Assembly: GCA_017983795.1 (NCBI GenBank)
Contig: JAGOAS010000026.1
Span: forward strand, 1-58,992
DNA: 58,992 nt
Direction of reading: 5' to 3'
Source of the DNA: Piscinibacter sp.
GTDB lineage: Bacteria; Pseudomonadota; Gammaproteobacteria; Burkholderiales; Burkholderiaceae_C
A program made the position numbers and the translations under genes. Below, in pieces: positions 1 through 58,992 of the stretch (position 1 is its first letter; each line of letters opens with the position of its first letter). Under the pieces are notes generated by a model. That model made no database searches and had not been told where the DNA came from. It was given only the letters and a program-made list of their open reading frames with translations.

Positions 1-1
1 T

Positions 2-82
2 CGCAAGCTCTTGCGTATCGTCTGGGCCGTTTGGAAGAGCGGCAAGCCGTTCGATCCAACACGATTGCAGTCGGCCGCTTGA
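2..82 (+). mobile_element. C-terminal tail of an IS110-family transposase (cut by the window edge)
   Basis: The frame starting at base 2 encodes 26 residues ending in a TGA at 80-82. It contains the stretch KLLRIVWAVWKSGKPFDP, which resembles the conserved C-terminus of IS110/IS1111-type DEDD transposases, whose last helix typically reads MRKLL...LKSGKPFDP. The rest of the gene lies outside the window. No terminal inverted repeat is expected for IS110 itself, so the element boundary cannot be placed. The call rests on a short motif only. Confidence 0.55.
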
Positions 83-615
83 CGACAGCCATAGAACCTC
101 ATACGGAGTCGGCCGGCTGCGCCGGCTCCCCTGCGCTGCTCACGGCGGGGTCGCGGCGCCGAACTCGCTTCGTTCGCTGCGCTCACTACGCTCAATCACC
201 GGCGCCGAGTTGGATGACGAAGCGCGCGAGTACGCGCGCCGACCCCGCCGCTGCGCTGCTCGGCGACGCCCAAATCGCCCCCGCGGGGCCACGCCTGCCG
301 CGCTGAACCGCTGATGGTCCGCGTACAGGTGGCATGCCACCACTGGTTCAGCAAAGGGCCGTGCGGGCCGCTCGCGGCGCGCCTATGAAGCGCCGAGGAG
401 CACAGGGCTCGCGGCCCGCGCGCTTCAGCGCGCATCGTGATCTGACTTGCCGCCTCGTGTTTGAGCGAAACGAACGTCAGTGAGTGCAGCGAGTTAGGCG
501 GCGGGCCGCGAGGCCGAGCACCGCAGGGGAGCCGGCGCAGCCGGCCGCTTCATCGAAGCGCCGCGGGCGGCCCGCACGGCCCTTTGCCGCGCCATTCGAT
601 GCAAGAGCAAGAAGC
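83..615. repeat. Repeat-rich non-coding mosaic with two interlocked inverted repeat pairs
   Basis: No convincing gene lies here; every open frame is Arg/Ala-rich and lacks a domain. Two inverted repeat pairs interlock. 111-141 is the reverse complement of 516-546 at 30 of 31 bases, and 351-380 is the reverse complement of 558-587 at 29 of 30 bases. A hairpin at 302-352 has outer arms GCTGAACC/GGTTCAGC and an inner 14-base palindrome at 328-341. Two variants of the module AACTCGCT...GCTCA (about 165-205, and 461-500 in reverse) resemble dispersed intergenic repeats common in Burkholderiales. The position next to a transposase tail fits a repeat accumulation zone. Confidence 0.7.
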
Positions 616-1041
616 TCAGCGCCGCCGCTCCCCCTCCGCCAGCAGCCGCCTCGCCTCCTTCTCGTGCGCGCGCACCTCCTCCAGCGTGGCCTGCAGGTCG
701 GCCATCTGCTGCTCGAGCTGCGCGCGGTGCGCACCCAGCACGACGAGAAACTTCTTCAGCTGCGGCAGCGTGTCGCGCGGCGACTCGTACATGTCGACGA
801 GTTCCTTCACCTCGGCGAGCGTCAGCCCGAGGCGCTTGCCGCGCAGCGTCAGCTTGAGGCGCGTGCGGTCGCGCCCGGTGTAGACGCGGTTGCGCCCGCT
901 GCGCTGCGGCGTGATCAGCCCGCAGTCCTCGTAGAAGCGGATGGCGCGCGTGGTGAGGTCGAACTCGCGCGCCAGCTCGCCGATGGTGTAGGTCGTGCCC
1001 ACGCCGGCGGGCGACGCTTGGGCGACAGCGGAGACGGGCAT
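616..1041 (-). CDS. MerR-family transcriptional regulator (LiuR-like)
   Basis: The 141-residue protein has a winged-helix MerR domain at about residues 17-85 (YTIGELAREFDLTTRAIRFY), followed by a coiled-coil dimerisation helix to the end. It has no C-terminal metal-binding cysteines, so it is not a metal sensor of the MerR/CueR kind. The sequence fits the group that in proteobacteria controls branched-chain amino acid and acyl-CoA catabolism (LiuR type). The ATG at 1039-1041 is the start. The gene is divergent from the MBL hydrolase at 1095, and a TTGACGT/ACGTCAA palindrome at 1062-1077 lies between them. A longer version of that palindrome lies upstream of the PPK2-icmF pair at 18525, suggesting that this protein regulates both sites. 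The family is clear; the ligand is inferred. Confidence 0.88.
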   Translation of the reverse strand: MPVSAVAQASPAGVGTTYTIGELAREFDLTTRAIRFYEDCGLITPQRSGRNRVYTGRDRTRLKLTLRGKRLGLTLAEVKELVDMYESPRDTLPQLKKFLVVLGAHRAQLEQQMADLQATLEEVRAHEKEARRLLAEGERRR

Positions 1042-1047
1042 GAGGGC

Positions 1048-1077
1048 TTAGACTGGCTCGATTGACGTTTACGTCAA
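1048..1077 (+). promoter_or_regulatory. MerR-type operator with -10-like box in the divergent promoter region
   Basis: TTGACGTTTACGTCAA at 1062-1077 has perfect 7-base arms around a 2-base centre. A -10-like TAGACT sits just upstream at 1049-1054, so the operator would cover the start point of the plus-strand transcript. LiuR-type regulators bind sites of this form. The matching site is at 18525-18546, also 4-8 bases downstream of a -10-like hexamer. Confidence 0.75.
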
Positions 1078-1094
1078 GTGTAGCGAAGCCGCCC

Positions 1095-2165
1095 ATGAAG
1101 CCCGACGAATCCCAGCTCCACTACCCCCTGGCCGAGCAGCTGCCGCCGCTCGGCAGCACGCTCGAGCTCGCGCCCGGCGTGCGCTGGCTGCGCATGCCGC
1201 TGCCCTTCGCGCTCGACCACATCAACCTCTGGCTGCTGCGCGACCGCGACCCCGAAAGCGGCCGCGAGGGCTGGGCCATCGTCGACTGCGGCATCACCAA
1301 CGACGCCACGCGCGCCGCCTGGGAACAGGTGTTCGAGCGCGAGCTGCAGGGCCTGCCGGTGCTGCGCGTGATCGTCACGCACATGCACCCCGACCACATC
1401 GGCCTGGCGCACTGGCTCACCGAGCGCTGGGGCGCGCGGCTGTGGATCAGCGCCACCGACTTCAACGCCGCGCGTCTGGCCAGCCAGTCGACCACCGGCT
1501 TCGGCGGCGAGAGCGCGGCCGCCTTCATGGCCAGCCATGGCCTCACCGACCCCGAGGCGGTGGAGAAGGTGCGCCGGCGCAGCAACTACTACGCGAGCAT
1601 GGTGCCGCAGGTGCCGGCGCGCTTTCGCCGCCTGATGGAGGGCGACGTGCTGCGCATCGGCGCGCACGACTGGACCTGCCACGCCGGCCACGGCCATGCG
1701 CCCGAGCACATCTCGCTGCATTGCCGCGCGCTGCGCGTGCTGATCAGCGGCGACATGGTGCTGCCGCGCATCTCCACCAACGTCAGCGTGATCGACCTCG
1801 AGCCCGAGGGCAACCCGCTGCCGCTGTACCTGGCCTCGATCGCGCGCATGCGCGAGCTGCCCGCCGACACGCTGGTGCTGCCCTCGCACGGCAAGCCCTT
1901 CCGCGGCCTGCACGCGCGCATCGAGCAGCTGATCGCCCACCACGACGAGCGCTTCGACGCCGTGCTCGAAGCCTGCGCGCGCGAACCGCAGACCGCGGCC
2001 TCGCTGCTGCCGGTGCTGTTCCACCGCCCGCTCGACCTGCACCAGACCACCTTCGCGATGGGCGAATCCATCGCCCACCTCAACGCGCTGTGGCAGCGCG
2101 GCCAGTTGAAGCGCGAACTCGGCGCCGACGGCGTCTACCGCTTCACGCTCGCTCAGACCCAGTAG
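1095..2165 (+). CDS. MBL-fold metallo-hydrolase
   Basis: The 356-residue protein has the metallo-beta-lactamase fold signature THMHPDH at about residues 95-101 (H96, H98, D100, H101), with a further metal-ligand region around CHAGHGHAPEH (about residues 193-203) and ISGDMVLP. The family hydrolyses thioesters, lactones or similar substrates with a binuclear metal centre; no substrate can be read from the sequence. The frame is open back to a TTG at 1062, but that TTG lies inside the operator, so the ATG at 1095 is chosen. Divergence from a LiuR-like MerR gene suggests a role in acyl-CoA metabolism. The 3' end overlaps the convergent DUF456 gene by 13 bases. Confidence 0.88.
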   Translation: MKPDESQLHYPLAEQLPPLGSTLELAPGVRWLRMPLPFALDHINLWLLRDRDPESGREGWAIVDCGITNDATRAAWEQVFERELQGLPVLRVIVTHMHPDHIGLAHWLTERWGARLWISATDFNAARLASQSTTGFGGESAAAFMASHGLTDPEAVEKVRRRSNYYASMVPQVPARFRRLMEGDVLRIGAHDWTCHAGHGHAPEHISLHCRALRVLISGDMVLPRISTNVSVIDLEPEGNPLPLYLASIARMRELPADTLVLPSHGKPFRGLHARIEQLIAHHDERFDAVLEACAREPQTAASLLPVLFHRPLDLHQTTFAMGESIAHLNALWQRGQLKRELGADGVYRFTLAQTQ

Positions 2166-2707
2166 GCAACGGCGAACACGCCGATCATCAGGAAGACGAG
2201 CACCACCTTCACGACGGTGCCGATCAACTGGCCCAGCCAGGTGGCGACGCCGACGCGCGCCGCCTGCCGGCTCGCCAGCACATGCTCGCCGGGATGCACG
2301 AAGCCGCCGTTGCGGCGCGCCTGGTGCCAGTACTCGCCGGCCATCGCGCCGAGCAGGGGCATGAAGAGCAGGCCGACGAAGCCGGTGAAGATGCCCAGCA
2401 GCGTGCCGATGGCCGCGCCGGCCACCGCCGCGGGGCTGGCGCCGGCCTTCTTCGCGCCGAGCAGCGCGGCCAGGTAGTCGGTGGCCCAGGCGAGCAGGGC
2501 CAGCACGGCGATGAAGCCGACCGTCCAGCCCGAGACGCGCGTGAAGCCGTCGATCCACGCGCCGACGAAGACGCCGGCCAGCACCAGCAGCGTGCCGGGC
2601 AGCACCGGCAGGATCGCCCCGGCCACGCCCGCCACCATCAGCGAGATCGCGAGCAGCCACCACGCCGGGTTGGCCGACACGAGCGTCACCGCATCCATCA
2701 TCGCCAT
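2153..2707 (-). CDS. DUF456 family integral membrane protein
   Basis: The 184-residue hydrophobic protein has about five membrane segments and the glycine-rich pattern of the DUF456 family, including GVAGAILPVLPGTLLVLAGV near the N-terminus and LLGIFTGFVGLLFMPLLGA in the middle. The molecular function of the family is not established. An ATG at 2707 and a second one two codons downstream are both plausible starts. The gene converges on the MBL hydrolase with a 13-base overlap and appears to be transcribed alone. Confidence 0.85.
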   Translation of the reverse strand: MAMMDAVTLVSANPAWWLLAISLMVAGVAGAILPVLPGTLLVLAGVFVGAWIDGFTRVSGWTVGFIAVLALLAWATDYLAALLGAKKAGASPAAVAGAAIGTLLGIFTGFVGLLFMPLLGAMAGEYWHQARRNGGFVHPGEHVLASRQAARVGVATWLGQLIGTVVKVVLVFLMIGVFAVAYWV

Positions 2708-2791
2708 CGCTCCTTCGGGCGAACGCCGCCCGCGAAGCGCTTAGATGGCGCTGCCGCGTCCGGGTTCAAGCCGGCGGCGGCGGAGTCGGCT

Positions 2792-3700
2792 TCACTCGAA
2801 GGCCGGCAGCACGTCGTCCTTCAACTGCCCGCGCATGCGCTCGTAGTCGGGCAGCACCGAGCGCACCACGTCCCAGAAGCGCGGGCTGTGGTTCATCTCG
2901 CGCAGGTGGGCGAGTTCGTGGGTGACGACGTAGTCGATGGTCGGCAGCGCGAAGTGCACCAGGCGCCAGTTGAGGCGCACCGAACCGTCGGCGCTGGCGC
3001 TGCCCCAGCGCGTCTGCGCCGACGAGAGCGCGAGGCGCGTGCAGCGCACACCGAGCCGTTCGGCGAAGTGCTCGACGCGCTCCTGGAAGATGCGCCGCGC
3101 CTGGCGCTGCAGCCAGCTCTGCACCGCATCGCGGATCTGCTCGGGCAGCGCGGTGTGCGGCAGGCCCACGTGCAGCGTCAGCCGCGGCACGCCGGGCAGC
3201 GCCTGCGCGTCGCTGTTGAGCACCGCGCCGGTGGCTCGCGGGTCGAGCACCACCAGCACCGTCTCGCCGAGGAAGGGCACGGCCGCGCCGTCGCGCCAGT
3301 CGATGCGCGCCTGCAGCTGGCGCTGCGCGCGCTCCTGCTGCTCGCGCAGCTTGCGCAGGATCCAGTCGGCCTTCTCGCGCAGCGCGGCCTCGATGTCGCC
3401 CAGGCCGACCCAGCGCGGCGCGTTCACCGACAAGCCCTCGGCGCCGACGATGAAGCCGATGCTGCGCCGGCGCACGCGCTTGAGCGCATAGGCCACCAGG
3501 TGCTCGCGCAGGTGGATCTCGCGGTCGGCCTGCGGGTGGCGGAAGCTTGCCGAGGGTGCAGCAGGCGCCGCAGCGGGCGGCGCGGCGACGGGCGCGGCGG
3601 AGCGGGGCAAGCTCGGGATGTCGGCCGGCGCGTCCGCCGGCACCGCCACGTCGAACAGCGAGAGCTGCTGGGCGTGGGCGGATGCGGCGCGGCGCGGCAT
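2792..3700 (-). CDS. YgjP-like M48 (DUF45) metallopeptidase
   Basis: The 302-residue protein ends in a zinc-peptidase motif HELAHLREMNHSPRFW at about residues 261-276, typical of the YgjP/DUF45 branch related to SprT and M48 peptidases. The HExxH residues are H261, E262 and H265, with a third likely ligand at H271. The first 65 residues are an Ala/Pro-rich linker with no domain, longer than in most relatives. The start is the ATG at 3698-3700; no earlier ATG, GTG or TTG is in frame close by. It follows the acyltransferase gene by 11 bases and is probably the last gene of the minus-strand run that begins at glyQ or corC. The physiological substrate is unknown. Confidence 0.88.
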   Translation of the reverse strand: MPRRAASAHAQQLSLFDVAVPADAPADIPSLPRSAAPVAAPPAAAPAAPSASFRHPQADREIHLREHLVAYALKRVRRRSIGFIVGAEGLSVNAPRWVGLGDIEAALREKADWILRKLREQQERAQRQLQARIDWRDGAAVPFLGETVLVVLDPRATGAVLNSDAQALPGVPRLTLHVGLPHTALPEQIRDAVQSWLQRQARRIFQERVEHFAERLGVRCTRLALSSAQTRWGSASADGSVRLNWRLVHFALPTIDYVVTHELAHLREMNHSPRFWDVVRSVLPDYERMRGQLKDDVLPAFE

Positions 3701-3711
3701 GGGCGCGAAGT

Positions 3712-4464
3712 TTACGTGGGCTGGGCGGCGGGCGCCGCCGCGATGTAGGCCTCGGGGTCGAGGCGGCGCATCTCGGCTTCGATCCAGCGCTCCACCTCGC
3801 GCATCATCTCGTCGGGCTCGCGGCCGGCGGGCGCGATCGGCCGGCCGATGGAAATGTCGATCACGCCCGGGCGCAGCACGAAGCTGCGGCGCGGCCAGCA
3901 GCGCGCCGAGGTGACGGCGATGGGCACCACCGGCGTGTCGGTGGCGATGGCCAGCCGCGTGGCGCCGGCCTTGTACGGCCCCTGGCTGCCGCGCGGCGTG
4001 CGCGTGCCTTCGGGGAACATGATCACCCAGTTGCCCTGCGCCATGAAGCGCTGCCCCTGCGAGGCCACCTTGGCCCAGGCCTCGGTGCGCCGGCTGCGGT
4101 CGATGTGGATCATGTCGAGCCGGCCGATCGCCCAGCCGAAGAACGGGATCAGCAGCAGCTCGCGCTTGAACACGTAGCACAGCGGGTGCGGCATCAGCGT
4201 CGGGAAAGCGAAGGTCTCCCAGGTCGACTGGTGCTTCGGGCAGAGGATGATCTTGCTGTCGGGCAGGTTCTCCCAGCCCTGGATGCGGTGCCTCACGCCG
4301 CAGATCACGCGCGCGCCCCAGATCGCCATGCGCAGCCAGACCATGGTGAACCAGTAGAGCCGGTGGCCGCGCACGAAGATCGACACCAGCACCACGAGCA
4401 GCGCCCACACCACCACGGTGGCGGCAAGCCACAGCACGTAGATCGCCGAGCGCAGCTCGTTCAT
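3712..4464 (-). CDS. 1-acyl-sn-glycerol-3-phosphate acyltransferase (PlsC type)
   Basis: The 250-residue membrane protein has a hydrophobic N-terminus (residues 8-30) and the acyltransferase motifs in order: an HX4(D/E) catalytic box as HQSTWE at residues 78-83, and FPEGTR at 150-155. The family adds the second acyl chain to lysophosphatidic acid at the inner membrane during phospholipid synthesis. The glutamate in place of aspartate in the first motif is common in proteobacterial members of this branch. The ATG at 4462-4464 overlaps the gmhB stop by four bases, so the two genes are translationally coupled. Pairing of gmhB and plsC-like genes next to glyS is common in Burkholderiales. Confidence 0.92.
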   Translation of the reverse strand: MNELRSAIYVLWLAATVVVWALLVVLVSIFVRGHRLYWFTMVWLRMAIWGARVICGVRHRIQGWENLPDSKIILCPKHQSTWETFAFPTLMPHPLCYVFKRELLLIPFFGWAIGRLDMIHIDRSRRTEAWAKVASQGQRFMAQGNWVIMFPEGTRTPRGSQGPYKAGATRLAIATDTPVVPIAVTSARCWPRRSFVLRPGVIDISIGRPIAPAGREPDEMMREVERWIEAEMRRLDPEAYIAAAPAAQPT

Positions 4465-5051
4465 ACCTCGCCGCCCTTGCCCGAAGCGACACGCTCGCGC
4501 GCGATCAGCCACTCGGCGAAAGCGTCGAGGCTGGCATGCACCCGCGTGCGCGGCACCTGCGCGACCAGCTCGGCGACCTGCGCATCGTTCATGCGCTCGG
4601 GCGCGGCCTTGCCGGTGCGCACCAGGTGCGGCTCGCAGCCGGCCGCCACGCCGGCCTGCAGGTCGCGCAGCGTGTCGCCGACCACCGGCACCTCGCGCAG
4701 GTCGACGGCGAAGCGCTCGCCGATCTGCTGGAACAGCCCCGGCAGCGGCTTGCGGCAGGCGCAGCAGTCTTCGGCGACGTGCGGGCAGAAGAACACCGCA
4801 TCGACGCGGCCGCCGTGCACGGCGAGCATCTGGTGCATCTTCAGGTGCATGGCGTTGAGCGAGGCCATGTCGAACAGGCCGCGGCCGACGCCCGACTGGT
4901 TGGTGGCGACCACGGTGTGCCAGCCGTTGTGGTTGAGCCGCGCGATCGCTTCCAGCGCGCCGGGCACCGGAACCCATTCGTCGGGCGACTTGACATAGTC
5001 GTCACGGTCCTCGTTGATCGTGCCGTCGCGATCGAGGATGACGAGCTTCAT
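4461..5051 (-). CDS. gmhB: D-glycero-beta-D-manno-heptose-1,7-bisphosphate 7-phosphatase
   Basis: The 196-residue HAD-superfamily protein begins with the nucleophile motif LDRDGT (D7, D9). It has a zinc-binding cluster CPHVAEDCCACRKP that matches the Cys-His-Cys-Cys site of GmhB. It removes the C7 phosphate in ADP-heptose synthesis for the lipopolysaccharide inner core. The MKLVILDRDG start at 5049-5051 fits family alignments; an upstream in-frame ATG at 5078 would add a His-rich leader and overlap the spacer before glyS. The gene lies 31 bases after glyS and overlaps the acyltransferase by four bases. Confidence 0.93.
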   Translation of the reverse strand: MKLVILDRDGTINEDRDDYVKSPDEWVPVPGALEAIARLNHNGWHTVVATNQSGVGRGLFDMASLNAMHLKMHQMLAVHGGRVDAVFFCPHVAEDCCACRKPLPGLFQQIGERFAVDLREVPVVGDTLRDLQAGVAAGCEPHLVRTGKAAPERMNDAQVAELVAQVPRTRVHASLDAFAEWLIARERVASGKGGEV

Positions 5052-5082
5052 GGCGTGGTGGTGGTGAGCGGACGGCATGGAG

Positions 5083-7191
5083 TCAGGATGCCGCCAGCTT
5101 GGAGAGATCGGCCACGCGGTTCATCGCCTCGTGCAGCTTCGCCAGCAGGCCGAGCCGGTTGGCGCGCAGCTTCGCATCCTCGGCGTTGACCATCACGGCG
5201 TCGAAGAAGGCATCCACCGGCGTCTTCAGCGCCGCCAGCGCCTGCAGCGAACCGGTGTAGTCGCCGGCCGCGAAGGCCTGCTCGGAGCGCGGCGCCACCG
5301 CTTCCAGCGCATCGGCCAGGGCGCGCTCGGCGGGCTCGACGAAGAGCGCCGCGTCGGTCAGCGGCGCGACCTTCTCTTCGCTCTTCTTGAGGATGTTGCC
5401 GACGCGCTTGTTGGCCGCGGCCAGCGGTTGCGATTCGGGCAGCGCCTTGAAGGCGCGCACGGCGGCCAGCCGCTTCGGGAACTCGGCCCAGCGCGGCGGA
5501 CGCGCCTCGATCACCGCTTCCACGTCCTGCACCGCGTGGCCGGCCTCGCGCAGGTAGCCGACCAGGCGCTCGCGCAGGAAGTAGCTGAGCTCGGCCTGCG
5601 CCTGGCCGTGCGTGGCCGGGAAGGCGGCAAACGCAATCGACACCAGGTGCGCCAGCTCCAGCGGCAGCTCGCGCTCGATCAGCATGCGGATCAGGCCCAG
5701 CGCGTGGCGGCGCAGCGCGAAGGGATCCTTGTCGCCGCTGGGCACCTGGCCGATGCCGAACAGGCCGGCCAGCGTCTCCAGCTTGTCGGCCAGCGCGACC
5801 GCCAGGCCGGTGCTGTTGCGCGGCAGCGCGTCGCCGGCGAAGCGCGGCTTGTAGTGATCCTCGATCGCGAAGGCGATGTCTTCGGCCAAGCCGTCGTGGC
5901 GCGCGTAGTAGCCGCCCATGATGCCCTGCAGCTCGGGGAACTCGCCGACCATGTCGGTCAGCAGGTCGGCCTTGGCGAGTTGTGCGGCCTGCTCGGCCTG
6001 CTGCGCGATCGCCGCGCCGCCGAGGGCCTGGCCGATCTGCGCGGCGATGCGGCGCACGCGCTCGACGCGCTCGCCCATGGTGCCCAGCTTGGCGTGGTAG
6101 ACCACCTTGGCCAGGCCGTCGATGCGCGAGGCGAGCGTCTTCTTGCGATCCTGGTCGAAGAAGAACTTGGCGTCGGCCAGGCGCGGGCGCACCACGCGCT
6201 CGTTGCCGCCGATCACGCGGCTGGCGTCGGCCGGGCGGATGTTGCTGACGACGAGAAACTTGTTGGTGAGCTTGCCCGCTGCGTCGAGCAGCGGGAAATA
6301 TTTCTGGTTGGCCTTCATCGTCAGGATGAGGCACTCCTGCGGCACGGCGAGGAACTCGGGTTCGAACTGGCACAGCAGCACGTTGGGCCGCTCGACCAGC
6401 GCGGTGACCTCGTCGAGCAGCGCCTCGTCCTCGATCGGTGCGAGGCCCTCCTTGGCCGCGGCCAGGTTCAGCTGGCGCAGCAACTCGCCGTGGCGCGCCG
6501 CGAAGCCGGGGATCACGCCGCCCTGCTCTTCGAGCTGACGCGCGTAGTGGTCGGCGTCGAGCAGCACCACCGGGTCCATCTGCGCCTCGAAGCGGTGGCC
6601 GCGCGTCTGGCGGCCGGCCGCGAGGCCCAGCACGCTCACCGGCACCACGTCGGCACCGTGCAGCGCCACCAGGCCATGCGCCGGGCGCACGAAGTTCACG
6701 CTGCTCCAGCCGTCGGCGAGCTGGTACTGCATCACCTTCGGGATCGGCAGCGCGGCGAGCGCGTCGACCAGCGCCTTCTGCAGCCCATCGGCCAGCGTGA
6801 CACCCTCGGCCGTGCCCTCGAGGAACAGCGCCTCGGCCTTGCCGTCCAGCTGGCGCTTCAGGCCCGGCACCACCGAGGCATCGGCGCCGACGGCGGCGAG
6901 CTTCTTCAGCAGCGCGGGCGTGGGCGTGCCGTCGGCCGCGAGGCCCACGGCCACCGGCATCAGCTTGATCGAGACCTGGCGGTCCGGCGCACGCGCCAGC
7001 ACCGCGGACACATGCGCCGCCAGGCGGCGCGGCGAGGCGAAGGGCGTGATCGCCGAATGCTCGCCGGCCAGCCCTTGCGCACGCAGGCTCTTGGCGAGCT
7101 CGGTGGCGAAAGCCTCGCCGAGCTTCTTCAGCGACTTGGGCGGCAGTTCCTCGACGAACAGCTCGACGAGCAGGTTGCGGGTGTTGGTCAT
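5083..7191 (-). CDS. glyS: Glycine--tRNA ligase beta subunit
   Basis: The 702-residue protein matches the beta subunit of the heterotetrameric bacterial glycyl-tRNA synthetase over its full length. It starts with LLVELFVEELPPK and has the conserved ECLILTMKANQKYFPLLD segment and a C-terminal DALR-like anticodon-binding region. The beta subunit binds tRNA-Gly, while the alpha subunit carries the catalytic site. It starts three bases after the glyQ stop codon, so the two subunits form an operon in the usual order glyQ-glyS. Confidence 0.97.
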   Translation of the reverse strand: MTNTRNLLVELFVEELPPKSLKKLGEAFATELAKSLRAQGLAGEHSAITPFASPRRLAAHVSAVLARAPDRQVSIKLMPVAVGLAADGTPTPALLKKLAAVGADASVVPGLKRQLDGKAEALFLEGTAEGVTLADGLQKALVDALAALPIPKVMQYQLADGWSSVNFVRPAHGLVALHGADVVPVSVLGLAAGRQTRGHRFEAQMDPVVLLDADHYARQLEEQGGVIPGFAARHGELLRQLNLAAAKEGLAPIEDEALLDEVTALVERPNVLLCQFEPEFLAVPQECLILTMKANQKYFPLLDAAGKLTNKFLVVSNIRPADASRVIGGNERVVRPRLADAKFFFDQDRKKTLASRIDGLAKVVYHAKLGTMGERVERVRRIAAQIGQALGGAAIAQQAEQAAQLAKADLLTDMVGEFPELQGIMGGYYARHDGLAEDIAFAIEDHYKPRFAGDALPRNSTGLAVALADKLETLAGLFGIGQVPSGDKDPFALRRHALGLIRMLIERELPLELAHLVSIAFAAFPATHGQAQAELSYFLRERLVGYLREAGHAVQDVEAVIEARPPRWAEFPKRLAAVRAFKALPESQPLAAANKRVGNILKKSEEKVAPLTDAALFVEPAERALADALEAVAPRSEQAFAAGDYTGSLQALAALKTPVDAFFDAVMVNAEDAKLRANRLGLLAKLHEAMNRVADLSKLAAS

Positions 7192-7193
7192 GC

Positions 7194-8114
7194 TCAGGCC
7201 GCCTTCTTCTGCGCGAGCTGCGCGGCGACCTCGTCGCCCCAGGCCTTGGGCGCCATCGGGAAGCCCAGCCGCGCGCGGCTGTCCAGATAGCTCTGCGCCA
7301 CCGCGCGCGCGAGGTTGCGGATGCGGCCGATGTAAGCGGCGCGCTCGGTCACGCTGATCGCGCCGCGCGCGTCCAGCAGGTTGAAGGTGTGCGCGGCCTT
7401 GAGCAGCTGCTCGTAGGCGGGCAGCGCGAGCTGCTGCTCCATCAGGTACTTGCTCTGACCCTCGTGCGCAGCGAAGGCGGTCAGCAGGAACTCGACGTCG
7501 CTGTGCTCGAAGTTGTAGGTGCTCTGCTCGACCTCGTTCTGGTGGTAGACGTCGCCGTACTTCATCGTCTCCGTCCACTGCAGGTCGTAGACGTTGTCGA
7601 CGCCCTGCAGGTACATCGCCAGGCGCTCCAGACCGTAGGTGATCTCGCCGGTGATGGGCTTGCAGTCGATGCCGCCGACCTGCTGGAAGTAGGTGAACTG
7701 CGTCACCTCCATGCCGTTGAGCCAGACCTCCCAGCCCAGGCCCCAGCAGCCCAGCGTGGGGTTCTCCCAGTCGTCCTCGACGAAGCGGATGTCGTTGGCC
7801 TTGAGGTCGAAGCCCAGCGCCTCCAGCGAGCCGAGGTAGAGCTCGAGGATGTTCGCCGGCGCCGGCTTGAGCACCACCTGGTACTGGTAGTAGTGCTGCA
7901 GGCGGTTCGGGTTCTGGCCGTAGCGGCCGTCCTTGGGGCGGCGGCTGGGCTGCACGTAGGCAGCCTTCCAGGGCTCGGGGCCGATGGCGCGCAGGAAGGT
8001 GGCGGTGTGGCTGGTGCCGGCGCCGACTTCCATGTCGTAGGGCTGCAGCAGCGCGCAACCCTGGCGGTCCCAGTAGTCTTGCAGGCGGAGGATGATTTGC
8101 TGGAAGGTGAGCAT
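7194..8114 (-). CDS. glyQ: Glycine--tRNA ligase alpha subunit
   Basis: The 306-residue protein is the catalytic alpha subunit of glycyl-tRNA synthetase. It starts [15 protein letters not shown] and carries the conserved class II blocks [30 protein letters not shown] and [19 protein letters not shown]. Length and start agree with the family. Transcription continues into glyS with a two-base gap. A spacer of 43 bases separates it from lnt upstream on the same strand. Confidence 0.97.
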
Positions 8115-8157
8115 GGGCCGGGCCGCGACGATCGACCCGCGATTTTAGGGGCCCGCC

Positions 8158-9666
8158 TCAGGAGCCCGCCCTGCGCCGCGCGGCCCAGGCCAGCACGCCG
8201 AGCGCGAGCACGAGCAGCGGCCACAGCCCGAAGCGCGCCGCCCAGGCCGCAAACGGCGTGTTGCCCGCGCGGCCCTGCACCGTGGCTTCGAGCACGCCGC
8301 GGGTGTGCGGCGCGAGGCCGTGCGTGACCACGCCGCGGTGGTCGATCACCACCGTCGCGCCGGTGTTGGTGGCGCGCAGCATGGGCCGCTGCAGCTCCAG
8401 GCTGCGCAGCCGCGAGATGTTGAGGTGCTGCGCCACCGCGATGGTCTCGCCGAACCAGCCGATGTTGCTCAGGTTGGCGAGCATGGTCGGCGCGCCGTCG
8501 GGGTCGCGGAAGCGCGCCGCCAGCTCCTCGCCGAACAGGTCCTCGTAGCAGATGTTGGGGCCGATGCGCTCGCCCTTGACGACGAAGGACGGCGCCGCGA
8601 GCGGGCCGCGGCTGAAGTCGCCGAGCGGGATGTTCATCAGGTCGGTGAACCAGCGGAACATCGGCGGGATGAATTCGCCGAAGGGCACGAGGTGCTGCTT
8701 GTCGTAGCGGTAGAGCGGCTGGCCGGCCGCGAAGCCGACGGCGGAGTTGGTATAGCCGACGCGCTCGTCGCCCAGCGGCACGCCGATCAGCGCCGCCGTC
8801 GGCCCCTGGCCGAAGCGCTGCTGCAGGCCTTCCCACAGGCCCTCGGGCATCTGCCAGGGCAGGAAGGGGATGGCGGTCTCGGGCGCGATCACCAGGTCGC
8901 CGCGGGCCGCGCCCAGCGCGCTCACGTGCCATTCGAGCGCAGCCGCCTGGTGCGTGCTCTCGAATTTCTCGTCCTGCGGGATATTGCCCTGCAGCAGCGT
9001 CACCGAGAGCGTGCCGGTGGGCCGGGTGAAATCGGGCACGCCGATCAGCCACGGCCCGGCGACCAGCACGACGGGCAGCGCGATGCCGCGCAGCCAGCCG
9101 GCCAGGCTGCGATCCGGCCGCAGCACCGCCAGCGCGACCACGAAGGCCGCCAGCGCGCCCATGCCGTAGACGCCCACCCAGGGCGCCCAGGCCGAAAGCG
9201 GCCCGTCGATCTGCCCATAGCCCGAGGCCGCCCAGGGAAAGCCGGTGAAGAGCACGCCGCGCGCCAGTTCGGCGAGCAGCCAGACGGCGGCGAACAGCGC
9301 GGCGTCGGCCAGCGGCCGCCCGCAGCGCCAGCGCGCGAAGGCCGCCAGCGCCGCCGCCAGGTAGAGCGACAGCAGCGCCGCCAGCGCCAGCACCGCGGCC
9401 GCCGCCAACCACGCCGGCAGGCCGCCATAGCGGTGCATGCTGATGTAGAGCCACCAGGTGCCGGCGGCCACCCAGGCGGTGCCGAACGCCGCGCCGATGG
9501 CCGCCGCCAGGCCGGGCGTGGCGCGGCTGGCGCGCGCGGCCAGCACGCCGATGCAGGCGAGCTGCAGCCACCACAGCCGGGTGTCGACGCAGGCGACGGT
9601 CTGCAGCGCGCCGAGCATCAGCGCCGCCAGCAGCTCCAGCGGCCAGGGCCAGGCGCGGCCGCTCAT
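8158..9666 (-). CDS. lnt: Apolipoprotein N-acyltransferase
   Basis: The 502-residue protein has about six to seven N-terminal membrane segments followed by a periplasmic nitrilase-like domain. The catalytic triad of Lnt is visible: Glu in APETAIPF, Lys in YDKQHLVPFGEF and Cys in NICYEDLF. Lnt adds the third acyl chain to the N-terminal cysteine of lipoproteins at the inner membrane. The ATG at 9664-9666 shares one base with the corC stop codon, the standard corC-lnt arrangement in proteobacteria. Confidence 0.96.
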   Translation of the reverse strand: MSGRAWPWPLELLAALMLGALQTVACVDTRLWWLQLACIGVLAARASRATPGLAAAIGAAFGTAWVAAGTWWLYISMHRYGGLPAWLAAAAVLALAALLSLYLAAALAAFARWRCGRPLADAALFAAVWLLAELARGVLFTGFPWAASGYGQIDGPLSAWAPWVGVYGMGALAAFVVALAVLRPDRSLAGWLRGIALPVVLVAGPWLIGVPDFTRPTGTLSVTLLQGNIPQDEKFESTHQAAALEWHVSALGAARGDLVIAPETAIPFLPWQMPEGLWEGLQQRFGQGPTAALIGVPLGDERVGYTNSAVGFAAGQPLYRYDKQHLVPFGEFIPPMFRWFTDLMNIPLGDFSRGPLAAPSFVVKGERIGPNICYEDLFGEELAARFRDPDGAPTMLANLSNIGWFGETIAVAQHLNISRLRSLELQRPMLRATNTGATVVIDHRGVVTHGLAPHTRGVLEATVQGRAGNTPFAAWAARFGLWPLLVLALGVLAWAARRRAGS

Positions 9667-10562
9667 CAGGCGCCGTCGGAGCCGAGCGCCTCTTCGGGCG
9701 CGCGCGTGACGCGGAACCAGCGCACCGCGCCGCCGCGCGTCAGCATCACGCTGAACACCAGCGGCCCGACCTGCGCCGCCTCGCCGCGCCGCGGCACGCG
9801 GCCGAGCTCGTGGGCGACCAGCCCGCCGATGGTGTCGAAGTCGTCGGCAGGCAAGTGCGTGCCGAAGGCCTCGTTGACGGCGGCGATCGCCGCGTCGCCG
9901 GCCACGCGCTGGCTGCCGTCGGCCAGCGTGTAGATGCCCGACTCGCCGTTCTTCTCGTCGAACTCGTCCTCGATCTCGCCGACGATCTCCTCGAGCACGT
10001 CCTCGATGGTGATCAGGCCGGCGGTGGCGCCGAACTCGTCGATCACGATGGCCAGGTGGTTGCGGTTCGAGCGGAAGTCGCGCAGCAGGTCGTTCAGGCC
10101 CTTGGACTCGGGCACGAACACCGCCGGGCGCAGCAGGGTGCGCAGGTTGAGCTCGGGCGCGCGCTGCAGCTTGAGCAGGTCCTTGGCCATCAGGATGCCG
10201 ATGATGTTCTCGCGGCTGCCCTCGTAGACCGGGAAGCGCGAGTGGCCGGTGCCGATCACGGTGTGCAGCACGTCCTCGTAGGGCGCGTCGATGTCCAGCA
10301 GATCCATGCGCGGCGCGGCCACCATCACGTCGCCGGCGGTCAGGTCGGCCATGCGCAGCACGCCCTCGAGCATCACGCGCGACTCGGGCGCGATCAGCTC
10401 GCGGTTCTCGGCGTCGGCCAGCGTGGAGATCAGCTCGTCGCGCGAGTCGGGGCCGGGCGAGACGAACTCGACCAGCTTGCGGAACAGGGTGCGCTTGTCG
10501 GCGCCGGGGGGCGCGGCGCGCTCGCCGGGGCGCGACGATCGCGCTGGGTGGGGGTCGGACAT
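9666..10562 (-). CDS. corC: CorC/HlyC family CBS-domain protein
   Basis: The 298-residue cytosolic protein has a tandem CBS domain pair in its first two-thirds (DLLDIDAPYEDVLHTVIGTG and NIIGILMAKDLLKLQ) and a C-terminal CorC_HlyC transporter-associated domain. The CBS part is linked by IVIDEFGATAGLITIEDVLE. Such proteins take part in magnesium and cobalt efflux or tolerance. Two starts are possible; the ATG at 10560-10562 (MSDPHP) is preferred because the extension upstream to 10586 lacks an ATG. It is coupled to lnt downstream. The 157 bases up to the divergent CobW gene show no clear regulatory site. Confidence 0.93.
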   Translation of the reverse strand: MSDPHPARSSRPGERAAPPGADKRTLFRKLVEFVSPGPDSRDELISTLADAENRELIAPESRVMLEGVLRMADLTAGDVMVAAPRMDLLDIDAPYEDVLHTVIGTGHSRFPVYEGSRENIIGILMAKDLLKLQRAPELNLRTLLRPAVFVPESKGLNDLLRDFRSNRNHLAIVIDEFGATAGLITIEDVLEEIVGEIEDEFDEKNGESGIYTLADGSQRVAGDAAIAAVNEAFGTHLPADDFDTIGGLVAHELGRVPRRGEAAQVGPLVFSVMLTRGGAVRWFRVTRAPEEALGSDGA

Positions 10563-10719
10563 CGCGCGGGCGCGAGAGGCTGCCAAGTGGAGGCGCCAAG
10601 CTTACCCGATGCCACGAGACGGCCACAGCGCCCTTCGCTTGACAGGCCAGGGCCCTTGAACCACAGTCACGGCCCCCCAACTGGGGCGCTTTGCCCACCT
10701 TCGTCGAGGTTCCCTTCCC

Positions 10720-11760
10720 ATGGCTCTGATTCCCGCCACCATCCTCACCGGCTTCCTGGGCTCGGGCAAGACCACCCTGCTCAAGCGCGTGCTCACCGAG
10801 GCGCACGGCCAGAAGATCGCGGTGATCGAGAACGAGTTCGGCGACGAGGACATCGACAGCGACATCCTGGTGCGCGAGAGCGGCGAGCAGATCATCCAGC
10901 TCAACAACGGCTGCGTGTGCTGCACCATCCGCGAGGACCTACGCTCGACGCTCTCCGACCTGGCCGCCAAGAAGCGCAAGGGCGAGCTCGATTTCGAGCG
11001 CGTGGTGATCGAGACCACCGGCCTGGCGGACCCCGGCCCGGTGGCGCAGACCTTCTTCATGGACGACGAGATCGCCGAGAGCTTCCTGCTCGACTCGATC
11101 CTGACCCTGGTGGACGCCAAGCACGGCGACGGCCAGCTCGACACGCGCCAGGAGGCGCGCCGCCAGATCGGCTTCGCCGACCAGATCTTCATCAGCAAGA
11201 CCGATCTGGTCGACGAGAGCACGGTCGACGCGCTGATCCACCGCATCAAGCACATGAACCCGCGTGCGCCGCAGCGCAAGGTGCATTTCGGCGAGGTGCC
11301 GATCGCCGAGGTGTTCGACCTGCGCGGCTTCAACCTCAACGCCAAGCTCGACATCGACCCGGAGTTCCTGGCGGAGGCCGGCCACGACCACCATGATCAT
11401 GATCACGACCATGACCACGAGCATGGCGAGCACTGCGACCATCCGCACCACCATCACCACGACGACGACGTGAAATCCTTCGTCTTCAAGTCGGAGCGCG
11501 CCTTCAACCCGGCCAAGCTGGAAGATTTTCTCGGCGCCATCGTGCAGGTCTACGGCCCGAAGATGCTGCGCTACAAGGGCGTGCTCAACATGAAGGGCAG
11601 CGACCGCAAAGTGATCTTCCAGGGCGTGCACCAGCTGATGGGCAGCGACCTGGGCCCGAAATGGGCGCCGGGCGAGAAGAAGAGCAGCAAGATGGTCTTC
11701 ATCGGCCTGGACCTGCCCCGCGACGTTTTCCTGCAGGGACTGGAGCAGTGTCTGGTGTGA
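10720..11760 (+). CDS. CobW/COG0523 family GTPase, putative zinc metallochaperone
   Basis: The 346-residue G3E GTPase has a Walker A motif GFLGSGKTT at residues 11-19 and the metal-binding GCVCC motif at 64-68, which defines the zinc-chaperone branch (ZNG1/YjiA/YeiR type). A His/Asp-rich metal-binding stretch follows at about 219-247, and the CobW C-terminal domain lies after it. These proteins deliver zinc to client proteins under zinc limitation. No Zur box was recognised upstream. Its neighbour is dksA, a pairing known in several proteobacteria where a COG0523 protein accompanies a DksA variant that does without zinc. Confidence 0.92.
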   Translation: MALIPATILTGFLGSGKTTLLKRVLTEAHGQKIAVIENEFGDEDIDSDILVRESGEQIIQLNNGCVCCTIREDLRSTLSDLAAKKRKGELDFERVVIETTGLADPGPVAQTFFMDDEIAESFLLDSILTLVDAKHGDGQLDTRQEARRQIGFADQIFISKTDLVDESTVDALIHRIKHMNPRAPQRKVHFGEVPIAEVFDLRGFNLNAKLDIDPEFLAEAGHDHHDHDHDHDHEHGEHCDHPHHHHHDDDVKSFVFKSERAFNPAKLEDFLGAIVQVYGPKMLRYKGVLNMKGSDRKVIFQGVHQLMGSDLGPKWAPGEKKSSKMVFIGLDLPRDVFLQGLEQCLV

Positions 11761-11783
11761 CGAACTGCGACGGATTGCGCGCC

Positions 11784-11811
11784 TTTCGCGCGGAAATGAT
11801 GTGGCTACAAT
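11784..11811 (+). promoter_or_regulatory. Putative sigma-70 promoter of dksA
   Basis: A -10 match TACAAT lies at 11806-11811 and a weak -35 TTTCGC at 11784-11789, spaced by 16 bases, giving a leader of about 70 bases before the GTG start at 11890. Confidence 0.45.
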
Positions 11812-11889
11812 CCGCCGCGCCTGAAACCGGGCTGAGCCGTCGCCCGCGCCTTGCGGACGGGGTATAACCGTCGGAGCGAGGAGACACCC

Positions 11890-12792
11890 GTGAGCAAGAC
11901 ACCGGCAAGCAAAGCAAGCACGAAGAAGGCTGCCGCCAAGGCGCCCGCAGCCAAGGCCAAGCCGAGCGCGAAGGCCGCACCCGCCAAGAAGACGACCGCG
12001 GCCAAGGCGCCGGCGAAAGCCCCGGTCAAGGCGGCGCCCAAGCCGGCCGCGAAGGCGCCGGCCAGGAGCGCTCCGGTCGTCGCCAAGGCGCCTGCCGCGA
12101 AGGCGGCCCCGGTCAAGACCGCCCCGCCCGCCCGCCCGGCCCCTGCGCCGCAAGTGCCGGTCAGCGCCGCCCCGCCGCCGGTCAGAACCACCCGCGCGGG
12201 CAAGACCCCCGCACCCGAGCCCGTGGCAGCCCCGCTGCCGCCGGCCACCTCCCGATTTGCCGACCGGTTTGCACCGCCGCGGCCGCCCACCCGACAGATG
12301 AACAACCTCGCACTCGACACCCCCAAGCCGACGCAGAAGGCCGACCCGAAGCTGGCCAACGCCTGGAAGGCCAAGGCCGGCCGGGACCTGAGCGAACCCG
12401 AACTGCTGGCGATGCCGGATTCGGAGTACATGAACGACAAGCAGCTCGAGTTCTTCCGCAACAAGCTGCAGACCCTGAAGGACGACCTGCTCTCCAACGC
12501 CGGCGAGACCACCGAGCACCTGCGCGAGGACACCTCCATCGTTCCGGATCCGGCCGACCGCGCCACCATCGAGGAGGAGCACGCGCTCGAGCTGCGCACG
12601 CGCGACCGCGAGCGCAAGCTGCTGAAGAAGATTTCACAGTCGCTCGCCCGCATCGACGCCGGCGACTACGGTTTCTGTGACGAAACCGGCGAGCCGATCG
12701 GCCTGGGACGCTTGATCGCCCGACCGACCGCTACACTGTCCCTCGAAGCTCAGCAGCGGCGCGAGCTGAAACAGAAGATGTTCGGCGACTGA
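11890..12792 (+). CDS. dksA: RNA polymerase-binding transcription factor DksA with long histone-like N-terminus
   Basis: The 300-residue protein is twice the usual DksA length. Residues 1 to about 95 are Lys/Ala/Pro-rich repeats resembling histone H1 tails. The DksA coiled coil follows, with the secondary-channel tip motif DPADRA, and then the globular zinc-finger domain. Of the four cysteines of the classical finger only one remains: CDET replaces CxxC, and SLEA replaces the second pair. Zinc is therefore probably not bound in the usual way. DksA works with ppGpp to reset rRNA and amino acid promoters. The GTG at 11890 is chosen because the strong site CGAGGAGACACCC precedes it. Confidence 0.92.
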   Translation: MSKTPASKASTKKAAAKAPAAKAKPSAKAAPAKKTTAAKAPAKAPVKAAPKPAAKAPARSAPVVAKAPAAKAAPVKTAPPARPAPAPQVPVSAAPPPVRTTRAGKTPAPEPVAAPLPPATSRFADRFAPPRPPTRQMNNLALDTPKPTQKADPKLANAWKAKAGRDLSEPELLAMPDSEYMNDKQLEFFRNKLQTLKDDLLSNAGETTEHLREDTSIVPDPADRATIEEEHALELRTRDRERKLLKKISQSLARIDAGDYGFCDETGEPIGLGRLIARPTATLSLEAQQRRELKQKMFGD

Positions 12793-12829
12793 GCCCGAGA
12801 GCGGCCTGGTCGCGGTTCGTCTCCCCGTC

Positions 12830-14536
12830 ATGTCGGAACCCAAAGACAGCACGAGCTTCTTTCGCAAGGTCGTCAAGTTCGTGGCCAACCCGACCACGGA
12901 GTGGGCGGATGTCGGCCTGCCCCAGGACGAGACGCGCGAGAACGAGTTCGCCAAGTCCGAGCTGAAGGCGATGATCGAGCGCAAGCGGCGCAACGACTTC
13001 GTCCGCAAGCGCGAGTTCGACATGCTGCGCAAGGTGCGCCGCGAGGGCCTCTCACCCGAGCAACTGGCCGCGCTCGGCGGCTCCTCCAAGCTGGACGACT
13101 CCGAGGGCAAGATCTCGGTGGCCGAGAGCGGCGCCAAGCAGGACGCCGGCGTCAAGGCCAAGATCGACGCGATCGAGCAGCAGATGGTGGGCGACGGCTT
13201 CGGCGCTCCGCAGCCGTCGCGCCGCGGCCCCGAGTTCTTCAACGCGCCCACGCAGCCGGCGCCGATGGGCAGCAATGCGCCGAGCAAGCCGATGCCGCTC
13301 AACGGCACGCGCGCGCCGGCGGAGCCTCCGATGGCCGCGCCGACGCCGGCCGCCGCGGTGATGGGCGCGGGCCTGTCGCCTCTCTCGCCGCTCAGCCTGG
13401 ACGCCAACACCGGCGATTTCGGCAACGCCTTCGCGGTCGAGGTCAGCGAGGTCGCCCACGACCCCGAACTCGACGAGGCGGTGATCGCCTTCGCCAACGC
13501 CGATTTCGAGCAGTGCGAGGGGGCGCTGGCCGCCCTCACCGGCATCGGCGCCCCTCGCCACGCCCACGCCGAGACCTGGCTGGTGCTGTTCGACCTCTAC
13601 CGCGCCATCGGCCAGCAGCACAAGTTCGAGGGCCTGGCGCTGGACTACGCCCAGCAGTTCGGCTGGTCGGCGCCGCAGTGGTTCTCGCTGCCGCGCCTGG
13701 TGGCCGAGGCCGCCACCGAGGAGCGCGCACCGCGCAACAGCCACCTCGACGGCCAGGTCGGCTGGGTCTGCCCCGAATTCGTCGATGCCGAGGCCGTGGC
13801 GCGTCTGTCGTCGCAGAGCCTGCAGATGCCGCTGCCCTGGGTGTTCGACTGGGGCGCGCTGCGCGGCATGGACGTCGAGGCCGCCTCGCGCATGTCGGAG
13901 CTGTTCCGCGGCTGGATCCGCCAGAAGCTGGACATGCGCTGGCTGGGCGGCGAGAAGCTGTTCGCCGTGCTCGCCGAAGCCGTGCCGACCGGCGTGCGCG
14001 ATGCCGATCCGGCCTACTGGCAGCTGCGCCTGGACGCGCTGCGCATGGCCAACCGCCCCGACCAGTTCGACGAGGCGGCGATCGACTACTGCGTCACCTA
14101 CGAGGTGTCGCCGCCCTCCTGGGAGCCGGCCACCTGCGAGGTGCGCATCAGCGGCACGCACACCAGCACCACCTCGCCGCCGCTGTCGCTGGTCAGCGAG
14201 GTCTCGACGAGCTTCATCGAATCACGCTTCACCGAAGATCCGAACGCCACCGTGCAGGTGGCCAGCCTGGAGCTCTCCGGCCAGCTGACCGGCGACATCG
14301 GCGCGACGCTGAAGAAGCTCGAGGGCGAACTCGGCAGCTCGAGCATCGTCAACGTGAGCTGCGCCAGGCTGATCCGCGTCGATTTCATTGCCGCCGGCGA
14401 CCTGCTCAACTGGGTGCTGGCGCGCCGCAACGAGAACCGCACGGTGGTCTTCCTCGAGGCGCACCGGCTGGTGGCGCTATTCTTCGGCGCCATGGGCATC
14501 AACGAGCATGCCCGCGTGAAGGTTCGCAGCGTCTGA
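12830..14536 (+). CDS. STAS-domain protein of unknown function
   Basis: The 568-residue protein begins with a charged region (residues 1-110, rich in Lys/Arg/Glu), then a Pro/Ala linker (about 115-180). A helical domain follows at about 190-430, possibly TPR- or FimV-like. The C-terminal domain at about 455-568 has the beta-alpha layout of a STAS (anti-sigma-factor antagonist-like) fold, ending with LLNWVLARRNENRTVVFLEA and AMGINEHARVKV. No membrane segment is seen. It lies 37 bases after dksA and 59 bases before hslV, an arrangement I recall from other Burkholderiales. STAS domains often serve in phosphorylation-controlled partner switching; no kinase is adjacent. The function is not assigned. 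Confidence 0.75.
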   Translation: MSEPKDSTSFFRKVVKFVANPTTEWADVGLPQDETRENEFAKSELKAMIERKRRNDFVRKREFDMLRKVRREGLSPEQLAALGGSSKLDDSEGKISVAESGAKQDAGVKAKIDAIEQQMVGDGFGAPQPSRRGPEFFNAPTQPAPMGSNAPSKPMPLNGTRAPAEPPMAAPTPAAAVMGAGLSPLSPLSLDANTGDFGNAFAVEVSEVAHDPELDEAVIAFANADFEQCEGALAALTGIGAPRHAHAETWLVLFDLYRAIGQQHKFEGLALDYAQQFGWSAPQWFSLPRLVAEAATEERAPRNSHLDGQVGWVCPEFVDAEAVARLSSQSLQMPLPWVFDWGALRGMDVEAASRMSELFRGWIRQKLDMRWLGGEKLFAVLAEAVPTGVRDADPAYWQLRLDALRMANRPDQFDEAAIDYCVTYEVSPPSWEPATCEVRISGTHTSTTSPPLSLVSEVSTSFIESRFTEDPNATVQVASLELSGQLTGDIGATLKKLEGELGSSSIVNVSCARLIRVDFIAAGDLLNWVLARRNENRTVVFLEAHRLVALFFGAMGINEHARVKVRSV

Positions 14537-14595
14537 CAGGCGCGGCTGAACCGACGCCTTGAAGCGGCGCCGCGCGGCGCCATCTGAGAATTCCC

Positions 14596-15132
14596 ATGGA
14601 AAACTACCACGGCACGACCATCGTCAGCGTGCGCCGCGGCGACGTCGTCGCGCTCGGCGGCGACGGGCAGGTCACGCTCGGCAACATCGTCGTCAAGGCC
14701 TCGGCACGCAAGGTGCGCAAGCTGCACCACGACCAGGTGCTGGCCGGCTTCGCCGGCGCCACCGCCGACGCCTTCACGCTGTTCGAGCGCTTCGAGGCGC
14801 AGCTGGAGAAGCACCAGGGCCACCTGGTGCGCGCGGCCATCGAGCTGACCAAGGACTGGCGCACCGACCGCGTGCTGCGCCGGCTCGAGGCCATGCTGGC
14901 GGTGGCCGACCGCAGCGCCTCGCTGATCATCACCGGCAACGGCGACGTGCTCGAGCCCGAGCACGGCATCGTCGCCATCGGCTCGGGCGGCGCCTACGCC
15001 AACGCCGCGGCCCGCGCGCTGCTCGAGCACACCACGATGGCGCCCAAGGACATCGTCAAGAAGTCGCTCGAGATCGCCGGCGACCTGTGCATCTACACCA
15101 ACCAGCACCACACCATCGAGACCCTCGAATGA
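14596..15132 (+). CDS. hslV: ATP-dependent protease peptidase subunit HslV
   Basis: The 178-residue protein is the proteasome-like peptidase of the HslUV complex. Processing is expected before the threonine in [10 protein letters not shown], near residue 7, which becomes the catalytic N-terminal nucleophile. Conserved segments [23 protein letters not shown] and [14 protein letters not shown] are all present. Two stacked hexamers of HslV bind the HslU ATPase. The stop codon overlaps the hslU start (ATGA), so translation is coupled. Confidence 0.97.
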
Positions 15133-16433
15133 AGAGCGCGATGACCCCGCAGGAAATCGTCTCCGAGCTGGACCGCCACATCGTCGGCCAGCGCGAGGCC
15201 AAGCGCGCGGTGGCGATCGCGCTGCGCAACCGCTGGCGGCGCCAGCAGGTCGACGAGAAGATGCGCGGCGAGATCACGCCCAAGAACATCCTGATGATCG
15301 GGCCCACCGGCGTGGGCAAGACCGAGATCGCGCGCCGCCTCGCGCGGCTCGCCGACGCGCCCTTCATCAAGGTCGAGGCGACCAAGTTCACCGAGGTCGG
15401 CTATGTCGGCAAGGATGTCGACGCGATCGTGCGCGACCTCGCCGACATGGCCGTCAAGCAGGAGCGCGAGGCGGCGATGCGCCGCCAGCGCGCGCGCGCC
15501 GAAGACGCCGCCGAGGAGCGCGTGCTGAATGCGCTGGTGCCCGGCTCGGAGGCCGACAACAGCACCCGCCAGGTGATGCGCAAGCGGCTGCGCGAAGGCA
15601 CGCTGGCCGACAAGGAGATCGAAATCGAGCTGGCCGAGCCGCGCCCGGCGCTCGAGATCATGAGCCCCGCCGGCATGGAGGACATGGCCGAGCAGCTCAA
15701 GGGCCTGTTCGCCGGCATGGGCCAGGCGCCGAAGAAGACGCGCAAGCTGAAGATCGCCGAGGCGTTGCAGCTGCTGGTGGAGGAAGAAGCCGGCAAGCTC
15801 GTCAACGACGAGGAGATCAAGACCGCGGCGATCGCCAACGCCGAGCAGAACGGCATCGTCTTCATCGACGAGATCGACAAGGTCGCCTCGCGCGGCAATG
15901 CGCAGGGCGCCGACGTCTCGCGCCAGGGCGTGCAGCGCGACCTGCTGCCGCTGGTCGAGGGCACGACGGTCAACACCAAATACGGCATGGTGAAGACCGA
16001 CCACATCCTCTTCATCGCCTCGGGCGCCTTCCACCTCAGCAAGCCGAGCGACCTGATCCCGGAGCTGCAGGGGCGTTTCCCGATCCGCGTCGAGCTGGGC
16101 GCGCTGACGGTGGACGACTTCGAGGCCATCCTCACGCAGACGCACGCCAGCCTGGTCAAGCAGTACCAGCTGCTGCTGGCCACCGAGGGCGTGACGCTGG
16201 AGCTCGCGCCGGACGCGATCCGCCGCATCGCGCAGATCGCCTTCGACGTCAACGACCGCACCGAGAATATCGGCGCGCGGCGCCTGGCCACGGTGATGGA
16301 GCGGCTGCTCGACGAGATCAGCTTCGACGCGCCCAACCAGTCGGGCCGCACCGTCACGGTCGACGCGGCAATGGTCGAGGCGCGGCTGGGCGCGCTGGTG
16401 AAGAACGAGGATCTGTCGCGCTACATCCTCTGA
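15129..16433 (+). CDS. hslU: ATP-dependent protease ATPase subunit HslU
   Basis: The 434-residue AAA+ unfoldase has Walker [10 protein letters not shown] at about residues 58-66, the pore loop [14 protein letters not shown], an intermediate I-domain rich in Arg/Glu, Walker [10 protein letters not shown] and the C-terminal HslV-activating tail ending in LSRYIL. It unfolds substrates and feeds them to HslV in the cytosol. Its ATG overlaps the hslV stop codon by four bases. Heat-shock control is usual for this pair, but no clear sigma-32 site is visible before hslV. Confidence 0.97.
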
Positions 16434-16477
16434 GCGCAGGCTTGCCCAGGCTCAATCCGCCGCGCGCCGCGGCGCCC

Positions 16478-16490
16478 TAGGCTCGCGCCA
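16478..16490 (+). promoter_or_regulatory. -10-like hexamer directly before a start codon (possible leaderless transcript)
   Basis: TAGGCT at 16478-16483 stands six bases before the ATG at 16490, and no Shine-Dalgarno sequence is present. The same spacing occurs before several other genes in the window. Confidence 0.4.
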
Positions 16491-16906
16491 TGGCGTCGCT
16501 CTGGCAACGTATCGCTTCCCCCTTGCAGCGCTGGCCGATCCTGCGCCGGCTGGCGCTGCAGCTGGTCGTCGCGGGCACCGTGCTGGTGGGCTGCGGCGTC
16601 GTCTACTGGTGGATCGAGCCGCACACGCCGACCTTGTCCGACGGCCTGTGGCTGGCCTTCGTGACGGCCTCGACGCTCGGCTACGGCGACCTGATCCCGA
16701 GCACCCACGCCTCGCGCATGTTCTCGGTGTTCGTGGTGCTGCTCGGCTTCGGCGTGCTGTCCTTCGTCACCGCCGCCATCGCGGCGACCTTCGTCGAATC
16801 GCAGGAGCGGCGCATGGAGCGCGAGATCCTGCACGACCTGCACCGGCAGGTGAAGGCGCTGCACACGGAGCTGGAAAGCCTGCGCGAGGAAATGCGCCGG
16901 CGCTAG
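16490..16906 (+). CDS. Small two-transmembrane potassium channel family protein
   Basis: The 138-residue protein has the KcsA-like layout. TM1 is at about residues 21-41, a pore helix is followed by the selectivity filter TLGYGD at 62-67, and TM2 is at about 76-100. A basic and acidic cytoplasmic coiled coil follows (104-138). A tetramer would form an ion channel in the inner membrane. The filter has Leu in place of the usual Val or Ile in T(V/I)GYGD. No regulatory RCK domain is attached. It lies 56 bases after hslU and is probably transcribed from its own promoter. Confidence 0.88.
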   Translation: MASLWQRIASPLQRWPILRRLALQLVVAGTVLVGCGVVYWWIEPHTPTLSDGLWLAFVTASTLGYGDLIPSTHASRMFSVFVVLLGFGVLSFVTAAIAATFVESQERRMEREILHDLHRQVKALHTELESLREEMRRR

Positions 16907-16912
16907 GTTCGG

Positions 16913-17680
16913 CTAGAGCGCCAGGCGGTGCGACTGCAGCTGCAGCAGGCCGTCGAAGATCAGCGTGTCGACCGTCTCGAAGGGCAGCTCGGTGATGGGT
17001 GCGAGCTTCACCGCGGCGCCGCCGCTCATCACGAGCGCGGGCTCTTCGCCGCAGCGCTGGCGCAGCTTGCGGTACATGCGCTCGACGGCGCCGGCCAGCG
17101 CGTCGGCGCCGCCGCTCATCAGCGCGTCGCTGGTGTTGGTGGGGAAGTCCACCGCCTCGCCGGTGGGCGCCTTCAGGCCTGCCGTGCCCATCTCGAGGGC
17201 GCGCAGCATCAGGCCGAAGCCCGGCAGGATCAGGCCACCGAGGAAGTGCCCCTGGGCATCGACCGCGTCGACCGTGACCGCCGTGCCCACCATCACCACC
17301 AGCACCGGCCGTGCCCGGCCCAGGGCGAGCACGCGGTGCCAGGCGCCGATCATCGCCACCCAGCGGTCGACGCCGAGCCGGTTGGGGTGGTCGTAGCCGT
17401 TGCTGACGCCGCAGGCCTCGCGGGCGGAGACCACCCAGCGTGGCTCGATATCCCACAGCTCGAGCTGTTCCTCGACGCGGCGCTTGACGCCCTCACCCGC
17501 GACCACGCAGCCGAGCATGCTGGCCGGCGGCGCGAGGCCCTTCCAGTCGGTGTCGGCCAGGGTGTCGATGGTCTCGAGGAATACCGCGCCGTGGGCGATC
17601 AGCCCGGCACCGGGCTGCGGCGAGGCGTACTGCGCCCATTTCAGGCGCGTGTTGCCCACGTCGATGGCGAGAAAGCTCAT
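16913..17680 (-). CDS. coaX: Type III pantothenate kinase
   Basis: The 255-residue protein has the CoaX motifs: N-terminal phosphate-binding [12 protein letters not shown], the central [12 protein letters not shown] and the metal-binding [10 protein letters not shown], followed by GGLILPG. It phosphorylates pantothenate, the first step of coenzyme A synthesis, and does not respond to CoA feedback. Often coaX follows birA in betaproteobacteria; here the gene upstream on the same strand, 13 bases away, is an uncharacterised protein. Confidence 0.95.
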
Positions 17681-17693
17681 GCGCCGGGTCGGC

Positions 17694-18416
17694 TCAGAAG
17701 CCGGAGAGCGAAGAATCGATGGAAGCGTCGATCAGCCGTCGCACACGGCGGATCAGGCGCGCGGTCTCGACCTCGCGGGCCGGCCGCACGAGCCGCTGCC
17801 CGACTTCCTCGAGCAGGCCCAGCAAGTCTTCGCGGCTGCGCGCGCGGCGCAGGCGCATCAGCGTCAGCGAGCCGGCCACCGGCGCGTCGGCGCGCACGGC
17901 GCGGATGAGCAGGTCGCGCGCCTGCTCCAGGCCGCCATCGAGGTCGCCGAGATCCGAGTAATCGGTCTCGACGCGCGCCCAGGGCTCGTAGGCGCCCAGG
18001 TCGCCGTTCAGCGTCGAGGCCGGTGCGAGCGGGCCGGAGGGCGGCAACGGCGGCTCGTGGTCCAGGTCGGGCAGCGGCAGGTCGACGGCGGGCGGCAGGG
18101 TGGGATAGGGCGCGATCTCGATCGGCATCGTCGGCAGCGGCCGCATGATCAGGCCCATCTGCATCAGGTCGTCGTAGCAGGTGGGCGGCACGCCGGCCTG
18201 CTCGGCGAGGCGCTTGACCTGCTCTTCGGTGCGCCGGCCGTTGACGAGCAGGAGCACCGTGCGATGGCGCTGGCTCAGCTGGCGCGCACGCGTCGCCAGT
18301 TCGGCCTGGCCGTCCGGTGTCTTGATCGGTGCGTTGCCTGTGACCAAGGGGTTCGCTCCACCCGCGGCGTCGTTGCGCCTGCTCTGTGTTCCCAACCGGC
18401 GCGATTGTGCCGCCAA
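17694..18416 (-). CDS. Hypothetical protein, Burkholderiales type
   Basis: The 240-residue protein has a basic N-terminus and a helical region with [20 protein letters not shown] (about residues 50-72), like the small winged-helix or MarR-like segment of proteins with PilZ or regulatory neighbours. A Pro-rich linker (95-125) and a helical C-terminus with many Arg residues follow. No membrane segment or enzyme motif is seen. The given start is a TTG at 18414-18416, because no in-frame ATG lies upstream of the conserved part; the real start may be further inside. It is 13 bases before coaX and probably co-transcribed with it. The function is unknown. Confidence 0.6.
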
Positions 18417-18514
18417 ACCCCTGCGCGGACGTGACCCGTGTCACATGCCAACGCCACGGGGAAACCCCGGGGCGACGCGGGGCGGCCGTCAGTCTCGTGC
18501 AGGGCACTGCGCGC

Positions 18515-18546
18515 TACACTGCCCCAATTGACGTATACGTCAATTG
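18515..18546 (+). promoter_or_regulatory. Perfect 22-base palindromic MerR-type operator and -10 box
   Basis: A perfect palindrome at 18525-18546 has the core TTGACGTATACGTCAA at 18528-18543. It shares both 7-base arms with the operator at 1062-1077 beside the MerR gene. A -10-like TACACT lies at 18515-18520, so the palindrome would cover the transcription start of the PPK2-icmF pair, which suggests repression. It probably binds the LiuR-like regulator encoded at 616-1041. Confidence 0.8.
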
Positions 18547-18578
18547 CCCCGCTCCATCCCGTCACCTCTGAGCGACCC

Positions 18579-19424
18579 ATGGCCCGACCCACGCCAACGC
18601 TTTCCGACTTCCAGCACCGCAGCGCCGGCAGCGGCAGCAAGGGCGGCAAGCGCTTCGCGCTGGCGCGCTTCGACCCGGGGGCCAAGCCCTTCTCGAGCGG
18701 CAACAAGGCGCGCGACAAGGCGAAGGTGGCGGCGCTGGCCACGCGCGTCGACCAGCTGCAGGATCTCTTCTACGCCGACCGGCGCTTCAAGCTGCTGGTG
18801 GTGCTGCAGGGCACGGACACCGCGGGCAAGGACGGCACGATCCGCGGCGTATTCGGGCAGACCAGCGCGTTGGGCGTGCACGCCGTGGGCTGGAAGGCGC
18901 CCACGCCCGACGAGCGCGCCCACGACTACCTCTGGCGCATCCACCAGAAGGTGCCGGCCGAGGGCGAGATCGTCATCTTCAACCGCAGCCACTACGAAGA
19001 CGTGCTGGTGCCCACGGTGAACGGCTGGATCACGCCCGAGCAGACGCGCCAGCGCTACGAGCAGATCAACGCCTTCGAGCGCCTGCTCACCGAGAACGGC
19101 ACGGTGATCTGCAAGTTTCTGCTGCACATCTCGAAGGACGAGCAGCGCGTGCGCCTGCAGGAGCGGCTCGACGACCCGACCAAGCACTGGAAGTTCGCCG
19201 CCGGCGACCTGGAGGTGCGCAAGCAGTGGGACGCCTACCAGCAGGCCTACGAGCGCGCCATCGCCGCCACCGGCACGCCCTGGGCGCCCTGGACCATCGT
19301 GCCGGCCGATTCCAAGACCCACCGCAACCTGATGATCGCCCGCGCGATCGTGCAGACGCTCGAAGGCCTGAAGCTGCGCTACCCACCGGGCAGCCCCGAG
19401 CTGGCCGCGATCCGCGTCGAATGA
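18579..19424 (+). CDS. Polyphosphate kinase 2 family protein (PPK2, short single-domain form)
   Basis: The 281-residue protein has the PPK2 Walker A motif GTDTAGKDG at residues 78-86 and the Walker B/lid region [14 protein letters not shown]. It is the single-domain length of class I or III PPK2 enzymes, which transfer phosphate between polyphosphate and nucleoside mono- or diphosphates. The first 70 residues are a basic region usual for class III. The ATG at 18579 is used; longer open frames upstream would run through the operator. The gene is followed after 19 bases by icmF, and both lie downstream of the palindrome at 18525. The subclass is inferred from length and not from tested specificity. 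Confidence 0.88.
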
Positions 19425-19443
19425 ATTCCAACGGAGACACCCC

Positions 19444-22400
19444 GTGACCGATCTATCCGCCGAGTACCAGGCGCTGGCCGCCTACCGCCCGACGAACAAG
19501 GTGCGCTTCGTCACCGCGGCGAGCCTGTTCGACGGCCACGACGCCGCGATCAACATCATGCGGCGCATCCTGCAGGGCATGGGCGCGGAGGTGATCCACC
19601 TCGGCCACAACCGCTCGGTCGACGAGGTGGTGACGGCGGCGCTGCAGGAAGACGCGCAGGGCATCGCGCTGAGCAGCTACCAGGGCGGCCACGTCGAGTA
19701 TTTCAAATACATGGTCGACCTGCTGCGCGCACGCGGCGGCGCGCACATCCAGGTGTTCGGCGGCGGCGGCGGCGTGATCGTGCCGGCCGAGATCGCCGAG
19801 CTGCAGGCCTACGGCGTGGCACGCATCTACAGCCCCGAGGACGGCCAGCGCATGGGCCTGGCGGGCATGATCGGCGAGATGGTGATGAGGAGCGACGTCG
19901 ACCTGTCGCCGCACGCGCCCACCGACCTCGCCGCCTTGCGCGGCCACACTGAGCCGGCCTGGCGCGCGCTGGCGCAACTCATCACCGCGCTGGACAACGG
20001 CAAGGCGAGCGAGGCGCTGAAGAAGGCGCTGCACGACGCTGCCAAGGCCGTGAAGATCCCGGTGCTGGGCATCACCGGCACCGGCGGCGCCGGCAAGAGC
20101 TCGCTGACCGACGAGCTGATCCGCCGCTTGCGCCTGGACCAGGACGATGCGCTGCGCGTCGCCGTCATCAGCATCGACCCCTCGCGCCGCAAGAGCGGCG
20201 GCGCGCTGCTCGGCGACCGCATCCGCATGAACGCCATCGGGCCGTGGCCCAAGCCGGCTGGCCAGGCCGGCGCTCCTGATTCTGGGCAGCGCGTATTCAT
20301 GCGCTCGCTCGCCACGCGCGACTACGGCAGCGAGATCAGCCAGGCCCTGCCCGACGTGATCGCCGCGTGCAAGGCGGCCGGCTTCGACCTCATCGTCGTT
20401 GAGACCTCCGGCATCGGCCAGGGCGACGCGGCCATCGTGCCGCTGGTGGACGTGCCGCTGTACGTGATGACGCCCGAGTTCGGCGCCGCCAGCCAGCTCG
20501 AGAAGATCGACATGCTGGACTTCGCCGAGTTCGTGGCGATCAACAAATTCGACCGCAAGGGCGCGGCCGACGCGCTGCGCGACGTCGCCAAGCAGGTGCA
20601 GCGCAACAAGGAAGCCTTCAAGACGCCGCCCGAGCAGATGCCGGTCTTCGGCACCATGGCCAGCCGCTTCAACGACGACGGCGTGACCGCGCTCTACCAG
20701 GCCTTGAAGCCGCGCCTGGCCGCGCTCGGCTTGACGCTGAAGCAAGGCCGCCTGCCGGCCGTGGCCACGCGCCACAGCACGCACCAGACGCCCATCGTGC
20801 CGGGCAGCCGCGTGCGCTACCTGGCCGACATCGCCGACACCGTGCGCAGCTACAAGCGCCAGGCGCGCGAGCAGGCCAAGCTGGCGCGCGAGGTGCAGCA
20901 ACTGCGCGAGAGCGCGCGCATGCTGCGCGAGGACGACGCCACGCGCGACGGTGCCCGCAGCACCGTGCTCAAGCTGGCCGAGGCGCGCGAGGCGCGGCTC
21001 GATGCGCGCGCGAAGAAGCTGCTGGCCATGTGGCCCGACATGAGAAAAGCCTACGCCGGCGACGAGTATGTGGTGAAGATCCGCGACAAGGAGATCCGCA
21101 CCGGCCTCGTGCACACCACGCTGTCGGGCAACAAGATCCGCAAGGTGGCGCTGCCGCAGTACGAGGACCACGGCGAGCTGCTCAAGTGGCTGATGCTGGA
21201 GAACGTGCCGGGCAGCTTCCCCTACACCGCCGGCACCTTCGCCTTCAAGCGCGAGAACGAGGACCCGACGCGCATGTTCGCCGGCGAGGGCGACGCCTTC
21301 CGCACCAACCGGCGCTTCAAGCTGGTCAGCGAAGGCATGCCGGCCAAGCGCCTGTCGACCGCCTTCGACTCGGTCACGCTGTACGGCAACGACCCCGACC
21401 CGCGGCCCGACATCTACGGCAAGGTCGGCAACTCGGGGGTGAGCATCGCCACGCTCGACGACCTCAAGGTGCTGTACTCGGGCTTCGACCTGTGCGACGC
21501 CGCCACCTCGGTGAGCATGACCATCAACGGCCCGGCGCCGAGCATCCTGGCGATGTTCATGAACGCCGCGATCGACCAGCAGCTGGAGAAGTTCGCCGCC
21601 GACAACGGCCGCCAGCCGACCGACGACGAGGCCGCCAAGATCCGCGAATGGACGCTGGCCAACGTGCGCGGCACGGTGCAGGCCGACATCCTCAAGGAAG
21701 ACCAGGGCCAGAACACCTGCATCTTCTCCACCGAGTTCAGCCTGAAGGTGATGGGCGACATCGCCGAATACTTCGTGCACCACGGCGTGCGCAACTTCTA
21801 CTCGGTGAGCATCAGCGGCTACCACATCGCCGAGGCGGGCGCGAACCCGATCAGCCAGCTGGCCTTCACGCTCAGCAACGGCTTCACCTTCGTGGAGGCG
21901 TATCTGGCGCGCGGCATGCACATCGACGACTTCGCGCCCAACCTCAGCTTCTTCTTCAGCAACGGCATGGATCCGGAGTACACCGTGCTCGGCCGTGTGG
22001 CGCGGCGCATCTGGGCCACCGCGATGCGGGATCGCTACGGCGCCAACGAGCGCAGCCAGAAGCTGAAGTACCACATCCAGACCAGCGGACGATCGCTGCA
22101 CGCGCAGGAGATCGCCTTCAACGACATCCGCACCACGCTGCAGGCGCTGATCGCGATCTACGACAACTGCAACTCGCTGCACACCAACGCCTACGACGAG
22201 GCGATCACCACGCCGACCGAGGAGAGCGTGCGCCGCGCGATGGCGATCCAGCTGATCATCAACCGCGAGTGGGGGCTGGCCAAGAACGAGAACCCCAACC
22301 AGGGCGCCTTCGTCATCGACGAGCTGACCGAGCTGGTGGAAGAGGCGGTGCTGGCCGAGTTCGAGAAGATCGCCGAGCGCGGCGGCGTGCTCGGCGCGAT

Positions 22401-22767
22401 GGAGACCGGCTACCAGCGCAGCAAGATCCAGGAAGAGAGCATGCACTACGAGATGCTCAAGCACACCGGCGAGCACCCCATCATCGGCGTGAACAGCTTC
22501 CGCAACCCGCATGGCGATCCGGTGCCGACCACGCTGGAGCTGGCGCGCTCGACCGAGGCCGAGAAGCAGAGCCAGCTGACACGCCTGGCCGACTTCCACG
22601 CCCGCCACGCGGCCGAGGCACCGGCGATGCTGCAGCGGCTGCAGCAGGCCGTCATCGCCAACGGCAATGTCTTCGAGGTGCTGATGCAGGCGGTGCGGGT
22701 CTGCTCGCTGGGGCAGATCACCAGCGCCCTCTTCGAGGTGGGCGGGCAGTACCGGCGCAGCATGTGA
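19444..22767 (+). CDS. icmF: Fused isobutyryl-CoA mutase (B12-dependent, with G-protein chaperone domain)
   Basis: The 1107-residue protein has three parts in the IcmF order. A B12-binding domain (about 1-150) carries the FDGHDAAIN motif. A MeaB-like GTPase domain (about 200-430) has Walker [10 protein letters not shown] near residue 213. The acyl-CoA mutase domain runs from about 540 to 1107. The segments [18 protein letters not shown] and [16 protein letters not shown] match IcmF and differ from methylmalonyl-CoA mutase, so isobutyryl-CoA/n-butyryl-CoA interconversion is likely, possibly also isovaleryl/pivalyl-CoA. The GTP domain protects and reloads the cofactor. It starts with GTG after an ACGGAGACACCCC ribosome site and is probably transcribed with PPK2 under the MerR-type operator. 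Confidence 0.94.
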
Positions 22768-22817
22768 GAGCTGCGTCACAAGTGATTTCAGGAACTTGTC
22801 GACGCACGGAAACAAAT

Positions 22818-22856
22818 ACAGGGCATCTACCCCCTTGTTCGGGGGGTGTAGTGGCG
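22818..22856 (+). terminator. Stem-loop after icmF (weak terminator or regulatory hairpin)
   Basis: A stem with arms CTACCCCC and GGGGGTGTAG surrounds a TTGTTC-like loop at about 22828-22852. No T-run follows, so termination is uncertain. A promoter reading (TTGTTC, 17 bases, TAAGGT) overlaps it. Confidence 0.35.
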
Positions 22857-22892
22857 CTAAGGTTTGCGCATCGACTTTCCGAAAGTCCGTCC

Positions 22893-23129
22893 ATGCGCAA
22901 ACACCTTCCAGTCTTCGGCCCGCAAACGGGCGAGCTCGGCGCTGCGGGTTTCGGCTGGCGGCATCTGGCCACGCTGCTGCTGCTGCTCGTGACGCTGCCG
23001 ATCTTCCTGGCCGCTGGCGCCGTGGCGCTGGTCGTGCTTCCCTTCGTGATCGCCGTCGCGGGCTTCGAGCAGATCCGCCGCGTGCTCGATTCGCAGCTGC
23101 AGCCGGCTCCGGCGCGCATCCAGCGCTGA
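22893..23129 (+). CDS. Small single-pass or two-pass membrane protein of unknown function
   Basis: The 78-residue protein starts with MRKHLPVFGPQTGELG and has a long hydrophobic stretch (about residues 27-60, ATLLLLLVTLPIFLAAGAVA), enough for one long or two short membrane segments. A short polar tail follows. No family was recognised. It lies 125 bases after icmF and 13 bases before the phosphatase gene, with which it may be co-transcribed. Confidence 0.6.
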   Translation: MRKHLPVFGPQTGELGAAGFGWRHLATLLLLLVTLPIFLAAGAVALVVLPFVIAVAGFEQIRRVLDSQLQPAPARIQR

Positions 23130-23142
23130 CGCGCAGCGGCCG

Positions 23143-23748
23143 ATGCGGCTGCTGCTGATCCGCCACGGCGAGACCGCGCTCAACGCAGCGCGCATCCTCC
23201 AACCCCCCGACACCCCGCTCAGCGAACGCGGCCTCGCGCAGGCCGCTGCATTGGCGCGCCGCCTGGCCGGCGAGCCGATCGCGGCCGTCTGGTCCAGCGA
23301 CCTGCCGCGCGCCTGGCAAACCGCCGCGGTCATCGCCGGCGGCCGCGCCATCCGCGCCGAGCCCCTGCTGCAGGAGCGCAACTTCGGCGACTGGCGCGGG
23401 CAGCCCTACGACAGCCTGGGATTCGACCCGCTGGCCGCCCTCGAAGCGCCGCCGGGCGGCGAATCGGCCCGGGCCTTCGACGAACGCATCGCGCGCGCCT
23501 GGGTTCAGGCCGAGGCGGCCGCCGCCGAACTGCCGGGCGCACTGGCGCTGGTCACGCACGGCCTGGTGATCCGGCGCCTGTTCGAAACCGGCATCGTCCG
23601 GCCGGAGAATGCACCGCTGCCAGCGCGCATCGGCAATACCTCGCTGACCGTGGTCGAAGGCCGCCCGCTGCGCGCCAGCCTGGTCGACAGCACGGCCCAC
23701 CTCGATGCCGCACGCGCCGACGACGCGCAGGCGCTGTCGGGCGGCTGA
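23143..23748 (+). CDS. Histidine phosphatase family protein (phosphoglycerate mutase-like)
   Basis: The 201-residue protein has the catalytic RHGE motif at residues 7-10 and a second catalytic histidine in LVTHGLVIRRL (about residue 146). It has the WSSDLPRAWQTA and ERNFGDWRGQ blocks of the CobC/GpmB branch. It removes phosphate from small phosphorylated substrates by a phosphohistidine intermediate. The exact substrate cannot be assigned; alpha-ribazole phosphatase is unlikely because no cobalamin genes lie nearby. Confidence 0.9.
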   Translation: MRLLLIRHGETALNAARILQPPDTPLSERGLAQAAALARRLAGEPIAAVWSSDLPRAWQTAAVIAGGRAIRAEPLLQERNFGDWRGQPYDSLGFDPLAALEAPPGGESARAFDERIARAWVQAEAAAAELPGALALVTHGLVIRRLFETGIVRPENAPLPARIGNTSLTVVEGRPLRASLVDSTAHLDAARADDAQALSGG

Positions 23749-23813
23749 GCTGTAAGGCGCCTGTATCGCTAGCGGCGTAACTTGACGCCATTCCACTTCC
23801 GAGGAGACACCCC

Positions 23814-25001
23814 ATGGCCCTGCCCCGCGACGTCTTTGTGGTCGGTGCTGCACGCACCGCGATCGGCACCTTCGGCGGCGCGCTGAAGGACGTTCCCCTG
23901 GCCGACCTGGCCACCCTCGCGGTGAAGACCGCACTGGAGCGCAGCGGCGCCGCCGCGGCGAGCGTCGGCCACCTGGCGATGGGCACGGTGATTCCCACCG
24001 AGCCGCGCGACGCCTACCTCAGCCGCGTCGCCGCGGTCAACGCCGGCCTGCCGAAGGAGACGCCGGCCTTCAACGTCAACCGCCTGTGCGGCTCGGGCCT
24101 GCAGGCCATCGTCTCGGCCTCGCAGGCCATCCTGCTGGGCGATTGCGAAGTCGCCGTCGGCGCCGGCGCCGAATCGATGAGCCGCGGCGCCTACCTGCTG
24201 CCGCAGGCGCGCTGGGGCGCGCGCATGGGTGACTCGCCCATGCTCGACTTCGTGGTCGGCGCGCTGCACGACCCCTTCCACAAGATCCACATGGGCATCA
24301 CCGCCGAGAACGTCGGCGAGCAGTTCGGCATCAGCCGCACGCAGATGGACGAACTCGCCGTGGAGAGCCAGCGCCGCGCCGCCGCCGCCATCGCCGAAGG
24401 CCGCTTCAAGAGCCAGATCGTGCCGGTGGTGATCGCCTCCAAGAAGGGCGACGTGAGCTTCGACACCGACGAGCACGTCAAGCCCGGCACGACCATGGAG
24501 ACGCTGGCCAAGATGCGCGCCGCCTTCAAGAAGGATGGCGCGGTGACGGCCGGCAACGCCAGCGGCATCAACGACGGCGCCGGTGCGGTGGTGCTGGCCA
24601 GCGCCGAGGCGGTGAAGGCCGGCAATCTCAAGCCGATCGCGCGTCTGGTGAGCTATGCGCACGCCGGCGTCGAGCCGACCATCATGGGCATCGGCCCGGT
24701 GCCGGCGACGAAGCTGGCGCTGGCCAAGGCCGGGCTGAAGGTGAGCGACCTCGACGTGATCGAGTCCAACGAAGCCTTCGCGGCGCAGGCCTGCGCGGTG
24801 GTCAAGGAACTCGGGCTCGACCCCGCCAAGGTCAACCCGAACGGCTCGGGCATCTCGCTCGGCCACCCGATCGGCGCCACCGGCGCGATCATCACCACCA
24901 AGGCGCTCTACGAGCTGCAGCGCGTCGGCGGGCGTTATGCGCTGGTGACGATGTGCATCGGCGGCGGCCAGGGCATCGCGGCGATCTTCGAGCGCGCCTG
25001 A
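23814..25001 (+). CDS. bktB: Acetyl-CoA C-acyltransferase (BktB-like beta-ketothiolase)
   Basis: The 395-residue thiolase has the nucleophilic cysteine in NRLCGSGLQ (C92), the GHPIGATGA histidine block and the C-terminal MCIGGGQG cysteine. The sequence closely follows BktB of Cupriavidus necator, including the C-terminus GGGQGIAAIFERA. BktB condenses acetyl-CoA with acetyl-CoA or propionyl-CoA and cleaves longer ketoacyl-CoAs. It feeds polyhydroxyalkanoate synthesis and fatty acid oxidation. The ATG follows a strong GAGGAGACACCCC site. It stands alone between a phosphatase and a convergent Nudix gene. Confidence 0.93.
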   Translation: MALPRDVFVVGAARTAIGTFGGALKDVPLADLATLAVKTALERSGAAAASVGHLAMGTVIPTEPRDAYLSRVAAVNAGLPKETPAFNVNRLCGSGLQAIVSASQAILLGDCEVAVGAGAESMSRGAYLLPQARWGARMGDSPMLDFVVGALHDPFHKIHMGITAENVGEQFGISRTQMDELAVESQRRAAAAIAEGRFKSQIVPVVIASKKGDVSFDTDEHVKPGTTMETLAKMRAAFKKDGAVTAGNASGINDGAGAVVLASAEAVKAGNLKPIARLVSYAHAGVEPTIMGIGPVPATKLALAKAGLKVSDLDVIESNEAFAAQACAVVKELGLDPAKVNPNGSGISLGHPIGATGAIITTKALYELQRVGGRYALVTMCIGGGQGIAAIFERA

Positions 25002-25016
25002 GGGCGGGCCCGGGGG

Positions 25017-26654
25017 CTACCCCGGTCCCTGTGCGCGCAGCTTGATCAGGTGCGCGCGCAGCGAGCGCAGCGCCATCGGGTGCATGCGCTCGGGCACGTC
25101 GGCATAGACGCGCGCGAGCAGCGCCGCCTCGTCGTCACCCAGGTCGCGCAGGGCGTCCACCACCTTGGCCTCGCGCGCGAGGCGATGCGCGATGATCTTC
25201 TCGAAGGCGGCGCGCGGCTGCTCGATGAGGAAGCCGTGGCCGGGCGCGAGCCAGTCGAGATCCTGCTCGGCGAGCGCGCGCAGCGAGGCGATGTAGGCCG
25301 CCATGTCGCCGTCGGGCGGGTTGATCACCACCGTGCTGAGCTGCATCACGTGGTCGCCGGTGAAGAGCGTCTTCTCCTCCTCGAGCCGGTAGCACAGGTG
25401 GTTGGAGGCGTGGCCGGGCGTGTGGATCGCGCTCAGCGTCACGCCTTCGTCGAGCACGAAGCGTTCGCCGCCTTTGAGCAGCACCTCGGGCGCGAAGCTC
25501 GCGTCCTGCCATTCGGGGTGGTCGGCGATGCGGCCGTGCACCGTGGCACCGCTGCGCGCCGCGAGCAGCGCGCAGCCGGGTGAATGGTCGAGGTGGGTGT
25601 GGGTGGCGAAGATCCAGCGGATCGCGCCCGGCGCGGCGGCGAGGATGGCATCGATGTGCACCGCCTCGGCCGGGCCCGGGTCGATCACCGCCCACTCGTT
25701 GCGCGGGCCGCCGCCGACCAAGTAGCTGTTGGTGCCCGGGCCGGTCATCACGCTGCCGTTGTGCGCGGTGACGCGGATCACGCGCGGCGACAGGCGCACC
25801 GGCACGGCCGGGTGGATCTCGTAGGAGAAGTTGCCGTGGCACTCGGGGTCGAGCCGCTTCAGCTCGGCATAGGCCGGCTCGTCGGGCGTGACCGGGCGCA
25901 CGCCCTCGCGGCCGTTGCCGATCTGCGGCTGGATCAGCGGCACCGTGCGCGGCGCGCGCGCCCAGGCGAGCAGCGCGTCGACGTTGGCAAAGCGCGCGAT
26001 CGCCTCCAGCGTCTTCAGCGTGGGCGTCATCAGCTTGAGCGGCTCGGTGCGCGTCAGCGCGGCGGTCGGGCTGACCCACAACTGCTCGACGAGTTCGCCG
26101 TCGTCGTGCACCGACTGCTGCCCTTGCGGCGCGCGCGCGACGAAGAAGCGCGTGTCGAAACGCTTGGCGCGCACCGGCGGCGTGACCCAGTGGCTGAAAT
26201 AGACCAGTTCGTCGGCGGCGAGGCTCAGGCCCTCCTCGTGGCACAGCGCCGCCAGCGATCGTTCGCCGCGCTGCAGCGGGCCGCGCCAGGCGTCCAGGCG
26301 AGCGGCGCGCTCGGCATCGAGCACGAGCGGCCGGCCGTCGGCTTCGCGGGCGTAGAGCAGCCCGGCTTCCTCGAAGCACTCGCGCATGGCCGCGGCCCAG
26401 TAGTCGAGCGCATGGGCGGCCACGCCGAGGCGTGCATCAGCAGCCGCCGGCTCGACGCCGCGACAGCAGGCTTGCGCGCTGCGGTCGGCCGCATCCACCA
26501 GCCCTCCGGGGAATACCCAGGCGCCGCTGTTGTGGTCACCACGCTCGGCGCGGCGCAGCAGCAGCACCTCGATCCCCAGCGGCGCGTCGCGCACCACCAC
26601 CACGGTGGCCGCGGGGCGCGGCGGCTTGCTGGCGGATTCGTTCGAAGCAGTCAT
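25017..26654 (-). CDS. Nudix hydrolase / metallo-beta-lactamase-fold fusion protein
   Basis: The 545-residue protein joins two enzymes. The N-terminal half (about 12-225) is a NUDT19-like Nudix domain with GAWVFPGGLVDAADR and, after an insertion of about 40 residues, the catalytic RECFEEAGLL. Such domains often cleave CoA or acyl-CoA. The C-terminal half (about 270-545) is an LACTB2-like hydrolase with THTHLDHSPG and HTPGHASNHLC, plus a winged-helix tail. The two activities in one chain suggest processing of CoA thioesters or nucleotide derivatives. The gene converges on the thiolase with 15 bases between the stop codons and follows the biotinyl-carboxyltransferase gene on the same strand by 6 bases. 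Confidence 0.9.
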   Translation of the reverse strand: MTASNESASKPPRPAATVVVVRDAPLGIEVLLLRRAERGDHNSGAWVFPGGLVDAADRSAQACCRGVEPAAADARLGVAAHALDYWAAAMRECFEEAGLLYAREADGRPLVLDAERAARLDAWRGPLQRGERSLAALCHEEGLSLAADELVYFSHWVTPPVRAKRFDTRFFVARAPQGQQSVHDDGELVEQLWVSPTAALTRTEPLKLMTPTLKTLEAIARFANVDALLAWARAPRTVPLIQPQIGNGREGVRPVTPDEPAYAELKRLDPECHGNFSYEIHPAVPVRLSPRVIRVTAHNGSVMTGPGTNSYLVGGGPRNEWAVIDPGPAEAVHIDAILAAAPGAIRWIFATHTHLDHSPGCALLAARSGATVHGRIADHPEWQDASFAPEVLLKGGERFVLDEGVTLSAIHTPGHASNHLCYRLEEEKTLFTGDHVMQLSTVVINPPDGDMAAYIASLRALAEQDLDWLAPGHGFLIEQPRAAFEKIIAHRLAREAKVVDALRDLGDDEAALLARVYADVPERMHPMALRSLRAHLIKLRAQGPG

Positions 26655-26660
26655 GTGTCC

Positions 26661-28460
26661 TCACCACGGGTCCAGTCCCGCGCCGCTGCGCTCGCGCGCG
26701 ACCGCGCCGTCGAGCTGGCGCAGCAGCCATTCGCGCGTGTGCGCCGGGTCGATGACAGTATCGATCTCCAGCGTCGCCGCCATGTTGAGCGCGCGGCCTT
26801 CGGCCACCTGGCGCGCGAGCAGTTCGCGAAAGCGTGCCTCTCTCGCCTCGCCTTCGGGCAGGGCCTCGAGTTCCTTGCGGTAGCCCAGGCGCACCGCGCC
26901 TTCCAGCCCCATCGCACCGAACTCGCCGCTCGGCCAGGCGGCGGTGGCCAGCGGGGCGTGAAAGCCGCCGGCGGCCATCGCCATCGCGCCCAGGCCGTAG
27001 GCCTTGCGCAGCACCAGCGCGAGGAAGGGCACGCGCAGCTGCGCCGCGGCGACGAACATGCGGCTGACGTGCCGCACCTGCGCCCTCGCCTCCGTCTCGG
27101 GCCCGACCATGAAGCCGGGCGTGTCGATCAGCGAGACCATCGCGAGGCCGTGTGTGTCGCACAGGCGCATGAAGCGCGCCGCCTTGTCGGCCGCGTCGGC
27201 ATCGATCGCGCCGCCCAGGTGCAGCGGGTTGCTGGCGAGGATGCCGATCGGCCGGCCGCCGAGGCGTGCCAGCACGGTGTGCACGGCGAGGCCGAAGCCG
27301 GCGCGCAGCTCGATCGCGCTGCCGCGGTCGACCAGCCCCTCGATGACGCGCCGCATGTCGTGGCTGCGCGTGCGCTGCTCGGGCAGCACCGTGCGCAGCG
27401 CCTCGGCCCCGGGCGCTTCGCCGTGCACCATCCGGCCCGTCAGCAGGGACAGCAGCCGCTTCGTCGCCGCCACCGCCGCGGCCTCGTCGTCGACCAGCAG
27501 GTCGATCACGCCGTTGGCCGACTGCACGGCGGCCGGCCCGATGTCTTCCGGCGCGAAGCGGCCCAGGCCACCGCCTTCGATCATGGCCGGCCCGCCCATG
27601 CCGATGTTGCTGCCGCGCGTGGCGACGATCAGATCGCAGCAGCCCAGCAGCGCGGCGTTGCCGGCGAAGCAGCGGCCGGCGGCGATGCCCAGCAGCGGCA
27701 CGCGCCCCGACAGGCGCGCGAAGCTGGCGAAGGTGGGCACGTGCAGGCCGGCGACGATGGGCATGTCGGTGTCGCCCGGGCGCCCGCCGCCGCCCTCGGC
27801 GAACAGCACCAGCGGCAGGCGCTCGTCGTGCGCGATGCCGAGCAGCCGGTCGGTCTTCTGGTGGTTGCGCAGGCCCTGCGTGCCGGCCAGCACGGTGGCG
27901 TCGTAGGCCAGCACCGCGCAACGGATGCCCTCGACGCGGGCGAGGCCGGTGAGCATGCCATCGGCCGGCGTCTGGCGGATCAGCTCCTCGACCGGGCGGC
28001 GCCTCGCCTGCGCCGCGTAGGCGTAGGCGCCGTACTCGACGAAGCTGCCTTCGTCGCACAGATCGGCAACGTTCTCGCGCGCCGTGCGCAGGCCGCTCGC
28101 GTGGCGGCGCGCCACCGCCTCGGGCCGCGCGTCGTCGCGCAGCAGGGCTTCGCGCTCGCGCAATTCGTTCAGTTCGGGGCGCGATGCGGCTGGCGCGATG
28201 GTGGCTTCGCGCGGCACCTCCGTCTGCCCGGGCAACTCCGCCGCGCCCAGGCGCAGCAGCGCGTCGCCCTCGGCCAGCAGCTCGCCCGGCCTGGCCAGCA
28301 GCGCGAGCACGCGGCCGTCGTGCGGTGCGCGCAACTCGTGCTCCATCTTCATGGCCTCGACCACGGCGAGCAGATCGCCGGCGCGCACGGCCTGGCCGGC
28401 GGCCACGGCCAGCTCGACCACCGTGGCGGCCATCGGGGAGCGGATCTCCTGCATCGTCAT
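26661..28460 (-). CDS. Acyl-CoA carboxylase: biotinyl domain fused to carboxyltransferase
   Basis: The 599-residue protein has an N-terminal biotinyl domain (1-75) with the biotinylation motif EAMKMEHE (K38). A carboxyltransferase pair of crotonase-like domains (about 100-599) follows, with GGGGRPGDTDMP, GGPAMIEGGG and GRPIGILASNPLHLGGAID. It would accept carboxyl groups on biotin and pass them to an acyl-CoA. No biotin carboxylase domain is present here or in the neighbouring genes, so a partner encoded elsewhere is required. The ATG at 28460 lies six bases after a TACAGT box, suggesting a leaderless transcript; an ATG at 28454 is an alternative. The acyl-CoA substrate is not known. Confidence 0.9.
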   Translation of the reverse strand: MTMQEIRSPMAATVVELAVAAGQAVRAGDLLAVVEAMKMEHELRAPHDGRVLALLARPGELLAEGDALLRLGAAELPGQTEVPREATIAPAASRPELNELREREALLRDDARPEAVARRHASGLRTARENVADLCDEGSFVEYGAYAYAAQARRRPVEELIRQTPADGMLTGLARVEGIRCAVLAYDATVLAGTQGLRNHQKTDRLLGIAHDERLPLVLFAEGGGGRPGDTDMPIVAGLHVPTFASFARLSGRVPLLGIAAGRCFAGNAALLGCCDLIVATRGSNIGMGGPAMIEGGGLGRFAPEDIGPAAVQSANGVIDLLVDDEAAAVAATKRLLSLLTGRMVHGEAPGAEALRTVLPEQRTRSHDMRRVIEGLVDRGSAIELRAGFGLAVHTVLARLGGRPIGILASNPLHLGGAIDADAADKAARFMRLCDTHGLAMVSLIDTPGFMVGPETEARAQVRHVSRMFVAAAQLRVPFLALVLRKAYGLGAMAMAAGGFHAPLATAAWPSGEFGAMGLEGAVRLGYRKELEALPEGEAREARFRELLARQVAEGRALNMAATLEIDTVIDPAHTREWLLRQLDGAVARERSGAGLDPW

Positions 28461-28500
28461 GCGACGACTGTAGCGCCGCCCCTCGCGCTACAGTCGTCGC
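28461..28500. promoter_or_regulatory. 15-base perfect inverted repeat with divergent -10-like boxes
   Basis: 28461-28475 and 28486-28500 are perfect reverse complements with a 10-base spacer. Each arm contains TACAGT facing outward, at 28489-28494 on plus and 28472-28467 on minus. This fits a symmetrical divergent promoter or an operator shared by the carboxyltransferase and dehydratase genes. Confidence 0.6.
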
Positions 28501-28522
28501 GCCCGGGACAGACAGACACGCC

Positions 28523-29491
28523 ATGCTCCAGTTCGCCGAGATCGCCGCCGCCGCCGAGCGCCTGAAGGGCGTCGCCCACCGCACGCCCGTCGTCACCTCG
28601 CGCACGCTCGACGCGCTGCTCGGCGCCCGCGTGCTGATGAAGGCCGAGAACCTGCAGCGCATGGGCGCCTTCAAGTTCCGTGGCGGCTACAACAGCGTCA
28701 ACGTGCTCGGCGACGCCGAACGCGCGCGCGGCGTGGTCGCCTTCTCCTCGGGCAACCACGCGCAGGCAGTGGCGCTGGCGGCGCAGCTGCACGGCTGCCG
28801 CGCCACCATCGTGATGCCGCAGGACGCGCCCGCGCTCAAGCTCGCGGCGACACGCGGCTACGGCGCCGAGGTGATCGTCTACGACCGCTACAAGGAAGAC
28901 CGCGCCGCCATCGCGCAGCGCCTCACCGAGGAGCGCGGCGCCGCGCTGATCCCGCCCTACGACCACCTGCCGGTGATGGCGGGCGCGGGCACGGCGGCGC
29001 TGGAGCTGATCGAGGACGCCGGGCCGCTCGATGCGCTGATCGTCTGCGCCGGCGGCGGCGGCTTCCTCTCCGGCTGCACGGTGGCGGCCAAGCACCTGCT
29101 GCCCGCCATCGAGGTGTTCGGCGCCGAGCCCGAGCGCGGCAACGACATGCAGCTCTCGCTCGCGCGCGGCGAGATCGTCAGCATCGAGGTGCCGCGCACC
29201 ATCTGCGACGGCCAGCAGACGCAGGCGGTGGGCAAGCACCCTTTCGAGGTCATCAAGGCCCACGTGAAGGACGTGCTCACCGTGCCCGACCCGGTGGTGG
29301 TGGAGGCGATGCGCTTCGCCTTCGAGCGCATGAAGCTGGTGCTCGAGCCCTCGGGCGCCTGCGCACTCGCCGCGCTGATGCAGCACCGCGAACGCTTCGC
29401 CGGCAAGCGCGTCGGCGTGACGCTTTCGGGCGGCAACGTCGGCATAGCCCGCTTCATGGCGCTGATGAGCGGCACCGAACGGGTCGACTGA
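28523..29491 (+). CDS. PLP-dependent threonine/serine dehydratase (fold type II)
   Basis: The 322-residue protein has the PLP-lysine in GAFKFRGGYN (K51), the asparagine loop SSGNHAQA and the glycine-rich phosphate loop CAGGGGFLSG at about residues 174-183. It lacks a C-terminal ACT regulatory domain, so it resembles catabolic threonine dehydratase or threo-3-hydroxyaspartate ammonia-lyase and not the biosynthetic IlvA. It deaminates hydroxy amino acids to 2-oxo acids in the cytosol. The start is the ATG at 28523; the longer open frame upstream reads antisense to the carboxyltransferase gene. Confidence 0.92.
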   Translation: MLQFAEIAAAAERLKGVAHRTPVVTSRTLDALLGARVLMKAENLQRMGAFKFRGGYNSVNVLGDAERARGVVAFSSGNHAQAVALAAQLHGCRATIVMPQDAPALKLAATRGYGAEVIVYDRYKEDRAAIAQRLTEERGAALIPPYDHLPVMAGAGTAALELIEDAGPLDALIVCAGGGGFLSGCTVAAKHLLPAIEVFGAEPERGNDMQLSLARGEIVSIEVPRTICDGQQTQAVGKHPFEVIKAHVKDVLTVPDPVVVEAMRFAFERMKLVLEPSGACALAALMQHRERFAGKRVGVTLSGGNVGIARFMALMSGTERVD

Positions 29492-29492
29492 T

Positions 29493-30542
<1,050 letters not shown>

Positions 30543-30626
30543 GGCGAGGGTCGGGCGGGGAGGGGCAGTCGTGCGATTTTGCGCGGCGCGGTGACGCCGC
30601 TCGACGAGGACGTGAAAAAGTTGCGC

Positions 30627-30642
30627 TAGGCTCGCGCGGCAA
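30627..30642 (+). promoter_or_regulatory. -10-like hexamer close to start codon of lipid kinase gene
   Basis: TAGGCT at 30627-30632 stands nine bases before the ATG at 30642 within the sequence CTAGGCTCGCGC, the same twelve bases found before the potassium channel gene. No Shine-Dalgarno sequence is present. Confidence 0.4.
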
Positions 30643-31655
30643 TGCTGGCCCTGCACACCGCCCCGCCCGACAGCGTGAGCTCGGGGTTCCACCCCGATCG
30701 GCCGACCATGGTGCTGCTCAACCCGCGCGCCGCCGGTGGCCAGGCCGCTGCGTTGGCGCAGCCGGTGCGCGAGTGGCTGGCCGCCCATGCGCCGGGCGTG
30801 GCGCTGGTGGAGTCCGACAGCATCGAACGCTCGCGCGCCACGCTGCAGTGCATGCCGCGCAGCAGCCGCGTGGTGCTGATCGGCGGCGACGGTACGCTGC
30901 ACCACATGCTGCCGGTGCTGCTGACGCACCGCCTCGGGCTCGGCGTGGTGCCGCTGGGCGGCGGCAACGACACGGCGCGCGCGCTGGGCGTGGCCGGCAT
31001 GGCCTGGCCGCAGGCACTGGAGCTCGCGCTGCGCGGGCCGACGCGCCGCATGGACGTCGGCGAGCTGATCACGCCGCGCCTGCGCGTGCCCTTCTTCTCC
31101 AGCCTCGCCGCCGGCTTCGACGCGGCGGTGGCGATGCGCGCGCTCGACGGGCCGCGCTGGCTCGACGGCCTGCCGCGCTACCTGTGGGCGACGGTGGCCG
31201 AACTGGCCTCGCTGCGCACCCACCGCATCCGCATCGCGCTGGACGGCGAGCCGCGCTACGACGGCGAGGCGATCTTCGCCTCGGCGCTGAACACGCGCAG
31301 CTACGGCAGCGGCATGCCGGCCGTGCCGGGCGCGCGCGTCGGCGACGGCAAACTCGACCTGCTCCTGGCCGGGCCCTTCGGCCGCGTCGGCGCGCTCACC
31401 ATGCTGCCGCGCCTGCTCAAGGGCACGCACCTGCCGCACGCCAAGATCCACACCTGGGCCTTCCAGTCCATGCAGTTCGAGAGCGACCGCGAACTGCCGC
31501 TGGCCGCCGACGGCGAGCCGGTCGAGCCGCTGCGGCGCTTCGAGGTGCGCGTGCGCGCGGCCGCGGTGCAGGTGGTCAGCGCGAAGCTGCCGCGCCCGCG
31601 CGAGGCGCCGGCGTCGTTGTCCAGCCAGCCGCAGCGCGAGTCGGCGCAAGCCTGA
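30642..31655 (+). CDS. Diacylglycerol kinase-family lipid kinase
   Basis: The 337-residue protein has the DAGK catalytic domain at about residues 20-150, with [18 protein letters not shown] and [12 protein letters not shown] as the ATP-binding motifs. The C-terminal half has the YegS/LCB5-like beta sandwich. It probably phosphorylates a lipid alcohol such as diacylglycerol at the inner membrane. An internal ATG at 30708 ([11 protein letters not shown]) fits the family N-terminus and is an alternative start. The last 80 bases overlap the 3' end of the convergent dadA gene. Confidence 0.9.
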
Positions 31656-32928
31656 GCGTGGCGCCGCGCCAGGCGCGCGGGTAGCGCTCGGCCGTCAGCC
31701 CTTCCATGTCGATCGCCGGCGCGCGGCCGGAGATCAGGTCGGCCATCAGCCGCCCGGTGCCCGCCGCCATGGTCCAGCCCAGCGTGCCGTGGCCGGTGGC
31801 CAGGTACAGGTTGGGCAGACGCGTGCCGCCGACCACCGGCGTGCCGTCCGGCGTCATCGGGCGCAGGCCGCACCAGAACTCGGCCTGGGCCACGTCGCCG
31901 CCGGCCGGGAACAGGTCGGTCACGACGTGCTTCAGGGTGCGCTCGCGCGCCTCGTGCAGCTCCAGCGTGTAGCCGGCCAGTTCGGCCGTGCCGCCGACGC
32001 GGATGCGGTCGCCCAGGCGCGTCACCGCCACCTTGTGGGTCTCGTCCATCACGGTGGATTCGGGCGCACCACTCGCATCGGTGATGGGCACCGTGATCGA
32101 GTAGCCCTTGACCGGATAGACCGGGATGTCGATGCCGATCGGGGCGAGCAGCTTGGGCGAGTAGCTGCCCATCGCGACGAGGTAGGCATCGGCCGTGAGC
32201 GTGCCCCGGTCGGTGACGACGCCACCGATGCGGCCGCCCTCGCTGAGCAGGCCTTCGATAGCCGTGTCGTAGCGGAAATTCACGCCGGCCTGCGCGGCGC
32301 GCGCGGCCAGCGCTTGCGTGAACTTGAAGCAGTCGCCGGTCTCGTCGCCGGGCAGCAGCAGGCCGCCGAGGAACTTGTCCTGCACGCGCGCCAGCGCCGG
32401 CTCGTGGCGGATGCAGCCGGCGCGGTCGAGCAGTTCGAAACGCACGCCGTAGCGCTTGAGCACCTCGATGTCGGCACCCGTGCCGTCGAGCTGCTTCTGG
32501 GTGCGAAAGAGTTGCAGCGTGCCCTGGCTGCGCTCGTCGTAGGAAAGGCCCAGCTCGGCACGCATCTCGCGCAGCACGTCGCGGCTGTACTCCGCGAGGC
32601 GCACCATGCGGCCCTTGTTGATCTCGTAGCGAGCCGCGGTGCAGTTGCGCAGCATCTGCATGCCCCAGCGGATCATCGCCATGTCCAGGTTCGGGCGGAT
32701 CACCAGCGGGCGGTGCTGCATCAGCAGCCACTTGATCGCCTTGAGCGGCACGCCCGGCCCGGCCCAGGGCGCCGAGTAGCCGGGCGACACCTCGCCGGCG
32801 TTGGCGTAGCTGGTTTCCTTGCCGGCGCTGTCTTGCCGGTCGATCACCGTGACCTCGTGGCCGGCCTGGGCGAGATGCCAGGCGCTGGTGGTTCCGATCA
32901 CGCCACTGCCCAGAACGATGACCTTCAT
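31576..32928 (-). CDS. dadA: D-amino acid dehydrogenase small subunit
   Basis: The 450-residue FAD enzyme has the dinucleotide-binding motif [15 protein letters not shown] near the N-terminus, then [20 protein letters not shown], and ends its conserved part with [20 protein letters not shown]. It oxidises D-amino acids, mainly D-alanine, to 2-oxo acids at the inner membrane and passes electrons to the respiratory chain. About 20 residues at the C-terminus (after ATLRLAPTR) exceed the usual length of 432-435 and lie antisense to the lipid kinase gene. The ATG at 32926-32928 has a GGAG site upstream. No alanine racemase gene is adjacent. Confidence 0.94.
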
Positions 32929-33093
32929 GACGCTGCTCCGCCGCTGCTGCAATGGGTGGAGAGCTTATCGAGGGTGAACTGGAATCTTTCGCGGCAAATC
33001 GACGGCATCTGTCGAATTGGCCGAATCTTCTGCGGTCGAATAGGGCTTCGGCCGGATTCGATTCCAGGCAGATCGCCTGACACCAAAGCCCGC

Positions 33094-33106
33094 CACAATG
33101 ACCGCA
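33094..33106 (+). promoter_or_regulatory. -10-like CACAAT six bases before amn start
   Basis: CACAAT at 33094-33099 precedes the ATG at 33106 by six bases, and no ribosome-binding site lies between. The 177-base spacer to dadA is otherwise without a clear operator. Confidence 0.35.
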
Positions 33107-34605
33107 TGAGCAACCAGCCCGCCTTCGTCGCCCCCGCCCGCTTCGACGACCCGGAGCGCGCCCTGGCCCAGGTGCGCGCCATCTACGAGGCCGGCATCGC
33201 CCACCTGCGGGACGCGCTGCACCGCTTCGTCGCCGGGGAAGACGTCGGGCCGCATGTGCGCGCCTGCTACCCCTTCGTGCGCGTGCACACCGACACCGTG
33301 GCGCGCGCCGATTCGCGCCTGTCCTACGGCTTCGTGGCCGGCCCCGGCACCTACGAGACCACGCTGACGCGGCCGGAGCTGTTCGGCAACTACTACCTCG
33401 AGCAGTTCCGCCTGCTGCTGCGCAACCACGGCGTGTCGCTCGAGATCGGCACCGGCACGCAGCCGATTCCGGTGCACTTCTCCTTCGCCGAGGGCGACCA
33501 CGTCGAGGGCACGCTGAGCGCCGAGCGGCGCCAGCTGATGCGCGACGTCTTCGACCTGCCCGACCTCGGCGCGATGGACGACGGCATCGCCAACGGCACG
33601 CACGAGCCGCGCCGCGGCGAGGCGTACCCGCTGGCGCTGTTTACCGCGCCGCGCGTCGACTACTCGCTGCACCGCCTGCGCCACTACACCGGCACGGCGC
33701 CCGAGCACTTCCAGAATTTCGTGCTGTTCACGAACTACCAGTTCTACATCGACGAGTTCGTGCGCCTCGGCCACGAGGCCATGGCCAGCGCCTCGCAGGC
33801 GCAGGACTACGCCGCCTTCGTCGAGCCCGGCAACGTGGTGACGCGCTGCGCCGGCGTGCCGGCGCAGCCGGGCGACGAGCTCGGCGCACCGCCGCCGCGC
33901 CTGCCGCAGATGCCGGCCTACCACCTGGTGCGGCCCGACAACGCGGGCATCACCATGGTCAACATCGGCGTGGGTCCGGCCAACGCCAAGACCATCACCG
34001 ACCACATCGCGGTGCTGCGCCCGCATGCCTGGATCATGCTCGGCCACTGCGCCGGCCTGCGCAACACGCAGCAGCTCGGCGACTACGTGCTGGCTCACGG
34101 CTACGTGCGCGAGGACCACGTGCTCGACGAGGAGCTGCCGCTGTGGGTGCCGATCCCGCCGCTGGCCGAAGTGCAGGTGGCGATCGAATCGGCGGTGGCC
34201 GAGATCACCCAGCTCAAGGGCTACGAGCTCAAGCGCATCATGCGCACCGGCACGGTGGCCTCGACCGACAACCGCAACTGGGAGCTGCTGCCCTCGCGCA
34301 ACGTGTCGACCACGCCGGAGCGGCGCTTCAGCCAGAGCCGCGCGATCGCGCTCGACATGGAGAGCGCCACCATCGCCGCCAACGGCTTCCGCTTCCGCGT
34401 GCCCTACGGCACCTTGCTGTGCGTGAGCGACAAGCCGCTGCACGGCGAGATCAAGCTGCCGGGCATGGCCAACACCTTCTACCGCGAGCGCGTCGACCAG
34501 CACCTGCGCATCGGCATCCGCGCCATCGAGCTGCTGCGCGAACAAGGCGTCGACCAGCTGCACAGCCGCAAGCTGCGCAGCTTCGCCGAGGTGGCGTTCC
34601 AGTAG
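33106..34605 (+). CDS. amn: AMP nucleosidase
   Basis: The 499-residue protein matches AMP nucleosidase over its whole length. It has an N-terminal regulatory domain (about 1-190) and a C-terminal nucleoside phosphorylase-like catalytic domain with MVNIGVGPANAKTITDHIAV, MLGHCAGLRNTQQLGDYVLA and ALDMESATIAANGFRFRVPY. It hydrolyses AMP to adenine and ribose 5-phosphate in the cytosol and adjusts the AMP pool. The start at 33106 (MSNQPAFVAP) follows an overlapping short ATG-TGA frame at 33098. Confidence 0.95.
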   Translation: MSNQPAFVAPARFDDPERALAQVRAIYEAGIAHLRDALHRFVAGEDVGPHVRACYPFVRVHTDTVARADSRLSYGFVAGPGTYETTLTRPELFGNYYLEQFRLLLRNHGVSLEIGTGTQPIPVHFSFAEGDHVEGTLSAERRQLMRDVFDLPDLGAMDDGIANGTHEPRRGEAYPLALFTAPRVDYSLHRLRHYTGTAPEHFQNFVLFTNYQFYIDEFVRLGHEAMASASQAQDYAAFVEPGNVVTRCAGVPAQPGDELGAPPPRLPQMPAYHLVRPDNAGITMVNIGVGPANAKTITDHIAVLRPHAWIMLGHCAGLRNTQQLGDYVLAHGYVREDHVLDEELPLWVPIPPLAEVQVAIESAVAEITQLKGYELKRIMRTGTVASTDNRNWELLPSRNVSTTPERRFSQSRAIALDMESATIAANGFRFRVPYGTLLCVSDKPLHGEIKLPGMANTFYRERVDQHLRIGIRAIELLREQGVDQLHSRKLRSFAEVAFQ

Positions 34606-34666
34606 CTTCGTGACGGAGCTTTACACAGCTTGACGGCGCGCAAGCGCGCGCGCAACGCGCCGGCGA

Positions 34667-34679
34667 CAGACTCGGCGCA
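34667..34679 (+). promoter_or_regulatory. -10-like CAGACT six bases before the efflux operon start
   Basis: CAGACT at 34667-34672 precedes the ATG at 34679 by six bases, without a Shine-Dalgarno sequence, like several other genes in the window. Confidence 0.3.
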
Positions 34680-36097
34680 TGGCTCGAACAAGGACAAGAA
34701 CCCTGCGCCTCGCGGCGCTGGCCGGTGCCCTGGCGCTGGCCGGTTGCGCCGGGCTGCGCGTGCAGGCGACCGATGCCACGGCGGGCGTGAGCGTTCCGCC
34801 GGCATGGAACGCGTCGAGCCCGGCGCAGCATGACGCGACGGCGCTCGCCAGCTGGTGGCAGCGCTTCGGCGATGCGACGCTGAGCGCGCTGGTCGAGCAG
34901 GCGCTTGCCGCCAACACCGACCTCGCTTCCGCCCAGGCCGCGCTGCGCCAGGCGCGCGCGCTGGCGCTGGTGCAACAGGCGCGGCTCGGCCCCAGCGCCG
35001 ATGCCTCGGCCTCCGCGCAACGCAGCCGCAGCGCGGGCGGGAGCACCAGCAACCTGTTCCGCGCCGGCTTCGACGCCAGCTGGGAGCCCGACGTCTTCGG
35101 CGGCCAGCACGCCGCACGCGATGCCGCCGCGCTCGACGTGCAGGCCAGCGCCGCCAGCCTGGGCGGCGTGCAGGTATCGGTGGCGGCCGAGGTGGCGCAG
35201 AGCTACATCGCGCTGCGCAGCGCCGAGCGCCGCCTCGTGATCGCGCGCGAGAACCTCGCCAGCCAGGAGGAGACGCTGCGCATCACCGAGTGGCGCGTGC
35301 AGGCGGGCCTCGCGACCTCGCTGGACTCGGAGCAGGCGCGCACCGCGGTCGAGCAGACGCGCGCCCAGGTGCCGACGCTGCAGACCGCGATCGCGCAATC
35401 ACGCCACCAGCTCGCGCTGCTGACCGGCCGCACCGCGGCCGAGCTGTCTCTGCCCGAGGGCGGCGCCGTGCCGCAGCCGGCCGACGATCTCGCGCTCGCC
35501 TTCCCGGCCGATACGCTGCGCCAGCGCCCCGACGTGCGCGCCGCCGAAGCGCGCGTCAGCGCGGCGGCGCGGCGCGTGGTGCAGGCCGAAGCGGCGCGTT
35601 ACCCCAGCTTCAACCTGAGCGGCTCGCTCGGCCTGTCGGCGCTCACGCTCTCCGGCCTGACCGGCGGCGGCGCCGCGGCCGGCTCGCTGCTGGCCGGTGT
35701 CTCGCTGCCGCTCTTCGACGGCGGCGCGCTGCGCGCCCAGAGCGATGCCCAGCAGGCCGCGCTCGACCAGGCGCGCGCCAGCCACCGCGCCAGCGTGCTC
35801 ACGGCGCTGAAAGACGTGGAGGACGCACTGGTCGCCCTGCAGGGTGACCGCGAGCGCCTGGCGCGCCTGCGCGCCGCCGCCACGGCCGCCGACAACGCCG
35901 CGCTGCTGGCGCGCCAGCGTTACGCCAGCGGGCTGGTCGACTTCCAGACCGTGCTGACCACGCAGCGCAGCCAGCTCTCCGCGCAGGACAGCGTGGTCAG
36001 CGGCGACGCCGACGTGGCCAGCGACCACGTGCGCCTCTTCAAGGCCCTGGGCGGCGGCTGGGCGCCGCAGCCCGCTTCCGAGAACAAGACCTCATGA
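34679..36097 (+). CDS. Outer-membrane efflux lipoprotein (NodT/OprM family)
   Basis: The 472-residue protein has a lipoprotein signal with lipobox LAGC (C23) and two OEP/TolC-like repeats, about 60-240 and 260-455. It would form a trimeric outer-membrane channel for an export system. Its stop overlaps the start of the MacA-like adaptor by four bases, so this gene and the next three make one operon for a MacAB-type exporter. The substrate is unknown; MacAB systems export macrolides, lipopeptides or siderophores. Confidence 0.92.
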   Translation: MARTRTRTLRLAALAGALALAGCAGLRVQATDATAGVSVPPAWNASSPAQHDATALASWWQRFGDATLSALVEQALAANTDLASAQAALRQARALALVQQARLGPSADASASAQRSRSAGGSTSNLFRAGFDASWEPDVFGGQHAARDAAALDVQASAASLGGVQVSVAAEVAQSYIALRSAERRLVIARENLASQEETLRITEWRVQAGLATSLDSEQARTAVEQTRAQVPTLQTAIAQSRHQLALLTGRTAAELSLPEGGAVPQPADDLALAFPADTLRQRPDVRAAEARVSAAARRVVQAEAARYPSFNLSGSLGLSALTLSGLTGGGAAAGSLLAGVSLPLFDGGALRAQSDAQQAALDQARASHRASVLTALKDVEDALVALQGDRERLARLRAAATAADNAALLARQRYASGLVDFQTVLTTQRSQLSAQDSVVSGDADVASDHVRLFKALGGGWAPQPASENKTS

Positions 36098-37437
36098 ACA
36101 CCAACGCCAAGGTCGGCGCGGCGGCCCAGCACGATCTGGCCGCGCTGCTCGACGAACCCTCCGCAAGCCCGTGGTGGAAGCGCCGCTCGGTGTGGGGCAG
36201 CGGGGCCGCCGTCGTCGTGATCGCGCTCGCCGCCACGTGGTGGCAGAGCGGCCGGCGCGCCGCTGCAGCGCCGAGCTACGTCACCGAGCCGGTGCAGCGC
36301 GCCACGCTCAACGTCACCGTGAGCGCCGACGGCACGCTGCAGCCGACGCGCTCGGTCAACGTCGGCAGCGAGCTCTCGGGCACGGTGGCGCGCGTGCTGG
36401 TGGACGTGAACGACACGGTGAAGAAGGGCCAGGTGCTGGTCGAGCTCGACACCGCCAAGCTGCGCGACCAGATCGCCCGCTCGCGCGCGGCGCTGGCCAC
36501 CGCCCAGGCCAGCGTGGCGCAGGCGGTGGCCACGCTGCAGGAAGCGCAGGCCAATCTCGCGCGACTGCAAGAAGTGCAGAAACTCTCCGGCGGCAAGGTG
36601 CCGGCGCCCACCGAGATCGACACCGCACGCGCCGCGCTGGAGCGCGCCCGCGCCGCGGAGGCGAGCGCACGCGCCGGCGTGAGCAGCGCGCAGGCGCAGC
36701 TCTCCACCGACGAGACCAACCTCTCCAAGGCCTCGATCCGCTCGCCCATAGCCGGCGTGGTGCTGACGCGCGCGGTCGACCCCGGCAACGCGGTGGCGGC
36801 TTCGCTGCAGGCGGTGACGCTGTTCACCCTCGCCGAGGATCTGCGCAAGCTGGAGCTCGACGTCAACGTCGACGAGACCGACGTCGGCCTCGTCGCGGTG
36901 GGCCAGAAGGCCACCTTCACGGTGGGTGCCTACCTGAACCGCCGCTACCCGGCCACGGTGACGCGCGTCGCCTACGGCTCGACCAAGACCGACAACGTGG
37001 TGACCTACACCACCGAGCTGGAAGTCGACAACCAGGACATGACGCTGCGCCCCGGCATGACGGCCACCGCCACCGTGCAGACCAGCGAGCGCCAGCCCTC
37101 GCTGCTGGTGCCCAACACGGCGCTGCGCTTCACGCCCAGCGGCGCAGCAGCTCCGGGTGCGCCGGCCGCACCGGCAGCCAGCGGCGGCTCGGGCGGCATC
37201 GTCTCCAAGCTGATGCCGCGCCCGCCGCAAGGCGTGGCACGGCGCAGCGGCGGCGTGGCCGGCAACGGCGGCGCGGTGGGCGGCAGCCGCCAGCTCTGGG
37301 TGCTGCGCGACGGCGCGCCGGTGGCGCTGCGCGTGACGGTGGGCGCCAGCGACGGCAAGCGCACCGAGGTCTCGGGCGCCGGCCTGAACGAAGGCGACGC
37401 GGTGATCATCGACCAGCACAGCGGGGCGCCGAAGTGA
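36094..37437 (+). CDS. MacA-like periplasmic adaptor of an ABC exporter
   Basis: The 447-residue protein has one membrane anchor at about residues 31-47. A biotinyl-lipoyl-like domain follows (NVGSELSGTVARVLVDVNDT), then a coiled-coil hairpin rich in Ala/Gln (about 120-215) and a beta-barrel domain. A Gly/Ala/Pro-rich insertion (about 345-405) precedes the last strands and is longer than in E. coli MacA. It links the inner-membrane MacB part to the outer-membrane channel. The ATG overlaps the preceding stop codon, and its own stop overlaps the GTG of the ATPase gene. Confidence 0.92.
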   Translation: MNTNAKVGAAAQHDLAALLDEPSASPWWKRRSVWGSGAAVVVIALAATWWQSGRRAAAAPSYVTEPVQRATLNVTVSADGTLQPTRSVNVGSELSGTVARVLVDVNDTVKKGQVLVELDTAKLRDQIARSRAALATAQASVAQAVATLQEAQANLARLQEVQKLSGGKVPAPTEIDTARAALERARAAEASARAGVSSAQAQLSTDETNLSKASIRSPIAGVVLTRAVDPGNAVAASLQAVTLFTLAEDLRKLELDVNVDETDVGLVAVGQKATFTVGAYLNRRYPATVTRVAYGSTKTDNVVTYTTELEVDNQDMTLRPGMTATATVQTSERQPSLLVPNTALRFTPSGAAAPGAPAAPAASGGSGGIVSKLMPRPPQGVARRSGGVAGNGGAVGGSRQLWVLRDGAPVALRVTVGASDGKRTEVSGAGLNEGDAVIIDQHSGAPK

Positions 37438-38165
37438 GCGATGCCCACGCGCCCCTGATTCGACTCAGAGGCATCACCAAGACCTACGGCCAGGGCCAGG
37501 CCGCATTCCAGGCCCTCAAGGGCGTGGATCTCGACATCGAGGCGGGCGACTTCGTCGCCATCATGGGCCCGAGCGGCTCGGGCAAGTCGACCGCGATGAA
37601 TACGCTCGGCTGCCTCGATGTGCCCACCAGCGGCGACTATTTGTTCCGAGGCATTGCCGTGCAGAAGCTCACGCGCGACCAGCGCGCGCGGCTGCGGCGC
37701 AAGTGCCTGGGCTTCGTCTTCCAGGGCTTCAACCTGCTGGCGCGCACCAGCGCGCAGGAGAACGTCGAGCTGCCGCTGCTCTACCGCGGCGAGCCGGCCG
37801 CGGCGCGGCACACGCAGGCGCGCGCGGCGCTGGCCGCGGTGGGCCTGGCGGGCTGGGAGCACCACACGCCGGCCGAACTCTCCGGCGGCCAGCAGCAGCG
37901 CGTGGCGATCGCGCGCGCGCTGGTCACCAACCCCGAGGTGCTGCTCGCCGACGAGCCCACCGGCAACCTCGATTCGCAGCGCGGCCGCGAGATCATGGAG
38001 CTGCTGACGCGCCTGAACGTGGAGCAGAACATCACCGTGATCATGGTGACGCACGAGCCCGACATGGCCGCTTATGCGAAGCGCATCGTGCGCTTCGTCG
38101 ACGGGCGCGTCGACAGCGACCAGCGCAGCGCGCCCGCGGCCGCCACGCGGGAAGAGGTGGCCTGA
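37434..38165 (+). CDS. MacB-like ABC transporter ATP-binding subunit
   Basis: The 243-residue ATPase has Walker [11 protein letters not shown]-loop [10 protein letters not shown], signature LSGGQQQR and Walker [13 protein letters not shown]. It belongs to the LolD/MacB branch. In E. coli MacB the ATPase and permease are one chain; here they are separate proteins. The GTG at 37434 overlaps the adaptor stop codon (GTGA), which decides the start. The permease gene begins one base after the stop. Confidence 0.94.
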
Positions 38166-38166
38166 G

Positions 38167-39369
38167 ATGTGGCTGAACACCCTGCTGCTGGCGCTGCGCG
38201 AGATCCGCCGCAACCTGCTGCGCTCCTTCCTGACCATGCTGGGCATCGTCATCGGCGTCAGCGCGGTGATCACGATGGTGACGCTGGGCAAGGGCGCGAC
38301 GCGCTCCGTGCAGGCGCAGATCGCCAGCCTGGGCAGCAACCTGCTGATGGTGATGCCGGGCCAGCGCCTGGGCCCGGGCGGCGGCGGCGGGCCGCCGTTC
38401 GCCGCTGCCGACGTGGAGGCGATCGCCTCGCAGATCGGCGGCGTGCGCCTGGTGGCGCCGGAAGTGCGCAGCAGCGCGACGCTGGTGGCCAACGGCCGCA
38501 ACTGGTCGGCGCAGGTGACCGGCTCGACGCAGAACTGGTTCAGCGTCGCCAACTGGACGATCGCCTCGGGTCGCGGCTTCGAGCCCGACGAGGAGCGCGT
38601 CGGCGCCGCCGTCTGCGTGATCGGCGCGACGGTGCGCAAGGAGCTGTTCGGCAGCGCCGATCCGCTCGGCGAGCAGGTGCGCGTCAAGAAGTTCTCCTGC
38701 ACCGTGGTCGGCCTGCTCGGCAGCAAGGGCCAGGGCGCGATGGGCAACGACCAGGACAACCTGCTCGTGTTGCCGCTGGCGACCATGCAGCGCCGCGTCG
38801 TCGGCCACACGCGCATCAACACCATCCTGGTGTCGATGAACGAGAGCGCCGACACCGATCGCCTCAAGGCCAGCCTCGAGCAGCTGATGCGCGAGCGCCG
38901 CAAGCTCGCCGACGCCGACGACAACAACTTCAACGTGCTCGATACGCGCCAGATCGCCGATACGATGTCGGGCACCACGCAGATCATGACCATGCTGCTC
39001 GGCGCGGTGGCCGCGGTGAGCCTGGTGGTGGGCGGCATCGGCATCATGAACATCATGCTGGTCAGCGTCACCGAGCGCACGCGCGAGATCGGCGTGCGCC
39101 TGGCGATCGGCGCGCTCGAGCGCGAGGTGCTGCTGCAGTTTCTCGTCGAGGCGGTGGTGCTGGCCGCGCTGGGCGGGCTGATCGGCATCGCGCTGGCGAC
39201 GGTGGCCTCGATCGCGCTGGCGCGGCTGATGCAGATTCCCTACGCTTTCGACGCGTCGATCAACCTGCTCGCCTTCGCCTTCTCGGCGGCGATCGGCGTG
39301 GTCTTCGGCTACTTCCCGGCGCGTCGCGCGGCGCGGCTGGATCCGATCGAGGCGTTGCGCCACGAGTGA
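38167..39369 (+). CDS. MacB-like ABC transporter permease
   Basis: The 400-residue membrane protein has the MacB permease layout. TM1 is at about residues 18-40, a large periplasmic MacB-PCD domain at 45-260, and three C-terminal membrane segments carry [20 protein letters not shown] and end with [17 protein letters not shown], the usual end of the family. It works with the preceding ATPase, adaptor and channel. Its last 110 bases are overlapped by the antisense C-terminal extension of the LysR gene, which marks the border of the next module. Confidence 0.94.
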
Positions 39370-40270
39370 AGCGGGCACGCTTCCTGACCTCGCCGAACAG
39401 TTCGTAGAGCTGCTGTGCCGCCGGCGACAGCGAGCGGCCGCGACGGCGGATCAGGCCGACCATGCGCGTGACGACCGGATCGACCAGCGGCAGGCTGACC
39501 AGCAGCGGGTGATCCGGCCCGGGCATCGCCATCGCCGGCACGGCCGCGACCCCGAGCCCGGCCTCGACGAGGCCGAGCGTCGTGGTCACGTGCTGCGTCT
39601 CGTAGATGGCCTGCGGGCGGTTCGGCATCCCGGCCAGCGCCTGGTCGAGCAGGACCCGGTTGCCGGAGCTGCGGCCGACCGAGATGAAGTCGTACTGGCC
39701 GAGTTGCGCCCAGCTGACCTTGCGCGCCTTGGCGAGCGGGTGGTCGCGCCGGCAGGCGGCGACGAAGCGCTCCTCGACGAGCGGCTTGAACTCGAGCTCG
39801 CCCTCCTGCGCGCCGATGAAGTTGAGGCCGAAGTCGGCCTCGCCGCGCGCCACCGCGGCCAGCGCTTCGTTGGCGCCCGCGTCCAGCACTTTCACGCGCA
39901 CCTTCGGGCAGCGCTCGTGGTAGCGGCGGATCACCTCGGAGAGGTAGTAGTAGACGGTCGACGGCACGCACGCGACCGTCACCTCGCCCATGCGCGTCGC
40001 GGCGACGCCGCGGATGCCGAGCAGCGTGGCATCGAGGTCGTCGAGAAGCTCGCGCACCTTGCGCTCGAAGTCGCGCCCGACCGCGGTCAGCGTCACGCGC
40101 CGCGTCGTGCGCTCGAGCAGGCGCACGCCCAGCGCCTGCTCGAGCTTGTCGATGCGCCGGCTGAAGGCCGGTTGCGACAGATGCACCGACTCGGCCGCCT
40201 TGCGGAAGTTGCTCAGTTCGGCGACGGCGCGGAAGGCGAGCAGGTCGTTCAGGTCGAAGTTGATGGCCAT
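39260..40270 (-). CDS. LysR-family transcriptional regulator of the dicarboxylate module
   Basis: The 336-residue protein has an N-terminal winged HTH (residues 5-65, [19 protein letters not shown]) and an effector-binding domain from about 92 to 295. The conserved part ends near [14 protein letters not shown]. The last 40 or so residues are Arg/Pro-rich and lie antisense to the macB permease end, so the natural stop codon seems to have been lost at a recombination border. The gene is divergent from the PrpF-type gene, the usual position of a LysR activator of the adjacent operon. Its likely ligand is the acid degraded by the module, by analogy with the itaconate regulator RipR/ItcR of Pseudomonas. 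Confidence 0.88.
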
Positions 40271-40307
40271 CGGGTGCCTCGTCGGATTGATGCGTCGTGT
40301 CGATCAG

Positions 40308-40337
40308 TTGATCTTAAAGATGCAATTCCGTTTTGCA
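40308..40337. promoter_or_regulatory. Putative LysR operator between the regulator and the catabolic operon
   Basis: The 92-base divergent spacer is AT-richer than its surroundings. It contains the near palindrome ATCTTAAAGAT at 40311-40321 and an inverted pair TGCAA (40321-40325) / TTGCA (40333-40337). The symmetry and position fit a LysR site, but no experimental consensus applies. Confidence 0.45.
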
Positions 40338-40362
40338 ATGCCGGCGCCGAAGATTCGGCTCC

Positions 40363-41460
40363 ATGAACCGAGTCATCCCCTGCGTCCTGATGCGTGCCGG
40401 CACGTCGCGCGGCCCGTTCTTCCTGCGCGACTGGCTGCCGGCGGACGACGCCGCGCGTGACGAGGCGCTCATCGGCGCGATCGGCGCCTCGGATCTGCTG
40501 CAGGTCGACGGCGTCGGCGGCGGCAGCACGCTGACCAGCAAGGTCGCGATCGTCTCGAACTCGTCGCAGCCGGATTGCGATGTCGACTACCTGTTCGCGC
40601 AGGTTGGCGTCGGCCAGAAGTCGGTCGACACGCGTCCCAACTGCGGGAACATGCTGTCGGGCGTCGCGCCGTTCGCGATCGAGCAGGGCCTCGTCACTGC
40701 ACAAGACGGTGAAACAACGGTGCGGGTGTTCAACGTCAACACGCGCTCGCGCATCGACGTCACGGTGCAGACGCCGGGGCGGCGCGTCACCTACGCCGGC
40801 GACACCGGCATCGACGGCGTGGCCGGCACTGCCGCGCCGATCCGCCTGAACTTTCTCGACGCCTGGGGCTCGGTGACCGGCTCGCTGTTCCCGACCGGGC
40901 AGCGCATCGACCGCATCGAGGGCCTCGACGTGACCTGCATCGACGCCGCGATGCCGCTGGTCATCATGCGGGCACGCGACCTGGGACTGAGCGGCCGAGA
41001 GACGCCGGCCGACCTGGACGCCGACCGCGCGCTGCTCGAGCGCATCGAGACCGTGCGCCGCGCCGCCGGCGCCGCGATGGGCCTCGGCGACGTGTCCGGC
41101 AGCGTCGTGCCCAAGCCGGTGATCGCGAGCGCCGGCGCCGACGAGGACAGCATCACCTCGCGCTATTTCACGCCGCGCCGCTGCCACGCCTCGCATGCCG
41201 TCACCGGCGCGATCGGCGTCGCGACCGCATTCGCGCTGCCCGGCACCGTGGCCAGCAGCGAACGCCCGACGCTCGGGCAGCGCCGCATCGCCGTGCTGCA
41301 TCCGCAAGGCCGCATCGAAGTCGACGTGCAGGTCGACGGTGCGGGCGACGAGGCCCGCATCCAGCGCGCCGCGCTGGTGCGCACGGCGCGCAAGATCCTG
41401 CAGGGCGACCTGCACATCCCCGATTACGTCTTTTCCAAACCAAGCTCAGGAGACACGCTG
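40363..41460 (+). CDS. PrpF/GalD-type allylic isomerase (open into the next gene)
   Basis: About 365 residues match the PrpF superfamily and are especially like 4-oxalomesaconate tautomerase GalD: MRAGTSRGPFFL, DGVGGGSTLTSKVAIV, DVDYLFAQV and the catalytic-cysteine block NCGNMLSGVAPFA. These enzymes move a double bond in unsaturated di- or tricarboxylates; the fungal relative Adi1 converts cis- to trans-aconitate. No stop codon separates this gene from the Bug receptor: the frame continues to 42438. The ATG at 40363 is chosen by family alignment. In this context an aconitate or C5-dicarboxylate isomerase is inferred; gallate degradation is unlikely because no other gallate gene is present. 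Confidence 0.85.
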
Positions 41461-42438
41461 ATGAAACCCGTGCAGGCCCTTCGCACAGCCGCCGCCGCCG
41501 CGGCGGTCGCCACCGCACTCACGGCCGCGCCGGCGGCATTCGCCTACCCCGACAAGGTGATCACGCTCGTCGTGCCGACCGCCGCAGGCGGCGGCAACGA
41601 CGCGATGGCGCGCACGATCGCACAGAAGCTCGGGCCGCTGCTCGGCCAGACCATCATCATCGACAACCGGGCCGGCGCGAACGGCTCCATCGCGAGCGAG
41701 TACGTCGCCCGCGCGGCGCCCGACGGCCACACGCTGATGTTCGGCTACATCGGCACGCACGCGATGAACCCGGCGCTGCAGAAGCTGCGCTACGACCCGG
41801 TGGCGGACTTCGAGCCGATCGGGCTGGTCGGCTCGTCGCCGACGCTGATGGTCACGAACGCCGCGGCGCCGATCAAGGACGTCAAGGATCTGGTCGCGCA
41901 GCTCAAGGCCAAGCCCGACAAGTTCACCTACGCGTCCGCCGGCAACGGCACCGCGCCGCACTACGCTGCGGAGCTGTTCAAGCTCAACGCCGGCGTCGTG
42001 ATGCTCGGCATTCCGTACAAGGGCTCGGCGCCGGCGGTCAGCGACACGATCGGCGGCCAGACGCAAGTGATGTTCCCGAGCCTGTTCACCGCGCTGCCGC
42101 ACGTGAAGTCCGGCAAGCTGAAGGCGATGGCCGTGGCCGGGCCGAAGCGCAGCGCGCTGCTGCCCGACGTGCCGACGATGAAGGAAGCGGGCGTCGAAGG
42201 CGTCGAGGTCGAGCAGTGGTATGGCCTCTTCGCACCGGCGAAGACGCCGAAGGCGATCGTCGACCAGATCAACAAGGCGCTCAACCAGGTGCTCGCCGAC
42301 AAGGACATCGAGAAGCGCATCGAGGATCACGGCGCCGACGTGCAGGGCAGCACGCCGGCCCAGCTCGGCGCGCTCGTGAAAAGCGAGCTGGCGAAGTGGA
42401 AGAGCGTCGTTCAGCGTGCGAAGCTGACCGCCGACTGA
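41461..42438 (+). CDS. Bug/TctC-family tripartite tricarboxylate-type solute receptor
   Basis: The 325-residue protein has a signal peptide ending near APAAFAYPDK and the TctC fold, with VVPTAAGGGNDAMARTIAQ and NRAGANGSIASEYVARAAPDG lining the carboxylate-binding site. It binds a carboxylate in the periplasm. An AGGAGACACGCTG site stands before the ATG at 41461, so it can be translated on its own although the upstream frame has no stop. No TctA or TctB membrane subunit is nearby, so it may use transporters encoded elsewhere, as many orphan Bug proteins do. Confidence 0.92.
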   Translation: MKPVQALRTAAAAAAVATALTAAPAAFAYPDKVITLVVPTAAGGGNDAMARTIAQKLGPLLGQTIIIDNRAGANGSIASEYVARAAPDGHTLMFGYIGTHAMNPALQKLRYDPVADFEPIGLVGSSPTLMVTNAAAPIKDVKDLVAQLKAKPDKFTYASAGNGTAPHYAAELFKLNAGVVMLGIPYKGSAPAVSDTIGGQTQVMFPSLFTALPHVKSGKLKAMAVAGPKRSALLPDVPTMKEAGVEGVEVEQWYGLFAPAKTPKAIVDQINKALNQVLADKDIEKRIEDHGADVQGSTPAQLGALVKSELAKWKSVVQRAKLTAD

Positions 42439-42482
42439 ACCCGCACTTGCCGACAAGACCCACTCCACCAGGACACCATCCG

Positions 42483-43568
42483 ATGAAGAACAAGCTCTTG
42501 ACCCCGTTCGCCGCCGCCGCGCTCGCCGCCCTGAGCGGCGCCACCGCTGCGCAGAGTAGCGTGACGCTCGGCGGCGTCGCCGATGCCGCCGTGCGCATGG
42601 TGCGCAACGAAGGCGTCGGCAGCGTCAAGTCGGTGATCAGCGGCGGCAACGCGACCAGCCGCCTGATCGTGCGCGGCAGCGAAGACCTCGGCGGCGGACT
42701 GTCCGCCGGCTTCCACCTCGAGCACGGCATCGCGCTCGATACCGGCAGCGCCTCCGGCGGCGCGCAGTTCTGGGACCGGCGCAGCACGATCAGCCTGGCC
42801 AGCAGCAGCCTGGGCGAACTGCGCCTGGGCCGCGACTACGTGCCGACCTACACCATGTGGGTGCGGCAGGATCCGTTCAGCCACGTCGGTGTGGCCAGCT
42901 CGAGCAACCTGTACACCGCGACGCCGATCGGCCCGATCCGCTCCGCGTTCGCGAGCAACCCCAACACGCTGGTGCGCTCGAACAATTCGGCGCAGCTGCT
43001 GCTGCCCGCCGGCCTCGGCGGTCTGGAAGGCGGCCTGATGCTCGGCGCCGGCGAAGGCGGCACGCAGGCACAGGGCGCGCACAAGCTCACCGCGGGCCGG
43101 CTCGGCTATGCGGCGGGGCCGGTGTTCGTCGCCGTCGCCTACGCGAAGAGCGAGAACGACGTCACCGCGGCGAGCGGCGACTTCACCGACACGCTGATCG
43201 GCGGCTCGTACAACTTCGGCGTCGTCCGCGTCGCGCTGACCCAGCGCGCGTTCAGGCAGGCCAACGCGAAGCAGACGCTGCGCATGCTCGGCGCCTGGGT
43301 GCCGATGGGTAGCGGCGAGATCAGGTTCCAATGGCTCGCCAGCAACATGAACGGCCGCGTCGGCGCGACCAGCGTCGCCGCGAACGACGCGCGCCAGCTC
43401 GGCCTCGGCTACGTGCACAACCTGTCCAAGCGCAGCGCGCTGTACGCGCAGGTCGCCCGGGTCGACAACGACGGCGCGGCGACCTATGTCGTCCCGGGCG
43501 GCCCGGCGGGCATCGCCGGCGGCCGCACGTCGACCGGCGCGGAGATCGGCATCCGGCACAGCTTCTGA
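42483..43568 (+). CDS. Gram-negative porin (Burkholderiales trimeric type)
   Basis: The 361-residue protein has a signal peptide (cleavage near ATAAQSS), begins its mature part with SSVTLGGVADAAV and ends in IGIRHSF, with the C-terminal phenylalanine needed for outer-membrane insertion. Segments RLIVRGSEDLGGGLSAGFHLE and LGELRLGRDYVPTY are typical of 16-strand porins of the order. Its place between the receptor and the enzymes suggests uptake of the carboxylate substrate across the outer membrane. Confidence 0.93.
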   Translation: MKNKLLTPFAAAALAALSGATAAQSSVTLGGVADAAVRMVRNEGVGSVKSVISGGNATSRLIVRGSEDLGGGLSAGFHLEHGIALDTGSASGGAQFWDRRSTISLASSSLGELRLGRDYVPTYTMWVRQDPFSHVGVASSSNLYTATPIGPIRSAFASNPNTLVRSNNSAQLLLPAGLGGLEGGLMLGAGEGGTQAQGAHKLTAGRLGYAAGPVFVAVAYAKSENDVTAASGDFTDTLIGGSYNFGVVRVALTQRAFRQANAKQTLRMLGAWVPMGSGEIRFQWLASNMNGRVGATSVAANDARQLGLGYVHNLSKRSALYAQVARVDNDGAATYVVPGGPAGIAGGRTSTGAEIGIRHSF

Positions 43569-43576
43569 GACCGACC

Positions 43577-44422
43577 ATGGAACAACAGCTCACCGACTGG
43601 ATCGGCCGCAGCGAGACGCTGCGCGACCAGATCACCGCCGCCCCGGTGCGCGGCCTCAACGCGACGCTGGACCACCCGGCGATCGCGGTCGAGAACGGCA
43701 CGCCGCTGTTCCCGCTGTGGCACTGGCTGTATTTCCTGCCGCAGCACCGCCAGAGCGAGATCGGCCCGGACGGGCACGCCAAGCGCGGCGGCTTCCTGCC
43801 ACCGGTGCCGCTGCCGAGGCGCATGTGGGCCGGCAGCCAGTTCGAGTTCCGCGCGCCGGTGCGCGTCGGCGACGCCGTCGAGCGCAGCTCGACGATCGCC
43901 GACGTGACGACGAAGGAGGGGCGCAGCGGCAAGCTCGTCTTCGTCAAGGTGCGGCACGAGCTGCGCTGCAACGGCGCGGCGGATCCGGCGATCGTCGAGT
44001 TCCACGACATCGTCTACCGCGATGCGAAGAAGCCCGGCGATGTCGAGCCGCCGCCGACGCCGGCCGCGCAGGGCGACTGGCAGCGCGAGATCGTGCCCGA
44101 CGACGTGCTGCTGTTCCGCTACAGCGCGCTGACCTTCAATGGCCACCGCATCCACTACGACCGCCAGTACGTCACGCAGGTCGAGGGTTATCCGGGCCTG
44201 ATCGTGCACGGCCCGCTGATCGCGACGCTGCTGATGGACCTGGTGCGCCGCCACGCCCCCGACGCGCAGGTCGCGAGCTTTCGCTTCAAGGCGGTGCGGC
44301 CGACCTTCGATCTGCACCCGTTCAAGCTCAACGGCCGGCGCGAGGGCAACGAGGTGAAGCTGTGGGCGCAGGACCACGAAGGCTGGCTGACGATGGACGC
44401 CGTCGCCACGCTGAAGGGCTAG
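43577..44422 (+). CDS. MaoC/FAS1-like acyl-CoA hydratase (Ich / mesaconyl-C4-CoA hydratase type)
   Basis: The 281-residue double hot-dog protein begins with LTDWIGRSETLRDQI. It has LFPLWHWLYFLPQHRQSEIG and the hydratase segment YSALTFNGHRIHYDRQYV followed by EGYPGLIVHGPLIATLL. This pattern is shared with mesaconyl-C4-CoA hydratase and the itaconyl-CoA hydratase Ich of Pseudomonas, which add water to give citramalyl-CoA. The neighbours, a CoA-transferase and a CitE-like lyase, supply the steps before and after. It begins eight bases after the porin stop codon. Confidence 0.87.
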   Translation: MEQQLTDWIGRSETLRDQITAAPVRGLNATLDHPAIAVENGTPLFPLWHWLYFLPQHRQSEIGPDGHAKRGGFLPPVPLPRRMWAGSQFEFRAPVRVGDAVERSSTIADVTTKEGRSGKLVFVKVRHELRCNGAADPAIVEFHDIVYRDAKKPGDVEPPPTPAAQGDWQREIVPDDVLLFRYSALTFNGHRIHYDRQYVTQVEGYPGLIVHGPLIATLLMDLVRRHAPDAQVASFRFKAVRPTFDLHPFKLNGRREGNEVKLWAQDHEGWLTMDAVATLKG

Positions 44423-44432
44423 AACATGACAA

Positions 44433-44504
44433 CCCCCACGCTCACTTCGTTCGCTGCCCCCCGAGGGGGCGCGCGGTACCTTCGGAACGGCCGGGCGGTA
44501 CCGC
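44433..44504. repeat. REP-like palindromic element inside the operon
   Basis: The 83-base gap between hydratase and CoA-transferase genes carries CTCACTTCGTTCGCTGCC and the hairpin GCCCCC-CGA-GGGGGC at 44456-44470, followed by an 8-base inverted repeat GCGGTACC/GGTACCGC at 44473-44480 and 44497-44504. The first part matches a dispersed intergenic repeat familiar from Burkholderiales genomes. Confidence 0.65.
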
Positions 44505-44505
44505 G

Positions 44506-45699
44506 ATGAGACCGCTGCAAGGCATCACCGTCGTCACGCTCGAACACGCGATCGCGGCGCCGTTCTGCACGCGCCAGCTGGCCGACCTCGGCGCGCGCGT
44601 GATCAAGATCGAACGGCCCGGCGTCGGCGACTTCGCGCGCGGCTACGACCAGCGCGTGAAGGGTCTCGCGTCGCACTTCGTCTGGACCAATCGCAGCAAG
44701 GAGAGCCTGACGCTGGACGTCAAGCATCCGAAGGCGGCCGAACTGCTGACGCAGCTGATCGTCGAGAAAGCCGACGTGGTCGTGCAGAACCTCGCGCCCG
44801 GCGCCGCGACGCGGCTCGGCGTCTCGTTCGACGCGCTGAAGGCGCGGCGCCCCGACCTGATCGTCTGCGACATCTCCGGCTACGGCGACGATCCGACGAA
44901 GCCCGGTCCGTACCGCGACAAGAAGGCCTACGACCTGCTGATCCAGAGCGAATCGGGTTTCGTCTCGATCACCGGCACGCCCGACGAGCCGTGCAAGGCG
45001 GGCCTCTCGATCGCCGACATCGCGGCCGGCATGTACGCGTATACGAACATCCTCGCTGCACTGCTGCAGCGCAAGATCGACGGCCAGGGACAGCGCATCG
45101 ACATCTCGATGCTCGAGGCGATGGGCGAGTGGATGGGCTACGCGATGTACTACGCGTTCGACGGCGCGGCGCCGCCGCCGCGCGCCGGCGCCGCGCACGC
45201 GACGATCTACCCCTATGGCCCGTTCCCGACGGGCGACGGCCGCACCGTGATGCTCGGGCTGCAGAACGAGCGCGAGTGGCAGCAGTTCTGCGCCAAGGTG
45301 CTGCAGCAGCCCGAGCTCGCGAAGGACGAGCGCTTCACCGGCAACACCCGGCGCGTGACGCACCGCGAGGCGTTGCGCGCGCTGATCATCGAGACCTTCG
45401 CGTCGCTCACCGCCGAACAGGTTCTGGAGCGCATCGAGGATGCGCAGATCGCGAACGCGCAGGTCAACGACATGGCCGGGCTGTGGGCGCACCCGCAGCT
45501 GAAGGCGCGTTCGCGCTGGCGCGAAGTCGGCTCGCCGGCCGGCCCGCTGCCCGCGCTGCTGCCGCCGGGCTCGTGGGACGATGGCGACCCGGTGCTGAAG
45601 CCGGTGCCGGCGCTGGGGCAACACAGCGACGCGATCCTGGCGGAACTCGGCATCGATGCGGCCGGCATCGCGGCCTTGCGCGCGGCCGAGGCGGTGTGA
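44506..45699 (+). CDS. Family III CoA-transferase (CaiB/BaiF), probable itaconate/mesaconate CoA-transferase
   Basis: The 397-residue protein has the family III fold with LEHAIAAPFCTRQLADLGARV at the N-terminus, NRSKESLTLDVKHP, and the catalytic aspartate in KKAYDLLIQSESG. Members exchange CoA between a thioester and a carboxylate. In the itaconate route Ict forms itaconyl-CoA from succinyl-CoA, and in mesaconate use related enzymes make mesaconyl-CoA. The gene lies directly after the hydratase and before the citramalyl-CoA lyase-like gene, which supports this role. The start is the ATG at 44506, just after the REP element. Confidence 0.88.
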   Translation: MRPLQGITVVTLEHAIAAPFCTRQLADLGARVIKIERPGVGDFARGYDQRVKGLASHFVWTNRSKESLTLDVKHPKAAELLTQLIVEKADVVVQNLAPGAATRLGVSFDALKARRPDLIVCDISGYGDDPTKPGPYRDKKAYDLLIQSESGFVSITGTPDEPCKAGLSIADIAAGMYAYTNILAALLQRKIDGQGQRIDISMLEAMGEWMGYAMYYAFDGAAPPPRAGAAHATIYPYGPFPTGDGRTVMLGLQNEREWQQFCAKVLQQPELAKDERFTGNTRRVTHREALRALIIETFASLTAEQVLERIEDAQIANAQVNDMAGLWAHPQLKARSRWREVGSPAGPLPALLPPGSWDDGDPVLKPVPALGQHSDAILAELGIDAAGIAALRAAEAV

Positions 45700-45701
45700 C
45701 C

Positions 45702-46517
45702 ATGAACGCGCCGCGCAGCTACCTGTTCGTGCCGGGCGACCGGCCCGAGCGCTTCGAGAAGGCGCTGGCCAGCGCGGCCGATGCGATCGTCGTCGACCTC
45801 GAGGATGCCGTCGCACCGCTGGCCAAGGCGGCAGCGCGCGACGCGGTCGCCGCACTGCTTGCCACCGGACGAGCGGTGGACCGGATCGTCGTGCGCATCA
45901 ACGACGAGACGACGCCGTGGTTCGACGCCGACCTCGCGCTGCTGCGGAACGGCCAGGCTCGCGCCGTCATGCTGCCCAAGGCCGAGCGCGCCGAGACGAT
46001 CGCCCGCGTGCGGTCGGCATGCCCCGACATTGCGGTCCTGCCGCTGATCGAGAGCGCACGCGGCATGCTCGCCGCCGAAGCGCTGGCCGCTGCCGACGGC
46101 GTGCAGCGGCTCGTCTTCGGCACGATCGACTATGCGCTCGACATGGATCTGCAGGGCTCGCTCGCGACGACGGTCGGGCTCGATGCTGCCGCTGCGCGTC
46201 TGGCGCTGGCATCGCGCGCCGCTGGTCGGCTGCCGCCGGTGGCCGGCGTGACGGTCGCGATCGCCGACGAGGCCGCCTTGCGCGCCGACATGGAGCGCGC
46301 ACTCGCGCATGGCTTCGCCGCCAAGCTGTGCATCCATCCGAAGCAGATCGCGCCGCTGCATGCGCTGCTGGCGCCGAGCGCCGACGAGTTCGCCTGGGCA
46401 CAGCGCGTGCTCGAAGCGGCCGACGCCGCCGGCGGCGCCGCCGTGCAGATCGACGGCCGCATGGTCGACAAGCCCGTGATCGAACGCGCCCGCCGCATCG
46501 CTCAGCGCTCGCGCTGA
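45702..46517 (+). CDS. CitE-like citramalyl-CoA / malyl-CoA lyase (HpcH/HpaI family)
   Basis: The 271-residue TIM-barrel protein has the CitE motifs RSYLFVPGDRPERFEKA, the metal and CoA site VVDLEDAVAP, VRIND, LPLIESARGM and the terminal KLCIHPKQI. The family cleaves beta-hydroxyacyl-CoA thioesters; Ccl splits citramalyl-CoA to acetyl-CoA and pyruvate. It follows the CoA-transferase by two bases. Substrate specificity between citramalyl-CoA and malyl-CoA cannot be read directly; the context favours citramalyl-CoA. Confidence 0.88.
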   Translation: MNAPRSYLFVPGDRPERFEKALASAADAIVVDLEDAVAPLAKAAARDAVAALLATGRAVDRIVVRINDETTPWFDADLALLRNGQARAVMLPKAERAETIARVRSACPDIAVLPLIESARGMLAAEALAAADGVQRLVFGTIDYALDMDLQGSLATTVGLDAAAARLALASRAAGRLPPVAGVTVAIADEAALRADMERALAHGFAAKLCIHPKQIAPLHALLAPSADEFAWAQRVLEAADAAGGAAVQIDGRMVDKPVIERARRIAQRSR

Positions 46518-46554
46518 CCCAACACCCTCTCATCCACGATTCAAGGAGCCTGCC

Positions 46555-47901
46555 ATGGCCGCTTCCATCATCGACTCCAGCATCTTCCAGGGCATCTTCA
46601 CCACCGATGCGATGCGCCAGGTGTGGAGCGACGAGAACCGCACCGCCAAATACGTCGAGATCGAGCGCGCGCTCGCCGTCGTGCAGGGCCGGCTCGGCAT
46701 CATCCCGAAGGAGGCGGCCGACGAGATCGTCCGCCACTGCCGCATCGAGAATATCGACATGGCGCGGCTGCGCCAGCAGACCGAGCGCATCGGCTATCCG
46801 ATCCTCGGCGTCGTCACGCAGCTGAACCAGCTCTGCCGAGACAAGCTCGGCGAGTTCGTGCACTGGGGCGCGACGACGCAGGACATCACCGACACCGCGA
46901 CCGTGCTGCAGATCCGCGAGGCGCTCGAGCTGGTCGACGGCGAACTCGCCGCGATCGCGCAGGCGTGCGCCAAGCTCGCGAAGGAGCATCGCCTGACGCC
47001 GGTGATCGGCCGCAGCAACCTGCAGCAGGCGATTCCGGTGACCTTCGGCTACAAGATCGCCGGGCTGCTGTCGGCGGTGCTGCGCCACCGCGAACGCCTC
47101 GCGCAGTTGAAGGAGCGCGTGCTCGTCGGCGAGTTTGCCGGCGCCGCCGGCACGCTGGCCTCGATCGAGAAAGGCGCGATGGAGACGCAGGCGGGCCTGT
47201 GCGCCGAGCTCGGCCTGCAGCAGCCGGTGATCGCCTGGCACACGATCCGCGACAACATCGCCGAGACCGGCGCGCTGCTCGGCCTGATCGGCGGCACGCT
47301 CGGCAAGCTCAGCATGGACGTCAAGCTGATGATGCAGACCGAGGTCGGCGAGGTCTTCGAGCCCTACCACCACGGCCGCGGCTCGAGCAGCACGATGCCG
47401 CAGAAGCGCAACCCGATCGCGAGCTGCTACATCCACGCCGCGATCAGCGTCGTGCGCCAGCATGCCGCGGCGCTGATGGACGCCATGGTCGCCGACCACG
47501 AGCGCTCCACCGGCCCCTGGGAGATCGAGTGGATCGTGCTGCCCGAGGCCTTCTGCCTGATCGCCGGCGCGCTGAAGCAGTCGCGCGCGGTCGTCGAGGG
47601 GCTGGAGGTCGATGCCGCGGCGATGCTGCGCAACATCGAGATGACCGGCGGCCTCGTGATGAGCGAGGCGGTGATGATGGGCCTCGGCCCCTACATTGGC
47701 CGCGAGTATGCGCACGACCTGGTCTACGACCTGTGCCGCGAATCTCTCGCGAAGAAGACGCCGCTGCTCGAACTGCTCGCCGCGCACCCCGAGATCAAGC
47801 GCCATGTCGACCGCGCCGCGCTGCAGCGCATGCTGGACCCGGCCAACTACCTCGGCCAGTCGGGGCTGATGGTCGATCGCGTCCTCGCGCGCCTGGGCTG
47901 A
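46555..47901 (+). CDS. Adenylosuccinate-lyase/CMLE-family lyase, candidate aconitate decarboxylase
   Basis: The 448-residue protein belongs to the fumarase/aspartase superfamily. It has [20 protein letters not shown], the central helix residues and the signature [11 protein letters not shown] with the mobile catalytic-serine loop. It is closest in pattern to adenylosuccinate lyase and 3-carboxy-cis,cis-muconate cycloisomerase (CMLE), but the PQKRNP motif differs from the PHKRNP usual in CMLE. The fungal trans-aconitate decarboxylase Tad1 belongs to this same branch. No purine or protocatechuate gene is nearby, and the gene ends the operon of itaconate-type enzymes. A role in producing or opening the module's substrate is inferred; argininosuccinate-like or N-substituted aspartate substrates remain possible. 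Confidence 0.8.
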
Positions 47902-47933
47902 GCCTGCCGCGACATCGCCGAAGCCGGCACGCC

Positions 47934-48649
47934 GTCTTCTGCACCATCGTCAGCGGCATCGCCTCGCTGAACGACTCGCGCGAGATCGGCAAGACGCTGC
48001 TGCTGTCGGTGCTTTGCAGCTTCGGGCTGGCGCGCATCGGCGCGCCCGGCCGCGCGGTACTCGACGGCATCGACGGTTTCGCGCACATGCTGTTCGTCGC
48101 GTTCGGCTTCATCATGCGGCTGGCGCCGCTCGGGGCGTTCGGGGCGATGGCGTTCACCGTGGGGCGCTACGGCATCAAGTCGATCGGCTCGCTCGGCCTG
48201 CTGATCGGCACCTTCTACGTCGCCTGCGGGTTTTTCGTCGTCGTCGTGCTCGGGCTGCTGGCACGCCTGCATGGCTTCAAGCTGTGGCAGCTGCTGCGCT
48301 ACATCCGCGAGGAACTGCTGGTGGTGCTCGGCACCTCGGCTGGGGCCAGATCGCCGCGATGCTCGGCCTGATGCTGCTCACCTCGAAGGGCGCGGCCGGC
48401 GTCGCGCTGATCGTGGGCATCGACCGCTTCATGTCGGAAGCGCGCGCACTCACCAGCACGATGAGCAATGCGGTCGCCTGCGTCGTCGTGTCGATCTGGG
48501 AAAGGGCCTGCGATCGCGAGGTCCTGCAGCGCGAGCTGACGCAGGGTTATGCGGCGACGGAAGAGGCGCTCGAGGACGAGGCAACGATGCCGCTGCCGGG
48601 CGCGATCGTGCCGGGCGTGTCGAACTCCGGCGGCCCATTGCCGACTTGA
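47934..48649 (+). pseudogene. dctA: Decayed C4-dicarboxylate:cation symporter gene (dctA remnant)
   Basis: The translation matches DctA in blocks: [12 protein letters not shown], then [20 protein letters not shown] and [14 protein letters not shown], then after a frame change [12 protein letters not shown] and [15 protein letters not shown]. The first third of the protein is absent, a segment after the first block is missing, the serine-rich GTSSS substrate loop up to the last helices is lost, and about 23 residues are missing inside GAAGV/ALI. A frameshift lies near 48345. The protein cannot be functional. It follows the lyase gene by 32 bases in the same direction, so the module once carried its own uptake permease. 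Confidence 0.88.
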
Positions 48650-48758
48650 CACATGCCCGCCGAGTGACAAGGCTTGCCGCCGCGATGGGGGAGGAGTACG
48701 CTGGCTGCGACCTTCCCGCCCACCCAGGCGCAGGACGCGCCTAGCCAAGGAGCGCGTC

Positions 48759-50831
48759 ATGCCCGCCAACACCTCTTCCCCCGCCACCCCCGATACCCGC
48801 GCCATCGAGCGCATCCGCACGCTGGCGCTCGTCGGCCAGTCGGCCGCGGGCAAGACCAGCCTCGCCGAGGCGCTGCTGCACCAGGCCGGCGCGATCGGCG
48901 CGCCCGGCAGCCTGGAGCGCGGCACCACGGTGAGCGACTACGATCCGATGGAGCGGCGCGCCCAGCATTCGCTGAATACGGCGCTGATGCACCTCGAGCA
49001 CGGCGGCACGCGCATCCACCTGCTCGACACGCCGGGGTATCCGGACTTCGTCGGCCAGTCGATGACGGCGCTGGAGGCGGTCGAGACCGCCGCGGTGGTG
49101 ATCAACGCCAGCAGCGGCATCGAGATGATGAGCGCGCGCATGATGGACTGGGCGCGCGAGCGCGGCCTGGACCGCATGGTGATCGTCAACAAGATCGACG
49201 CACAAGGGGTCGACCTGGCCGGGTTGCTGGCGCAGATCCGCGAGGCCTTCGGCAAGGAGTGCCTGCCGCTGAATCTGCCCGCCGCCGGCGGCAGCAAAGT
49301 GGTGGACTGCTTCTTCAACACCCAGGGGCAGAGCGACTTCGGCTCGGTGGCCGACGCGCACCGTGCGCTGGTCGAGCAGGTGGTGGAGGTGGATGCGGCC
49401 TTCGTCGACCGCTACCTCAACGACGGCGACGTCGACCCGAAGGAGTTGCACGCGCCGCTCGAACAGGCGCTGCGCGAAGGCCACCTGATCCCGGTGTGCT
49501 TCGTCTCGGCGCGCACCGGCGCCGGCGTGCCCGAGCTGCTCGACGTGATCGAGCTGCTGCTGCCCAACCCGACCGAAGGCAACCCGCCGCAGTTCTACCA
49601 GGGCGAAGGCGCCGAGGCGAAGGAGCTGCACGCCGACCCCGACCCCTCCAAGCACGTCATCGCGCATGTGTTCAAGGTGACGGTCGACCCTTATGTCGGC
49701 CGCATGGGCATCTTCCGCATCCACCAGGGCACGGTGACGAAAGACAGCCAGCTCTACATCGGCGACGGCCGCAAGCCCTTCAAGGTCGGCCACCTGTTCA
49801 TGCTGCAGGGCAAGGAGCATGTCGAGGTGCCCTGCGGCGTGCCGGGCGACCTGTGCGCGGTGGCCAAGGTCGACGAGATCCACTTCGACGCCGTGCTGCA
49901 CGACGCCGCGGAAGACGACCACCTGCACCTGAAAGCCCTGCCCTTCCCCGTGCCGGTGCACGGCCTGGCGATCGAGCCCAAGCGGCGCGGCGACGAGCAG
50001 CGCATGTGGGAGATCCTGCAGAAGCTGGTCGACGAGGATCCCTGCCTGAAGGTCGAGCATGTCGCGGTGACCAACGAGACGGTGGTCTACGGCCTCGGCG
50101 AGCTGCACCTGCGCACCCTGCTCGAGCGCATGACCGAGGTCTACAAGTGCGAGGTGAATACGCGCCCGCCGCGCATCGCCTACCGCGAGACCATCACCGC
50201 GCCGGCCGAAGGCCACCACCGCCACAAGAAGCAGAGCGGCGGCGCCGGCCAGTTCGGCGAGGTCTTCCTGAAGGTCGAGCCGCTGCCGCGCGGCGCCGGC
50301 TTCGAGTTTCTCGACCACGTCAAGGGCGGCACCATCCCGACGCAGTTCATCCCCGCCGTCGAGAAAGGCGTGCGCCAGGCGCTCGATGCCGGCGTGGTGG
50401 CCGGCTACCCGGTGAAGGACGTGCGCGTGATCGTCTACGACGGCAAGTCGCACAGCGTCGACTCCAAGGACATCGCCTTCGCCACCGCCGGGCGCAAGGC
50501 CTTCGTCGACGCGGTGATGAAGGCGCGGCCGATCGTGCTCGAGCCGATCGTCAAGGTGGAGATCACCGCGCCCGACGGCGCGATGGGCGACATCACCGGC
50601 GATCTCTCGGCCAAGCGCGGCCAGGTGAGCGGCACGCAGAACCTGGCCGGCGGCAGCATCGTCGTCAACGGCCAGGTGCCGCTGTCGGAGCTCAGCGGCT
50701 ACCAGGCGCGCCTGAACGGCATGACCGGCGGCCAGGGTCGCTACACGCTGGCGCTGAGCCACTACGAGGCCGTGCCGCCGACGGTGCAGGCGCAACTGTC
50801 CGCGCAGTTCAAGCCGCGCGAGGACGACTGA
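48759..50831 (+). CDS. Elongation factor G-like GTPase (FusA2 type)
   Basis: The 690-residue protein has the five-domain layout of EF-G with G1 LVGQSAAGKTS, G3 DTPGYPDFV, G4 VNKID and domain IV containing HKKQSGGAGQFGEV. The G1 loop differs from the AHIDAGKTT of translational EF-G, and the sequence belongs to the EF-G-like group found beside a true fusA. It may act on the ribosome under special conditions, but the group's function is not well known. A strong AAGGAG site stands seven bases before the ATG at 48759. No ribosomal genes are nearby, which supports a non-canonical role. Confidence 0.92.
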   Translation: MPANTSSPATPDTRAIERIRTLALVGQSAAGKTSLAEALLHQAGAIGAPGSLERGTTVSDYDPMERRAQHSLNTALMHLEHGGTRIHLLDTPGYPDFVGQSMTALEAVETAAVVINASSGIEMMSARMMDWARERGLDRMVIVNKIDAQGVDLAGLLAQIREAFGKECLPLNLPAAGGSKVVDCFFNTQGQSDFGSVADAHRALVEQVVEVDAAFVDRYLNDGDVDPKELHAPLEQALREGHLIPVCFVSARTGAGVPELLDVIELLLPNPTEGNPPQFYQGEGAEAKELHADPDPSKHVIAHVFKVTVDPYVGRMGIFRIHQGTVTKDSQLYIGDGRKPFKVGHLFMLQGKEHVEVPCGVPGDLCAVAKVDEIHFDAVLHDAAEDDHLHLKALPFPVPVHGLAIEPKRRGDEQRMWEILQKLVDEDPCLKVEHVAVTNETVVYGLGELHLRTLLERMTEVYKCEVNTRPPRIAYRETITAPAEGHHRHKKQSGGAGQFGEVFLKVEPLPRGAGFEFLDHVKGGTIPTQFIPAVEKGVRQALDAGVVAGYPVKDVRVIVYDGKSHSVDSKDIAFATAGRKAFVDAVMKARPIVLEPIVKVEITAPDGAMGDITGDLSAKRGQVSGTQNLAGGSIVVNGQVPLSELSGYQARLNGMTGGQGRYTLALSHYEAVPPTVQAQLSAQFKPREDD

Positions 50832-50872
50832 CGGCAGCGTTGATCTGGCTCAGCGGCCACGCTGGGCCGGCT

Positions 50873-50899
50873 CTTGAAGCCGGCGCGAACGCACCCTAT
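50873..50899 (+). promoter_or_regulatory. Sigma-32-like heat-shock promoter of the small heat-shock gene
   Basis: CTTGAA at 50873-50878 and CCCTAT at 50894-50899 match the RpoH consensus CTTGAA / CCCATnT with a spacer of 15 bases. The transcript would begin near 50906. Confidence 0.65.
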
Positions 50900-50945
50900 C
50901 TCCTGGACATCGGCAGCGCATCAGCTGCCTTGTCCATGAAGGAGG
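50900..50945 (+). promoter_or_regulatory. 5'-leader hairpin next to the ribosome-binding site
   Basis: GGCAGC at 50912-50917 pairs with GCTGCC at 50924-50929, and GGAC at 50905-50908 pairs with GTCC at 50932-50935. CTCCT at 50900-50904 could also pair with the Shine-Dalgarno AGGAG at 50940-50944, as in RNA thermometers, but only in transcripts that start upstream of the sigma-32 start point. Confidence 0.45.
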
Positions 50946-50952
50946 TTCGTTC

Positions 50953-51396
50953 ATGTTCTCCCTGTTGTCCCGCCCCGTTCCCCAAGGCACCGCGCTGTCG
51001 CGCGACCCGTTCAGCCTGGTCGACGCGATGTTCAACGAGCTGGCCAGCCAGCGCGGCTCGACCTCGCTCGTCTCGCGCGCCCGCATCGACGTCTCCGAGC
51101 GCAATGGCGCCTACGAGGTGCGTGCCGAACTGCCCGGCGTGAAGAAGGACGACATCGCCATCGACATCGACGGCGCCTCGGTCTCGATCAGCGCCAAGCT
51201 GAGCAGCCAGAGCGAGCGCAAGGAAGGCGAGCGCGTGCTCTACAGCGAGCGCAGCCACGAGTCCTACGCGCGCGCCTTCGAGCTGCCGCAGGCCGTGGAC
51301 GCACAGGCGGCAGAAGCGAAGTTCGAGAACGGCGTGTTGACGCTGACGCTGCCGAAGAAGGACGCGCCGAAGTCGACGCGCCTGGCGGTGCGCTGA
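50953..51396 (+). CDS. Small heat-shock protein, Hsp20/alpha-crystallin family
   Basis: The 147-residue protein has an N-terminal disordered arm (about 1-40) and an alpha-crystallin domain (about 42-135) with RIDVSERNGAYEVRAELPGV and the terminal block FENGVLTLTLPKKD. It binds unfolding proteins as an oligomer in the cytosol and holds them for refolding. A GGAGG site stands seven bases before the ATG at 50953. A sigma-32-like promoter and a leader hairpin precede it. Confidence 0.95.
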   Translation: MFSLLSRPVPQGTALSRDPFSLVDAMFNELASQRGSTSLVSRARIDVSERNGAYEVRAELPGVKKDDIAIDIDGASVSISAKLSSQSERKEGERVLYSERSHESYARAFELPQAVDAQAAEAKFENGVLTLTLPKKDAPKSTRLAVR

Positions 51397-51403
51397 GGCG
51401 CTG

Positions 51404-51805
51404 TCAGAGGTCGCCGAGCGGCAGCGTCTTGGCGAAGCCGTAGCCGGTGTCGCCGGGGCGGATGCCCTTGGCGGCTTCGGCCTTGGCGCGCAGGCTGTCG
51501 AGCTCGTCGTAGGCCTCGGTGAGGTGCCGCGCCAGCTTCTCGCTCTCGGCGCGGTGTTCGGCGTTCAGCTTCTCGATGCGGCTGGCCATCTCGGCCTGCA
51601 GGGCGGCCACGTCGCGCTTGGCGCGCGCTTCCGCCGCGGCCAACGCCGCTTGCGCGCGTGCCGCTTCGTCCTTCAGCGCCTGCTCGGCGCGTTCGGCGCG
51701 CACGGCGTGCGTGGCCGTGCCGCGCGGGCGCGCCAGCGCCCAGCCGAGCCCCAGGCCCACGGCCAAGCCCGCGCCTGCCAGGCCGAGCGAAGTTGCGATG
51801 TCCAT
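51404..51805 (-). CDS. Membrane-anchored coiled-coil protein of unknown function
   Basis: The 133-residue protein has one N-terminal membrane segment (about residues 6-26, GLAGAGLAVGLGLGWALA) followed by a long Ala/Glu/Arg-rich coiled coil (30-115) and a short tail ending in GFAKTLPLGDL. The layout resembles YhcB/ZapG-like cell-envelope proteins, but no family motif was recognised. The ATG at 51803-51805 is preferred over one six codons upstream. The gene converges on the small heat-shock gene with seven bases between. Confidence 0.65.
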   Translation of the reverse strand: MDIATSLGLAGAGLAVGLGLGWALARPRGTATHAVRAERAEQALKDEAARAQAALAAAEARAKRDVAALQAEMASRIEKLNAEHRAESEKLARHLTEAYDELDSLRAKAEAAKGIRPGDTGYGFAKTLPLGDL

Positions 51806-51920
51806 CCTGTGTCCTCGTCTCACTTCTTATGCCCGCCAGCCTAACGAATCTGCGGCGGAAAGGAAGCAGCGCGGCGCCCGGGCGTGACGGAATGCTGTCG
51901 GGTTGGACCGAAAACCGCAC

Positions 51921-53684
51921 TCAGGCCAGCGGCAGGACGAGCGTGAAGCGCGATCCGCGGCCGAGGGTGGATTCGAGCGCGAGCCGCCCCCCCATCAGCT
52001 CGGCCAGCGCGCGCGAGAGCGCCAGACCCAGGCCGGTGCCGCCGTGCTGGTAGCTGACGCGGTCGTTGCCCTGGCGGAATTTCTCGAAGATCAGCTCGTG
52101 CAACTCCGGCTCGATGCCGGGGCCGCTGTCGACGACGTGCATCAGCAGTTCGGCGCCGCGGCGCTCGACCTCGATGCCGACGCCGCCCTGGTCGGTGAAC
52201 TTGACGGCGTTGGACAGCAGGTTGTTGAGGATCTGCTTGGTACGCAGGCCGTCGCAGTTCACCGCGGCCGGCACGTCGTCGGCCACGCGCACGGCCAGCG
52301 CCAGCCCCTTGGCGGCCGCCGCCACCTCGAAGAACTCGCCGACGTCGGCCACCAGGCGGCGGATGTCCTGCGGCTCGCGCACGATCGGCATCGCGCCGGC
52401 CTCCACCTTGGTCAGGTCGAGGATCTCGGTGAGCAGCGTGTTGAGGTGTTCGGCGCCCTTGCGGATCATCGAGGCCTGGTCGCGGAACACCGGCTGCTCG
52501 ATGCGCCGCTCCATCAGCTCGGCGAAGCCGCGGATGCTGGTCAGCGGCGTGCGCAACTCGTGCGAGATCGCGGCCAGGAACTCGCTCTTGGCGCGGCTGG
52601 CGGCCTGCGCCTGCATCTCGCTCACGCGCAGCGCCTCGTTGCTGCGCTCCTGGCGGCGCAGCCCGGCGCCAAGCAGCGCCAGCAGCGCCACCACCAGCCC
52701 CGACAGCGCGGCCGCCAGCGCGAAGGTGATGTCGCGGCCGATGCGCCACTGGTCGAGCGCCTCGCGGCTGCCGGTGTAGACGAAGATGGTGAGCGGGTAG
52801 CCAGCGATGGCGCGGTAGGCGTACAGGCGCTCCATGCCGTCCACGGAACTGAGGCTGGTGGTGCTGCCTTCGGCGCCGAGATCGTCGCGCGCCGCCACGC
52901 TGGCCGGCCCGAGCACGGTGCCCATGCCCTCGGCCTTGGCGCCGACCACGCGGGCGCGCACGCCGCGGTCCTGGCCCACCAGCGCGACGCCGCCGCTGTT
53001 GCCGAGCTGCACGCGCGCATAGACCTCCTCGAAGTAGGCCGGGTCGAGCGAGGCCACCACGACGCCGAGCGTGGCACCGTCGCGGCCGACGATGCGCCGC
53101 GAGAGCTGCACCGTCCAGCGTTGCGACACCTTGCCCAGCACCGGCTTGCCGATGAACAGGCCGTTGGCCGGCAGCGTGCGCTCACGCTCGGGCAGGGTCT
53201 GCGGCGCGAGGTGGATGCGCACGTGCTCGCGCTGCGAGAGATCGACGTGGCTGGTCTTCTCGCCGCGCGGATCGAGGTTGCTCGCCGCGAAGCGGCCGTC
53301 GGCCCAGACCTGCGAGAGCTGCACCAGGATCTTGGGCGCGAGGCCGGTCTCGGCGGCGAAGCGCCCCAGGTCCGGAATCTCGTCGGGGTTCGCCGCCACG
53401 GCGTCGGCCACGCGCAGCGTGGCCTGGTCGACCGTGGCGATGACGCGCTCGGTCTGCTCCTGCAGCACACGCGCCACGTTGGCGTTCTGGCGGAACTCGG
53501 CGCGGATCGCCTCGTCGCGCCGCGCCTCGACCACCCAGCCCACCGACAGCCACAACACCGCGAGCAGCCCGATGCCGATGGCGACCAGACCGTGGATCAG
53601 GCGCCAGCGCCATGGCGCCGCCACTGCGGCGGAGGCGGCGACGACGGGCGGGGGCGGCGACTCAGGGGCGGCGGGAATGTTCAC
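51921..53684 (-). CDS. Sensor histidine kinase with periplasmic dCACHE domain
   Basis: The 587-residue protein has TM1 at about residues 29-51, a periplasmic double-Cache-like domain (55-315) and TM2 at 319-342. Next comes a HisKA domain with the phosphorylated histidine H375 in SHELRTPL, and then an HATPase domain with NNLLSNAVKFT, DSGPGI and GGTGLGLALSR. It would sense a small ligand outside the cell and phosphorylate a response regulator. No HAMP domain and no response regulator gene are present in the neighbourhood, so it is an orphan kinase. Confidence 0.94.
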   Translation of the reverse strand: MNIPAAPESPPPPVVAASAAVAAPWRWRLIHGLVAIGIGLLAVLWLSVGWVVEARRDEAIRAEFRQNANVARVLQEQTERVIATVDQATLRVADAVAANPDEIPDLGRFAAETGLAPKILVQLSQVWADGRFAASNLDPRGEKTSHVDLSQREHVRIHLAPQTLPERERTLPANGLFIGKPVLGKVSQRWTVQLSRRIVGRDGATLGVVVASLDPAYFEEVYARVQLGNSGGVALVGQDRGVRARVVGAKAEGMGTVLGPASVAARDDLGAEGSTTSLSSVDGMERLYAYRAIAGYPLTIFVYTGSREALDQWRIGRDITFALAAALSGLVVALLALLGAGLRRQERSNEALRVSEMQAQAASRAKSEFLAAISHELRTPLTSIRGFAELMERRIEQPVFRDQASMIRKGAEHLNTLLTEILDLTKVEAGAMPIVREPQDIRRLVADVGEFFEVAAAAKGLALAVRVADDVPAAVNCDGLRTKQILNNLLSNAVKFTDQGGVGIEVERRGAELLMHVVDSGPGIEPELHELIFEKFRQGNDRVSYQHGGTGLGLALSRALAELMGGRLALESTLGRGSRFTLVLPLA

Positions 53685-53746
53685 GGCGCAGGTCCAGCTC
53701 GAGACATGGCCGCATTCTGCCCGGATTCACCCCGGAAGTTTCATAT

Positions 53747-53775
53747 TTGCCGATTTGATTTGCCAAAATCGGCAA
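53747..53775. promoter_or_regulatory. 10-base perfect inverted repeat, AT-rich, between kinase and purT
   Basis: TTGCCGATTT at 53747-53756 and AAATCGGCAA at 53766-53775 are perfect reverse complements with a 9-base spacer. It may be a terminator for purT read on the minus strand or an operator of the kinase gene, whose start lies 63 bases downstream. No long T-run is present. Confidence 0.5.
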
Positions 53776-53799
53776 GAACTCGCGTTTGACGGGGCTTTC

Positions 53800-55002
53800 T
53801 CAGGCCCGCCGCGGCTTCACGCAAGCCGCCGCCTGCTTGGCGCGCTGGCGCGCCACCTCGACCTCGGCATGCCGCGCCAGCGCCACGCCCATGCGCCGCT
53901 TGACGAAGCTCTCCGGCTTGCCGAACAGGCGCAGCTCGGTGCCGGGCAGGCGCAAGGCCTCGTCCACCCCGTCGAAGACGATGCCGGCCGCCTCCACGCC
54001 GCCATAGATCACCGCGCTCGCGCCCGGCGTCTTCAGCGTGGTGTCGACCGGCAGGCCGAGGATGGCGCGCGCATGCAGCTCGAACTCGTTCTGCCATTGC
54101 GTGGCCATGGTGACCATGCCGGTGTCGTGCGGGCGCGGCGAGACCTCGCTGAACCAGACCTTGTCGCCCTTGACGAACAGCTCGACACCGAACAGGCCGA
54201 GCCCGCCCAGATCGCCGGTGACGGCCTCGGCGATCAGACGCGCGCGCTCGAGCGCGTTCTCGCTCATCGGGTGCGGCTGCCAGCTCTCGACGTAGTCGCC
54301 GCTGGCCTGCAGGTGGCCGATGGGATCGCAGAAATGCGTTTCGACATTGCCGCGCGCATCGACGGCGCGCACCGTCAGCAGCGTGATCTCGTAGTCGAAG
54401 TCGATGAAGCCCTCGACGATCACGCGGCCATGGGCGACGCGGCCGCCGGCCATTGCGTAGTCCCAGGCCGAGCGCAGATCCTGCGGGCCGTCGAGCTTGC
54501 TCTGGCCCTTGCCCGAGCTGCTCATCACCGGCTTGACGATGCACGGATAGCCGATGCCGCCATCGATCGCCGCCTGCAACTCCTCCAGCGAATCGCAGAA
54601 CTTGTAGGGGCTGGTGGGCAGGCGCAGCGTCTCGGCGGCCAGCCGCCGGATGCCCTCGCGATCCATGGTCAGGCGCGCCGCGCGCGCGGTCGGGATCACG
54701 CGCACCAGGCCGCGCGCCTCGAGCTGCTCGAGCATGGGCGTGGCGATGGCCTCGATCTCGGGCACCACCAGCATCGGCCGTTCGGCCTCGATCAGCGCCT
54801 CGAGCTGCGCGGGGTCGCTCATCGCGATGGTGCGCGCATGGTGGGCCACCTGCTGGCCGGGCGCGTTGTCGTAGCGATCGACCGCGATGGTCTCGACGCC
54901 CAGGCGCTGCAGCGCGATCAGCACCTCCTTGCCGAGTTCGCCGCTGCCCAGCAGCATGACCTTGGTGGCGGAGGGCGAGAGAGGGGTGCCGAGCGTCGTC
55001 AT
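53800..55002 (-). CDS. purT: Formate-dependent phosphoribosylglycinamide formyltransferase 2
   Basis: The 400-residue ATP-grasp protein begins [21 protein letters not shown], the usual PurT N-terminus, and has the ATP-grasp segments [13 protein letters not shown] and [12 protein letters not shown] and the RPHDTGMVT motif. It uses formate and ATP to formylate GAR in purine synthesis, in parallel with the folate-dependent PurN. The ATG at 55000-55002 is preferred over one at 55020 because it has an AAGG ribosome site and agrees with homologues. It is divergent from the XRE-like gene. Confidence 0.95.
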
Positions 55003-55061
55003 CGTCGTGAGCCTTGTCATGGACCGCGCGGATTGTCCCCCTCAGGCCTGCTCAACGAGCC

Positions 55062-55076
55062 TTTATCATCCGCGCA
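55062..55076 (+). promoter_or_regulatory. Promoter/operator box before the XRE-like gene, first copy
   Basis: The 15 bases TTTATCATCCGCGCA recur at 55672-55686 with a single difference. TATCAT would serve as -10 six bases before the ATG at 55076, giving a leaderless transcript. The repeated box flanking the gene on both sides could be an autoregulatory site. Confidence 0.5.
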
Positions 55077-55612
55077 TGAGCCCCGGTGTGCGCGACGTCG
55101 CCCAGATCCGCCTCGACAACGCCATGCTGCTGTTCGAGGAATTCGTGCAGGCGACGGTGAAGCATCCCGATGCCGCCACGCTGCGTGGGCTGGAGCGCCG
55201 CTTCGCCGAGCGATTGCAGATCCAGCCGAGCTACTGGAGCCAGATCAAGGGCCGCGCGCGCCAGATCGGCGAACGCCTGGCGCGCCAGTTCGAGGTGCTC
55301 GCCCACAAGCCGCACGGCTGGATGGACCAGCCGCACGGGCCGGGCGTTGCCGGCCCGGCGAGCGCCGCCGAGGAGCCGCCGCACGGGGTGCCGCAGGACG
55401 ACGACGAGCGCTTCATCGTCGGCCTGGTGCTGACCTACTACCGGCGCCATCCGCAGCGCGCCCGCACGCGGCTGCTCGACCTGCTCGGCGAGGTGCTGGC
55501 ACCCGCGCCGCCGGCCCCGGCGACCAAGCCCGCCGCGCCGACGAGCGACGAGAACGCCGAGCTGTGGGCACGCTCGCGCTCCGGCGTGGCGCCGCTGAAG
55601 AAGAAGCGCTGA
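55076..55612 (+). CDS. Putative XRE-like DNA-binding protein
   Basis: The 178-residue protein has a helical N-terminal region. Residues 36-75 (LERRFAERLQIQPSYWSQIK followed by RRQIGERLARQFE-type sequence) look like a Cro/C1-type helix-turn-helix, and the KPHGWMDQPH after it is similar to the end of phage-type repressor HTH domains. The C-terminal 60 residues are Ala/Pro-rich with a basic tail LKKKR. Enzyme motifs are absent. A 15-base box with TATCAT precedes the gene and recurs before the small-protein locus downstream, which suggests that it controls that locus. The function is inferred. Confidence 0.6.
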   Translation: MSPGVRDVAQIRLDNAMLLFEEFVQATVKHPDAATLRGLERRFAERLQIQPSYWSQIKGRARQIGERLARQFEVLAHKPHGWMDQPHGPGVAGPASAAEEPPHGVPQDDDERFIVGLVLTYYRRHPQRARTRLLDLLGEVLAPAPPAPATKPAAPTSDENAELWARSRSGVAPLKKKR

Positions 55613-55651
55613 GCGACACCGCCCGCGGGTTGATCCCTAGAGCAAGGGATC

Positions 55652-55686
55652 TTGCCAAAGATAATCAATCGTTTATCATGCGCGCA
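55652..55686 (+). promoter_or_regulatory. Promoter of the small-protein locus with second copy of the box
   Basis: A -35 TTGCCA at 55652-55657 and a -10 TATCAT at 55674-55679 are 16 bases apart. The box TTTATCATGCGCGCA at 55672-55686 is nearly identical to the one before the XRE-like gene. A short inverted repeat GATAA/TTATC at 55660-55664 and 55673-55677 overlaps the spacer. Confidence 0.55.
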
Positions 55687-55743
55687 AGTCGTGACAGCCC
55701 CCGCTGCGCGACGACACCCGATTCATCTATCCACGCCCGCCCG

Positions 55744-55863
55744 ATGAGCCGCTCGAACGCCCTGATGAACAACGCCCGCCTGCGCCGCCCCGGCATCGGC
55801 ATGGCGTCGCCGTTCCAGGCTTCGCGCGTGCGCCTCGCGCAACCCGGCCCCGCCCCGGGCTGA
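55744..55863 (+). CDS. Putative 39-residue peptide
   Basis: A short open frame starts MSRSNALMNNARLRRPGIG and ends in a Pro/Gly tail with several Arg residues. It lies between a promoter at 55652 and a strong hairpin at 55889, where a leader peptide could be found. There is no clear ribosome-binding site and no known family. It may not be translated. Confidence 0.3.
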   Translation: MSRSNALMNNARLRRPGIGMASPFQASRVRLAQPGPAPG

Positions 55864-55888
55864 CCGCCACCATCGGCACGTCAGCCCC

Positions 55889-55921
55889 AACGGCCCGGGA
55901 TGCGCAAGCACCCGGGCCGTT
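55889..55921 (+). terminator. Strong hairpin with 11-base perfect stem (attenuator-like)
   Basis: AACGGCCCGGG at 55889-55899 and CCCGGGCCGTT at 55911-55921 flank an 11-base loop, followed by TGTGCTTTG. It stands between the 39-residue frame and the downstream basic-protein genes, so it could be a terminator or attenuator. Confidence 0.6.
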
Positions 55922-55966
55922 GTGCTTTGCGGCCTTCGTGGCCGCCGACCCCGAGGAGACCTCGTC

Positions 55967-56125
55967 ATGAAGATCAGCGTGAAGACCCGCAAGCCCCGCA
56001 ATCCGCTGGTGGCGCCCGCCCGCTTCCGCCGCGCCGGCTCGCACCGGCCCGGCAGCCGCTTCGCGCGGCAGGAAGGCCAGCGCGCCCTGCAGCGTGAGCT
56101 GAAGCAGATGCCCGCCAGCCCTTGA
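55967..56125 (+). CDS. Small basic protein of unknown function (52 residues)
   Basis: The protein MKISVKTRKPRNPLVAPARF... is rich in Arg and Lys (about one residue in four) with no hydrophobic segment. The pattern KxRNPxVAxAxxRxAGxHR is one I recall from small conserved proteins of Burkholderiales. A CCGAGGAGACC ribosome site nine bases before the ATG supports translation. It lies after the hairpin at 55889 and before the 85-residue gene. Similarity to ribosome-rescue peptides of the ArfA kind is faint and not claimed. Confidence 0.6.
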   Translation: MKISVKTRKPRNPLVAPARFRRAGSHRPGSRFARQEGQRALQRELKQMPASP

Positions 56126-56168
56126 TGACCCCACGACGCGCGGCCCGCGCCGCGCCCTGGAGACGACC

Positions 56169-56426
56169 ATGAGCCCAAAAGCTTCCCGCTGGAGCCCCGT
56201 CGCGGAGACGACGAGCCCCGCCACCCTCGCCCGGCGCGCCGCGGCCACTGTGCTGCGCAGCGCGAGCGCCGCGCTGGCGCGCCTGGCACGCCGCCTCACG
56301 GCGAGCCGCACGCGCCACCGCAGCGACCCGCGCCTGGAGTTCTACGCCGAGGCCGGCGCGCCCGAGGGAGCGCTGTACCTGGACGGCCAGTTGATCGGCT
56401 GGCTGCCCGGGGTCACACGGCTGTGA
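56169..56426 (+). CDS. Small basic hypothetical protein (85 residues)
   Basis: The protein has a Ser/Ala/Arg-rich amphipathic N-terminal half (residues 1-52) and a C-terminal part with LEFYAEAGAPEGALYLDGQL followed by IGWLPGVTRL, like a small beta-hairpin domain. No family was recognised. It lies 43 bases after the 52-residue gene in the same direction, and a hairpin terminator follows. The two genes are probably co-transcribed from the promoter at 55652. Confidence 0.55.
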   Translation: MSPKASRWSPVAETTSPATLARRAAATVLRSASAALARLARRLTASRTRHRSDPRLEFYAEAGAPEGALYLDGQLIGWLPGVTRL

Positions 56427-56460
56427 GAACCACGCCCCTCGCGGGGCGTTTCTCTCACAC
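56424..56460. terminator. Bidirectional hairpin terminator between convergent genes
   Basis: ACGCCCC at 56432-56438 and GGGGCGT at 56443-56449 flank the loop TCGC and are followed by TTCTC. The stem is prolonged by GTGAGAA/TTCTCTCAC. It separates the small-protein locus from the convergent aldo/keto reductase gene. Confidence 0.75.
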
Positions 56461-57309
56461 CATCGCCAGCGCCGTCTTGCGGCGCGGCGGCGGGAAGATC
56501 GCGTCGAGCGCCGCGAGATCCTCGGGCGCGAGCGTGATCGCCGCCGCCGCGAAGTTCTCGCGCAGGTGCGCCTCGCGCACCGCCTTCGGTATCGCCATCA
56601 CACCGCCCTGCTGCATCGCCCAGGCGAGCGCGAGCTGGGCCGCGCTCGCGCCCTTGCGCGCTGCCAGTTCAGCGAGGCGCGCATTCGCGGCCAGCACGCC
56701 CTGGTCGATCGGGCAGTAGGCCATCAGGGGCAGGCCCTGGCGCTGCAGCCAGGGCAGCAGCGCATGGCCGGCGCCGCGCTCGCCGAGCGAGTAGTAGACC
56801 TGGTTGGCCGCGCAGGCCGAACCGCCGCGCACGTCGGCCAGTTCCTCCATGTCGTCGAGGTCGAAGTTGCTGACGCCCCAGCGCGCGATGTGCCCCTGCG
56901 CGAGCAGCGCCTCGAAGCCGGCCAGCGTTTCGGCCAGCGGATGCGAGCCGCGCCAGTGCAGCAGGAAGAGGTCGATGCGATCCAGCCCGAGGCGCCGGCG
57001 GCTGCGCTCGCAGGCCGTGCGCACGCCGATGCGGCTGGCGTTGTGCGGGTAGACCTTGCTGACCACGAACACCTCGTCGCGCCGCACGCTGCCGGCACGC
57101 AGCGCCTCGGCGAGCGCCTGGCCCACCACTTCCTCGGCGCCGCCTTCGCCGTACATCTCGGCCGTGTCGATCACGCGGTAGCCGATCTCCAGCGCAAGGC
57201 GCAGCGCCGCCACTTCGCGCGGCCGCTCACGCTCGCTTTCGCCCATGCGCCAGGTGCCGAGGCCGAGCGCGGGGCAGGTGTGCCCATCGGGAAAGCGGAC
57301 GTGCTGCAT
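56455..57309 (-). CDS. Aldo/keto reductase
   Basis: The 284-residue TIM-barrel protein has the complete catalytic tetrad: D48 and Y53 in DTAEMYGEG, K85 in VVSKVYPHN and H118 in LFLLHWRG. It would reduce a carbonyl with NADPH. The ATG at 57307-57309 (MQHVRFPDGH) is the family start; the frame upstream is antisense to the DUF2855 gene. It is divergent from that gene and ends at a shared terminator. Confidence 0.92.
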   Translation of the reverse strand: MQHVRFPDGHTCPALGLGTWRMGESERERPREVAALRLALEIGYRVIDTAEMYGEGGAEEVVGQALAEALRAGSVRRDEVFVVSKVYPHNASRIGVRTACERSRRRLGLDRIDLFLLHWRGSHPLAETLAGFEALLAQGHIARWGVSNFDLDDMEELADVRGGSACAANQVYYSLGERGAGHALLPWLQRQGLPLMAYCPIDQGVLAANARLAELAARKGASAAQLALAWAMQQGGVMAIPKAVREAHLRENFAAAAITLAPEDLAALDAIFPPPRRKTALAMV

Positions 57310-57361
57310 GGCAAGGAAGCTCTCTGACGCGATACTCGATGCTAGCCGCCGAGGAACGTCC

Positions 57362-58470
57362 ATGACCCTGCGCCTGACCATAGACCGGCACGACCTGCAC
57401 CGCATCCGCTGGGAAGAAGCGCCGGCACGCGCGCTCGCGGACGGCGAGGCACGGCTGCGCATCGTGCGCGTCGCCCTGACGGCCAACAACATCACCTACG
57501 CCGCCTTCGGCGACGCGATGCACTACTGGGACTTCTTCCCCACCGGCGACACCGCCACCGGCTGCCTGCCGGTGTGGGGCTTCGGCGAGGCGGTCGAGTC
57601 GCGCCACGAGGCGGTGAAGGTCGGCGAGCGCTTCTACGGCTACTTCCCGCTCGCCGACGAGCTGATCGTGCAGCCGGCACGCGCCAATGCCGGCGGCTTC
57701 ATCGACGGCGCCGAGCACCGCCGCGCGCTGCACACGATCTACAACCACTACGCACGCTGCAGCGCCGACCCCGGCTACCGCGCCGAGCGCGAGGCCGAGC
57801 AGGCGCTGCTGCGGCCGCTGTTCACCACCTCGTTCCTGATCGACGACTTTCTCGCCGACAACGACGCCTTCGGCGCCGCGCAGCTGCTGCTGTCCAGCGC
57901 ATCGAGCAAGACGGCCTACGGCACCGCCTTCTGCCTGGCGCGGCGGCGCGGCCAGGCGGGCGCGCCGCGCGTGGTCGGGCTCACGTCCCAGGCCAACCTC
58001 GGCTTCACGCGCACGCTCGGCTGCTACGACGAGGTGATCGCCTACGACAACCTGGCCGCGCTCGATCGCACCACGCGCGCGGTCTACGTCGACTTCAGCG
58101 GCAGCGCCTCGCTGCGCCGTGCCATCCACGAGGGCTTCGGCGATCGGCTCGCCTACAGCTGCTCGGTGGGCGGCACGCACTGGGACGAACTGGCCGCCAA
58201 GGGTGCGAGCCGTGAGCTGCCGGGCCCGAAGCCGACGCTCTTCTTCGCGCCCGCGCAGGCGAGCAAGCGCATCGAACAATGGGGCGCGGCCGGCCTGCAG
58301 CAACGCCTCGCCGAAGCCTGGATGGCCTTCATGCAGCCCGTGACCAGCGCGCAGCCGCCCTGGCTGCGCGTGGTCGAGCATCACGGACCGCAGGCGGCGG
58401 AGGCGGTATACCGCGCGCTGCTGGACGGCACGGCGGCGCCGCAGGACGGGCACATCGTCTCGCTCGCCGC

Positions 58471-58474
<4 letters not shown>
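57362..58474 (+). CDS. DUF2855 family protein
   Basis: The 370-residue protein matches the DUF2855 family, which resembles medium-chain dehydrogenase/reductases without the zinc ligands. Its middle part has SSASSKTAYGTAFCLARRR and VVGLTSQANLGFTRTLGCYD, like a nucleotide-binding half. The reaction is unknown. A GAGGAA ribosome site precedes the ATG at 57362. The stop overlaps the start of the ABC ATPase gene (ATGA). Confidence 0.88.

Positions 58475-58992
<518 letters not shown>

Follow-up and report, generated by a model that had tools for sequence, protein, structure and literature searches.

A predicted operon for aconitate catabolism via itaconate in Piscinibacter, with a Tad1-like lyase and a PrpF isomerase in one reading frame with a Bug receptor

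The formation of itaconate in fungi and its breakdown in bacteria have so far been described apart, and a gene cluster of Piscinibacter sp. raises the question of whether a single bacterial operon links the two. In the corn smut fungus Ustilago maydis, the PrpF protein Adi1 converts cis-aconitate into trans-aconitate, which Tad1 then decarboxylates (PMC4720413). The window analyzed here is the whole 58,992-nucleotide stretch of contig JAGOAS010000026.1, for which an initial annotation had proposed a module joining steps of this kind to the CoA-dependent degradation of itaconate.

All the genes named in that annotation are present, and they run in one direction as it had stated, except for the LysR-type regulator (39260..40270, minus strand; Pfam HTH_1 and LysR_substrate), which is divergent from the isomerase gene. 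The plus-strand block comprises, in order, PrpF, Bug, an outer-membrane porin (42483..43568, plus strand; Porin_4, 171 bits with Pfam), a MaoC hydratase, a CoA-transferase, a CitE-like lyase and a Tad1-type lyase, with intergenic spacings of 2 to 83 bases. The annotation had not included a degraded dicarboxylate symporter gene (SDF/DctA type) 3' of the last gene (47934..48592, plus strand), of which tblastn recovered only fragments, split over two frames and incomplete; its counterpart in a related locus (L042, from Roseateles violae) is an intact SDF protein behind Tad. The cluster is flanked upstream by a MacAB-like transporter, judged from reading frames alone, and downstream by an elongation-factor-G paralogue.

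The Tad1-type lyase (46555..47901, plus strand) is a candidate trans-aconitate decarboxylase by its solved-relative scores, residues, trees and neighborhood. Its best solved relative is Ustilago Tad1, to which it is 54% identical (511 bits vs. 434 for 3c8t and 356 for CMLE). In an alignment of 28 bacterial Tads, Tad1, 25 3c8t-type proteins and 38 other lyases, the residues T112, N155, K257, S277, Y292 and H294 of the lyase (T155, N198, K300, S320, Y335 and H337 in Tad1) are found in Tad1 and in all 28 bacterial Tads, and in none of the 25 3c8t-type or 38 other rows; S277 corresponds to the Tad1 position for which a crystal of an S320A mutant exists. Tad1 R360 is also conserved, yet is common to 62 of the 63 non-Tad rows and hence not diagnostic. 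Tad1 and the bacterial Tads group together in the trees with a FastTree support of 0.97 and, with wider sampling, an SH-aLRT of 99, though a grouping of Tad1 with the 3c8t-type lyases is not rejected by the AU test (p 0.23). The structure comparison suggested earlier gave a divided picture: Tad1 occupies ranks 1–12 by E-value in a Foldseek search with the lyase model, whereas the TM-scores overlap (Tad1 0.84–0.92, 3c8t 0.89, CMLE 0.88–0.90), so that the fold alone does not discriminate between them. As counter-evidence, the initial annotation had named the case that the lyase aligns firmly with CMLE, adenylosuccinate lyase or an N-substituted aspartate lyase; the comparison had the opposite outcome, with Tad1 nearest by sequence and the Tad1 residues present.

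The CMLE, adenylosuccinate lyase and 3c8t-type identities were dismissed on scores, motif residues and neighborhood. The lyase stays below the NCBIfam cut-offs for CMLE (PRK09053, 487 vs. 595; TIGR02426, 347 vs. 355.75; PRK05975, 222 vs. 371), and where the two aligned bacterial CMLEs of solved structure have the motif RTW, it has RSN. The 3c8t-type proteins carry the His of an RTH motif in 25 of 25 rows, a position taken by Asn155 in the lyase, as in Tad1.

The three genes preceding the lyase encode the putative lower half of the pathway. The MaoC-like double-hotdog protein (43577..44422, plus strand), a proposed itaconyl-CoA hydratase, has only two matches among solved proteins, namely the itaconyl-CoA hydratase 8khg (240 bits) and the MaoC-domain protein 8huc (237 bits). 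The family III CoA-transferase (44506..45699, plus strand; Pfam CoA_transf_3, PF02515, 349 bits) is a proposed itaconate CoA-transferase; its best NCBIfam matches, succinate-glutarate CoA-transferase and succinyl-CoA:mesaconate CoA-transferase, fall short of their cut-offs. The CitE-like protein (45702..46517, plus strand), a proposed citramalyl-CoA lyase, is nearest among solved proteins to 8khl/9nzb, titled ‘acyl-CoA lyase beta chain’ (181 bits), and its best NCBIfam family is RipC_Ccl (NF038242; 141 bits, short of the cut-off of 375); neither it nor the CoA-transferase reaches any NCBIfam equivalog cut-off.

The same gene set, which the initial annotation had suggested seeking in other genomes, recurs around Tad orthologues. 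Among 51 Tad loci with long flanks (each at least 20 kb), MaoC is found in 47, CoA-transferase in 46, CitE in 38 and PrpF in 38, with MaoC, CoA-transferase and CitE together in 36; within 7 kb of Tad the corresponding counts are 47, 46, 38 and 31. At least one of MaoC, CoA-transferase and CitE is missing from 15 of these 51 loci and PrpF from 13, and the whole lower half is absent nearby in three (L035, L045 and L053). Eight additional Tad loci, mostly 69–73% identical, are poorer (MaoC 7, CoA-transferase 4, CitE 3, PrpF 2); one of them (L201) duplicates L042 and another spans only 12 kb. The two halves are joined in loci whose titles name Burkholderiales, Aromatoleum/Azoarcus or Azospirillum, with no CitE detected in the Azospirillum loci. 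Not one of 40 control lyase loci (33 of them at least 18 kb), in two sets of 20 of which one is 3c8t-type, has MaoC, CoA-transferase, CitE or PrpF nearby (0/20 in each set); given this recurrence at orthologue loci and absence from the controls, the gene set is not a chance assembly. Moreover, tcuA adjoins 20 of 81 Tad loci, and its product exceeds the equivalog cut-off in the three loci tested (L057, L009 and L011, the last from Ideonella paludis). TcuA is the tricarballylate dehydrogenase, whose product is cis-aconitate, and the presence of tcuAB beside the module points to aconitate as the likely substrate; in the genome of the window itself a search run without a positive control found no tcuA.

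The PrpF and Bug genes, both listed earlier as separate, are present as one uninterrupted reading frame of 691 codons (40363..42438, plus strand), which runs from a PrpF isomerase domain (to ~41421) through the linker YVFSKPSSGDTL and a signal peptide into a Bug/TctC receptor, with no stop between the domains (Pfam PrpF at residues 5–353, TctC at 416–686). The PrpF domain retains Lys60 and Cys94, which are substituted in solved LigU chains and do not vary among the 28 aligned fusions. It scores 488 against the NCBIfam 4-oxalomesaconate tautomerase model NF033377 (cut-off 440). Both PrpF proteins encoded at L057, a locus that carries tcuAB, likewise score above this cut-off (450 and 501), so the model may span aconitate isomerases too. 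No gallate-pathway genes, which would go with an oxalomesaconate tautomerase role of PrpF, were noticed in the cluster. Ustilago Adi1 is itself nearest to oxalomesaconate tautomerase (PMC4720413), the NCBIfam family of the PrpF domain here, which speaks for the aconitate reading; the score above the tautomerase cut-off, taken by itself, counts against it.

A sequencing slip was rejected as the cause of the PrpF–Bug continuity: 52 distinct junctions are in frame, with many linker lengths. The single frame is found in 35 of the 41 family genomes having both parts, the other six being split, and the signal peptide is missing in 11 of the 35 fusions. At the junction, a GGAGA Shine-Dalgarno-like site is followed by an in-frame ATG at 41461 (41449..41463, plus strand), where Bug alone could start; such a site is present in 39 of the 52 distinct junctions. 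A Tad orthologue accompanies 32 of the 35 fused genomes and none of the six split ones (Fisher p 1.9e-5, a descriptive value that ignores kinship), and it is found in all four genomes that match only the Bug part. An AlphaFold model of a fusion lacking the signal peptide (L062) is too poor for domain packing (pLDDT 66, pTM 0.48). In the available open-access literature we found no description of such a fusion. Tentatively, and with the odds rather against it, we suggest that Burkholderiales make an aconitate isomerase and a tricarboxylate-binding receptor as one polypeptide. In most of these lineages the signal peptide would become an internal anchor tying the cytosolic isomerase to the outside receptor, while translation from the internal start would supply free receptor; where the signal peptide is gone, the receptor domain would be cytosolic and hand substrate to the isomerase or gate it. 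As part of the same tentative scheme, the smut fungal itaconate pathway would have descended from this bacterial catabolic operon.

As a whole, the cluster is likely to be a catabolic operon for C6 tricarboxylates, degrading the plant acid aconitate via itaconate to acetyl-CoA and pyruvate. The joined module put forward in the initial annotation thus gains backing at the sequence level from the closeness to Tad1 and its residues, the solved relatives of the lower half, the recurrence and the tcuAB linkage; its remark that it knew of no described bacterial operon uniting both halves agrees with the open-access literature, in the available text of which we found none either. We infer the reactions, the direction of flux and the synthesis of PrpF and Bug as one polypeptide. 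The substrates would be trans- and cis-aconitate, and also tricarballylate in tcuAB-bearing relatives, with the porin and the Bug receptor aiding uptake. The PrpF domain would interconvert cis- and trans-aconitate, the Tad1 orthologue would decarboxylate trans-aconitate to itaconate, the CoA-transferase would activate this to itaconyl-CoA, the hydratase would convert the latter to citramalyl-CoA, and the CitE-like lyase would split it into acetyl-CoA and pyruvate.

Such a detour via itaconate needs a reason, since the TCA cycle could take up aconitate without it. One alternative is that aconitate enters the cycle via PrpF and aconitase, the Tad branch serving only to detoxify surplus trans-aconitate, an aconitase inhibitor. 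The TarA route of Bacillus velezensis (PMC11495376), the description of trans-aconitate as toxic (PMC4720413) and the lack of a Tad orthologue in the six split genomes and three fusion genomes speak for it; however, an acetyl-CoA/pyruvate module within the same operon suggests carbon use, and Tad is retained in the four Bug-only genomes, in which no such PrpF was found, so we regard it as unlikely. Somewhat less probable still is that the lyase belongs elsewhere in the versatile CMLE/aspartase superfamily and acts on a substituted succinate, eliminating fumarate or mesaconate, with the CoA module degrading a C5 acid and PrpF tautomerizing an unrelated intermediate. The genome's own 3c8t-type paralogue (52% identical to the lyase) lies beside Bug, a class I fumarase-like protein and a dicarboxylate symporter (the last judged from reading frames), a setting that suggests a fumarate-releasing lyase. 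Against this, the His of the RTHL motif typical of the 3c8t type gives way to Asn here and in Tad1, the 20 3c8t-type loci examined lack the module genes nearby, and the tcuAB linkage is left unexplained. That the operon degrades external itaconate or mesaconate, with Tad catalyzing the reverse reaction or acting on a side substrate and aconitate not being the natural substrate, is very improbable: the CoA-transferase, hydratase and lyase would suffice for itaconate, as do their Pseudomonas counterparts (PMC9875883), but PrpF, Tad and tcuAB would be unexplained and the coupled Tad1 and Adi1 reaction reportedly appears irreversible (PMC4720413).

If the operon does degrade aconitate via itaconate, bacteria would be able to convert aconitate and tricarballylate to acetyl-CoA and pyruvate without passing through aconitase; in soil bacteria, itaconate would arise within the cell as an intermediate. 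The candidate bacterial trans-aconitate decarboxylase would link fungal itaconate formation to bacterial itaconate breakdown, offer bacterial enzymes for itaconate production and suggest an origin of the smut genes that can be tested, alongside an unexpected enzyme–receptor fusion.

Several known systems share parts of this arrangement. The Salmonella tcu genes serve tricarballylate utilization, and the classical pathway feeds aconitase; TcuA and TcuB (in NCBIfam, tricarballylate dehydrogenase and its 4Fe-4S partner) adjoin the module in relatives, whereas the tcu genes are absent from the window and the genome search mentioned above, lacking a positive control, found no tcuA. In the tarRAB system of Bacillus velezensis, a LysR regulator is likewise divergent from a PrpF aconitate isomerase (tarR/tarA) and accompanied by an importer, and the PrpF family includes two bacterial aconitate isomerases, one of them encoded beside a LysR gene (PMC11495376). 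That route differs in leading from trans-aconitate to cis-aconitate and central metabolism, and the words itaconate and decarboxylase are absent from the main text of that paper. The Pseudomonas cluster PA0878–PA0886 (Ict, Ich and Ccl) follows the same three-step logic as the lower half, and the solved proteins nearest to the hydratase and the CitE-like lyase are named accordingly; its gene list, as available, has no Tad or PrpF and instead an acyl-CoA dehydrogenase, a lactonase and an MmgE/PrpD protein (PMC9875883), the last being a methylsuccinate isomerase (PMC12290011). A proposal for purple bacteria, in which aconitate would hypothetically form from pyruvate and acetyl-CoA (PMC8307300), mentions neither an operon nor a bacterial Tad gene in its available text, though its enzyme table has aconitate decarboxylase (EC 4.1.1.6); on paper, it runs through the identical intermediates in the reverse direction. 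The itaconate cluster of Ustilago maydis shares with the one described here the 54% identical lyase and its residues; the fungal cluster is biosynthetic and exporting, whereas the bacterial one combines a catabolic CoA module with uptake genes.

All the families named in the initial annotation are present in the locus, but not in one direction as it had stated: the LysR gene (39260-40270) lies on the reverse strand and the remainder on the forward strand. These comprise a PrpF-type isomerase and a Bug/TctC receptor in a single ORF (PrpF-Bug; 40363-42438), a porin (42483-43568), a MaoC-like hydratase (43577-44422), a family III CoA-transferase (44506-45699), a CitE-like lyase (45702-46517), a CMLE-superfamily lyase proposed to be a trans-aconitate decarboxylase (Tad; 46555-47901) and, directly behind tad, a degenerate dicarboxylate symporter (47934-48592). 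Downstream of the symporter remnant lie a paralogue of elongation factor G and a protein resembling small heat-shock proteins; the Tad locus L042 has an intact dicarboxylate symporter at the corresponding position.

Among all solved structures the nearest to the Tad-type lyase is Ustilago maydis Tad1 (511 bits over nearly the full length, 54% identity), as against 434 bits and 48% for the lyase 3c8t, and 356 bits and 41% for the Pseudomonas putida 3-carboxy-cis,cis-muconate cycloisomerase (CMLE). Among named genomes, Methylibium rhizosphaerae encodes the closest lyase (93%). A CMLE identity was rejected, as the lyase scores under the NCBIfam CMLE equivalog cut-offs; the firm CMLE alignment that would have spoken against the initial annotation is thus not seen. 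The structural comparison it had proposed is less decisive: with a model of mean pLDDT 88, Tad1 chains occupy ranks 1-12, but the TM-scores overlap (Tad1 0.84-0.92, 3c8t 0.89, CMLE 0.88-0.90) and fail to separate the three. Tad1 is the sister of the bacterial lyases in a tree that includes 90 of them as rows (support 0.97), and the two join with an SH-aLRT of 99 under wider sampling (92 rows); its exact branching is unsure because an AU test does not reject its grouping with the 3c8t-type lyases (p 0.23).

Diagnostic residues separate Tad from other lyases more clearly than does the branching. T112, N155, K257, S277, Y292 and H294 are found in 28/28 bacterial Tad rows and in Tad1, and in none of 25 3c8t-type and 38 other rows; S154 is distributed likewise, except that it also occurs in 2/38 other rows. 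Several of these fall within or next to the three conserved regions that make up the superfamily's active site. S277 corresponds to Tad1 S320 and R317 to R360; going by structure titles, an S320A crystal exists and an R360 mutant was solved with trans-aconitate. R360 is undiagnostic because it is common to 62/63 other rows. The genome also encodes a 3c8t-type paralogue (L005, contig C32, 8599-14005), grouped with genes for a dicarboxylate symporter, a Bug protein and a protein like class I fumarases; this is probably an operon built around a lyase that releases fumarate.

In a single scan, relatives of the lyase were encoded in 252 stretches; the top 80, at 76-93% identity, were retrieved, and neighboring genes were counted by tblastn, with the 51 Tad loci of at least 20 kb as the main set. 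These have MaoC in 47, CoA-transferase in 46, LysR in 43, CitE and PrpF in 38 each and Bug in 26; within 7 kb of Tad the counts are MaoC 47, CoA-transferase 46, CitE 38, PrpF 31 and TcuA 13. The search for the same gene set elsewhere bore out the proposed association: MaoC, CoA-transferase and CitE occur together in 36/51 loci (29 of these 36 also with PrpF), and in 0/40 controls, which are slightly shorter (8.5 to 19 kb, 33/40 at least 18 kb). Neither the 20 loci of 3c8t-type lyases (~50% identical) nor the 20 of more distant lyases have a CoA-transferase, MaoC, CitE, PrpF, window-type LysR, TcuA or TcuB. None of MaoC, CoA-transferase and CitE was found near Tad in three of the 51 (L035, L045 and L053), the first two of which nonetheless keep LysR, PrpF and Bug. 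Eight extra Tad loci (one repeating L042) have MaoC in 7, CoA-transferase in 4, CitE in 3 and PrpF in 2, and the set is therefore looser or scattered in more distant orthologues. Tad with MaoC, and no CoA-transferase or CitE detected nearby, was observed in L027, L049, L051, L055, L071, L194, L195 and L200. Orthologues of at least 70% identity are sparse in wide samples, with 4/399 genomes from the order and 2/397 from the phylum, the window's own included in each, but common in the family (36/45 genomes having a PrpF-Bug match).

For the hydratase, solved structures include two relatives: 8khg, an itaconyl-CoA hydratase, and 8huc, a MaoC-domain protein. Those nearest the CitE-like protein, 8khl/9nzb, are named "acyl-CoA lyase beta chain" and we take them to be the Pseudomonas citramalyl-CoA lyase; it scores 141 bits against the RipC_Ccl equivalog, far under the cut-off of 375. 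For the CoA-transferase the best named families, succinate-glutarate and succinyl-CoA:mesaconate CoA-transferase, are both under cut-off. Given these family matches and sub-cut-off scores, the three are relatives of Ict, Ich and Ccl rather than certified members.

The best solved relative of the PrpF domain is YbhH (377 bits), followed by an oxalomesaconate isomerase (310 bits), presumably LigU; the window protein keeps a Lys and a Cys where the solved oxalomesaconate isomerase chains bear substitutions. NCBIfam assigns it to oxalomesaconate tautomerase (488 against a cut-off of 440), to which Ustilago Adi1 is likewise nearest in a table of PMC4720413. In PMC11495376, TarA and TbrA, both aconitate isomerases of bacteria, are described as PrpF proteins, and tarA as divergent from a LysR gene. 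The window PrpF is the sole one detected in its genome. Aromatoleum-type loci carry a pair of distinct PrpF genes at opposite ends of the cluster (L057, 2707-3825 and 17586-18749), the second adjoining a 2-hydroxyacid dehydrogenase and an OprD porin.

No stop codon separates PrpF and Bug in 40363-42438, and the junction in G931, a genome of the window's genus, is that of L012 and L016, both titled Piscinibacter. Across the window and the 80 Tad loci, Bug lies directly behind 31 PrpF matches, all 31 in frame, with two further cases in the extra loci L197 and L201 (the latter repeating L042); the other 34 PrpF matches end in their own stop or a broken frame with no window-type Bug behind, and L077 has a separate TctC-family gene there. 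Single ORFs are seen, for example, in L006-L020, L042, L062, L197, L209-L237, L239-L245 and L252-L254. Of 250 genomes sampled within the family, 45 have PrpF-Bug matches: 24 have a fusion that contains a signal peptide along with an internal GGAG site and ATG/GTG, 11 have a short-linker fusion lacking the signal peptide, 6 have two separate genes and 4 a Bug match alone; locus and genome counts are not independent, since part of the genomes are of the same species as the loci. Overall, 39 of 52 distinct junctions have an internal start and 13 have none, and the distance from YVF to that start takes ten values between 11 and 45 codons, none of which introduces a stop or shifts the frame. As separate genes are possible (the 6 genomes), such continuity would be difficult to account for if the fused chain were of no importance. 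In the signal-less fusions the receptor domain would be cytosolic; several of them have a separate secreted Bug close by (L240-L244, L252, L254), and none was seen near L062, L239, L245 and L253. A poor-quality model of a signal-less fusion has two domains joined by a low-confidence linker. In counts uncorrected for kinship, Tad (at least 70% identity) accompanies 21/24 signal-peptide fusions, 11/11 signal-less fusions, 0/6 split pairs and 4/4 Bug-only genomes.

TcuA, of the tricarballylate utilization genes, forms cis-aconitate. Counting the window, tcuA lies within the fetched stretch of 20/81 Tad loci and tcuB in 18/81; in three of these loci the scores lie well above the equivalog cut-offs of 369 bits for TcuA and 247 for TcuB (L057 TcuA 767, TcuB 412; TcuA 727 in L009 and 744 in L011). 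The pair is downstream in L057, and upstream and divergent in Ideonella paludis L011, which points to repeated origins of the linkage or to later rearrangement. Transporters include TctA (6/81) and TRAP (10/81). TcuA was not found in the window's own genome by a search run without a positive control, and its pathway may therefore begin with aconitate itself.

Searches of open-access PubMed Central, with passages of PMC4720413, PMC12290011, PMC11495376, PMC9875883, PMC8307300 and PMC6320622, showed neither a bacterial Tad operon nor a PrpF-Bug fusion. PMC8307300 proposes on paper the opposite route, in which aconitate is formed from pyruvate and acetyl-CoA. According to PMC9875883, Rdo1, encoded in the smut cluster, shares 59.7% identity with PA0880, which belongs to the Pseudomonas itaconate cluster; this likeness and the place of Tad1 beside a bacterial catabolic clade fit a transfer of the smut itaconate genes from bacteria to fungi, which is a conjecture as the trees hold one fungal row. 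In the window's organism, the porin and Bug would serve uptake, PrpF would interconvert cis- and trans-aconitate, Tad would decarboxylate the latter, and the CoA-transferase, hydratase and CitE-like lyase would in turn yield acetyl-CoA and pyruvate. Decarboxylation by Tad may pull the isomerase reaction, on the model of Adi1 and Tad1, for which PMC4720413 describes the isomerase being drawn forward by decarboxylation in vitro.
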